This document shows, piece by piece, positions 1-64,000 of a stretch of 64,000 nt of DNA; positions within the stretch are counted from its first letter, which is position 1, and every line of letters starts with the position of its first letter. The notes under the pieces were generated by a model. The model was not told the DNA's origin and did not search any database. It was given only the letters and a program-made list of their open reading frames with translations. A program made the translations under genes and the position numbers. The DNA comes from Apostichopus japonicus (Eukaryota > Echinodermata > Holothuroidea > Aspidochirotida > Stichopodidae): NCBI RefSeq assembly GCF_037975245.1, contig NC_092568.1, positions 30,767,501-30,831,500 of the forward strand, read 5' to 3'.

Positions 1-2257
1 CTGATCCGTTGAATGGTGAGTTAATTGGTTTTGCTCTCGCTTCTCTTCATCTCCTAGGTATAAGGAGAACAATAATCCCAGTGATTAATCGTGTGCCTGT
101 GAGAGGCAGGGTCGCCTCTCTTTGACAACTCTGTGAAATTTCAAGAGTATTATTACCAAACCCTGGGAGACGTTAAAAAGGAAACAAAGCATTGTTATAA
201 GTACAATTCGTAAGCGAGAATTCCCACATATTAATCATATCTTGCAGAATTGCTCTTTTCAAACTTCCAGAAGATTATTGAAAAAATTCAACTTCCTCTC
301 ATGCCTTCTTTATTTGTTTGTTAGGCGATCATCGAAAACAAAATTGGCTTCGAAATCACGAAATTTAGTAAAAGACGTAGGATGGCATTTGATAACAAAC
401 GGTTGAGAGTGTTGGGTGGGAGGGGGGGGGGAGGATGTTACCTCCTGCAAAACCTGTACTCTAATAACTGAGCTTTTCAGTCCTAAGTGGTGATCCAATG
501 TATTACATTTTGAGGTACTTTGCGAGGACGAGACACAACAGACTGTTGCATAATTTCAAATGAAGTGTCACGCATGCGCTCGTTTTAATCTCTGGTGGTT
601 ATATGAGGGTATATAATGACAATAGGGTATAGCAAATGTTACAATTTGGTACTATATTGACATTTTGTATTCCGATCTGTGTGTTGCTTGGGTACTTTCG
701 GATACCATGTGGTACCAAACTTTAGTTGGCCCTTCAATTTTATTCAAGCATGTAGACATTTGATTTCTCTACTTCGGCTTTTATTTTTGATCTGGAGATG
801 ATCCAATAAAATATATCAAATTTATTATTGGATATTAAAGTTGACACCATTCCTGGTATATGCGTCTAGGTAGGTGGGTGGTGTATTGGTTGCAATGTTT
901 CGGACAAATAGTACCAAAACAACACCTCACGGCCTAGATATATGCAACGTGATTATACACAAATGGGCTTGATTTTTATCTTTGTTTTGTATTCAAATTA
1001 TCCACTTTGACATTTGAATTCTGCTCAGTTAGGGGGATAAAACAGAACAGTTTCCCCCTAATTTATAGACATTCATCTCAAGTATAGATAAACTGCCTAG
1101 AGATATCTCTATGGTCGAGGAAAACTTGACAAAGAAGACTCGCTTTACTTAAGCTCAATGAACTCGGTGGTGTATATTCTGTAATTCTATAACAAGGTAA
1201 AGGTGTAGGCTACTTCTTTAATTTGGGTATTATTCAAGGTCTTGTTATCACAGTCAGTTCGCTTCGTCGATAATTCAAGCAATCCAATTGAATTAATTAG
1301 TGACACACTTTTTACGCTTTGTCTGTTAGCTTGATTTTCTGGAACCAAGATAAATCGTTTCACGCTTTATGGAATTGATGTGGGTAGTTGTATACGAGGT
1401 AGCTTTCATAAGAAGAGGTTTATAAGGTGGGTGAGAGTTTTAGAGTACGAATATTTTTTTCAGTTTTGCTTCAAATTATAGCCTGGTAAATTCCACTCGC
1501 CTTCTCACTCCCTCACCAACCCCCATCTCCCTTTCTCTCACTCGCTCCTTATTTTGCCCTGTCTCACTCATTCACTCTCTTTGAGCAAGAAAATTCCGAA
1601 TCATTTGAACAAAAAAAAATTTTGCCTATAAAAACGTGTTGATGAAATTGTTTGCTGGAAATGATTTCCAAACCAAACCATTTAATCATGTTATGTAACT
1701 GAACAGAGGGTTGATGTTTTGAAAAAAATATATAATTTATGTAAGTTTTCGTTATTGAATATACTATTGTTGGTCAAGCTCAATAATTTGCAAACTAACT
1801 GATAAATTAATTTCACATTTTTAAGTTATTTGTTGACTTTACGAATCCACATTATCAAGAAGGGTTTTACTTGAATGTGCGCGGAGCCGTTTCACAAACG
1901 TCTCCTTTAAGTGTTGCGTTAAATGAAAACTCCCTTAAGGCAGCTCAGCTCGTGGCATTTCGTTGAAATGTCTTACTCCCCCCCCCCACCTCACCCCCTC
2001 CACATTTTTTATTTTAATATCATTTTGTTTTGCTTCATGTCACTTTATACTTCATTTTACAAACCTGATAACACGAAATATTGATTACATTATGTATGAA
2101 AGTCCGATTGATTCAAAATTCATAACATGGTATTTTGCTCTCTCTTTTTCTTTTCTTTTTGGCCATACGTTTATTTCTAAGTTCAGATACTTTCTTAACT
2201 AACTTCACTTATACATCTCGTTATAATGGGCTCGCTCCAGCTTTCTTTCTTTACTTC
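1..2257. other. Intergenic or intronic DNA, no gene seen
   Basis: I see no exon with splice signals and no recognisable protein here. Open frames are short and look random. There is a G-rich run near 418-434, a pyrimidine-rich stretch at about 1495-1580 and a C run near 1978-1987. Confidence 0.6.
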
Positions 2258-2738
2258 AAACACTCAGAGATATTTTTCTTCTGTCTCAATACAGTGTGCT
2301 CACTCAGAGATCTTTTCTTTTATTTGAATACAGTGTGCTCACTCTGAGAACTTTTATTCTGTCTTAATACATTGTGTTCACTTAGAGATCTTATATTTTG
2401 TCTTAATACAGTGTCTTCACTTAGAGATATTTTATTCTGTCTTAATATACAGTGTGTTCACTTAGAGATCTTTTATTCTGTCTTAATACAGTGTGTTCTC
2501 TCAGAGATATTTTATTCTGTCTTAATATACAGTGTGTTCACTTAGAGATCTTAATTTTGTCTTAATGCAGTGTGTTCACTTAGAGATATCTTATTCTGTC
2601 TTAATATACAGTTTGTTCACTCAGAGATCTTTTATTCTGTATTAATAAAGTGTGTTTACTCAGAGATCTTTTAATCTGTCTGAATACAGTGTGTTCACTC
2701 AGAGATCTTTTATTCTGTCTTAATATACAGTGTGTTCA
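2258..2738. repeat. Minisatellite, ~40-bp unit
   Basis: About eleven tandem copies of a unit of roughly 38-43 bp. Each copy has the core CTTAGAGATCTTTTATTCTG followed by TCTTAATACAGTGTGTTCA. Copies differ by point changes and by a 2-base insertion (TTAATATACAG against TTAATACAG), so the array is imperfect and not freshly amplified. Small open frames at its left edge are by-products of the repeat. Confidence 0.9.
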
Positions 2739-5550
2739 ATTCTTTGTAATTATTGCTTGTCCGTAAGTCTTGTCAGAAATTTGATGACAGTTTACACCAG
2801 TCTATAAAAATTAACCTTGGATTGTTGATTGTAATTTTTATCGACATTCGGATAGTTAACCTTATCACCCTGCCAAAGAGGAAAATTTAGAGGCCCATTT
2901 TTCCAATAAATGCAAATTATATATACCAAATTCTTTATTGGTTAAGACAATATATCCTTTGTCTTCTTTTTGTTTCTGATGCAGCTAAAAAAAAATGAAA
3001 AAAATCCCCGTATGACATTACTGTAGAAAATTACCTGGCATTGGTTTATTGACGATATTTGGATTCAATTCTTCCAACAGACGGACAGACACACATACAT
3101 TCAGACATAAAGACGTGCAGATTAAACATCAAAGTGGACAGTGTATTCTTATTTTGATACATCGCTGGAGAACAACAATAACAATAATAGTAATAACAAC
3201 AACACCAAATGTTAGAAACAAAGTAAATACAAATGAAGAAAGAATGAAAAGATTATATAATAGTTTTTTTTGTGTGTGTGTGTAGTCTTTAAGTTCATCC
3301 GTTTTATCGATGGGACTATTTTCTTGTCAAAGGGGGTGGGGGGGGGGTGGAAGCGGTTGATGTCTGTCTATTTTGTCCAACAAATTATTACATAGACTAA
3401 ACCGGTCGCCTAATTCGCCTAAGGGGATCTTACAAAATCGATATTCGAAAATATAACGTATTAGGAGTTGAAACCCTTCAAATAGTCTAGTCTTATCCCA
3501 TTGCAACATTACAGGATGACTGCAGACATACTTTAAGGCTTAATTTGTTATAGTCCTCGAAAAAAACTTGAAAGCTGGAAGATGTTCTATTGCTGTTGCG
3601 GTTTTCAAGATGTTCACCTTTAAATTATGTTAAATCTCTCGTATGCTCCTATAAGGCTAGACTGATGATGACGTCAGCTCCTCATTACAGTCCTCAATGT
3701 GAAATTTTCATCGATTGCATTATAAATTTGATTAAAAAACTCAACCAAAACATGTTCTTTGAACTTCACATAACCAACCAGCACGTTCGCGTGACATTCA
3801 GCACCATTTGTCCCTTGATCATTTTGAAGCACATTGTATAAAACATGCCATTCGGGGAGGGCCATAAAAGTTTTATGCTTTCCTGTTGGATTTCGTGTTA
3901 CCCCGTCTGAGGAACTGAGCTAAATTTCTGTGTTTTACAGTATAAAGTTCACCCACTTAAACTGCTGAACCACTGCAGCTGTTTAAAGCGATATTTCTAA
4001 AAAATTAAATATTGTTATATATAGAAATACAAACTGAATTGATACCAGTGGATATGGATATTAACAATCTATAAAATATCAAAATTAATTTGGAATCTGA
4101 AGTCATCCTTTTAAAAGGACAGCTCTTCAGAAGCAGCATAAAAACCGACTAGACAAATTAACACAAAAGTTCTCTCTCCTTCATTATATTTTCACAATGT
4201 ATTTCATATTGTTTTCAAACTCAATTTAAGGCGTGTGATTTAATTCATGGCAACACTGTTATGAAGCGCAAAACGTATCTTTTTGTAGCGTAATTATTGA
4301 TAAGACTATGAATTTATCAAATAATTAAAGTAAGCAATATATCTAAGCAGTAGACGTTGTAGCTCTGACAATTTTTTAAAGGTGTATCATACTTTAATAA
4401 ATCCGGCATAGAAATATGATTCCATTTTTATTTGGACTATATCTGAAATTCACACCTTTTGCATAAACTCAGGGCCTAACCGATACGAAAGATATACCTT
4501 GAATTTTTTTGAGGAAGGGGAGGGTGGGGGGGGGGAGGAGGATGTGAACGGTAAAATCTATGGGCGTCTGACATGGTAAATTTTCACCTTTTACATCATC
4601 TTTCGAATACCAAAAAAAATCACTTCATAGTTTTATATTCAAATTGTGATAGATATAGGCCTATTAACATACGCAATCTCAATATTACTGTATATAATGT
4701 ATATGTTGTATGGTGTAACAATAATACAGGTAACGGAAAATACATTTTGCGTCAATATTTTTCAGAGACGAGGAGCCGTTTAAAACAATGCAAATATGAC
4801 CAGATTATTCCAATACTTAACATCTGGTTTAATAACGGTTCATTTCTATCATCGTTTCGCCATAAAAAAATTGTTTTAAATTCTCTGTGAGTCGACATTT
4901 ATCATTTTGATAATATTGAGTCTACTTGCCTAATTCTATTTCATTCTTGAGTTTGCATTTATTAAGTTTTCACCGAAATTCGTTGAAGAACCTGAAAGAT
5001 TTCGTGCTTGCAAATCGACCCCTTTATTACCCAACTTATTAAAATTTGCATGGACCGGAATAAGTAATGATAAATCTCATGCATACTTATTTCTGTACCT
5101 CTAACATCTGACGACATGTACTCACCCCGTGTATACTTTTGTATTTATAGCGAAAGCATTTACCACTGACCAACCGCGCTCCGTCCCCCTACCCCCCCCC
5201 GATCCCGCCACCAGCCCCTCTCTAGCCTTCCCCCTCAAAAAGACCCGACAGTTCCTCCGTGTTCGATATGTTTAATTAGCTACTTAATAGCTGAGTTAAT
5301 GACCTGCAGTTGTTAACTCACTTCTTTTATACTCGCGTCTCATTCTATAAATTCTTACATCATTACCACTTGAAAGCCTATACTTTACTTTATACACAAA
5401 ATGACATATAAACTTGTTTTTATTCTTTGGATCAATGCACTTTAATAAGATCTTGTACGGTAACTATTTTCATGCAGAGGGTCTTAAGTAACAATATATT
5501 CGAACACTTCAATTTAAATAAATAGACAACAATTTTAGTTTTCTACTTAC
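2739..5550. other. No gene seen; simple-sequence tracts
   Basis: Contains short AAC/AAT and GT tracts (3170-3290), G runs (3335-3350 and 4515-4540) and a C-rich stretch (5185-5235). A 105-codon open frame at 4573-4890 has no recognisable motif and sits in AT-rich sequence; I treat it as chance. Confidence 0.55.
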
Positions 5551-5643
5551 CTTCTGGATCGCGGGGGAAATATCCACGTTTAACCGATGCAAACTTTGCA
5601 CTTGTCGTCTGCTGATAATTCTCAGTGTTGATTCTTACAGACT
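5551..5643 (-). CDS. Candidate coding exon, gene unidentified
   Basis: On the minus strand a 93-nt segment is bounded by an acceptor-like pyrimidine stretch ending CACAAG and by a strong donor, CCAGAAG followed by gtaagt. The open frame begins with two bases of a split codon and ends with one, giving about 30 residues that include SAKFASVKRGYFPRDPE. The neighbouring frames contain stops. I do not recognise the protein. No start or partner exon was found: the rest of the gene would lie to the left of 5551 or beyond 5700. It could also be non-coding first-exon sequence with a chance frame. Confidence 0.3.
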
Positions 5644-6469
5644 CTTGTGAATGGTACCATCAAGAAAAAGAAACAGCTCCGGTTGATTATCCAGTGAGAT
5701 TTTAAACAGGCACATGCGTATAGAAAACTATTTATTGGAATTGGATCAAAGTTCATATTGTAGCAGATTTAACAGTTTACTCCAAGCACACAAGAAGTTT
5801 ACAGTGTAAATAGAAGCTTGTTCAAAGTGTAGTCATGTTTATTCTTACATATTTACGTCATTCTTTGTATTACCCTCAATAAGTCTGCGAATTCTCATCC
5901 TTAGCAACGAATTGTCTAAATTTTAAATTCTTTAAGAAAAAAAAGAGAGAAGAACAACAAGATACCTGCCACGATTTAAAGAGGGCGTATTTTCAGATTA
6001 CAAAATTATCGTAGAGTGTATAATACACACCTGCTTTCGTCACAGCTGGGTGTCCTTGGATTAACCAGCCGGTGACGTACAGTATATACGGCATAAGTTT
6101 GATCGATAGGCAGGTCGCTATTTGATTAGTAGATCTTGTCAGGATGACATTTTATCACTCATCCTTGACAGGTCCATGATGGAAATTTAGTTACAGGAGA
6201 TCGTCTCCCCCTGAAGGGTTATCGAAGGCTAGCTACGTATCATTATTAAATGGTTAATCCCTGTAAAATAATTACAAACAAAAGCACTCGGACTGTTTCT
6301 TCGCTTTTGTGTATTTCCTTTCTTTCTGTCTTTCTTACGGGATAAATTTTAATAGACTCGCAGTCGCAATTAAATGAGTAGATCTTGCCAGATCTATTAA
6401 CATGGTAATAACTTTGCCATGTGTAATCCTTGTCGGTATAGCTAACTGAAACTAATTGTAATGCTATTA
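5644..6469. other. No gene seen
   Basis: AT-rich sequence with no splice-bounded frame that I can support. A weak repeated phrase (GTAGATCTTG.CAG) occurs near 6130 and 6380. Confidence 0.5.
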
Positions 6470-6795
6470 TATAATAAGGTCACTTCATGAGGAATAAATA
6501 TGTAATAAGGTCACTGAGGACAAATATGTAATAAGGACACTGCTGGGTGAATAAATATGTCAAAGGTCACTGAGGATAAATATGTTATAAGGTCACTGCT
6601 TGAGGAATAAATATGAAATAAGGTCACTGTGTGGTGAATAAATATGTAATAAGGTCACTGTGTGGTGAATAAATATGCAATAAGATCACTGAGTGGTGAA
6701 TAAATATGTTATAAGGTCGCAGCATGGTTTAAACATATGTAATAAGATCACTGCATAATTGTTAAAACATATATAATAAGGTCAGTGCATGGTTA
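6470..6795. repeat. Minisatellite, ~30-bp unit, left part
   Basis: Tandem units of about 27-34 bp with core AATAAATATGTAATAAGGTC followed by ACTG and a variable TGTGGTG or CTTGAGG linker. About ten units are visible and they decay to the right. The same unit resumes near 7695, so the array is split by roughly 900 bp of other DNA. Confidence 0.85.
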
Positions 6796-7188
6796 ACAAA
6801 GGGGCAATCCACCGAGTTGCATATCTCGTCGCAAGCAAACGCTGATTTCAAATGAACAACTAATTTTTTTTCTGGGGATCTGTGGGACACATGGGTGAAC
6901 CCTGGGGAAACATTCCCACCAAGTTTTAAAGGAAATCGGCCGTGCCGTTTAGGAGGAGTTTTGACAAAAAATTGCGCTTAAACTATAAATTTGACCTTTT
7001 ACCACGTGACATTTGACCTCGGTTCCCATGGCAATCACACATTTTGACAGTGGCCTACTTGACATTTCTATGACAGGCTGTGAAGGTTCCATGTCAATTC
7101 AATGGTTCCCCTTGGAATCAAAGCAGAAACTCGCTACAAGTTTGAAAACAATCGGCCCAATCGTTTAGGAGGAGTTTTAGACACACAG
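6796..7188. repeat. Unidentified insert inside the minisatellite
   Basis: Sequence unlike the surrounding array. Two copies of a phrase near ATCGGCC...CGTTTAGGAGGAGTTTT occur at about 6935-6963 and 7150-7177, suggesting an old dispersed repeat. It supplies the target site for the SINE that follows. No coding frame. Confidence 0.5.
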
Positions 7189-7436
7189 GCGGAGTGTATA
7201 GCCTAGTGGTTAACGCCGGCGTCTCCCAGTCATGAGATCCCCGGTTCGATTCCCCGCCGACAGCAATGTGTGTCGTCTGGCAAGGGTGTTGTTCAATAAC
7301 AACTTCCTGACATGGACGTTAAATGGATGTGTGCCGAGAGATTGGCTTCGGTCAGCTTGCGAGTCTACAAGCCTCCATGGCTTCTTTCGCGAGTTCCTGC
7401 TTGCGGGAAGATCACATATACATACATACATACAAA
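7189..7436 (+). mobile_element. tRNA-derived SINE with 12-bp target duplication
   Basis: The left 73 bp look like a tRNA gene: an A box (TAGCCTAGTGG, 7199-7209) and a B box (GGTTCGATTCC, 7243-7253), the internal promoter elements of RNA polymerase III. The anticodon stem can pair but the loop is eight bases rather than seven and no acceptor stem closes, so it is not a functional tRNA. A body of about 150 bp and a short CATA-repeat tail follow. The insertion is bounded by perfect direct repeats TTAGACACACAG at 7177-7188 and 7437-7448, the mark of LINE-mediated insertion. The right duplication merges with a CA run, which could inflate its apparent length. Confidence 0.88.
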
Positions 7437-7448
7437 TTAGACACACAG

Positions 7449-7689
7449 ACACACACACACACACAGTTGCACAATGAAACACGCACACCCACATGGACAC
7501 GTTTGACCCCTCCTTCCGTCATGGTCTAACCCATGGGTGCCCCCCCCCCCCCCAAGAGTATAGCTACTCAGGAAAATTAAATTAACCATTACCATGCCAA
7601 CTATTGCTATGGCAACTGACATAGCTGAATATGGTCCAGGTCAAAGGACTTTACAATATCTCATTGTCCCTATGGAAGCTATGAGATAA
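7449..7689. other. CA tract and unidentified sequence
   Basis: A CA microsatellite follows the SINE, then a C run near 7540-7552 and sequence without recognisable features up to where the minisatellite resumes. Confidence 0.6.
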
Positions 7690-7830
7690 TAAACATTTTA
7701 GGTCACCGCATTAAGAATCAATATGTAAAGTAGGTCACTGGGAATAATTATGAAATCAGGTCACGGGGGATAAATATGTAATCATGTCCCAGAGGGGATG
7801 AGTATGTTAAAAAGTCACTATATTTGTGGT
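7690..7830. repeat. Minisatellite, right part of the split array
   Basis: Three to four degenerate units (AATATGTAAAGTAGGTCACTG and relatives) match those at 6470-6795, showing that the DNA between was inserted into one former array. Confidence 0.75.
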
Positions 7831-10009
7831 AAAAAGATCTAAACCTGACACTATAACGTAAAGCTTTCCCGGCGTGGATATTATCTTTCAAAGGGGAAAC
7901 CATGATGTCAGACAGTTATACAGAGAATACAGGTTAACATTATAACCAGTTAATAGAAACAAAGACACACAAAGATCAATTCTATCAAATCTATTGTGTA
8001 AAATCGTTCTAATACTTCACAGAGAGATTTACTTCATAGCGTTATTTGTCGGTTATTTTTCCGTTACTTTATTAGACGGTGTTGTCCCTGAATTGATTGT
8101 GTGTATCACAGGAAGTGACAACGCGACGTTTATATGGTCTGATCATAAATTGTAGACAAATAAACGAGAGCCAAACGACATTATATGTTTATCCGTTAAC
8201 AAACAAATATACTGCAAATACGCCGTTTATATTAACAAGGTAAATGTAACATCGGTGGGCTTTATATGATTCCTGGTAATAAAACGTGACACAAACGTGA
8301 CACATGTTTCCAGAATAAACACATCCAAAAGGAATTAACAACACTATTTTATCGCCACAACCTAAACACTCTACATTTGAATACCAGGAAATGCCCATTC
8401 ACATGCCATCTGTGCCCCGAAAACTGGAGACCTCAATAACTAGGCCTAAATGTGCACTTAAATGGGAACTTAAAGAAGTTGTTAATTATTATGCCCAAAT
8501 GACACAATAATATAGGTCTTTAATTTAATTTAATTACATATACATATACAATTACACACACACACATACATTATTTAGACATTATTTTGGAGGGAACAAA
8601 ATCTAGGAAGATAGAGGATTACATTGATCGATCATAATCCTATTATAATAATTTGTAGGATTGGTGAAGCTATCGATCAATCGTATATAGAACGTCGCTT
8701 TAAACAGAAGCACGGGAAGTTCAATATTTCGTAACATGCATTCGAAGAACTGTAGTGGCTTTAGTAGTTAAATGCATTACATTAGAGAGTTTCTCTCCTT
8801 AACTTTCTCTGATCTATCATCTTACGTTTGGTCTCACCCTCAACCGTGCCCACTTCTACCGACCCCCATAAACTTCACCCTCTCTCCACCGATTCATATA
8901 AACGCGCGCACACTGCACACATCACATGTGTATCCTCTGTGATGCTTTGTTGTACGCACTCTAGTGCTTCAGAGAGATGTAAACAACAAATTTGAAATTA
9001 GTCTCGAGAATTCTGAAGCGTGTTTTCTTGGTATGACTTGTCTATTGATATCCCAACGGACAGTCATTTGCATATCTACTCGAGGGAATACAAGACTGTA
9101 CGCCACAAATGACGTCACAGCTTTCACGTTTTATTGTTATATCAATGAAACTATTTTTTAATGCAAGAACCTGCAGAGACATATTGTAATCGATCACAAT
9201 AACGGATTATTTTGAGAACAATGGAAGGAGGTCATAAATAATAGAGTTTCTGGTAATAAATTGTCAAATGCTTCCGATAAATAGTTAGTGTCGAAATTCA
9301 TGTTTTCCTTCACTTTCTTGATTCAGTATCAGAACTAGTAAATAATAGAAAGATGTTTATATATCTTGGGAACGCCTAAAATATTTTTGTTTTTGTAAAC
9401 ACATATTTTTTCATCAATTAATAAATTGGTGCATCATAAAGGCCACCAATGACGTATTACTGTGTATCTATTTCTTCTAAATGGTTGATTTATTCCGGGA
9501 ACTGCAGACGTGACCATTGGGAACGGAGTGACATTGATGGCAAGGGAATAATTTTTTATAGGCTATCACTTACAAATGCGATACTCTCTCGATATAGCAC
9601 ATGTGGATGAGGTCATAATTATTTATGAAGTATGGAACGCCAACAAGATAACCAGATATGTATTACCTTGAGGTAATACTTCTATTGTATAAGTAAAGGC
9701 AGTGAACACAGTAAAGATTTACAGTTTGTACATACCAGTGGGTACACGGCTCATCATATTTTCTTTTTCGGCGTCCCATATACTGCAACCTCTGTATCAT
9801 ATCCTCAAAGCAAACTCGTAAATGGTCGTCATAAGCATATATATATATATGGCAAGAACTATACTTTCGACCTGTTTGCTATAAGATCCAATCCTCACGT
9901 GACAGTATTTCTCAAGAGAACCGTTTGTACACAGTTTAATATGTCGAGCAATGTCATCATGCATTATACAGCCCAATGAATGACGTATCTTGTGGACCGG
10001 GAAACCCTA

Positions 10010-10050
10010 TGGTTAGGGTTAACCCCTAGGGTTTAACCCTAACCCGAGAA
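10010..10050. repeat. Palindrome of telomere-like TTAGGG motifs
   Basis: Reads GGTTAGGGTTAACCCCTAGG followed by GTTTAACCCTAACCC: two arms of TTAGGG/CCCTAA character facing each other. It is only about 40 bp and interstitial. Confidence 0.7.
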
Positions 10051-10283
10051 ATACTGCATCACATGTAGTACCATACAATACCGTACTTCTTGAGGCAATG
10101 CAACTTACCCATCCTTATCAATTTCTATGAACTTGCCACATTATAACTTGTCTTGAGAGATGAAAAGAACTTGAGGTCTTGGTGTAAGATCAAGTGTAGT
10201 ATGCATATACATGGGAATAATAATATACTTCACAATATCGACACATCGAACTCGTGATCATATGGTCAAATTTCCGATTTTAG

Positions 10284-10375
10284 GGTGCTGAGGTTGAGAT
10301 TAGGGCTGAAGTTGAGATTGGGGCTGAGGTCGAGATTAGGCGCTGAGGTTGAAATTGGGACTGAAGCTAAGGGTG
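10284..10375. repeat. Short tandem repeat, ~19-bp unit
   Basis: About five imperfect copies of GCTGAGGTTGAGATTAGG with AAGTTGAG and GGTCGAG variants. Confidence 0.75.
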
Positions 10376-11080
10376 ACTTATTCATCCTTGAAATAAGTCC
10401 TTTCTCTGTCTTGTGAGATCTATTTTTTTTAACGTAATTCGTTTATAACTCGGCTGTCTAAATTTCTTCCGAAACATGAAGTAAAGTAAAAAGGTAATTT
10501 GTTAATGTCTCTTACATACTACATGTTTAGACACCAATTCACATATAGCATGTGATGTCAATTACATTGGTGGTTGGTATTGAGTTTGTAAAGGTCAAAA
10601 GTTAGGTTTCCTTTAAAGTATCATCATTGAGCTGCTTTATTACCAGATCTTATTAACGTTGTGTTGAATCATTGTACCTTGCTGCATGGACAACACTGAT
10701 TCGGACGCCAGAAAAAGACAGAGTGCTGTGATATGTTAGCCAAGTACATGTAAGCCAAGTAACAGGCCATGTACGACTTGCTCCTTAACCATGGATCCTG
10801 CGATATGCTTTAGTATCAAGAAGCATATACGCAACCGATCGCAGGATCAAAGAAGAACAAAGTTTGTAAATCAGTAACAGATAAAATAAAAACTTTATGT
10901 GGTGCGCAGCAACTTTAGTACATTTTTTTGTCTCACAAATTGTCGAAGTAGTACGGTATCTCCTTCATAGGAACTCTACACTAAACCTATGTTGATCGAA
11001 TAAAGTTATTGCACAAATGGCGGGCCCTATCTTCACAAAGCGAATGTTTAGTCTTTTAGTGACTTACTACCTACTGTAAC

Positions 11081-12212
11081 ATGGATGAAAGCAAACCAGA
11101 CACGTCTATGTCTCCTGGAAGTGGCAACATGAATCTTGGAAACCGAAAAGAATTAGAAGATTTCTTCGAAAAATTGTCTATCAATGTAGTTACTGTGGAA
11201 CATCCAGAGGTCAGAAGATTTTGATTTAATCAAAATGTATTTTTATGTCTTTGACTGCTTGAGTTTCGCTCATCTAGTCCCAACTATGCTAAGATACGCT
11301 AAATTTACCCAACGTACCTGTCAGTGTCAATGTGATACGAACCAAGTACCAATGATATATTTTGTAGTTATTACCACACTCTGCGTGTGCTGGAAGAAGG
11401 AAACATAAATATTAATAAATAATATAGAGATGATATAAATGGAAAATAGACAACAAAAAGAAAAATGTAGATATTTTATCACTCATTAGTACTCATTACC
11501 TCCTAGTAGTAGTACAATTCCGTAAACTTGACATTGAGGAGCCTACTGTAGGCCTCCAACCTTTAATTCGGCTTAAGTATGCATTCACTATGGATATAAA
11601 GAGATGGACCTTCAGTGTGTGTCCATCCTGTAGTGCAACCAGATTGATCTTCCCCATTCACATACAAATAAAGTATAGTTGCTGAAAGGGCAAAAATATC
11701 AGATTTAATTAGATTAAGAAATTTTGTTATAATATATATTGTGACAAGTTAATGATAAGAACACTACATGTATTTATCTTCCTCTTCAGGTCTTCACTGT
11801 TGAAGCTATGCTGCCATATGTCCAGCAGTTGAATGGAGCTGTCAGCAAAAATCTTTTCCTGAAAGACAAAAAGAAGAAAGGATTATGGCTCTTGACTGCC
11901 AGGCACGAGATTACAGTCAATCTATCAGACTTGGCCAAACAGGTCGGGGCACCCGGAGGATTTCGCTTTGCTGATGAATCACTACTGAAGGAAGCTCTGG
12001 GTGTTGGCCAAGGTTGTGTTACACCGTTTGCAGTTTTTAATGACAAGGAGCAGAAGGTTAAACTTTTGGTGGACTCTGACTTTGTCAATGGAGGACATGA
12101 AAGGATATATGGCCATCCTATGGTCAATTCAGCAACAATAGGCATAACACCAGAGGATTTAATGAAATTTTGGGAAGCAACAGGACACAAACCAATTTTA
12201 GTTAATTTATAG
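11081..12212 (+). CDS. PRORSD1: PrdX deacylase domain protein PRORSD1 (ProXp-ala type editing factor)
   Basis: Two coding exons, 11081-11209 and 11790-12212, give 183 residues. The intron is GT-AG (gtcaga donor, cctcttcag acceptor) and joins at a codon boundary. The whole protein is the YbaK/ProX-type aminoacyl-tRNA deacylase fold. Family members hydrolyse mischarged tRNA in trans; ProXp-ala removes alanine from tRNA-Pro in the cytosol. Recognisable blocks are VEHPEVFTVE at the exon junction (about residues 39-48), KNLFLKDKKKK (the conserved lysine region), GGFRFADE, GQGCVTPFA and GGHERIYGHP, ending TGHKPILVNL. Length is close to the vertebrate protein (about 170) with a slightly longer, Ser/Gly-rich N-terminus. 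The start was chosen as the first Met of exon 1. The frame is intact, so it should be functional. Confidence 0.93.
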
Positions 12213-14493
12213 CAAAATATCACAATCAATGTTTTTCATCATCAACAGTGCCTGGGAATAATTTTATGTGTATTCCACCATATTACAGCATCGTTACAAA
12301 CGCAGGATTCTGCATTTCCTGGGAAATGTTTTAGCCAGGGATACCAAATCTTCAAACTGCTAACGTTTGACGGTGGCAGCTTTTTTTTTTTTACTCCAAG
12401 TACACACACTCACAACTAGGCCTATAGATGCAAAACAAACCAAAACAGACTATTGAATCAGCATCTTTCTTTCATTTCAAAAGCCACAACTTCTTCTCAA
12501 TAGAAACAAAATTTCTTCCAATCCTACAGATGATTGTTTGAAACGAATAATATCATAACACTCAACCACAAATTGTGTCGCTTTAGTACCAAGCTTACAA
12601 TATCTCCATAACAGAGATTTTCATGCTTAAAATAGTCAATGATGCTAACTGCTAATGGTATGAACTATGTAACAAAAGCGGCTCATAAAAGGTCTTAGAA
12701 AGTACTAGGCCTATTAGGGGCTTCTTCTCCCGTCATCAAGATATCTATACGTATTAATTTACTGATTATTATTTTACACATATTTTGATGCTGGCATTTT
12801 CTGTCAGGACACTCAGTTGACTTTACATCGATTTTCAACAGTCACAGCGTATGCATAGTGTATGCGTATGCATAGCCTCAAACATTTCCACATACACTTT
12901 GTAAGGGAGTTGTATAAAGTACAGTGGTGTGTATTGTATCCCATCCAGTCCTGCATATATGGTCACTAGTCTGCAGCAAAAGTTTTCACTTTGGAATTTG
13001 AGAGTAAGTTTGTTATTGTAAATTGGTAACAGGTTTCATCATTTCCTTTTTTTCATGCATACCATAGACCAATCACTATAGGTTTGCGCTCAAGCTTATG
13101 TGTTTTCAGGGGTCATTATAACTAACAATTGTGTGTTCCTATAGAGCCCAGCATGTTTTTCATGGAGGACTGCAGGGACGAAAGTTTTCTGAGCGGACAC
13201 AAACATTTGCAAGATGAGACGCAACTTTTAAAATCCTAGTAACAATACTGATATTATCACTAATTTGTTGGTAATGGGTTTATTCTACTGGTTGTTTGCT
13301 ACAGTAATTTTTGTCAATATATTTCAAGTGTAGTCTTGGACTATATACAACAAACCCTTTTGGCAATATATCTTTGGTCATAGTTAAGTCAGTCCAGTTT
13401 AAGATAGCCAACTTGTATATATAAAGAGTATTTTTCTAGTCCCCAGTTGTTGTAACTGCTATCAAATAGCAAACCTAAATATTCCTATAGGATCATTATT
13501 TTTGGTCCCATATTTTAACAAACTAAAAGTGGCCAGACGTTTAAAAAAAAAAACTGTCCATAGAGGCTCTTATCCTAGCCTTTGAGGTTTACTAAAATAG
13601 CCCATGAAATATCGCAGTATGGATAGCTTCTTGAAGAGCGGCCGTAAAAAATGTGTGTTGGAGTTTCAGCAAGACTGACCATTACTTGCCATCTAGCATA
13701 TTTGGAGGAAACACTGATGACCTTTAACACTTGAATAAAGAAGAAGTCAGATATTCTAAACTAATGTAAATTCGTCCTTATTTCTCGTCCTCGTTCTTAG
13801 TCTGAATAATACGATTTTTGAGTGTTGAGTGTTGGTGGAATTTACATGTTTGGTACAGCAACTTGAATGTAGTTAACCGTGAAATTGGCGACCAGTTGGT
13901 ACTTTAAAACTATTATATTGCTGAAACAAGCCATTTTTCAGGTCGAAGGGTCTTTTCTTACATACTTAATGGGGGATTCATCCCTTCCTCCCCTCCTCCC
14001 CAAACCACCAAGGCCGAGAAGCAGTATGGCCCCTATACTTCTCCATAGCGAAAATATACATACCCTTGTCACACACAAAAAAAATATCTAATTAGCAAAA
14101 CTACGTTAAAACTTGATATATCGGGCTTTCACCCCAACTGAAAATATCAACCGCACAAATAAGCAAATTTAGTTTATCATAAAAAAAAAATGGTGCACAA
14201 TGATAAAATATTCACCTATAAGGAGGCTGTATTTTAACCTCCCATGGACCTTATTGGTGGATATTGATTAACGAGGAGCATGTATACTGGGGGGGGGAGG
14301 GGTGTCCACCCTAAATCATTTGCTAAAAACAAGAAAGAAGGAGTAATGTTCGAAAGAAATATCACAAGAATTTCTCTTTCTAACATCTATTGTTATGCTC
14401 GAAAGTCACTCAATATCTGAAAATGTTGCAGCTCACAGGCATTCGCCTCTTGGGATACATCCGAAAATAATTTCTTCTTTCTAACTTCCATTC
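12213..14493. other. PRORSD1 3' flank and intergenic DNA
   Basis: The 3' UTR begins here but its end is not clear. Poly-A and poly-T runs near 12380 and 13540, a C-rich stretch near 13982-14005, a G run near 14291. No further exon supported. Confidence 0.5.
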
Positions 14494-14534
14494 AGCCCCT
14501 GAAGAAGATCCTGCTAGGATCAAAACGTCAGGCC
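14494..14534 (+). ncRNA. Hammerhead-like ribozyme motif, decayed copy
   Basis: Core box CTGAAGA at 14499-14505, a stem II hairpin GATCCT-GCT-AGGATC, then AAAAC and GTC followed by AGGCC. The second core box should be GAAA; here its G is A, which in known hammerheads abolishes cleavage. Stem I pairing is also poor. This is one of three copies in the window. Confidence 0.5.
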
Positions 14535-15104
14535 CTCTACATTTAAAACACTATCTTTTTTCAGACTCCTGAGTGGATAAGCAGTTTGCTAACAGTTTTG
14601 TTTTATCCTGATTTTCTCTTTCTAAGGTATATAACTTTGCCTGAAATCATTACGAGTGCCTATAAATATTTGAAACTGCTTGCATCTATCACGGTTTTGT
14701 CCCGCCGGACCTCCAATACCCTCTCTCAGTCATGCCAGTGTATCCAATCTCAAAAGGTCGAACCGGGTGGTAAAAGTTTGGTGTTGCCCACGTAAGTTTC
14801 TAAATTTTATTCGGTACAATATAGTAACCTTATAGTTACATTATTGTTTACAAATAAATACTTGATAGTATTCATGAAATTATTGGAATAGACTAAATAC
14901 AAACTAATTAAGAATGTTTAATGGATGAGTCAAATCGTGCATTCTCATGTATATTGAGATTAGAAATCAGTTCTCTAAGTAGCTATAGGTCTTAATGCAA
15001 GGTTTTGTTGAAAAGCCTACTCTTTGAATTTTGGGGTCAAACTTTAAAGGGGGATACCCCCGGACTGGTGGTCTAATTCTTTCCTGACCGTGTAAAAGTA
15101 AGAG

Positions 15105-15145
15105 GGCCTGACGTTTCGATCCTAGCAGGATCTTCTTCAGAGGCC
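15105..15145 (-). ncRNA. Hammerhead-like ribozyme motif, best copy
   Basis: Read on the minus strand: GGCCT, CTGAAGA, A, a perfect 6-bp stem II with GCT loop (GATCCT/AGGATC), GAAAC, GTC, AGGCC. GGCCT and AGGCC pair perfectly as stem I. CTGANGA and GAAA are the invariant hammerhead core and GTC the usual cleavage triplet. Stem III is only the minimal A-U/C-G pair, as in the motifs described from Penelope-like retroelements, which act best as dimers. It lies 570 bp from, and points toward, the copy at 14494; both share the CAGGCCCTCT continuation. Activity is inferred, not shown. Confidence 0.6.
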
Positions 15146-17258
15146 TGACTGTATTTAAGGAAATACCCCGAATGAACCACTATCTCCCGACTGAGGATCG
15201 TATGTTTTCTTCATTTCTTTACTGGGTCTTCGAAAATGAACTGAATATTCAGTTATACTATATGCATCAAAGACAGCTCATACACGTGCAGAACCCAGCA
15301 ACTATTTGTAGAAAAAGGTTGAAGTTCGGCTTCATGAATCACATTAACTTCACCAACAGAGGAGCTAAATCAGTCAACAAATCAATATTAAAATAAGGCT
15401 ATGCATGGTTAATCGATCATTCAAAATTATGTGGCCGTAGCACTTAATATGACCGTTACAAACGATGTAGCTCAGGTCTATAATTACTGAAGAGAAACAG
15501 TAACATATCTGAAACAACTCCTGACTTTAAAGAGTTACAGGAAACATAATACCCAAATACGATGAATCACTTATATTCGCCGAGTACGGCGATATTATTG
15601 CCAATCTAAGGAAGTAGAAACAAGTGCAAGTTTCTGTTAGTACAGAATCGAATGACTCCTGCGGGACAGAAGATCACATTTTGCAATCATGTTCTTAAAT
15701 TACCGATAAAACAGTTTCCGGGGTTGGGCAATTTGCGTGGGCTGGTCAATTACACGCATTTCCTGTCATCAACAGCTAACTCCTGAGCCGATATCTCGAG
15801 TTACTTAGGGGCAATACATTTTGATATGGGCATTTCAAGTACATGTGAAATAATTTTTCTCGTAATAAACCAGAAATTGTCTGCCATCGGAATAACCAAT
15901 GAAAGTGATTTTTTTTGCTTTCTCTCTCGATCACTCTCTCTCTCTTTATATTTTCATTTATTGTGGTGATCTTGATTTGGATATGATTCCAACTTTACCT
16001 TGAGATGTAAATTTAAGAATAAATTTATGACTATATAGTTTATTCCATAAGGAGATTGATTCAAATTTTCAAGTCGAAATTAGATAAGTTTTTTAGGGGT
16101 GAGGGGTGGGGGAGTCAATTTTCTGTCCCTATTTTCAGGCACATAGCGGTGGATCGCCGTCTTGGGTAGGGGGTAAGGGGAGGGGTGTCCCCTTTTTGAA
16201 AATTTTTGTTTTAAGAAAAGGGCTTAGATGCAAATGGTTCTATCACTTCCATTTATTTACCGTTCATTGCATTCTCTTTAGTATTCCCCCTCCCCGGCCA
16301 TTATCGGCTCCATCCCCCAGGTTCGTGTACATTTAGATTTTCTTTTTTTGCCCTCTTAAGTTTTTCACCTTCGCCCATCGTGTCCCAAAAAATTTCTGTT
16401 GGCCCCTCCCACCTCGTCCAATGGCTACGCCACTGGTCCCTTCCCATCTTGTCCTTTCCTCCGTCAGTCTGGGTCGGCCCTAGACTTACCCATTCTCTCG
16501 TACAAGTCTACGAAGTTCTTCATTCATGGTGACATGGTCATTTCCACTGCCAACGATTAGGCTATGTGTAGGCTAGATGACATTGTTTTCGATGAAAGAA
16601 AAGTGTGGAGCTGGATGGTCTGTACACATAACCACGGAAAACATCGTCTGCTTATGATTGATTCTTAGAATGAACCCGTTTCATTCCAATGTATGTCCGT
16701 TATCTCTAGTAGGAAACAGAGAGGCAGTACCATTATTTCAGCCAGCACGACATGTGAGAAAACACGACATGCATTGTATTTCAGATTGTAACTGACATAG
16801 GTTAGACCTAGGCCTAGCCTAACTTAGGATGGCCTAGCCTAAGTTAGCAGTAAATTAAGCTAGTCCAACGTAGCCTCTCTTAGTAGAGGTTTGGTCAGTC
16901 CCAGCGTATCAATCCTTGTTCATAAGCACACTACTCAGTCGTACTTGTGCGTAGCATTTAAGAATAAGTCAGATCAGAGTCTGCCTTCTGTTACAATTGT
17001 TATTAGGTTATGCATGGAGGCCATAGAAATGGAGTTGCCTAATGCACATGTACTGACTACTAGTACTGGTACATAACTGACGCACCTTCGTAATTGGCAC
17101 ACCTTCAAATATTACTAGCAACGATACAGCAGACAAGCAAAACTTTTTGCAGTCAAGCAGAGTTACATATTTAATGAATTTTATTCCATTTCAGGTTTAT
17201 GCTGATCAAAGTGTGTTTTTTTTTAAGCTTTTAACCCCTCCCCCCCCCCCCAGTTTTG
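15146..17258. other. Intergenic DNA with old transposon edges
   Basis: No supported exon. About 16085-16435 is G/C-run-rich, and ends ATGGCTACGCCACTG, which resembles the inverted end (CAGTGGCGTAGCCAT) of many animal DNA transposons. Short TAGGCCTAG-type palindromic words occur around 16805-16850. Confidence 0.5.
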
Positions 17259-17958
17259 GGAGTAACTATAGAATGCAGGGCCACTCGATGATTCTATCTT
17301 AGCATCCGGATGCGCGGATGCTCAGTCTCACCCAAGTACGTATGTGAGTAAAAAATGTCTAAGTCCAAGTTCTTTCTTTTTGAGTGGATGCTTGGATGCA
17401 GGGTCAAAAATTTCCTAACTCCTTTCCTAGTACGCCCGTGGTGGATGCGCGGATGCGGAGTCAAAATGAAATATGTGATGGAATTTTAGAGGGCGTCATA
17501 CATGTACGGATGCCTTTTAAGAACGACACACTATTGATGTGGCATATCTTCGTACATGCAGGACTTTCAGTATTTGAAATACGTGATGGTTTATAGGGAA
17601 ACTTTCTAAGTCCATTCCTAGTACTCCCGGGGTGGATGCGAGGATGCGGAGTCAAAATTAAATACGTGATGGTATATGGGGAAACGTTTCTCAGTCCATT
17701 CCTAGTACTCCAGGGGTGGATGCGCGGATGTGGAGTCAAAATGAAATACGTGATGGTATATGGGGAGACTTTTCGAAAATTTTCTTAATTCCTTTCCTAG
17801 TACTTCCGTGGTGGATGCGCGGATGCGGAGTCAAAATGAAATACGTGATGGAATTTTAGAGGGCGTCATACATGTACGAACATGTACAGACACACCGCGC
17901 ATCCGCGCATCCGGATGCTGGGAAGAGTTAATGAATGGCCCTGTATTCTATAATTGTA
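17259..17958. mobile_element. Non-autonomous DNA transposon with long inverted ends and internal repeats
   Basis: The two ends are inverted copies over some 60 bp: the left begins near TATAGAATGCAGGGCCA (17267) and continues to GCATCCGGATGCGCGGATGC; the right, read on the other strand, has TATAGAATACAGGGCCA and the same GCATCCGG block. Direct repeats CCCAGTTTTG flank it at 17249-17258 and 17959-17968; the first Cs on the left lie in a C run, so the duplication is safely only about 8 bp. Four copies of a unit with CCTAGTAC...GGTGGATGCGCGGATG lie inside at about 17415-17850. There is no transposase. Superfamily not certain; an 8- to 10-bp duplication suits hAT or Mutator-like elements. Confidence 0.8.
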
Positions 17959-18071
17959 CCCAGTTTTGCACATTTTTTTGGCATTTGGAAATCTTACTCC
18001 CTACAAATAACCAAAATTACCTCTATATAATACCACTACTCTCTGGGCCCTGACGTGTCATAGCTGGGGCC

Positions 18072-18598
18072 GTGTCATTCCGCCATTGGTACATTCCGCC
18101 ATGGCGGTAAAGCACTTTTGTATGGCAGAAAGAGCACATTATTGTGGGTGCACTGTAGGCCTATATGTACTGTATTACCTAGGCCCGCAAATCCACAAAA
18201 TCGGTCATTTGAATCAACAATCAGAATCGGTCTTTTTAATAAACAATCAACTTAATTTGATTTATTCAACCAACTATATTATATATTTGAAGATAGTACC
18301 TTACTAACTTACAATTAAAACTATTCAATCAACATACTGTACATACATTAAAGACTGTATCTATTCCTTAATCTGGTCTTAACTACAATTCAGTCTATGC
18401 GGCGATCCATCACATTTGAAGACAGTGTACCTATCCTTCCATTCGAATCAAAGAAAGTTTCACCGATACATTCCTGTGTAAAATCCATTCCTAAAATGTA
18501 CCTTTCCGCCATAGGTTTCGAGCCTTTCCACAATGGCGGAAAGGATCGAAACATATGGTGGAATGGTATGGCGGTATGTACCTATGGCAGAATGGCAC
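18072..18598. mobile_element. Fold-back / MITE-like element
   Basis: Terminal inverted repeats of 31 bp, 18072-18102 and 18568-18598, match at 27 positions (GTGTCATTCCGCCATTGGTA against GTGCCATTCTGCCATAGGTA). A second internal palindrome (CTTTCCGCCAT / ATGGCGGAAAGG) lies near 18500-18545. No coding capacity and no clear target duplication. Confidence 0.7.
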
Positions 18599-21369
18599 TG
18601 GAACCATCAGAGCTTAGAGCCTCAGAGCATAGCAAACTGCACCACAGTCAATGGATGTATACTTAGGCCTACACTACAGTTAGCTTAACGACGAATGTGT
18701 CAATTTACGGGTACAGTATGAAAGAACTTGACTCGGCAGACATGTTGTGGTCAAATTCTGCTCAATTGAACGTTGCGTAGGCACAGAACAATAAATATTT
18801 TGAGATCATTACATTTCTGAGGAAGTACACATATGAAAAACAAATACAGTTGAGTGATTTGATTTTTCATGATAGACATCGTTAATCAAATCCTTGATTG
18901 CGTCAATTATGAGCCCACCATGCTACCTTTCTTTTCAGGGCATGAAGCTTTGCAAGTATCTGCAAGCTATGATACATCACCAACAATGTTTGCTCTCCAG
19001 ATTTAAAGCAAAAGTAGGCCTAAAGCCGACCAAGACTGCCTTAGTTCTAGGCCTGCAGTTCTATTAGTACTCACCGGTCAGACTCAGAGGGTATATGTTA
19101 TGTGCCATTCATTTGTCTGATTAGTAAAGCTGGTATGCAATATAATTTGAGACTGGTTATAGTTACCAAACTTACCATCTTCAAAATGTGTATTAGAAAA
19201 ATTTAAAAAAGTCAACTTTACTTAAATCTCTCTTTGCTGAAACATACAGGTTAACTGCAGTATGTAGATGTCAGATTTTGAGTAATCGTCCAATTCAGTT
19301 CATGCAGTGCTTCTCATACAAAATGCTTCGATTCAGCACTTTGGTATCCCCGTTGTGGGATCAACAGATTACAGTACCTGAGCATATGAAGCAGGCATTG
19401 TTGCAACCAACCATGAATATTGTCACTAAATTTCAAAGGTGTTGTGACTCGAACAAGTTTTCAGTCTTTCCCCATGTAAATAATATAGTAACTTGAATCC
19501 AGAAAATGGAATGAATCAACTTAAAATGAAGTGACTCATTATAAAGTCATATACTCATATGTACACAAATTGTAATGTACTGTCTGCTTCTAGTTTAATT
19601 CACTAAATTAAAAGTAACTTAAAATACAACTATAAAATGAATGTCAAGCAATATATAATGTACAGAATTCTTTATTAATTCAGATGTGCAGAACATGTGT
19701 GAAACACTTCAAAGTACAGCCTTCAAAGTACAGCCTTCAAAGTACTTTAAGGTCATTTAATTCAATAATTTATGCAGATTTCAGTGTGAAATATACAAAT
19801 AATATTTGCAATTTACTGTCTGCTTCTGGTTTAATTCACTTAATTAAAAGACTTTACTATAAAATTAATGTCAATCAATACATGTACATTATGTATTATT
19901 AATGCAAATGTGCAGAGCGTGTGTGAAACACTTCAAAGTACAGTATACGAACAAAAAAACAAAACCAAACAAACACAATGTTCAACCCAACATTGAACAT
20001 GTATTTTCTCCATGTTCACTTAAAGTGGCAGGCTTTGCTTGCTGAGAAGGGTTTAAGTTGATAGTAATCAATACAGTATTAATATATTAGTATTAAAGCG
20101 CCAGATACATCGGTAAATCAATTTAAACCTTCCAATTGTTCTTAACCCATTCATAAATTTAAGGAAGGTGGAAAAGCAGGAAGGACTATCAAAGCAAAAG
20201 CTCCAGTTTCTTCTTTAAAAAGAAACTGTTAGACTTGCATAAAACCAAAACAATTGAAGAATCTTGAAGAACAATACCCAGGCTTAAAATACATTTGGAA
20301 TAGCAAAACAGGCAAAAATGTTTTTTTTTTGTAAATATCCCAAATTTTGAGGGTTTTCATTTATAAGGCAAAATATCCTCCTGAAATATTTTGTACAAAC
20401 AGGGTGGTTCTATATCTCTGCTAGAAAAAAAAAATCAGATTTTTTCAATGTGACATGTTTTGAGTTATTGGCTGTCAAAGACAACCTCTTTTGAACATAG
20501 AGCAGCTTTGCAAAAATCTTGAGAAAAGCTAGAACCCTGAAATTTGATAAGTTGTTAGAGCTTTACACTAATAATTAAAGTAAAAAGCTCACAGGTCTCA
20601 CATTGTTATGTTGGTAAAGAATTGGCATTAAAGACCCTTCCTCATGCTGAATCACAGCATGAAATAGCAACTTTATCACTGCACAACTTACAAATTTATT
20701 ACATGAAAGCATAGTAATCATTTTTTTGTATTGTTTGGACTGGACATAATACCCTCTGAAAGAATCAAGTATCCTGAAGAAACAGTTTAGGAACAATTTA
20801 TCACTAAAAATAACACATTTTTATGTGAAAACTACCAAAGTTAAACACTTTGGCACTTTTGACTTGACCTAACGCGACAAGGCAATGCTTTTGTAGCCTA
20901 ATATTGTTAGTTTTCCAATTCTATGGGATATAATCTATGAGTGTCTGTAATGGGAAGTTTGTAGGAGTTTTAATTGCTGAGAAATCAGACCTCAAAAGTA
21001 AAGAAAATGGCTTGGTGGGGACAAATTGCAGAATTTCATAGTGTTATAAATCGGCCAATTTTGAAGCAATGTGACAGGAAGTTTCAGAATATGCATATGT
21101 CATGGTGCTCTAATCATGCAATGAGGGTGGTAAATTTTTGGAGAGGGTCCAGCAACAGCCATCAGTGATTTGACACGGAATGACAGACCCATATCAGGTG
21201 TCTACTGTCTTATATAGGGTTCAGCTAGAGGACTGCTTAATAATGACTATATAAGAGCTCAACAATGTGGCGTCATTACAGTTGCAACAATTTACAAACA
21301 GAAATCCTATTAATTATAGTTTGTTCGCATCTTACCTTTCTTGATATATATTGATTGCAGTTAATACGA
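18599..21369. other. Upstream region of the ASB3-like gene
   Basis: No exon could be assigned. A non-coding first exon is likely because an acceptor-like TTGATTGCAG ends at 21360, nine bases before the start codon. The partial duplication at 19565-19945 is listed separately. Confidence 0.5.
19565..19945. repeat. Diverged tandem duplication, 236-bp period
   Basis: ACTGTCTGCTTCTAGTTTAA at 19579 recurs as ACTGTCTGCTTCTGGTTTAA at 19815, and GTGTGAAACACTTCAAAGTA follows in both. The left copy also has a small triplication of CTTCAAAGTACAGC. Confidence 0.8.
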
Positions 21370-24300
21370 ATGGATCCATTCACGTACCGGGACTCTTGTT
21401 CCCCTGTCGGTGCAGCTGCCAGGGAAGGTGACTGTGAGTTGCTCTATCGACTCATCCAGGAAGGGAAACCTATGGATGTACGAGACAATCGGGGCTGGAG
21501 CCCCCTTCATGAGGCTGCAGCACACAATAGTGCAAAATGCATGAAAGTTCTGCTGGCATTTATGGAAGATAGAGAAGGTACTATTTATAGTCATTATTCC
21601 TCGACATCAACCTTCCTTATTTCTGCATGGTTACTAACTCAGTATATGTGTACAGAGTGTAACATACCGTACCATGTTATACCATTATTTTATCTTTTGT
21701 GAATACTTTGATGTGTATGCTCCCTTAAGTTTCTCCTCCCACAGCAGTTGCATAACTTCATACAAATTATCAAGCCCCTCCCCTTCACATCCCCTCCCCC
21801 ACTTTTCATCTGCCTTCCTAATGTCGCCTTAAAACTGACTTCCCGCCATGGATAATAAGATTAAATTGACTCCTTAAATTGAATGGCAGATTAAGTAAAT
21901 GACACTTTTCTTCTATTTGACAAAAGGTCCTTTTCTTCACTTTTCAACATGAAGACTATGTTTGCACTTTCAAAATTTTAAAACCAGCAAACACTTTGTC
22001 ATTTCTTCAGATATCAACTTGCAGACTTTAGAAGGGGAAACACCTTTATTTCTTACTGGAATGTCCAACTGTGATGAATCGATGAAAGTCCTGCTGGAGA
22101 ATGGAGCCAATGTAAATACACCAAACAACATGGATCAAACACCTCTTATGAAGTGTAAGTACCGTATGATTGGGTAGATTCTATCCCCATGTTCGAGGAG
22201 TGTTGATGGTAAAATTAAACTTTTCTCTCTGCTGAGTGAGGTGAGATTATGATAACTGTGGTATCTTGAGTCAATCTGCTGCATATCTTGGTTTTGCTAC
22301 AGCACTGAATCATTGTATTACAGTATGATCAAGGAAAACTTGTTACATATAATGATGTATTTATTTATTTAACTTGGTTAGAGAAAGAAATGAAAACCGT
22401 CTGCAACAATTTGTTGGTGTCAAATGTCATCAGCGTGTGTTAGGTCACTTCATTTTGGTGATAGGTGAGGATGCAGAAAGTATGAATGGGTCTAAGGTCG
22501 CAAAATATCATCCACATTCTATTAGCATTTTAAGACTTTATAGCAGCCTGGTGAGCCTCTCAAGAAGCCGTACATTGGTTTGTTGGTCCTCTTCTCTGAA
22601 CATTCATGATTTGTGCTGCCCATTATGGTGTATGGATGTGAGTTAAGTGCTGTTCAGAAGTATTCCAATTATCAGTGTTTACCAATCTGGACACATTAAT
22701 TCTCATTGTCACTTTATTGCAATTTTGCTTTCACCTGAGTTTCAGAATTGGTTTAATTGTTTGAAACAGTTCATGTCTCCCTCTTGTCAATCTCTTGCCA
22801 ATTAACAATAGTTGACAAACAAGGGTTTGAAGTCGGTTCTGTAAACTACAGTATGGGTGCTGCGTTTTGGAGTGTAAGATTTCCATATTTTTTTGTTTCT
22901 TCCTTCTTCATCAGTAATTAGTAAGAAAGTTGTTAATCCACTGTGTCTGGAATTGTTGATACAATACGGTGCTGACGTCAATGCCCAAATGTGGAACGGA
23001 TGGACCGCCCTCCACGAAGCAGCCTATCGGGGCAACGGGTCTGTAATAAAGCGGCTACTACAAGAGGGAGCTTCACTGGATGCTAAAGATGACTATGACA
23101 TTCAGCCGGTGTTTGCTGCAGCTCAGTATGGCCATGTTGACTGTCTGAAAATACTTCTTGAATCAGGTGATATATCGTTTCATTATTTGTCCACACAGCA
23201 GGTATTAACAAACAAAATACTCTGAAAAGTTGGAAGGTCACCAAGTAGCAATCTACAGCCTGAATCCTTGTACGTTTTATGTTGTGTATCATATCATTCA
23301 ACAATGCTGTAGTAATATACAGTAATATATAATAAGCTGTCGGCTCCCTTAAAGCAACTCTTTGAGTTTACCAAACCCACAATGTATCACCCAGAAGAAG
23401 ATTGTAATTAATCAGAATGAAGATACATTCTCTAGTGTTTGCACAGGTTATCCGGGTACCCGCCTGACGCGATACTACCCGGTTCCTAATTTATTACCCG
23501 AATCCTACGCAAAGTGTGATTTAAAAAAAAAAAAATTGGGCAAACCGACGGTTAGGCAGATTTCCCATTGACTTAGTGTGGTATTAGGCTACCATGTGGT
23601 CGAAGATAACAGCAATAACGAAGGTACCCGCCCGACGCGATACTACCCGGTTCCTTATTTATTACCTGAATCCTACGCAAAGTGTGATTTTTTTTTTTTC
23701 GAACCGATGGTTAGGCAGATTTGCCATTGACTTAGTGTGGTGTTAGGCTGCCATGTGGTCGAAGATAACAACAATAAGAAAGTATTCCATGGATATCTTA
23801 TAACTGTGTCACAATTTCAGCTAATAAACAGATTGCTAGGCTAGATTACCCCATTGACTTAGTGTGGTGTTAGGCAACCATGTTGTCGAACGTAACAACA
23901 ATAATGAAGTATTCCATGGATATCTCATAACTGCGTCACAATTTCAGCGAATAAACAGATGGTAAGGCTTAGCTAGCTTTCTCATTGACTTATTGTGGTG
24001 TAAGGCTACCATGTGGAAGAAATTATGATTTATTCATTCGTTTATTTCATAGAAGGAAAGGCTGACAAGGAATTTTACGAGATGTTAATGGATTATAGAC
24101 AGATTAACTAAAAAATAATAATCGCAAGTGGCTTTTTACTATTGGTTTATTCGAAATGCGATCAAATTGCGCGAATCGCGCAATCTTGCGTCTAATACGA
24201 ACCCTGGGCCTGCATAATAGATAGTAGAAGTAACAACTGTTTAAGAGCTAAATTGGATATTTATATGGTCTGATCCAATAGACGTGGAGAGCAAGCATAA

Positions 24301-26638
24301 GCAGCGGCGGCAGTGCGATGTTAGTAGTAATGTGAATTATAAGTTATTAACAAGTTAATGAAAGAAACAAGAGCAAATAGAAATTATTGAGGTTTTATAC
24401 CTTACCTTACACCTACGTATTTGAACATGAAAACATTGCCAGTAGAGAATATAATTCATTTATTATAGCATCCAATATGTAATTTCTTAAAAATCCTAAT
24501 ACACGATGGTAAACAATTTTTTTCCGGGTACCTGGATACCCGACGGGTAACGCCTCTCGGGCACCCGGTTCCCGATTTTTGGACCTGTGTAAACGCTAAC
24601 ATTCTCAGATATTTGCATACAAAAGAATGTTAGCCAGCGATTAATTAATCAATTTGAATTGATGGTCTGTAATCGATGTAAAGTTGAAGGTTGACTTTTG
24701 GATGACATTTGACTTTATGCTGTTAACTGATCATACTGTGGAATGTTGCCTTGTTGAATGTTCTTCAAGATTGTTTCAAAAGTTGAAAACTATAGCACCA
24801 TATTTGTAGATCTAAGCACCATCCATTTCACCATAATTTCACAAAGGAGAGTTGTTAGAGGAGTACAGGGTGTGTAAAAGTACTTGATTTTACTTTGGCT
24901 ACTCATGTGCAAGTAAGAGTACCATTGCAAGTACAGAAAAACATTCTCAGAATAAACAAGCATGAGTAAATATAGGGACTCAAGTCTGTTGATTAGTCAA
25001 ACTTTTTCTACATTTCTCAGGTGCTGAAGCTAATTCCAGAGCCACAGATGAAGCCACAGCTCTGTATATTGCATCGCAGGAAAACTATCCAGAATGCGTC
25101 AAAGTACTTCTTAGCCATGGAGCAAGAACGGACCTAAAAGTAGGAGGATATGCAACGCCACTTCACATCGCAGCTTGGAAAGGGAACATAAGGTGCGTAA
25201 CATCCGACATCATTCTATTAAGACGAATCACCCCCCCCCAGCTTTTCCTCGTGGACATTTCTTTTAAAATATACATAAGTGTATTTTGCCATGAATAGAA
25301 AATATCAAACACTCTCCTGTTATGTACTTTATTTTCGACACGTCTTGACTCTCTTTGGTGTTTTTCTATTTTTATTTCTACTGGCATTTTTATTTTTGGC
25401 TCGGTGAATTTCTGCAAGGACCGTGAACTTCCCAAGAAACTGGTTCATATGGTTCTCAAGGTTTTTCAACCCTGTGAAAATTAAAGGCAATTTTCAGAGC
25501 AGTTAACAGGATAATTAAGAGGTTCAAAAATATAAAAATGCTTGACTAGTTGCACGGTTGCACCACTCTTGGCCAAGGAGACACTTCATCAAATTTACCA
25601 TTGCCTACTCTACCTACTCAAACAGAATTGTTTAAAAGTGGAGTATGGTCGGAATATCTTTAGGAATGAAATGTAATAGGCCTCTTTCAACTCAAGTTAT
25701 GATTACCAGTTATAAGTGTTGTGAACTTCTGACATTCATTTTCTTAGCAAAACTAGGTATGTTTGGTTGAAATTTATTTTTGGTGTCGCAATTTAAGTTA
25801 TTCATCTGCTGTAAATAGTGTGGGTAGGTAGCCAAAGGGTACATAATTTTATGCAAATCATTTTTGATATTAGTATATAATTAGTTGTATTTTTATTTAT
25901 AGATGCATGGAACTCTTGGATCTTCTGACAAAACCTTGCGTGAGGAAGTACACGCCTCTCCACCATGCAGCTCAAAACGGACAACTTGAAGCGGTGAAGT
26001 ATCTGATCGCGAACGGTCACGATAAAGAAACCGGAGTGAAGTTTGACTCCGAGACAGGCCAACGACTGTATTCTGAGCCAGCTTACAGACCAGAGCCTCC
26101 TCTCTACTGTGCCCTGGAGGAGAAAGAAATCAAAGTAGCGGAGTATCTGCTGTCGTTAGGGCTTCCAGAGAGTTTGGATTGCTGCTCGGTGCAGTGTCCT
26201 CTGCATATATCATTCCCGCACATTCCCAGTCTGGACTTACTCTTGAGACACGGTGCTAACGTTAACTGCGGACACTTGAGCATATGGGGCGACTACCTCG
26301 GGGACTGGGACGAATTCAAGCACGCCACAAAGTTTTTACTGGATAGGGGGATGAAGGAGAGCCTGACGTGTAAGTTTGTCAGTCTCGATAAATGCGAAAT
26401 GGAGAACATGAGCGACCTTACGGATTTAGTGAAGTACTTCAAATTACTGCATCATTACATGCCATCCATCAAACTGTGCCGACATGCGGAGGCTGCCTTA
26501 GAAGCCAGCGGTGTATTGCAGAACATACAGAGAATAACTGGTGAGAATTATAATTATATATATATATCGCAGGCCTGCTTGATCGATTTCTATGATGATA
26601 CATCAATCGATCAATCAATTGGGATCTTGAGGGGTATA

Positions 26639-26673
<35 letters not shown>

Positions 26674-27681
26674 AAAGGTAGAGAATGGTGACACTGATGA
26701 TCACTGCCTACCTGGGTTGCTTCCAAAATATGGAGGAGGATTTTCCCATTTGCTGAAGTTTATAGCTTTATCAAATTTGCTGGAAATTTATGACATCTTT
26801 AGGTCGAAACCACGTCATAGTATTTTGCTAGGCAAATGTTGAAATTTGATGGTACTTTGTTAATGCATCTGGGCTCTCATTGTGAATCATAATTCACTGT
26901 TTTTATAGTGATCAGGAACATTTGTCCTTAACATTTGGTATTTGGAGTAAAAAAGTCTCAATACTTTCCCTTTTGATATTTGTTGCCTTCTTCTGAGGAG
27001 CGTACCTTAGTTAATGGTCTGTGTTCTACATTGAAGAGATAACAAAAGTGGAAAATTTTCGAAAAATTTATATATCACAGAGTAGGGTGGAAGAAGTGTA
27101 TGGGTACACTGCGGGGAATAATTTACCCAGTATTGCATCATATGATGCTATGCCAAATTGTCAGATTGTTCGGTAGTGACATCACAGAATATTGTGCAAG
27201 CGCTCATCCAAATAAATCTCAACAAGGGAACAAGCTATTTATCTGGAAGTTGGATCAGTGAGCTTCATTTCACAAGCTCTATGCTATAAATATACATACA
27301 TCATTTAATTCTCAGCCATTGTTAGACCCTTAAAGTAGTAAATGCATTGTGACTCTAGGTATGTGGCACCAAAAGTGTGAACTGTAACTGAGATGGACGA
27401 TGTGTTCAATCGCCTGTCACCATATCAGGATTAGGAATGTGCTTAAATTATCTCTTTCGTTTTCCCTTGTCTCTCTCTCACTCTACAAAGGTAACCCACC
27501 ATCACTTCAAAACTTATGCAGAATATATATCAGACATCAAGTCGGCACTAAGAAACTTGTAACTGATGAATGGGTGGACAGGTTACCCATACCACCACCA
27601 TTGAAAGATGTTCTACTCTACAAGGATGTCAGGGTAGACAACGACGATGACGACGTCGATGATAAAGGTGATGGAGTGTGA
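21370..27681 (+). CDS. ASB3: Ankyrin repeat and SOCS box protein, ASB3-like
   Basis: Six coding exons with consistent phase: 21370-21577, 22011-22154, 22915-23166, 25021-25192, 25903-26540 and 27491-27681, giving 534 residues (human ASB3 is 518). ASB proteins are substrate receptors of cullin-5 ubiquitin ligases: ankyrin repeats bind the target and the SOCS box binds elongin B/C and Cul5. The N-terminus (MDPFTYRDSC, then GAAAREGD and DNRGWSPLHEAA) matches ASB3 specifically. Ankyrin repeats run from about residue 10 to 360, with clear cores such as GWTALHEAAYRGN and YTPLHHAAQNGQ. The SOCS box is about residues 476-515: a BC box SLQNLCRIYI and a Cul5-box-like LPIPPPLKDVLLY. An acidic Asp-rich tail follows (about 520-532). 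The second repeat is one unit shorter than in vertebrates. All introns are GT-AG. Confidence 0.93.
23433..24598. mobile_element. Non-autonomous hAT element in ASB3 intron 3
   Basis: Inverted ends TAGTGTTTGCACAGGT (23433-23448) and, on the other strand, TAGCGTTTACACAGGT (24583-24598) match at 14 of 16 positions and follow the TAGNGTTT pattern of many hAT ends. Perfect 8-bp direct repeats ACATTCTC (23425-23432 and 24599-24606) are the expected hAT target duplication. Inside are tandem units: GATACTACCCGGTTCC twice, 168 bp apart, and CATTGACTTAGTGTGG or close variants four times. No transposase frame. Confidence 0.9.
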
Positions 27682-30600
27682 CCAAAACTCTATAAAGATA
27701 GGTCTGCGAGTCTCCCCTGACTCGGTACCTGTTTGGTAATGGTCCTAGAAGCAAAGTAACGCACAGCCTCTTCACAGCAGTAAAACTCAAAAGCGTTGTT
27801 CACAAATGCATTGTAGGCTGGAAATGTCTGTTGGTTGGTTACCCCCGCTTGGTCTGTTTGTACTTTTGTGTTTGCAAGAAACCTACTTGAAAGGCATGAG
27901 TTTTTGGTTCCTCAACTGGGTAAAGGTCAACGTACTACCATACCTCACCAGGAAAGATTTGGTGAAAGTTTGCCCAAAGTAATGTCATCATAAACTTGAT
28001 GAGAGCCATTCTGATGATAAAGTGTCATCCTTTTCAGTTTTTCCAATTAGGGAGAAAATTAATGTCGGGGTACACCCGGTTCTTTCCCGGGTAAACAGAT
28101 GCTCTCAAGTGGCAAAATGGAATTAGGAACATGTTTGTTAAACTTCATTACATGGTCTGAAGGGTAATTTGCAAATGGTCTGTGCTTAAACTCCCTGTTG
28201 CTAAGGCCCTATTAAGGGATACTCAAATTACTGTAAAAATTTAAAGAAAAAAAGATAAGGAAAGAAAAAGGAAACTCATAATTAAAGTAATGTGTTTTAT
28301 GTTCCAAGTTATTTTGACATGTTTCCAAAATGCTTGAAAAAAAATACACCACAAAACTGTTTGTTTGCATCATAATAGAGCCAATAGGTTTTGCCCTACA
28401 GGAAAATATTTCATTCGGTTTGTGATAAAGTACCACAGCAATTAGTTCTGACATTGATTCAAGTGTGCTTGCTAAAGAGTGTGGTTATAGACAAGGGTAA
28501 CATTAAATAGGCTAGGTGCATGTGCTAAGGAAGCAGTGAAGAAGACTCTTGAAAGTGTTTGAAATATGTCGGAAAACTAATGTGACATTATTTAAAAGGA
28601 GAACTCAGAAAGGTTTTTATCTATACTATCAGTGTTATGCTGTGGAGAGAGGAGACATATGACCTTTGACATTCTATCAGTGCCATTGTATTTTTTACCA
28701 GATTTCATTGCACATGGTGTGAGTCTTGGAAACGTAGTGATTATAAATAAAGTTAGCCAGTTGAATGTGTGTAGAAGTTTTTATTATATAACATGTTTAG
28801 CTATTGAAAAACAACATTGATATTAGTGTCTGCCTTGGTTGAGATGTCACAAAGACACTTGACCTGTTGGTTCTAACTTTCAGAGATATTTTCTCATGCA
28901 CGAACATTGCATGGCTAAGTGTTTTATGGTAAGGGTGTCACTGTACTATAACTGATTTATGCAGTAAATGCACTGACTGCTCCTGGTTGCTCTTCTCTTT
29001 CACAAAATCATTTCCTTAAAGGAGACTTTGCAGTGTATATGCAAAAAAAAAGTATTGTTGATATATGCACGCTGCCAAAATATCACCGTTATGGTACAAA
29101 ACAGATTTGTATCTTTTCTCATGTTAATTGCAATATCTGAGAAACATGAGGCATAGCCCAGTTAAGATAGACAGGGTAATAGCATAATGATAAATTTTTT
29201 TCAGCAGGAATCTGAAAGGTTCCTGTATTTGGCAAGATTTTGTGCAAGTTTTCTACAGTTGAAAGTTGTTTGAAGAAAGTATATCTTAAAAGCTGCTGAG
29301 TAGGCCTAATGGATTTGAGATGTAAACAAATTTCTGTTACCCCACAGGAAAGAAAAACAAGTGGGTTAGTGTTCCACTCAAAATGACTCAGTTATTACTT
29401 TTGTGAAGAAACTGTATCTGCAGTGGTTAGGATTAGGAATGTATGTCACTGTTCATGTTAGGCTACATGAAAAAAGGACTGAATTACATGGTGGTGCCGC
29501 TGTGGGCAAGTTTTACACCCTTCTTTCGTTATGGCAGGCGACTGGTTAGAAACAAGTATCACCACATCAGCTTTACAAAGACGTATTTATTTCTCAGTGT
29601 ATTGATATAATATTAACGAACCTTGATGAGATTTACTTTATCACCTTGTTACAAAGACTTCAGCTAATCTTGTGTTGAAAAAAAATACACCTGGTCATAC
29701 AACACTGTAACACATTTTATTGTGGCCGCTTGATAAAGTTTTCCCCAAAATTTTCAAAAAGGAAAAAAGTATCTAATAAATCTGTATATATGCTTTCAGA
29801 AAAGACAGTAAATACGGCTAGCTGCATTGTATCAATAAGCCTTGCCTCGTGATGTATTATATAGATCAGTGGTGGCAAATTTGTTTAAGGTATTAGAGCC
29901 ACATACCATAAACTTATATATGAATCTCTGAGAGCCGCAAGACAAAGAACAAAGTTGTCAATTTAAATTTAACTGTGATGCAAAAAGGAGCTCTGCCAAA
30001 GTATTTCCACAAGCCATGTGTTACATTTCAAGAAGCCACATGTGTCTCATGAGCCACGGTCCAGGCCCCCCCCCCCATCCCCGGCATTACCTTGTAGTGG
30101 ATTCATAACATTTTTTGTAGGAAGTTGAAAGGGTAACAAACCTGCTTGAATGTCCTCAGATCAAAATACTTAACATGTTGAATGATGGATCTAAGCTGTA
30201 CTGTATGGAATACAGTTATGACATGTTGTATACATATCTTGGCCCCCAATAACATATGACATATCATATCAGTCATGTGACTATTCACAGATGTTTTGGA
30301 TGGCCCTACCCTCCCCCCCCCCACCCTCCCCCTTCTCATTAATGACATAATGTTTTCATAAATGTGTTGTTTGACTCTCAGATGTTTGCAGTACACTTCA
30401 AACAGTTAAACTTACATGCAATACTTTCTCTTCTTATTCAGTCTTTTGATTAGTGTATACCAGAGAATGATATGGTTCTACTTGGTAGAGATCCATTCAA
30501 CTTAATTTCACCAGCCATTGATATGACCCAATTGGAGAATTTTAATGAAAGCTTTTAATGAGTATAAATATATAACTGCTTGCAATCGCCTGTCAAGCTC

Positions 30601-31202
30601 TGCAACTCACAGTAATTATTTGATGTTCATGCAGCTGATACTATTACTACTTATTTTATTACAAATGCAGTTTTCCATCAGATTTTCTGTGGTATTAAAA
30701 CCACTGATTACCCTCAAATTAAACTTCTTTATGAAATATTACGGCCTAGTCATTGACAAAGGTATTTCCTGTACTTCCACATTGTTTTGTATTATTATTG
30801 TTATTATTGTTATAATTTATTCCTGAAGAGGTTTCTTTATTGAAATATATTTTGATGTGTACCTTATGTGAAGATTTCACTTCTAACATAGTTGTACATC
30901 CTTGCAGAGACTACTCACATGGATGAATGTTTAAACAGATGCACTATTTCATTGAAATATTAGACACATTAATGTTCTCAACATCAGTACCAGTATTTGC
31001 TTTTGTCTCAACTTAGAAGAAGCCCAAGAAGAGATTCTTACAAAAGAGGGTTATAATTAAACCATTCAAACAGATTGTTAACAGAAAAATGGTGAATTTA
31101 GAATTTAGATAGCAGATATTTTCATTCCTTCCTGTTAATCTGTGTGTGTTTCTATCATTAAGTCACATGCCTGTATGTAATATTAAGTTTCATTTCTCAG
31201 CG
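27682..31202. other. ASB3 3' flank and intergenic DNA
   Basis: No further exon supported. AATAAA words near 28745 could end the ASB3 transcript. C runs occur at 30066-30075 and 30311-30320. Confidence 0.5.
29877..30065. mobile_element. Possible decayed hAT MITE
   Basis: Begins CAGTGGTGGCAAAT and contains AGAGCCACAT, GAGAGCCGCAAG and GAGCCACGG, words typical of short hAT MITEs. The right end is replaced by a C run, so no matching inverted end or target duplication can be shown. Confidence 0.35.
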
Positions 31203-32158
31203 TTATGCAGGGTGAATTTGTTTGTGTTGAGCAGATTGCATTTCTCAGTGTTGGGCAGACTGCATTTCGCAGTGATATGCAGACTGCATTAGTGTTGGGC
31301 AGACTGCATTTCTCAATGTTGGGCAGGCTGCATGTTCTCAGTGTTATGCAGACTATTTCTCAGTGTTGGGCAGGCTGCATGTTCTCAGTGTTATGCAGAC
31401 TATTTCTCAGTGTTGGGCAGCTTGCAGTTCTCAGTGTTGGGCAGCTTGCATTTCTCAGTGTTGGGCAGACTGCATTTCTCAGTGTTGGGCAGACTGCATT
31501 TCTCAATGTTGGGCAGACTTCATTCTCAGTGTTATACAGACTGCATTAGTGTTGTGCAGACTGCATTCCTCATTGTTGGGCAGACTGTATTTCTCAGTGT
31601 TGGGCAGACTGCATTTCTCAGTGTTGGGCAGACTGCATTTCTCAATGTTATACAGACTGCATTAGTGCTGGTCAGACTGCATTTCTCAATGTTGGTCAGA
31701 CTGCATTTATCAATGTTGGGCAGGCTGCATTTCTGAGTGTTATGCAGACTGTATTTCTCAGTGTTGGGCAGACTGCATTTATCAATGTTGGACAGACTGC
31801 ATTTCTGAGTGTTATGCAGACTGTATTTCTCAGTGTTGGGCAGACTGCATTTTCAGTGTTGGGCAGGCTGCTTTTCTCAGTGTTGGGCAGACTGCATTTC
31901 TAAGTGTTGGGGAGACTGCATTTCTCAATGATGGGCAGACTGCATTTCTCAGTGTTGGGCAGATTGCATTTCTCAATGTTGGGGAGACTGCATTTCTCAA
32001 TGTTGGACAGACTGCATTTCTGAGTGTTATGCAGACTGCATTTCTGAGTGTTAGGCAGACTGCATTTCTCAATGTTGGGCGGACTGCATTTCTCAATGTT
32101 GGGGAGACTGCATTTCTCAGTGTTGGGCAGGCTGCATTTCTCAAGTTGGGCAATATGC
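31203..32158. repeat. Minisatellite, 24-bp unit, ~40 copies
   Basis: Tandem copies of GTTGGGCAGACTGCATTTCT plus CAGT, with variants (GTTATGCAG, CAGGCTGC, CTCAATG) and some units shortened by 4-8 bases. Because 24 is a multiple of three and the unit has no stop in several frames, open frames of 93-134 codons appear in three forward and two reverse frames. These encode only 8-residue repeats such as SQCWADCI and show no other coding sign. Confidence 0.95.
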
Positions 32159-34995
32159 AGAGTGATACTCAATACATTCAATAAGTCAAGCCAAGAATTT
32201 CACAATTTTAGCCACATGCTAAGACATGCAAGTGTTTAAGAGATCTCCCGGCTAAAAACGAGTTGCCACTGACATTTTCCTTAATGACAGCACAAACCCA
32301 TTACTGAGCAGGCATATAATAGCAGCTCAGTAATATCTGATGATGATAATGAGCAGTGATAGGTGTTATGTTAGGTACGTAAATCACTAGCAGGAAAATG
32401 TAAGTGCCTTTATTGTTTCTATTGGCAAACAAGGAAATTCGCAGGCATTTAGCCAGGACAAACTAGCCTGAATGTAGAAGCCTGTAAGTTATTAAAAGGA
32501 AGACTTTGTTGCTGAGGACCTTGCTGGCTTAATATGCATACTAGCTACTGCATCGTAATGTATAGAAGAAGGAAATTGCTATACATAATTATTTGAGACT
32601 GACTTTACCAGACTTCTATTCTACTGGTAATTGCATAATAAAGGATTGTACAGTTGGAAATAGGTTTTTGGCTAATGAAAGAAGAACAATTTGCATGCAG
32701 TTCTCAGATTTGCATAATTTGAATTTTCAAGATATTGATAGTTGAAATTGTCAGTTTGTACCATACATACAGTGAAACATGAAACAAACAGGTGCCATGT
32801 CATAGCTGCATACAGTGAGCAACATGTTTTCTTGTTGCTTCATTTCATCACTGTAGGTGTTGTGAAGTTATCAATACCCTTATTAGTGAGGGTAATTGTA
32901 TGTTAATGCATCCTCCTCATGCAATCATCCTCATTTTGAAGAATTATTGGATGTATATTTTAAAGCAAAAATATTCAACCAAATTTGTCAGTGTGCATCT
33001 ATGACATCACATATTATTGCTTCAAGTTCACTTCTCTGATACATATATCTCTAAATCAGATGCATTGGAATGCAAATTTCACCAGGATGCCTGGAATATA
33101 TGTCCCTCTATCAAATATTCACCTGGACTTCTTGTATAAAGACACTGTACATGACAATGTTTTGGAAATAGCTTTTCATCTACTTTTCAGAGTTACTTGC
33201 CTTGCATGTTAAAGTTTGAAGCTGGCTCGTTAATATGCTGACCTAGATAAATTTGTCTTGCCGTTCGTCTTCCCCGTTTTTTCCCTTTGTTTTCTTTTTT
33301 TTTTCAGCAAAACATTTTTGAACTGCATCCATTACATTGTCCATATGACTTGACTGGTTCCAATGTGTGGATTATATGTTCAAATCAGATATTTATTAGT
33401 AGAATATTTGATTTGAATGTCTTTTGGTTTTAAATTAGTTATAACCAAGGCACATGCATTGTTGTTACCCGAGAAAGAGGTATATAAGATAATAGTACTT
33501 AAAAAATGCAAACTAAGCTGCGATATCTTTATGTCAAATTTATTTATTTTAACAATGTGCATGCATAGTTTGCATATTGGAGATGTCTTGTGTGAACTCA
33601 TTAAACATACTGTAGATATCTTGTATAGGTATGATCATAGCCTTGAAATAACTGTCAATTTCCTCCCTATTTTAACTTTGGTAAGATTTTATGGAGAGCA
33701 TGATGGGATTTGCAGCAAGCTGATTTCTAAATGACAATTCTATATATTTTCTTGTTAAGAATTTGATATTTACAGAAATGTGACATCGGTAGTCCTATTT
33801 ACATCACTGTTCCTGGAAGACTGTGTCAGGACTTTTTAGTCGGTGTTGCATTGCTTGAATCTGTTGAAATTTAAAATCAAACAATGCATGAATGTATTAG
33901 GTATGTCCACATCATCAAAGGAGAAAAATATTTTCCCCCCCCCCTCCCCCATTGCAGAAAAATTTCCCCTTTTGAATATCATAATTTTGCACTGTTCTGG
34001 TCAACAAGGCTATGTATCAATACACAGAGCAACCCGTGCCTACACCAACTGCCTCACAATTCTCATCCCTACTTTATTTCTGGTTACAGAGTGCATCCCA
34101 TCCCTACTTTATTTCTGGTTACTAAGTGCATTGATAAGACTCACATGATTTTGTGGTAGAGGCAATGAGCATACTGTTTATGCATATCATATCATCTTAT
34201 TATTATTATTATTATTATTAAGCCCAGTGTGCATGGATCTTGGTTGTCATGATGTGATATCCAAAGATGGATATAAACTTTTGAATTGCAGAAAAGCACT
34301 CTGATTCTTGTTTTGTTATTATTTCCATGTTCTTTAGACTATACTTAGAGATATATGTTACTGCAATAAATGGATATTCTGGTTGGGGAAGTATGACCTT
34401 CAACAGGAAGACCAAAAAAAACAGTGCTAGTTGAACAGCAAATATCTTTTTGCCATGTTTCAAATTTGTAGATGCTTTTTCAAGCTACATTAATAAAATT
34501 CATCATGTGATGCAGAAAACACACAACAAGCATTTGATAGTTAATTTCTACCACTTGCATATTCCTTTTAACTGGTTATCAAAATAAATTGCGGGATAAT
34601 ATTCCATCAAAAGGCATTTCGGTTGACCACCACTTCAACTTTTACTCTGTACATCTGAGCTTTGAAAATTACAGCACTTGCTGTATCCAGAAAGCAGCTG
34701 TTATTTGGTTTATAAGAGATAAACGAAAGTATCCGCTGACAATTTTGCAAGAAGCAGACTGAGGTTATTACTCTTTCCTCGATTAACCTTCATTGGGTGT
34801 AGAGCACTTACCCTTTGTAGTTTGATCAAAAACAAAATTGTTGTAAACAAAGCAAAACATAGAATTATGAGCAAGCACAATTTTAATTTAAAGGCATCCA
34901 TATAACTAGTACACATGATAACTTCTTCATTTTAGGTCATATATAATATAAATGGTTATGTCTTAACATTATATTTCCTCTGTTATATCTAAAAC
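32159..34995. other. Intergenic DNA, nothing recognised
   Basis: AT-rich sequence with a T run at 33295, a C run near 33935, a short direct repeat of CATCCCTACTTTATTTCTGG (34065 and 34098) and an ATT tract at 34197-34220. Confidence 0.55.
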
Positions 34996-35422
34996 AAAGG
35001 TTAAAATATTATAACCGGAAAGCAAACATTCCATGACACTGTAGATGGTGAGGAAAGGCAAGAATATAGAAATTTAATATTTTTCTAACGTGACTCAAAA
35101 TTTACTTAAAAAATTCAATCAAAAATGGGTAATTAAAATGAAGATGCAATGAGTTGTCGAAACTGTCTGTTTTCTCTTTGGAATATTAATCCTTACTGTA
35201 AATATCAACCAAGGGTCAAAATATTATAACCAGAAAAACAAACATTCCATGACACTGTAGATGGTGAGGAAAGGCAAGAATATAGAAATTTAATATTTTT
35301 CTAACGTGACTCAAAATTTACTTAAAAAATTCAATCAAAAATGGGTAATTAAAATGAAGATGCAATGAGTTGTCAAAACTGTTCCTTTTTGGAATATTAA
35401 TCCTTACTGTAAATATCAACAA
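34996..35422. repeat. Tandem duplication, ~215-bp period
   Basis: Two adjacent copies sharing AAAATATTATAACC and ATTCCATGACACTGTAGATG (35028 and 35244) through to CCTTACTGTAAATATCAAC. They differ by a few substitutions and small deletions; the second copy lacks part of the GTCTGTTTTCTCTTT segment. Confidence 0.9.
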
Positions 35423-38400
35423 TGAAAGACATTGGCATAATACACAATGTATACACAATTACAAAATATCTTAACATGAATACAAATAATGCCATTTTTA
35501 AAAGCAGTTTGGTTACATATCACTACCCATCTTGGGAGCTGCTAAACTAAAGACAAATGTAAGTTTCATATCAAACCAAAACTACTTGACACTTTTAGAG
35601 CAAAATAAGATAATGAAAGTAAGGTGTAGCAAACAAAGTTTACCGGTATGCATTTTGAATGTGTTTAATATTATTACGAGAAGTGTCTGGGTCACAAAAA
35701 ATGTTGAGGATCTAATCACAGCAAAATAATAATTACGTGGTGATTTAGTTTCACTTCGTGTAAACATCTTACAAGTGATATATTACTGTGATTGATTGCA
35801 ATTTTGTCTTGAGTACAGAAAATCCTTCACAGATATAAAAAAAAAAACTTACTGAGCAAATTCAAACAGCTGCATTAATATGCCACTTTAATGTGAGATG
35901 AAAAATACGACATATATAGAACTCTGTATTGAGGTTAAAATATCATGACAATATTACCACTAACCAACTACTACAAGGAGAAATATACAATTCCTCAAAA
36001 TGAAATGGAAAAAACGTAAGAGTTAAGACATGAAATCTAGAACCCTTTGATCAAACCGCAGCATAGACATGATTTTTACATTTTATATTTTAAAAGCTAT
36101 GAATGTGGATAAATTAAGGTAAAGGAAACACAAACCAAACCATCATCTTTGTTCTATGCCCCTGGTATTCTGAATGGGGGTCGCAACCCTCTTGTCACCA
36201 AAATGTTTTGTCACCAAAATGTTTTGTCACCAAAGAGTAACCAAAATGTTTTGAGAGGTTGCCAAAAATTTGGAAGAAACATTTGTCACTGGATGACCAT
36301 GGTGAAAATTGGGGTTGTCAAGGAATCCAGTTTGAATACCAAGGGTCTATGTTTTGTGAAAGACTTACCCAAACAACTAAGAAAAGTCATATTTTTTGAG
36401 ATATCACACAGATTTAATCTTCCTTCACACAGAAGGCTGAAGAAATGTTCCAAGTCAAAACATGATACCATTACCATCAAGCCACATGTGCTTCAATATT
36501 TTTAAACTTTTCTTTAGTTTATGTAATGGAGATGGGTTTTGCAAATGCTAAATCTAAAATAACAGGATCTAATGAATTAGTTCCTTGAGAAGTTATAAAA
36601 AACAAAAAACAACGAGGAAGTAACATGTTCCAGATCCTGGTTGTTTCTTTGACATCAAAGATATTCTCTCAAACAGAGCAAAATATTAATTCCTTTGCTG
36701 TTTTTGGTTAGTTGTTCATCACAAAGACCACTGTCATATATTAAGCTAAAGGTGATGGTTTGGGATTGTGTCTCCTTTAATTGAAAACTAGTGACAGGAC
36801 CAAACCATCACACTTACAAAACAACAACAAATATTCACAATGCAGAGGGCAAAAAAAGTTACTGCTGCAAGTTTTGCCCACTTCTACAGAGAGAAACTTG
36901 CTAAGATAGTTTTCAAACTCATGGAACAAGCCCGGTTTAGTACATTAAAATTCTTTTTTGTATGGTTACTGAGAAACTGAATTTGATTTGACAGTAATGC
37001 TTTTGGCCAGCTCCGAGGTTCTTTAAGGAAAATTAATGTGAATAAAAACTACCCATCCAAACTGGGTACCTCATATTTGGAAAAGTTATGTATGAAACAG
37101 GGGGTTTGATTGACTGGCGAGAATTCGGTGCTCTTCAGGATATCAACTATAAACTTTTGAACCGGGAAAAGAAAGCTTTAAATGCCTGTATTATATGTTG
37201 AGTTGGGATCTGACTAGGCCTTGTATTTGTACACAAATCAATAGCTATTAGGCTATCAATCTAGCAACAAGATTTATGGCGTTACAACTGCTAAGCTGCT
37301 CGTCATATGTGAGAATACTAATGGTTGATCCAAAATAAACAATTTTAGTATCCCATAATTAAATTTGATGATATGCTTTAGTTTGTTTCATTAGCATACC
37401 TTGTTCATCATCTTTTGGGTATGACCTTGGTGGACTTAAGAAATGCATTCAGTCTCCTCGTGCATTATTTTCGTTTTTATACTAACCACCAGATTGAGGC
37501 AAATTCGGTTCAAAATGCAGCTCAAGCATCCTGTCCTATTTACCTGCTATGAACCAGAATCCAACAGGTTGCTAATCTCTTGAGCCAAAGATGCCACAAA
37601 TCTCTACATTTGGTTTTGAGAACATTTAGGCACCAATTTCCTATCCAGCTAAAATTATGCTGAATGGGTAGAAAGAAACCCAAATTGATTCACATCATAA
37701 AAGTGAAAACAGAATGGAAGATTTCCTCTTTAAAAGCAAAAGTTGGCATCTCTGAATCCTGAATCCCTTCTACTCACAAAATTAATGACCAGATCAGAAA
37801 AAATAAACCATCAAAATATGTTGATGAGATTTTACTTGTTGCCTTGGTTACCGACATTGGATCTTCTATTTTTACTCCTGTGACTTTTTGCCTTTTGATT
37901 TCTTTCTGGAACTTTCTTGGGCTGTTCTTGTCGTCTATTGGGTGGTTGGCATAACGGACGAGGAGAGTGCGAGCTTGGTACCACAGAAGACCCCCAGAAA
38001 GAGAGAGTAATGTGATGTTTTAACGCCGTCATTAATTATTAATCGAATCATTCTACCTATTAATTCCGATTTTAAATTACCACAAAATCTGAACAGAGAG
38101 GATTCTTGCTTTCCACACTGTGCCTTGCACTGCAGTTGTAACTGTGGTTTGTTGCATCACCTGTTGTTTTATTACTTCAATGTCTTTAAAGATGAAAGGG
38201 CAATCCAACTATACCTAGAGAAAGGAAAGCATGCGAAACATTATAAAGATAAAATTTGCGACTCTAGATTCTGTGGCTGATCTAACAGGATACAAGTTTT
38301 AAATTTTTACAGGACGACTTTAATGATACTTTTATGGTAAATTCACAAATCTCTTTGAAGTTTTGCACTTGCAAATACAGACTTTAAGAAAGAACAATCT

Positions 38401-38588
38401 TTGAAATAAAATTGTTTCTGCCTGACAAAAACAATATTTTCTCACCAAAAACATTGAAAGAAAGCAGACCTCAAAGTACCTATAGCAATCACTTAGTCAA
38501 TAAATCAGAAAAGCTGGAAAAAAAAAGAAGAGGAACATAGCAATGGTCATAAAATGTTACAAAAACTTCAATACTCACATCTCCATGG
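35423..38588. other. Downstream flank of NENF, no gene seen
   Basis: A minus-strand frame at 37832-38032 encodes a Lys/Arg-rich tail (KKVPERNQKAKSHRSKNRR); it lacks an identifiable partner exon and lies beyond a likely NENF poly-A signal (AATAAA on the minus strand, 38168-38173), so I leave it uncalled. A short direct repeat CACCAAAATGTTTTGT lies at 36196-36230. Confidence 0.5.
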
Positions 38589-41354
<2,766 letters not shown>

Positions 41355-41583
41355 CTATTTCTACTGTTAGGTGATAGAAGCAGGAAACAAATTTACAGTT
41401 CAACATTTAACACTAGGCCCCATATCTAGGAAAACTTAAATGTTAAAGCATATAAAGTCAGCAAAAGTTTGTATGATATTAACTACATGTTTTATGCTTA
41501 TGATACTTAGTTCTATGTCACATTTGATCCAAATGATCTTGAAAAGTTGCTATATCCAAGATGGAATTATGTATTCATAGGGA

Positions 41584-42291
41584 TTGTGGATGTGCAACAA
41601 TTTTCTTAACTTAACTGCTGATAAGATAGAGGTGATTGTTTTCGGTTGGTCTCAGGACAGATGTGATTTTAAGAATCTTTCAGCATGGATTGGTGATCAT
41701 GTTATACATACCACTCCTGTGGTACGCCACCTTGGTGTTTGTTTGGATAAACTACCTTACTATGGATAAGCAAGTTAATTACATATGTAAGTCTAAAATG
41801 TATTGTATTAGACAAGTGGGTCACTATAGCAAACTCTTTACTAGCTGGCTCAACTTCTACCCAATTGGCTAGACTGCAAAAGATTCAGAACAGGGCTGCT
41901 CGCATTGTTCACAGAGCAGGTAGATATACTGCCATTACTCCAATATTGAAAAAGCTGTAAAAGACCTATAAATCTACACATAGATTATAAAATACTCATT
42001 TCGACCTTCTGTGCTATTAACTATGATACCCAAGTTTACTTATGTGATATCTTGCATCAACAAACTAAAACCAGGCAATTTAGATCACTATATCTTAAAC
42101 GGCTTATTGTTTCTGTGTCTCGTTTGAAATGCATGCTGCCCCCCGTTTGTGGAACTCACTTCCACTTCCAGTACAGATCTTAGGTCTCTGGACTCACTTT
42201 GCACAGTTTAAACATCATCTCAAAACTCTTCTTTTTCACATTATGAGATGTTTTCTTTGCTTTCTTACTTTTCTTCACCTGTAAAGAACAT
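41584..42291 (+). mobile_element. Decayed 3' end of a CR1/jockey-type LINE
   Basis: Fragments of the C-terminal part of a LINE reverse transcriptase lie in order but in different frames: NFLNLTADKIEVIVFG and VRHLGVCLDK (41590-41760), DKQVNYICKSKMYCIRQV (41765-41815), LQKIQNRAARIVHRAGRYT (41873-41930), and a tail resembling APRLWNSLPLPVR that runs to about 42240. These are the thumb-region and end motifs typical of CR1/L2/jockey elements. Frameshifts and stops show it is dead. The 5' part is absent, as expected for a truncated insertion. Confidence 0.85.
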
Positions 42292-44886
42292 TGAGCAACT
42301 GTTGTTGGCTTCTGCCAGTGACATAACCAGCTCAGTGGCAGCTCCCCCAGTCAAATATCTTGCCCCACCCCACTCCCCCCCCCAAATGACATTGGTAGGC
42401 CAATAAAATATTGGACGAAAATTAAAGGCTCAGTTAAACCAGTACGCAGTTGACCTTAAACTGTAATCCCACCACTATACCACTTTTTACATTTTAAGTT
42501 TATCCAAATCTAAATTTGATTTAGCAAATGAAAAAAATTTCTGAAAAAAATGAAGGTCATCAAATTATAAAGAAATACATTTTCTTTAAAGAAATTCATT
42601 TTCCTTAATACAGCTTATAATATCTGAATTCTTTTTATGTATTATTATGTCTGTGGTTTGTCCATGGTTTTATATATATATTTTTTTATTCTTTCTTATT
42701 ATTGTTTTATTCTTCATCATGTAAAGCGCATATGAATATATATATTTTATAGTATTTGCGCTATATAAGGAACCAAAATAATAATAATTGGCTTTTGTTG
42801 ACAAATTGTGAACGATACATTTATGCACTCTATAAAGTATTTGCACAGAGCACACAGGGTGATCAGCTAAGGGTACAGTGACGTTCTCCAAGCATGTAGC
42901 TCCCCCCCCCCCCCCATCCCCTACAGTATAAAAAAATGAGAGAAGGGAGAATTTGGATGTAGAGAGATCTTACACAAAGTTTCAGAAGTGTGAAGTTCCC
43001 ATTTATGACTAAAAATACATTTCAAAGTCATACAGTAGCTGTATATTTTTCAAAGCCTTTTGTCCCTCACACTTTTGAAAAGCTATCTATGCCGGCAGCC
43101 TACATAGAGTCACCCTATGAAAAGGAATGCACACTACCAAATTGTAGGCTATGTATACAGGGGCAGAAATCACACAGATATCTTTTTTGGCCTGTATTAA
43201 CTCGATTTGGCCAGCAAACTCTCTAAATTTGACCGGTTGTGTAACAGAAAAACTGGCAACCCTGCTGTAGGCTGTAAACTTCAAACTGGTATTACACTGT
43301 GACACCATACAATTATTTGTTCTGTATTAAGCCTACTGGCTACTGCCATAGTGCCACGGATTTGACTAGGCCACCCTAGAATTAGCTTCAATTTTGAATG
43401 ATGCATTACCTACTTGGGTAGTTTCTACCCAATTCATCAATATTAAGCTAATCATATACAGTATTTTGAACATCTTAATACAAAATGTAGGCCGGTTGGA
43501 TAAATTTTGAAAGCTCTGAAGCCTCTAAAGTCCACCATATCATGATATAGCTTCCAGAGGCTTTGCAAAGCGTTCTCATAAACAGGTCGATAATCCCCTT
43601 TAGATGAAATCCTGGCTCAGCTCTCGACTTTCTCTACAATAGGCCTAGCCTATATCAAGTTCCCTTCAACAATTTAGCAGATGGAATTCAGCAATAAACT
43701 GTTGAATTTGGGCATAGAAACATTCATAAGTAACGTTACTACATGGTTTCAAGTTCCCCGACTTGAAATCTTGCCCTGCCCCTGCTCCCCCCCCCCCCCA
43801 CTGGTCCCCAACTCCCCTGATGAAAAAGTCTGGTTAAGCCACTGTATTCTGTGATTTAGGACTATAACTAGACTAATTATTAATTGTTATTGATAAGTGT
43901 GTGCAGCCTTTTTATAATTAATATAAAAATTTGTCTTGTAAGTTGCACCTGACAGCAAACTCCTACAAGTCTCCTGCAATATCTGAGACCGCATTATTTT
44001 CACAAATTAGTGTGGACCGTAGGTCAATCATGTGGGAATTTTATAAGCTAGGCTAAGCATAATACTGTTAGGTAAGGGCAATTTGTACGCACAAGTTCAA
44101 CCGTACTGTAGGACTTACTTAGTACAGTAAAGCGTACTACTAGGGGCCTATGTAAATTACCCTCAGTTTTCAAATGTACAATACTTTCAAACACCAGGTC
44201 TTACTGAAAAGTTGCTGGCCTTTATATAGTGGCATACACCAGCTTCACTTACAAGTACTTTACAAGGAAATACAACCTATATGTCCTAAGTTGTTCCGTC
44301 TGACTCAGAACTACTGTACTGTACCAGCACGTTGAACCCGTTGCACGAACTCACTTGTTACTCTGTGTATAATGGTTTTAACTATCTAGGTACCTTGGAA
44401 AAGCAATTGGTTAGTTATCCCACTTTCCCAGCACCTTGTCCCAGATTAAGAAATGTTTAGCAAACTGAAGTGGGTGATACCCGTGAAGTAATTGTGTTTC
44501 ATATTTAAACAAAATTTTATTCAAAATAAACTAAGCATTCTCGAAGAATTACAAGACTATTTATCTGTAATTATCTAATAATCTATACAAAATCCTTTTC
44601 TTGCGACCTCCAGTTCTCAGTGTCGGCAAGCGGTAGTTGACGTAGGAATACCCGGAAGTGTGTGTGTATCATAGAAATTTATATATATAGCCTAGTGTTA
44701 ACGACCAATAACGGAAACATTGCAGCCTAGCAATATATGTATATATATTGTGTGTGTATGTGTCATAGAGGAGGTGCCGCTGTAGCTGCTGACAAACGTA
44801 CGTATATACAACAAGCAGATTAGGCCAGAGACGTTTACTATCGAGGGGGGACAACATCCCATCCGAAATAACCTTCAAATTTCAGC
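42292..44886. other. Region between NENF and ACTR2
   Basis: Upstream DNA shared by two divergent genes; no exon seen except presumably the ACTR2 5' UTR at its right end. Two blocks (around 42318-42400 and 43745-43845) have CAGTGACATAACCAG or GGTTAAGCCACTG next to C-rich runs and may be old DNA-transposon ends. AT microsatellite at 42671-42690. Confidence 0.5.
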
Positions 44887-47800
44887 ATGGATAGCCAGGG
44901 AAGGAAAGTAGTTGTTTGTGATAATGGAACTGGGGTAAGAATTGTTCATTATTATTGTAGTTTGGTATTCACATTTTAAGATGATTGAAGAGATTTTTAA
45001 AGATATTTACAAGGAAGTAAATGATCGCTGCATAAGTGTACTTTCAGATAGTCAGATCATTCTGTAGCCACAATCAATATATTATAGAAACTTATTATCA
45101 CTTTCTTCCGTAGGCCTAATTAGTATCAGATTACTTATTGTAATCTCATATTCTTTATGCTAAGTTGGTTTTATTCTGTCTTAGTAAATATTAGCAGAAC
45201 CGGGCCAATGTAAAATACCGGATGTCAACGCCTATCTAGTAGTATAGTATAGGCCTACGTAGAATGTTTATTACTAACAGTAACACTGTAAGTGTAACAG
45301 ACAATGTTACGCGTAGACATATAACTACCCTTCTTGATGTATACAGTATTTATATCATGACTTAAACTTTAAAGTCTCATTTATATAAGCTCAACTAACG
45401 TTTGCCAAAACAGTAACAGGTTTGGCCTCGACCTGTATATTATAACAATTGTAATAATGGATCCAAAATGTTTTCTGTGGTTATTCTAATTAGATTTAGC
45501 ATAGCTGCATACTCTAGAATAAATGAACACAACAATATGCAACAGTTTGAGATCTTGGTACTTTTTACTGCTAGAAGTCAGTTACGTTGAGAAGTCCATT
45601 TGTAATGTTGCTTAGCTCTTCACCAGTTAGTTGTAGATGGGTTTAGTCCTAGTGTACAGTCACATATAGTGATTGAGTAAGTCTTTGAATTGGCAAAGTT
45701 TACTCTAATAAATTTCTCTTATTGCTACATAGGGCCTATCTATCTTTTGCAGTATGTTTACAATATACCTCTCTATATTATTTTGTCCCAAAAAATTTGA
45801 AACTTTTTGTGATTTTACTGAAAAGTAACCTTGCTAAAAAATGACACGCTCAAGATGACCTCAGTTGAGTTTCAAATAAACTTATCAGTGGGAAGTAAAA
45901 TGTTTAAATTTCCTTTTCCTTCACAGTTTGTCAAATGTGGCTTTGCGGGATCTAACTTCCCTGCCCATATATTTCCGTCTCTGGTTGGGAGACCAATCAT
46001 CAGGTCCACAACCAAAGTTGGCGATATAGAAGTGAAGGTAATTAGCAACCCTAATTAATCGATGTCATTTGTTTCTAATTTCTGTTGAACAACATTCTAT
46101 AGTCCTTCTAATAATTGAAAAAAAAAATGTTAGTGATACAGGTAGTTTTGAGTTGCCCACAATTTGTGTAAACATTACTCTTTATGTACCATATAATTAT
46201 GAGCATCACTCTTTTAATACCATATAAAAATAATAATATACTATGTTATGTTTACAGTATACCATTTTGTTATATTGTTTTCCGATGTGACAGAGCTACA
46301 GGTACCAATTATTAAAGTACAGTAAAAGTTGGCCTACAGTTGTTTTGGAGTAGAGAAGAAGAGATTGTTTAGTTCTTGATGATACCAGTACAGGTTTAGT
46401 GCTGTAAAAGTCATATCAGTAGCACATGTACCACACACAATGGAAGCATTATTTATATTCTGTTGGTGTTAAACATGCACACTTGCACAACACTGAAAAA
46501 GGGAGAGTTAATCTAGCAGCAAGAAACGTCATATTTTGTGTCGTGCTCAATTCCGAAATTCTTGAAGTATTTTGTGAGTAAATATAGATCTACTAGATAT
46601 AGAATACTAGATTTAGATCTATTAAAAACAATCCTAATCAGGTTATTCCATTAGAGTTCCACAACACTGGACAGGCCTGGAAACGGATTGTGAATCTTCA
46701 TCTCCTAATTTGAACTACAGCAGGTGTCATAGGAAGAAATTAAACATTTGAACATTCTTGAATGTCATATTTTTCAAGTTACAGCATTGCACACTTGGTG
46801 TTCTACGCTTAAATATTGACCTCTTCATTTCTTGAACATCTTTTAACAGCAAAGGGGCATTTATCTGTGAAAACCATCATTCTGTCTTCAGTTCTCTGTT
46901 TCTTTTTGTTTTCTCTATTATTTATTTATTTATTTGTTTAGTCTTGCTTCATATATTTGCTTTTTGTTTCTTTCCTGCAATTCTTATAACAGATGAACCA
47001 GGTAGGGAATCAAGCCTTGACACATACATCTTTTGGAGTTTTTCTTCTTGTTTTTTGTGCATTTCACCTGATGTTTTCCAGTTTTACCCTCAAATTCCTT
47101 CTTCCCTATTTTTAAAATCATGTATATCTATCTATACTGTATGTATACCTTCTCAATTATATGTATAGATATCAGTTTGTTCTTCCTCCACTTCTCCCCA
47201 TACCCTTTCCCCTTCTCACCCCCCTATATACCACAACTTCACTCCTCCCTTCGTGTGAGTACTCACTGTCCCTGTGTTATGCCATCAAACTTGTTCCAAA
47301 CTGTTTTTCATTTAATTCTTTTATGCTATTAATGAAAATAGTTTAAGAGCCCTTGTGTGCTCCATTTACATGGAAAAGTCTTCTATTACAGTGATACTAT
47401 TTCCCATGTCAAAGATATTCCTCTTTACTGCTAGGATTATTTATCGGAGAACCTTTTCTTCCCTGTTTGTGAATCTGTGATGCTATATGTTTGCAAAATT
47501 GACAGTTTTTCTATATCCCTCCCTAAATTGCTCTACCAATTTTTATATATGTGAAAGTAGTAATCCATAAGCCCTTGCCAGTCTCTCCCACATTGGTGGT
47601 CACCTGATCGTTGAAAAATAACTGCCTAATTATTTGATTGATTATTTCGTGTTCACCTCCATGAGACATACTTTCAACAAGAATGCAAAAGGGTGCTGTT
47701 GAAATTACTTCTTAATTACTTTTGGTGTGGTTTGCATGATTTTTCTTGTTTTCTTCATTAAATGATCTTTCTCGCCTGTTTTGCCACCTTTCTTGGTAAT

Positions 47801-50800
47801 ATCATACAGTACTTCTAACTATATTCTATCACTTTCATCGTGTTTTTCCCTGTACTCTGTGTCCTTTGTAAGTTGCGACAAGTATTTTCTAAGCTGACCT
47901 GCAGTGCTCCTGAACCATCAAATCTGTGTGCCTCTTGCTTTTAACTTGCTATTTCTGTAATTCCCACATGTACGTAGAGTACCTCTCACCATACTAGCAT
48001 AAATAGAGAAACAAACCCAACCATCATCCTTGTCTACTGTCATAGAAGCTTTTGTGATGAATGACACACCCAAAACAGTTTTGACAAATCTTCCACCATT
48101 TGGGATCAAGGAAGTACCGTACCGTAACCCTGGATTAAAAGTTGTGTATGGCTACCATTTTGCAAATGCGTGTCATAGTGATACTAGTATGTTCAATCTT
48201 TTACTTTCCTTTTTAATACTTGCAAGGTGAATTTAAACAGGAATGGTAACAAAACCAATGCCAGTCCTTGGGTCATTAATTTAGATTTCAACATTTGCAA
48301 ACAGCAAATATCACTTAAAGAAATCCAAGCTTTTAGATTTTGCAAAACCCCTTACTATCACAGCAAATGAAAACAAAATTTGTCATAAATATGAAAATAA
48401 TAAAAAGGTTACAAATAAGAGCATGTGGCCTGATGATGTCATACTCATATTAGACTTGTTCAAGTTGTGTCTATGAAGGAACTTTGACCCTGTGATATTT
48501 CCAAAGTGGAATATGATATTCTCAGCTGGCAAGGGGATTTGTTCATCACAAGTATCTTAGACAGACCAATATGATGATGGATTGGTTTACTTCTCCTTTA
48601 AAAATAAGATTTTATCATCATTCTTCAAGTCACTGATATACACTAAAGATTTGTGAACTGACTGATACAGACTGACAATGAAACAGGACAGTCTGGTAGT
48701 CATGGCAATGAGAGAGTGACTGTCCACTCATTTAAAGTCATCTGTTTTGATACAAGACTGTAAAACTGAAACAACTCCATACAGCAACTCTCACTTCACA
48801 ACAGCTTTGCTGTAATTTTGACAATCCTCCACTGCTTTATACAAGTCGTACTTGTCCCCAATTCATGAGTATCTGCCAAAAGCTTGGTGATCTGAGCTGT
48901 TATTGGAAATATTCAGTCATATGGAGTTGTTAATCCTTTGTCAGGGTTAGTACCATGCTACAGGAGGGTGAAGGGTTCTTACAAGTGGCATATTGATTAA
49001 ATCATTTTCTAACAGTTTGGATTAATTGATTACAGGTAGGGAGATCAGTAAGTTTCTAAACAGAGAAATTTAGAAACAATTCTAGGGATAATATGTACCA
49101 TGAATTAAAGTATATAGTGTCAAGGATACAAGGAAGTCGCTGTGCATTTCATCAGAAGACATTGATCAGCAAAATGTCTTGTATGTTCAGTAATTTATTG
49201 CCCTAACAGCAAAATATTTACAGCAACTTTCGTTTCCTGAACTGATCTTTCAGAATATAGATACAGTAATTGACAGTACAGAAAAATATTTCCTTTGTGT
49301 TTCGTTTGGTCGTTTCCTTTTCTTCTTTGAAGTGTTACATTTAGTTCGTGCTACAAGAGTATTTGATTTGTTTCATGTTATCAGATATTTCTTTATCCAC
49401 CCTTGTTTACAGGACCTGATGGTCGGTGATGAGGCCAGTCAGTTGCGGTCCATGTTGGAGGTGAACTACCCCATGGAAAATGGTATTGTCCGAAATTGGG
49501 ACGATATGAGACATGTCTGGGATTACACTTTTAGCGAAAACAGACTGAATATTAATCCAAAGGAGAGTAAATTACTTCTTACTGAACCGCCAATGAATCC
49601 CAGGAAAAACAGAGAGAAAATGATTGAGGTTTGAATGATTTTACTACAACTATATGGGAGATAAGAATTTGTAGATCTATCAAATTTGAATGTACAATTT
49701 GTTGGGCTGTTTTTAAAGAGCTGTATTTTTCATTTGAATGTTTTGAATGTCGTGTTATTAATGGACTTCTTGTGGCATTTTGTTAGCATAGATAAGATCA
49801 AAGAATAATTGGTATAGTTGTTTTGCAGTGATGTCATCAGACAATAAAGTGGCCCAGTCAAATTATTAATTTCTGTCGCTTGCATACAGTATATGTCCAA
49901 CCCTCAATAGCAGGAGTTCTTAATAGGTACCCCACGGGCCAACTTCAACCCACGAAAGATATCAATCTGTCCCACTGAAAGAAAAATAAGCCGACCCACA
50001 ATCTTGGACTATTCAGGATTAGTCGGGAGCCGTCATCCCTACGGCGTTAGTCTTGAGGCCCCTGTTGGTACACCTGTAGGAAATTAATTGAGAATCCCTG
50101 CTCTGTAGTATAACAAAGAGCTGAATGGTTTGCTATTCAAAGCAAGAGAGTGGGTGGTCAGCAAGATTCAAACACCCATTGTACTACAGTATCAAACTAG
50201 TGTCATTTCTCACAATCTATATTTTACATCTTTTCCTCAGTCTCACCATAAACTGATCTACTGTGCCGTCGTACATAACTTCATCCTTAACTCTTATGTA
50301 CGTTTTCTTCGCATATCTTTCCCAGGTCATGTTTGAGAACTACCAGTTTGATGGCCTTTACATTGCAATCCAGGCTGTACTTACACTTTATGCTCAAGGT
50401 AAGTGTATAAATGTAATTAAGTCAATCAATCTGTTGGCCTATGGTCAGCCAGCTCATTTTAATGGAAAGTTGGAGATGAAGTGAGACATTTGGATATGCA
50501 TAAATCTTGACTAATGCTCGTCACATCCCCTCCTTCATCCTCCTTTCCACTGTCAGTTAAGAGGTCACCATTTTACCCCACTCTCATTCCTCCCCCCCCC
50601 CTCCTTCCCCGAGAATATATTACTACAATCCATGGTACTGTAGCTAGATGTTACCGTAGTAGTAGTATCTTTAACTTGCTTAATGATGACATCTTAGTTA
50701 CTGACTTCCATGAAGTTGTCCAAACTCTAAGAAGTTCTGAAAGCTCCAACATTCCACGAGATGACATTTTAATCTGCAAGCTCTGATGGAAGCCTGTCGT

Positions 50801-53800
50801 CTTATAACTTTCTCTTGTACCTGTGTAGCGAGGTCTCAACCTTAACGGCAGCTCATCAGAAATGTGTTTTTTTTTTCTTAAATTGATATTGATTGCCAGT
50901 TTCTCTTCTTTGGTACTCACAGGTCTACTGACGGGTGTGGTGGTGGACTCCGGGGACGGGGTCACTCACATCTGTCCGGTATATGAAGGGTTCTCTCTTC
51001 CCCATCTCACTAGACGTCTAGATGTGGCAGGACGGGACATTACCAGATATCTTATCAAGGTACCAAAGATATACCAGACTTAACACTTCTAAACTCTCTG
51101 TTAAGTCTTTCATATTTCTATCAATGTCGGGACATTTCTCAAATATTACCGTACCCCGTTTCAAAGGCAAATTTTGTTTAATATGAAAGCATACTATGTT
51201 AGCCATTTGATATACAAGGAGTAGCAATCTTTGCAGGTAACAGAATCTCTTTCACTGAGATCACATATATTCCCACATGTTTTTAGTTTTTCTGACTATT
51301 TTTTGCAACCAGACTGTTTTGACTCCATGCTTAATGATGACTTTTATCCACAAAATATGATGATTAGTGAATGCAAATCAAAGTGCTGAAGGCATGAGTC
51401 TTTGTACAAAAGACATGAGTCAATCCATTGATTAGAGCAAAAATAGACGTGCAACTAATTCCTGTGAAAGGATTGATTTCTTTTATGTTTAATTGAGGGT
51501 CTCTGCCAAATTCTTAAAACTCTCTCTCTCTGGGCACACGAACATGAGAATAGTTAGATATTTACTTAACTTTGGTAGAAATTTCTCTAAATGAGTCCCA
51601 AATGAACAATACAGTAACAAATATTGCAAGTCGTTCGATTTGCAGGCTTTGTGAAGATACTTAAATATAGTACAAGGATATACTGCATGTGTGGGTGATG
51701 CCGGAAGTTGTGAAGCATTGGATGTAGTGTTACATACTGAAGAGTGTATTGAAGCATAATCACAGAGTGTCTCAGACTTGGGATATAATATTTGGAAAGT
51801 TACAACAAAACCAATGACCATTATTAATAATCATGCAACCTCTATGTACAGTCAGATTCTTTTTTTTTCATTTCCTGGCTTTAATGCACACACCCAAAAT
51901 ATCAGCTACTGATTTAGTTAATCAACAAATCTTTGTTGTCATGGAAACACCAAAAGCTGTGTACGTAACAACGTTGTGTTTTCTTCTTTCTTTTTTTCTT
52001 TCCGTCAGCTTCTCCTCCTCCGTGGTTACGCATTTAATCAATCCGCTGATTTTGAGACCGTTCGTGTGATGAAAGAGAAACTGTGTTATGTTGGGTAAGT
52101 CCTAAATATGTGGACGTGAAGAGTCAGTGACTTTCTTAGGCTCATACAGGACAATTTTTCCGTTTAACATTGCCTCAGTGTCTTGGTTAAATCTGTCATG
52201 GACTGGTTGTTGAGGAAGTGCCTATCGAGAGAAAAGTCTAGGGACCACAGTACAGTATATAAAGAAACTGTACCAATATCAATCCCTAAGACTCGAAACT
52301 CTGTGGTTTCATTTAAAAACACAGCCTCTGAAGAAGATCATGCTAGGATCGAAACGTCAGGCCCTCTTACTTTTACACATGGTTTTATTTCAGGATGGGA
52401 ACAACCCGGTACATAGCGATACACCACAACACAAATATGTAGAGTAATATTAAATACAGATCAACTTCGGTCATTAAAGAGATAAATACGCTGAAAAGGC
52501 AACCCATTCAGATACAAAACTTACATGATAATTTCATGACAAACATGGGCCTTTCCCAACCCACCCCCCTCCCACCCATTTTTTTTTGGCTATGTCTCTG
52601 AGCACTGGAAAAGTCAGTGCTTTACATGCACAGATTGATTTACCCTGGAGGAAGGAAATAATGAAGTATTTTGTTTTAATCTGTTGAACCTTTTCAGATA
52701 CGATATTGTAAGGGAACAGCAGTTAGCCACAGAGACGACCACATTGGTTGAGAATTACACAGTGAGTATCCCTATCATTGGTATGACAACTGTAAGGCAC
52801 CAATCATCGTTAAAGGTGCAGTTTGGACCTGTTTGAGTTTCCCGGTTACACTGTACATCGATATCAAATGTGCTTAGTGAAAGTCACCAGGAGAAGGGGA
52901 ACATGTTCATGTTGTAGTGGGTAACCTTTGTAAAATTAACATACAAAGATCAGCTTAGTTGGTTCTATGCATGCAGGGACAGCAAATAGGTTACAGATTG
53001 GAAACCCCTTATGTACCAAAGAACTGTTATGTGAAATATGAATATTAATAAGTTAATTTGGCATATTCAATCTAAAGTGACTCATTGAACAACAACAATG
53101 ACTTCATGGTGATAACAACTATAACAATAGCATCAAAAGCAGCAATGTTGTGCCAGAATGCCAAGCTGATATACCTATGATATAAAAACAACCAGATGGC
53201 TTTTCTGACCAACAATATCGTAGTTTCCAGCCTGTTCATCGTTTGCTAATGAAAATTGTGTTGCAAGACACTGTCACGTCTTTTATAAGAGGGGAATAAC
53301 TTTTTCTATGTCCCGTAGCAAATCGCTAAGCAAGATGGGCAAATTGCAACACAGGTTCAATTATATAGCAGTTTTTTGTTCACAGATGCAAGATTGTTTC
53401 AGTAATTTCATAAACCTAAAAGATTGCTACAAGGAATTTGAAAACTACACTTTCCCCTGATAAGTCTACCTGACATTTGATGATGCTCTGATATAGAGAG
53501 CTGATTCTGTATCAGTCATGTTCCACCCATTCAGTAGTAGTAGGTGGTCATATAAGGTTTACATCTAGATGTTGTAGATGATTTTTCTACGAGTGCACCA
53601 TAATTTGACCAGCTTACGAGCCATAGTTTTTAACCCTGATAACAGTCATACATCTTTGTAAGATGTAATCTTTGTTTATATTTCTTAACATACATAATTA
53701 AATCTGCTTAAAGTTTATACTCTAAATGTAAAACAAAACTGCATAATTACAACTATATGCTACAGCTGACAGTATTGTTAGTTACCATAGCAACCAGACT

Positions 53801-56002
53801 CCTTGCTTGATGATGACTTTATCCACAAAAGATGATGATCCGTGAATACAAATCATTATCCCTCTATGAAGTGCTGAAGGCAAGATGTTCGTCTATCCAA
53901 TGCAATGAGCGAAAATTGGAAAATGCTATGACTTTACTTTGTGAGTTTTAATCCTTAGAACTGTGCAAGTGATATATGATGTCCGTCTAGGAATTTATGA
54001 AATGAAAAGTTCAAATGTTTGCAAACCCAATGTTTGTGAAAACTTCCATAGGGATAGTTGAATAATTTGTTACATATCCCGGTAGGAGCGATAGTATTAA
54101 TAGTTTAAGATGCTAAGCAACCATTTCTGTTTGTGGAGAGTGCAACAATAGGTTGTTGACAACCCTCCCAGTACAGTTTGAAGTTGATTATGATTGCTTG
54201 CGAAATGGAGAATATCAGTAACTGTAGTAAGACATATTGTTCGGATCTACTCCTGGATGTCAGACTCAATTCTGCTCCAGTTTTGCCAGGACTTCACCCC
54301 ACCGTTGATCATATGCTATATCTCATTACCTTATCGAGTAAGAGATTCACAAATTAATAATGTTCAAAGATAATGATGATGGTATCATTGGTTGATTTTG
54401 AACGTCATTTGTTTTCCCTTCAGCTACCCGATGGTCGTATCATCAAGGTAGGGGGTGAACGATTTGGCGCCCCAGAAGCACTCTTCCAGCCTCATCTCAT
54501 CAATCTGGAGTGCCTGGGCATCTCTGAGTACCTTTTCAGTACCATCCAGGCTGCTGACATCGACACCAGGCCCGAGTTCTACAAACACATAGTTCTTTCA
54601 GGTGGTACCACCATGTTCCCAGGTTTTCCATCCAGATTAGAAAGGGAATTGAAACAGCTCTACCTGGAGAGGGTACTCAAAGGAGACACTACCAGACTCT
54701 CGGTGAGTAACCAGAATCTAGGTCAAGAGCGTAGTCGCTTGGCGTCATGAATCACGTTAGGTAGCTGTGCTGGAGACACTAAGATACCATGCATTGTTAT
54801 GTTAAAAGATAACATTGTGCATGTTACTGTGAGGAAACTTCAATTTAAAGAACTAGCTATGTTTTGTCACCTGGCCTGTCTATAAAATACAAATTGGGCG
54901 CAAAGGTAACCTTAACACACTTGTCACATTATTGGTGTTCCACCTGGGTTAAGTTGAAAGCTATAAAACCACACAGGTATGTATGGATGTCGAGACCGAC
55001 TTGCATTGACGATTATACCTCACATCCAGGAGCAGTCAACTATCATTTCGAAACATTTGGAAGTTTTACGATATGGAAGACCCTTTCTAAAAGAGCATAA
55101 CCTTGGATTGGTTCTAAACACAAAACTGTGCTTTAATATGATCTGCTCAAAGTTTGAACCCTTAACCACTCAGATAGTTGGTTTCTTTGATGGCCATTGG
55201 CACTCAGCAACCCTGCTCATGCAGAAATTTGGGACGTAGCTCTTCAGACAGGCAAAACCAGAAATGGTCACTTGAAAAACAATGTTACAGTTTTTTAACT
55301 ATTGCTTGCATACACAACCCCTCTATGATGCTAGGTCTCAGTGTATACAGTAACACTCTATTAAGTTGACCCTTAGAATACAGACTCCTTGCTTGATGAT
55401 GACTTTATCCACAAAAGATGATGATCCGTGAATACAAATCATTATCCCTCTATGAAGTGCTGAAGGCAAGATGAGTCTAAGGTGTGAGAGGGCTGTGTCC
55501 TGAAAATGACCTTTCGCTCGTAGGTGGGAGGGGGCGCGTGGTGGGTGGGTTGTATCCATGGCTCGGTAGACACAGAGCTAGACTGCTGTAGAAAACATAA
55601 TTTTTAGCGCTCATTGACCAAAACTGACAAGATTAATGATTAATTACTTAGTTCTCGTCACAAACTTTCTTTTATTGATGAGAATTTCAGTAAGTTTCCG
55701 TTTTAATTTAATTTTGCCTATTTTGTGTGTCACAGTGCTTGTTCATTATTTTCAATTATGATTATTATTATTATTTTTTTATGTTCTCTTTATATGTAAG
55801 TATCATGCTGTTTATCTCCATCTCAATCTTATAGAAATTCAAGCTACGAATTGAAGATCCACCTCGTCGTAAACACATGGTCTTCCTGGGCGGGGCAGTG
55901 CTCGCAGACATCATGAAGGACAAAGAATCATTCTGGATTTCAAGGGCAGAGTATCTAGAGAAGGGCCTCAAGTGCCTGGAAAAGTTAGGAATTAAAGTGT
56001 AG
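44887..56002 (+). CDS. ACTR2: Actin-related protein 2 (Arp2/3 complex subunit)
   Basis: Nine coding exons, all GT-AG and in phase: 44887-44934, 45927-46037, 49413-49628, 50326-50398, 50923-51059, 52009-52094, 52698-52761, 54424-54702 and 55835-56002. The product is 393 residues (human 394). Arp2 pairs with Arp3 in the Arp2/3 complex to form the first two subunits of a branched actin filament. The N-terminus [16 protein letters not shown] holds the first phosphate loop; DSGDGVTH (158-165) is the second. The Arp2-typical segments [39 protein letters not shown] and [19 protein letters not shown] are almost unchanged. Residues around 95-110 and 260-285 differ most from vertebrates. A poly-A signal AATAAA lies at 56670. 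The 3.4-kb intron 2 is the longest. Confidence 0.97.
49911..50100. mobile_element. Short hAT MITE in ACTR2 intron 3
   Basis: 190 bp with inverted ends CAGGAGTTCTTAA and, on the other strand, CAGGGATTCTCAA, the common animal hAT end. The flanking octamers CTCAATAG and CTCTGTAG match at six of eight bases, a decayed target duplication. Confidence 0.75.
51308..51400. repeat. Diverged copy of a dispersed ~93-bp repeat
   Basis: Shares GCAACCAGACT, CTTAATGATGACTTTTATCC and AAAGTGCTGAAGGCA with the two identical copies at 53795 and 55381. Confidence 0.7.
52323..52363 (+). ncRNA. Hammerhead-like ribozyme motif in ACTR2 intron 6
   Basis: Core boxes CTGAAGA (52328-52334) and GAAAC (52351-52355) with GTC and AGGCC following. 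Stem II has one mismatch (GATCAT/AGGATC) and stem I pairs at four of five positions. The CAGGCCCTCTTACTTTTACA continuation matches the copy at 15105, showing common descent. Confidence 0.5.
53795..53887 (+). repeat. Dispersed 93-bp repeat, copy 1 (ACTR2 intron 7)
   Basis: Identical over 93 bp to 55381-55473, starting CAGACTCCTTGCTTGATGAT and ending GTGCTGAAGGCAAGATG. Flanks differ. Confidence 0.9.
55381..55473 (+). repeat. Dispersed 93-bp repeat, copy 2 (ACTR2 intron 8)
   Basis: Perfect match to the copy in the preceding intron, 1586 bp upstream in the same orientation; the ACTR2 exon 54424-54702 lies between them. No inverted ends or A-rich tail, so the family is not identified. Confidence 0.9.
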
Positions 56003-58030
56003 AGTATGGGGGTAGTCATGGACCTTTTTTACTTTATGGAGCAAGTACACCAAAGGTGCTCATTGTGGGCCACTACACATTGAGTAGTAATCTCAAGTCC
56101 AAGTGGTTGATAAGACCAACCAGGGTGGATTTATGTGTATTTTGCTTTCTTTCTGTAAAAAACGCACTCGGTTGATAAACATTATGATTTTGAATCTCTG
56201 TGGAAGGTCATTGACCAATAATAGAACACCCCCACATTCCATAGACTATAGTTGAAGCACGCTGATTTAGGTAAGGACTGAACCTTACTGGAAGGGTTGG
56301 AGGTGAATGAAGGCTTTTTAATGGAGAGAATCTGACCTTGGTTGTTGTTGACATTAAAAGGTGCAATCTGAGGTATACTTAGAGTATAAATTAGGGTCTA
56401 TTAATAACCTCCCCCCCCCCCTGCACATCCCTTTGTGCAACATACCAATGGCTTTTGAATACTTACTTGTATACCCATCCATTAACTGTTAAATGGTATA
56501 ATATACTAGAACGTACACATGTGAATTGTGCTTACTGATCACTAGTGAAAGAGGTAACTAAGGTTAACAGCAATATAATTGTATATATAGCCACAGATTT
56601 AGTTGATTAGATTGTATTATGCAGAGATAACTCAGAGATCTTCAAACCCTCACTGTATGAATTAATCTCAATAAATAACTCTTATTTGGGAAACATCTGA
56701 ACATGAGTGAAACTTTTTCTTTATTATGGCTTAATAAAGAAAATAATGGAAAAGAAAACCTTGTCAGATATGCTGAAATTGCCACAAAGTTGAAAACCTT
56801 CAAACAACAAATAAAGGTCAAAATAGGAGCAAATTGTTTTTTTTTGACAATGTGGAATATATTGTTGCATTATATTCATAACTTTGTGAAGCACTTTGTG
56901 TCTGTTGATAAACATCAAGTGATACTTCCTATTGTGTTACAGTCCTTATAAAGTTATACTGAGGGCAGACTGGATGTTATGTTCTCCACATGGCATAATC
57001 AGTTGGTCATCAAAAGTTTTAGGTCAATGGTTAACAATTTTGTAATTTTTATGGACCAATGTACCATTTTCTTTGTCTTCAAGATGCCACAAGTTATATG
57101 ACATTTGCAGTGGAAATCTTTTTTTTTCATATTTTTTTGGGGGGGAGCGCTCAATATTAAAAACACTTTGAAAGTTTGCTCCATTCTTTAAAATAAAGAT
57201 TGCTCAAACATTTTCTTACCAGGTTTAAATTGATTTAACCAGGTCTCTTGTTCGGGGCATACCGTTGTAATTGTAATCTCTCTTAAAAGATGATAAGCTT
57301 TCTTGATTTAAACGTAGTTTGGTTCTGAATCATCGTAAGGAATGTCTGAGACAATCAAAAGTGCTTTAGAACTGCTCTGGAAATGCACTTAGTAGGGACA
57401 TTTTTACAGTCTCTATAGATTTGACTGTTATGTAATTGGTAGTAGGGGGTAATAGGTACAGGAAAGTTTAGAAAGGCCTACTAACCAAACCATATCCCTT
57501 TATGGTTGTTTTTTTTTCTTCTTCTTCTTCTTTACCATCTCCAGAATCTACAAGGTATTGATAAAGAATGAGAAATATATTGTATAAATGAAGTCAGTGC
57601 TTATAGTGTACAGATTCGGGGTAGGTGGCACAAATAAGAAAGAAAAAAAAGATTTGGAGCACTTTATCTTTGGATGCCATTTTTGTTTTCTGCTCATTTT
57701 TATACCAAAATCATGTATAAGGCATGAAACGGATAGTTTCACCCTCTAATGGAAAGTTTAGTATTTTAAAGGAAAAATGTATTGTATTGTTAGACTTTTG
57801 CAAAACTATTAAATTTACTATTAAAATTCGACTTCATCTTGGTATTCATATTTATTGTCTCTTTATGTGAATTTTGGACCTCTCACCCTCCCCCAGCATC
57901 CACCCACTATAATAAGAGTTTCCCTTTGTATAAGCACATTGTATGGTATGAAGTTTATACCATGATATTGCAATTAACATCTTGCGTACATTTTCATGAG
58001 AAAGTCTACTGTCATACTAGAACACAGAAC
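56003..58030. other. ACTR2 3' UTR and downstream DNA
   Basis: The UTR probably ends after the AATAAA at 56670-56675. Beyond it: C run at 56412-56421, T runs near 56838 and 57120, TTC tract at 57517-57532. No further gene seen. Confidence 0.6.
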
Positions 58031-58200
58031 TAGTACACTAAACACAGGGCAGTCAGCGAGATTTCTCCAAGTTCCTTCTCCAGACGATTCCACTGAGACG
58101 GCCATTGACCTTTTGATCTTGACTGACCGATTGGTTTACCACATCTCCACCAAAAGCAATGGCATTCCGGAACATTTCAGCATTTTTGTATGTTACATAT
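58031..58200 (+). mobile_element. Possible LTR-retroelement integrase relic
   Basis: Two overlapping frames contain pieces that resemble the integrase core of Ty3-type elements: DFSKFLLQTIPL in one frame and STETAIDLLILTDRL...SNGIPEHF in another (compare the family pattern D-x-FSKF...ILxxIFxxxGIPE). Frames are broken and nothing upstream or downstream matches, so it is at best a short dead fragment. Confidence 0.35.
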
Positions 58201-58500
58201 GTAATTATGTGTGCTGCATTCATGGCTATTATATCTGTGTGTTGCAATCTTGGCTATTACATATGTGTTCTGCCTTCTTGGCTGTTAGATAAGTGTGCTG
58301 CAATCTTGGCTATTACATCTGTATGCTGCCTCCTTGGCTATTAGATCTGTATTTTACAGTTTTGACTAATAGATCTGTGTGCTGCAGCTTTGATATTAGA
58401 TGTGTGTGCTGCAATTTTGGCTATCCACTGCCCTGTTGGCTACTATACTAGATACATGTGCTGCCCTGTTGGCTATAAGATCCCTGCCCTGTTGGCTTAA
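58200..58500. repeat. Minisatellite, ~30-bp unit
   Basis: About nine degenerate units with GTGTGCTGCAATCTTGGCTA followed by TTACATCT or TTAGATCT; units shorten toward the right (GCTGCCCTGTTGGCTA). Confidence 0.85.
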
Positions 58501-58727
58501 GATATTTGCATGCAGATATTTGGAGATGCCATGTTTCAAGGTTTCACCTCGAGAAGGTTTCACCTCTAGGGACTATTGACATTCCAAAAATCCATCAAGC
58601 ATCTTGTTCTTTTATATGGGGCATCCTAAGAGAATCATTCCATCTGCATTTCTTGAGATGAAAGAGGTTTCCAGACTTGTTGAGCAACCCACAAACTAAG
58701 GGTGAAGATTGCACAAGTTACATCATG

Positions 58728-59172
58728 GGTGGCAAACTCCTATTAGAGTATATCAATCAGTCTGCATGTTCTCCTTACAGGAAAAGTGCCAACATGCAGT
58801 ACGAAAACATCTTTTTTGATACGTTATCAATCAGGATATGGTTTCTTTTGTCTTGCATGTTGAAGAAATAAATGGAAGTACATGTGGTGCAAAAATTGGG
58901 TCAATTGAGGCAATATTAGACCCCCTTTAGGCCTCCCAGGAGCAGGTATGATAATTGTTTACTACTGAGTGAAGAGGTCTGTTTACAAGTGACGAAAACT
59001 TCCGGCTCGGATAGCAAAAAATCTGCAAGGTCATGATACAGAAATTTAAAGTGCCATGAAAGGCCAACTTGTCAGCTATCCAGTGATGGGCAGCTTTTAG
59101 CTAGTGAGAACTTCTACCTAGACTAGACTTTAGTGTGTAAGTCAATGGGGCTTTTAATGGGCGTATGCTACC
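58728..59172 (-). mobile_element. Diverged inverted copy of the TTAA MITE
   Basis: On the minus strand this 445-bp stretch aligns along its whole length with the MITE at 59184-59658, by eye roughly four fifths identical with small indels. It runs from GGTAGCATACGCCCATTAAA at its inner end to GGAGTTTGCCACCC at its outer end. The inner 40 bases are identical in the two copies. No TTAA flanks remain. Only 11 bp separate it from the TTAA of the intact copy. Confidence 0.85.
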
Positions 59173-59183
59173 CTGGGATCTTT

Positions 59184-59658
59184 TTAAGGTAGCATACGCC
59201 CATTAAAAGCCCCATTGACTTACACACTAAATCACAAAAGTAATGTGGTCTCTAAGTCTAGATAGAAGTTTTCACTAGCTTAACGCTACCCATCACCGGA
59301 TAGCTGACAAGTTGGCCTTTCATGGCACCATCAATTTTCCGTACCATGACCATGAAAATTTTTTGCTATCCGAGCCGGAAGTTTTCGTCACTTGTAAACA
59401 AACCTCTTCACTCAGTGGTAAACAAATTTCCTACGCTGCTCCTGGGAAGCCTAAAGGGGTCTAAAATTGCCTCAATTGACCCAATTTTTTCACCACATGT
59501 ACTTCCATTCATGCTCTTCAACATGAAAGCCACAAAAAACTAGATTATGATTGATAACAGGTCACAAAAGATGTTCTCCTGCTGCTTTTTGGCACTTTTC
59601 CTGAGGGAGAACAATCGAGCGGATTGATATAGACTCTAATAGGAGTATGCCACCTTAA
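59184..59658 (+). mobile_element. TTAA-flanked MITE, copy 1
   Basis: 475 bp including flanking TTAA at both sides (59184-59187, 59655-59658). Ends are inverted: GGTAGCATACGCCCATTA at the left, and GGTGGCATACTCCTATTA when the right end is read on the other strand. TTAA target duplications are made by piggyBac and Kolobok transposases. No coding capacity. Confidence 0.85.
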
Positions 59659-59969
59659 GTGAGAGTTGAATTTTTTTTTTTTTTCCAAAATGATACTTTT
59701 CATAGTCGTCACAATATAAACCACAACAGAATTATATGCAATTATCATTTTAGGTCCATAAAGATGTATTTTCAGAGATTTCAGTATGCACGGTGCAGTG
59801 TGTAAATACACATATGAGCAATACTGTGTAAGCAGTAACCAGGTCTATGTCTGCAACAACACTTCCAGTCACCAATTTTGATAAGCTTGACCAATTTGGG
59901 TGCATCTATGATTCTTGCAGGTATTATTGGTATCCCTGATCACAATCCACTTGGTCTGGCTTGCCCTAC

Positions 59970-60025
59970 CTGCAGAAACATCATCCATAGAAGGGTTAGC
60001 GGTGAGGGCTTTTTCGTCTCTGGCT
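59970..60025 (-). CDS. Candidate minus-strand exon in the tandem unit (repeated at 62238-62293)
   Basis: Acceptor CATCACTTTTCAG and donor CTGCAG|gtaggg bound 56 nt with the open frame ARDEKALTANPSMDDVSA. The composition looks protein-like and other frames stop. No family recognised. It requires one base from a preceding exon before the first full codon, so it cannot join directly to the candidate at 60576-60661; another exon would be needed between. Confidence 0.35.
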
Positions 60026-60575
60026 CTGAAAAGTGATGAAAACTACTTTTGTTTAGCTCAGCAGATTCCTCACAAACTGACCCACAGGACATACCCCAAT
60101 GTATTCCTGAACTGTTTGGAACATGTTAAACTGATATTGCATGTCACTCCAGTGCAACTGTTAAGTTACTAAGAATAAAAGAAGAGAATTGAAGGTGTTC
60201 TTTGCCAAAACTGGATCATCGGGATTTGTAAACAACAGCCTCACTGTAACAGTATTACAGCAGTCAAAAGGAAAGCTTACTGGAATGCTATCTAGATACA
60301 CTGTTCACCTCAATAGCATATCCAGTCCATTTAAAGGTTTGTGCATAGGTTGTTACAATGTATTAAAGACAGTTATAAGAGAAGAGAGGTGGATAGGGGG
60401 GCATATTTCATGATAAAACATTCAAATTTGTTGCTCGGCAGAGAACAACAACGTCAAATTACCTTATTCTCCATTGGTGGCAAGCACTGGTTCCTATAGT
60501 TACTACAGTAGATCTCCCATGGAAGCATCAGGATATCTCTTTCTGCTGTCAGAGTTGTTTGGGATTTGTTGTTAC

Positions 60576-60661
60576 CTCATCTAACCAGTTGAGTCCATTG
60601 ATACCACACCCATTCAAAGTATATCGCTGTGCATGCTGAGGACTTAGCACATCAACTTTCT
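60576..60661 (-). CDS. Candidate minus-strand exon in the tandem unit (repeated at 62844-62929)
   Basis: Strong acceptor (GTTTTGTCAATTTCAG) and donor GATGAG|gtaaca bound 86 nt. Only one frame is open; it reads KVDVLSPQHAQRYTLNGC then GINGLNWLDE. I do not recognise it. The exon is not a multiple of three, so including both tandem copies in one transcript would break the frame. Confidence 0.4.
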
Positions 60662-61451
60662 CTGAAATTGACAAAACAACAGAAAACTAATGAGGAGTGA
60701 ATAGGCTCAAAACCCCCTTGATGCACATTGGCAGAAGCAGAATATGCATACCTTTGTGGATTATTTGCTAAATAAGACTCAAAACATTCTCTGTGCAAGG
60801 TATTAACCCTCAGCAGCCACTCCACTTAGGATACAGACCTCATACAACATTGTGCTACAGCTGGTGTAGACTTGGTCTAGGATACTAACGTAGCGCCATT
60901 ATGAACCTGAGGCCTAGGCCTAAGCTAACAACATTAGGGGTATTTCATGCATTGAAACTGAGTTTTTGTCCTTAGTTAAACACCAGGTACTTCCAGCTTT
61001 AGCAAAAATAACCTAAAGTATGATTACCATGTAATTTAGGTGCCCACAGATGTCAAATTTCACTGAACTTAGTCGTTCATGTCACACACACTGCAGCCTT
61101 TTTGGTCTGATTCTGAGGGATTTTGAATTTCGTGCATTTGGCACCTACTTAGCAGCTTCAAGGCAGGAATCATACTACGGAAGCTTTGGTAGGTCAAGGC
61201 TTAATGACCCAATAGTTTATTGGGGAGGAAAACTGGTTAGAAATGCTCAGAAGGCTGTTCTAGTCTAATGTATGAACACGCACATGCTCTTTGTGGTACT
61301 TTAAGGCTGTAATACTAATTTATGCGTAAAAATCACCCAAGCGTGAAATTTTCTGACGTTTGCTTGAAAACCATTTTTACACACCATAGCAACTACTTTG
61401 ATCCAAAATTGGGACTTCTAGCACTTAAAATGAAAAATTTGGCATTTTTGC

Positions 61452-61926
61452 TTAAGGTAGCATACGCCCATTAAAAGCCCCATTGACTTACACACTAAAT
61501 CACAAAAGTAATGTGGTCTCTAAGTCTAGATAGAAGTTTTCACTAGCTTAACGCTACCCATCACCGGATAGCTGACAAGTTGGCCTTTCATGGCACCATC
61601 AATTTTCCGTACCATGACCATGAAAATTTTTTGCTATCCGAGCCGGAAGTTTTCGTCACTTGTAAACAAACCTCTTCACTCAGTGGTAAACAAATTTCCT
61701 ACGCTGCTCCTGGGAAGCCTAAAGGGGTCTAAAATTGCCTCAATTGACCCAATTTTTTCACCACATGTACTTCCATTCATGCTCTTCAACATGAAAGCCA
61801 CAAAAAACTAGATTATGATTGATAACAGGTCACAAAAGATGTTCTCCTGCTGCTTTTTGGCACTTTTCCTGAGGGAGAACAATCGAGCGGATTGATATAG
61901 ACTCTAATAGGAGTATGCCACCTTAA
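61452..61926 (+). mobile_element. TTAA-flanked MITE, copy 2
   Basis: Same as copy 1 at an exact offset of 2268 bp; part of the tandem array, not an independent insertion. Confidence 0.85.
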
Positions 61927-63719
61927 GTGAGAGTTGAATTTTTTTTTTTTTTCCAAAATGATACTTTTCATAGTCGTCACAATATAAACCACAACAGAAT
62001 TATATGCAATTATCATTTTAGGTCCATAAAGATGTATTTTCAGAGATTTCAGTATGCACGGTGCAGTGTGTAAATACACATATGAGCAATACTGTGTAAG
62101 CAGTAACCAGGTCTATGTCTGCAACAACACTTCCAGTCACCAATTTTGATAAGCTTGACCAATTTGGGTGCATCTATGATTCTTGCAGGTATTATTGGTA
62201 TCCCTGATCACAATCCACTTGGTCTGGCTTGCCCTACCTGCAGAAACATCATCCATAGAAGGGTTAGCGGTGAGGGCTTTTTCGTCTCTGGCTCTGAAAA
62301 GTGATGAAAACTACTTTTGTTTAGCTCAGCAGATTCCTCACAAACTGACCCACAGGACATACCCCAATGTATTCCTGAACTGTTTGGAACATGTTAAACT
62401 GATATTGCATGTCACTCCAGTGCAACTGTTAAGTTACTAAGAATAAAAGAAGAGAATTGAAGGTGTTCTTTGCCAAAACTGGATCATCGGGATTTGTAAA
62501 CAACAGCCTCACTGTAACAGTATTACAGCAGTCAAAAGGAAAGCTTACTGGAATGCTATCTAGATACACTGTTCACCTCAATAGCATATCCAGTCCATTT
62601 AAAGGTTTGTGCATAGGTTGTTACAATGTATTAAAGACAGTTATAAGAGAAGAGAGGTGGATAGGGGGGCATATTTCATGATAAAACATTCAAATTTGTT
62701 GCTCGGCAGAGAACAACAACGTCAAATTACCTTATTCTCCATTGGTGGCAAGCACTGGTTCCTATAGTTACTACAGTAGATCTCCCATGGAAGCATCAGG
62801 ATATCTCTTTCTGCTGTCAGAGTTGTTTGGGATTTGTTGTTACCTCATCTAACCAGTTGAGTCCATTGATACCACACCCATTCAAAGTATATCGCTGTGC
62901 ATGCTGAGGACTTAGCACATCAACTTTCTCTGAAATTGACAAAACAACAGAAAACTAATGAGGAGTGAATAGGCTCAAAACCCCCTTGATGCACATTGGC
63001 AGAAGCAGAATATGCATACCTTTGTGGATTATTTGCTAAATAAGACTCAAAACATTCTCTGTGCAAGGTATTAACCCTCAGCAGCCACTCCACTTAGGAT
63101 ACAGACCTCATACAACATTGTGCTACAGCTGGTGTAGACTTGGTCTAGGATACTAACGTAGCGCCATTATGAACCTGAGGCCTAGGCCTAAGCTAACAAC
63201 ATTAGGGGTATTTCATGCATTGAAACTGAGTTTTTGTCCTTAGTTAAACACCAGGTACTTCCAGCTTTAGCAAAAATAACCTAAAGTATGATTACCATGT
63301 AATTTAGGTGCCCACAGATGTCAAATTTCACTGAACTTAGTCGTTCATGTCACACACACTGCAGCCTTTTTGGTCTGATTCTGAGGGATTTTGAATTTCG
63401 TGCATTTGGCACCTACTTAGCAGCTTCAAGGCAGGAATCATACTACGGAAGCTTTGGTAGGTCAAGGCTTAATGACCCAATAGTTTATTGGGGAGGAAAA
63501 CTGGTTAGAAATGCTCAGAAGGCTGTTCTAGTCTAATGTATGGACACGCACATGCTCTTTGTGGTACTTTAAGGCTGTAATACTAATTTATGCGTAAAAA
63601 TCACCCAAGCGTGAAATTTTCTGACGTTTGCTTGAAAACCATTTTTACACACCATAGCAACTACTTTGATCCAAAATTGGGACTTCTAGCACTTAAAATG
63701 AAAAATTTGGCATTTTTGC

Positions 63720-64000
63720 TTAAGGTAGCATACGCCCATTAAAAGCCCCATTGACTTACACACTAAATCACAAAAGTAATGTGGTCTCTAAGTCTAGATA
63801 GAAGTTTTCACTAGCTTAACGCTACCCATCACCGGATAGCTGACAAGTTGGCCTTTCATGGCACCATCAATTTTCCGTACCATGACCATGAAAATTTTTT
63901 GCTATCCGAGCCGGAAGTTTTCGTCACTTGTAAACAAACCTCTTCACTCAGTGGTAAACAAATTTCCTACGCTGCTCCTGGGAAGCCTAAAGGGGTCTAA
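63720..64000 (+). mobile_element. TTAA-flanked MITE, copy 3 (cut by window end)
   Basis: First 281 bp of the same MITE, again exactly 2268 bp on; it begins at TTAAGGTAGCATACGCCC. Confidence 0.85.

Follow-up and report, generated by a model that had tools for sequence, protein, structure and literature searches.

A tandem array in Apostichopus japonicus read as a multimer of a nonautonomous KolobokP-type DNA transposon

Bacterial IS26 pseudo-compound transposons have direct end elements that are common to adjacent units, form arrays and possibly also a circle made of one end element plus its cargo. The IS26 transposase is encoded within the end element itself.

A group of DNA transposons named KolobokP, described by Kojima and Bao in 2022 (PMC9587614, which cites the IS26 pseudo-compound transposons), is built on the plan LTDR-INT-LTDR. 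In a full-text literature search, the name was found in that paper alone. KolobokP elements also occur as solo LTDRs, as multimers and with INT-INT joints that lack the LTDR. The LTDRs are about 450 or 660 bp long, carry their own TIRs of 11–18 bp and end in 5'-RR...YY-3'. Solo LTDRs and (LTDR-INT)n-LTDR forms are flanked by target site duplications (TSDs) of 3–5 bp with no strong target preference. At INT-INT joints, the LTDR and one 3–4 bp copy are lost, and TATA is kept in KolobokP-1_MeMe. Autonomous members encode a DDD/E transposase with a C/DxxH signature on the direct strand and, downstream on the opposite strand, a His-Me (I-PpoI-like) nuclease (PMC9587614).

The window considered here is a stretch of 64,000 nucleotides of A. 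japonicus contig C8, and the genome searched comprises 671.6 Mb in 35 contigs. The last 4.8 kb of the window consist of two complete 2268-bp units followed by a partial one. Each unit is made of a 467-bp TIR element, M, the first at 59188, and a 1801-bp spacer, S. M corresponds to the LTDR and S to the INT of the KolobokP plan:

58728–59172, minus strand: older, diverged, inverted solo LTDR, 86% identical to M over 58728–59127, with a 44-nt exact inverted match at 59129–59172
59184–59187, no strand: TTAA that precedes the first LTDR; on the right, beyond the window (L035), the array is flanked by ATAT
59188–59654, plus strand: LTDR (M) copy 1, 467 bp, bearing imperfect TIRs of 13 bp; no difference from the array's last LTDR, and 87–90% identity to autonomous KolobokP-type LTDRs
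59655–61455, plus strand: INT (S) copy 1, 1801 bp including both bounding TTAA, nonautonomous; no Pfam family in six frames
61456–61922, plus strand: LTDR copy 2, 100% identical to copy 1
61923–63723, plus strand: INT copy 2, with one difference from copy 1
63724–64000, plus strand: LTDR copy 3, cut at the window end; the array runs on to C8:30867507

The array extends over C8:30826688–30867507 (40.8 kb) and thus continues past the window end. In the assembly, it holds 18 S spacers, 17 S-to-M junctions and an S-S joint where just one TTAA stands. Fifteen of the 16 junction-to-junction intervals measure 2268 bp and one measures 4065, so that one internal M and 4 bp must be missing there. The S of unit 1 differs from that of unit 2 only at S position 1621 (A vs. 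G), and the first and last M of the array are identical. The outer flanks are unlike, so the array itself is not a clean single insertion. In a genome-wide search for an empty site, the right flank matched only itself.

An earlier note on this DNA, made from the letters alone, had described a 2268-bp tandem array of units with a single difference, starting at the TTAA target of a MITE and lying next to an older inverted copy. The array is present in the assembly, with direct repeats at exact 2268-bp spacing (starts 59184, 61452 and 63720 within the window), as are the single difference and the inverted copy, which ends 15 bp upstream of the first array M. The TTAA does stand at the left flank, but the target site is not TTAA-specific, the right flank being ATAT and the TSDs elsewhere varied. 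The link between transposon and array stands as well, in a different form: the “MITE” is the LTDR of an element that forms the whole unit, and multimers of this kind have been published (PMC9587614).

We read the C8 array, with a probability of roughly 0.93, as a single (LTDR-INT)18-LTDR multimer that has lost one internal LTDR and belongs to a nonautonomous DNA transposon of KolobokP type. The TIRs of M, as read from the sequence, are GGTAGCATACGCC and GGAGTATGCCACC, matching at 11 of 13 positions, and its termini, GG...CC, follow the RR...YY pattern. A monomer has a length of 467 + 1801 + 467 = 2735 bp, compared with 2637 bp for KolobokP-4N1_CorFlu, which is likewise nonautonomous (PMC9587614). 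S starts and stops with TTAA, which is the end of INT and not an obligatory target. When S was compared with the INT of the autonomous relatives described below, a 22-bp stretch at the left end scored 29 (best of 200 shuffles, 30) and a 32-bp stretch near the right end scored 39 (shuffle maximum, 31), so that the right-hand stretch alone exceeds the shuffles. Judged by this comparison, S reads as an INT derivative with a middle probably made of other DNA.

Relatives of the autonomous type are present in the same genome. PF05551, the family of I-PpoI-type nucleases, has 13 matches here, 10 of them above the family cut-off, and none in the 14 control genomes. Four autonomous-type loci, holding six of the 13 matches, were read (L049–L052). 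L049 and L052 each have an open frame of 691–692 aa that matches PF20700 (5.8e-47 and 8.9e-45) and, on the opposite strand, a frame of 190 or 164 aa that matches PF05551 (2.2e-11 and 1.3e-10). The Pfam label of the transposase frame is “Mutator-like”, and a candidate CxxH motif (CPGH) was found in it by eye. Compared directly, I-PpoI itself matches the nuclease frame only weakly (E 0.15). The LTDRs of these elements are 87% (L049) or 90% (L050 and L052) identical to M, in L049 and L052 over its full length; in these two, the first 20 bp are those of M and the last 20 have one base changed, and L051 has a truncated LTDR. Like S, the autonomous INT is bounded by TTAA at both ends, starting with TTAAG and ending with CATTTTTGCTTAA. 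L052, a monomer, is flanked by TTGA on both sides. L049 and L050 hold at least two INT copies each, at least in part, and L050 has an INT-INT joint of the same kind as the S-S joints, together with a broken transposase frame.

The composite element is widespread. A 23-base pattern for the S-to-M junction, with up to two mismatches allowed, was found at 153 places in the genome (86 + 67), and the backward control at none. Locus descriptions were drawn from 100 of the 153, plus one further monomer (L080), and of the 69 places of the M-to-S variant, those within fetched loci were read. Among the matches listed, the junctions belong to M-S-M monomers and to arrays on many chromosomes, the further arrays being on C2 (3 units), C7 (3), C15 at 22.09 Mb (6), C16 at 32.97 Mb (13) and C18 (2). 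Another array, at C15:13.80–13.88 Mb, runs forward and then reversed and starts at Ns (an assembly gap or a withheld stretch). The period varies between arrays (2268, 2269 or 2273). A duplicated locus on C7 occurs in seven copies, all flanked by CTAA, with three units in one copy and one unit in the other six; since the flanks are equal and the unit number differs, unit number changes in place. At five places, two INT copies meet exactly, with one TTAA between them (GGCATTTTTGCTTAAGTGAG). M is also present elsewhere in the genome as solo copies, the ends of the composite being small transposons in their own right.

Both outer ends were readable in 18 independent insertions, where the C7 group counts as one and loci are omitted if an end is truncated, a gap intervenes or the units continue (L009–L013, L022–L024, L027, L031, L046–L048 and C15:13.80). 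Perfect TSDs of 4–5 bp lie outside the outermost LTDRs in 13 of them: TTAA, TGAT, ATAA, TTAC, TTCA, CTAA, ATAT, ACAT, CGCA, TTTTA, GTCA, TTCA and CTAT. Monomers and arrays occur at many loci, and they do not uniformly start at TTAA. The other five insertions have imperfect flanks (left/right): TTAA/TTAC on C2 (L003), TTAA/TTCA at L030, TTAC/TTAA at L034, TTAA/ATAA at the C16 array and TTAA/ATAT at the array of the C8 window. TTAA is on one side in all five, compared with a TTAA TSD in one of the 13 perfect insertions; a one-sided Fisher test on 17 loci gives 0.001 for this enrichment, post hoc and with two chances for each imperfect locus. The C16 array has an extra TTAA, in the TTAATTAAG that comes after its left LTDR. 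Compared with the locus sequences, the flanks at each of the five imperfect insertions found a match in their own locus only.

Solo LTDRs were sampled by fetching 28 solo-type places in two sets, 20 in one and eight of nine in the other, whose ninth place is the monomer L080; 22 of the 28 had one full-length match. Twenty of these 22 have a perfect 4-bp TSD, one has a 3-bp TSD and one has none. The six truncated or split places were left uncounted; among them is L081, where both ends are present and the flanks are unlike. Because the sampling pattern left out any place with a T at the start of the right flank, this set could hold no solo TTAA insertions.

The probable assignment to the KolobokP type is drawn from the plan of the element and the frames of its autonomous partner. 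In KolobokP (PMC9587614) and in the present element alike, LTDRs of about 450 bp (467 bp here, flanking S at many loci) with short TIRs of their own surround an INT. Likewise shared are TSD-flanked solos and LTDR-sharing multimers, although the window array itself is among the five imperfect composites, and INT-INT joints minus the LTDR and one tetranucleotide, here the five joints plus that of L050. L049 and L052 supply the partner with a transposase and an opposite-strand nuclease. The array here has 18 units, whereas the runs spelled out in that paper reach at least LTDR-(INT)4-LTDR, and the five imperfect duplications with TTAA on one side also set the present element apart. The likeness to IS26 lies in the shared direct end elements, the arrays and the possible circular unit of one end plus cargo; unlike the IS26 end element, the LTDR here is without a known protein-coding part. 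What resembled gene amplification at a MITE comes, on the KolobokP-type reading, from a transposon group that is unusual but already published.

Other origins must be weighed against this one. The earlier note had considered an assembly error, and the near identity of the units and the Ns at the start of the C15:13.80 Mb array would fit one or a few units having been multiplied in assembly. As the whole explanation this is unlikely, since M-S-M monomers and arrays occur at many loci with target duplications, an M-less unit lies within the C8 array, the periods differ between arrays and unit number varies between the C7 copies. The copy number of the near-identical array of about 40 kb may nevertheless be misassembled. 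Slightly less probable again is a satellite or captured host gene fragment that was amplified beside a chance MITE insertion. Large homogeneous arrays would be expected of it, but copies of M-S-M are scattered through the genome and have their TSDs beyond the M ends, and a six-frame search of S detected no Pfam family, so that the candidate exons and the amplified host gene fragment proposed for each unit are not upheld. The search for a host locus of S without M covers the best 40 of 395 S candidates in the genome, and such a locus could exist for the middle of S.

Tandem LTR retrotransposons and TRIMs (PMC11899658) have a similar array outline, and a nonautonomous, TRIM-like element, with M as its LTR, lone M copies as solo LTRs and the array as a tandem, would account for direct terminal repeats, solo repeats, multimers and 4–5 bp TSDs alike. 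It is very improbable here, given that M has GG...CC ends and 13-bp TIRs instead of TG...CA. Judged by eye, the start of S, TTAAGTGAGAG (read at 59654–59670), does not look like a tRNA-primer site, nor does its end, GCATTTTTGCTTAA (read at 61430–61456), look like a polypurine tract. Moreover, M is lost precisely between two S, and the relative with the same ends encodes a protein of DNA-transposase type. We give the least credence to a TTAA-specific, piggyBac-type MITE. TTAA does occur at every internal junction, and tandem arrays of coral CMITEs have been published (PMC2872659), but the solo and composite TSDs are mostly other than TTAA (for example TGAT, CGCA, GTCA and ACAT), the ends are GG...CC and the autonomous-type partner carries PF20700 and PF05551.

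If the array is a KolobokP-type multimer, the transposase of the autonomous relatives would recognise TIRs in any pair of LTDRs and could therefore mobilise a lone LTDR, a monomer or a longer stretch. Unit number would change in place by unequal LTDR-LTDR exchange, perhaps after cleavage by the nuclease; alternatively, units may be gained when an LTDR-INT circle integrates. The same LTDR exchange could keep the copies at one place alike. That the array is recent or being homogenised, as was suggested before, is supported by its near-identical units and its identical first and last M. More generally, when the left and right LTDR of an insertion are compared, nine of 15 pairs show no difference. 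In 13 of the 15 pairs (minus L029 and the autonomous L052), 10 private changes are found at both ends and 11 at one end (eight of them in L007), and these near-equal numbers support homogenisation weakly. The nine identical pairs, and private changes that are sometimes in both LTDRs, speak against circles having integrated into resident solo LTDRs that had already diverged; integration into a young resident LTDR may still occur.

Because all five imperfect insertions carry the TTAA of INT on one side, we tentatively consider, as a possibility short of an even chance, that an end-restoration or donor-tetranucleotide step takes place in composites of the KolobokP type. In the restoration version, a lost end LTDR would be replaced, beside the TTAA of INT, by one taken from a copy at that locus; in the donor version, a piece cut from inside a multimer would bring its TTAA along. 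In the Discussion of PMC9587614, a restoring pathway of this kind is offered only as speculation. Autonomous-type copies occur here alongside monomers, solo LTDRs and arrays that reach 18 units or more, which lets models in which multimers grow by unequal exchange, by circles or by nuclease-induced exchange be compared within one genome.

A 7-kb form of S (L046–L048) was considered as a coding parent and rejected, being S with a Ty3/gypsy element nested near S position 593. This form sits inside a larger duplicated unit with common left flanking DNA.

TTAA, the tetranucleotide that bounds INT (the 1801-bp spacer of the unit), recurs at irregular outer flanks. Among the 18 independent insertions for which both outer ends can be read, it is found on one side in all five imperfect target duplications; of the 13 perfect duplications, one is TTAA. 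The imperfect duplications are:

Window 59184-59187 (left flank) and G000:C8:30867508 (right flank, L035): window's array
L003 (C2), L030, L034 and L040/L041 (C16 array): other loci

An array of the same unit that is larger than that of the window occupies G000:C15:13800500-13877200 (L037, L038 and L039), with units that run forward first and are then reversed. It includes four INT-INT joints that lack the LTDR, and its left end runs into Ns.

Older copies of the LTDR-INT composite are found on C4 (L046), C22 (L047) and C12 (L048), each with a Ty3/gypsy element nested in INT at approximately S position 593. Since they have their left flanking DNA in common, these copies probably spread within a larger duplicated unit.

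LTDR right ends also occur near contig ends at intervals of ~170-230 kb: in C19:31.17-32.30 Mb, in C20:0.34-1.30 Mb, and as pairs close to the starts of C11, C14 and C21. The next base is C at every one of these ends, in a survey pattern that leaves out right flanks beginning with T. They perhaps represent a duplicated subterminal block that carries an LTDR.

Elsewhere, the window includes two further tandem repeats and several protein-domain frames:

11745-12209: aminoacyl-tRNA editing domain
Between 21355 and 26839: ankyrin-repeat frames
31191-32152: 24-bp tandem repeat, ~41 copies
40740-41152: 46-bp tandem repeat, 9 copies, 96%
49194-49631, 54361-54747: frames of the actin family (PF00022), on the upstream side of the array
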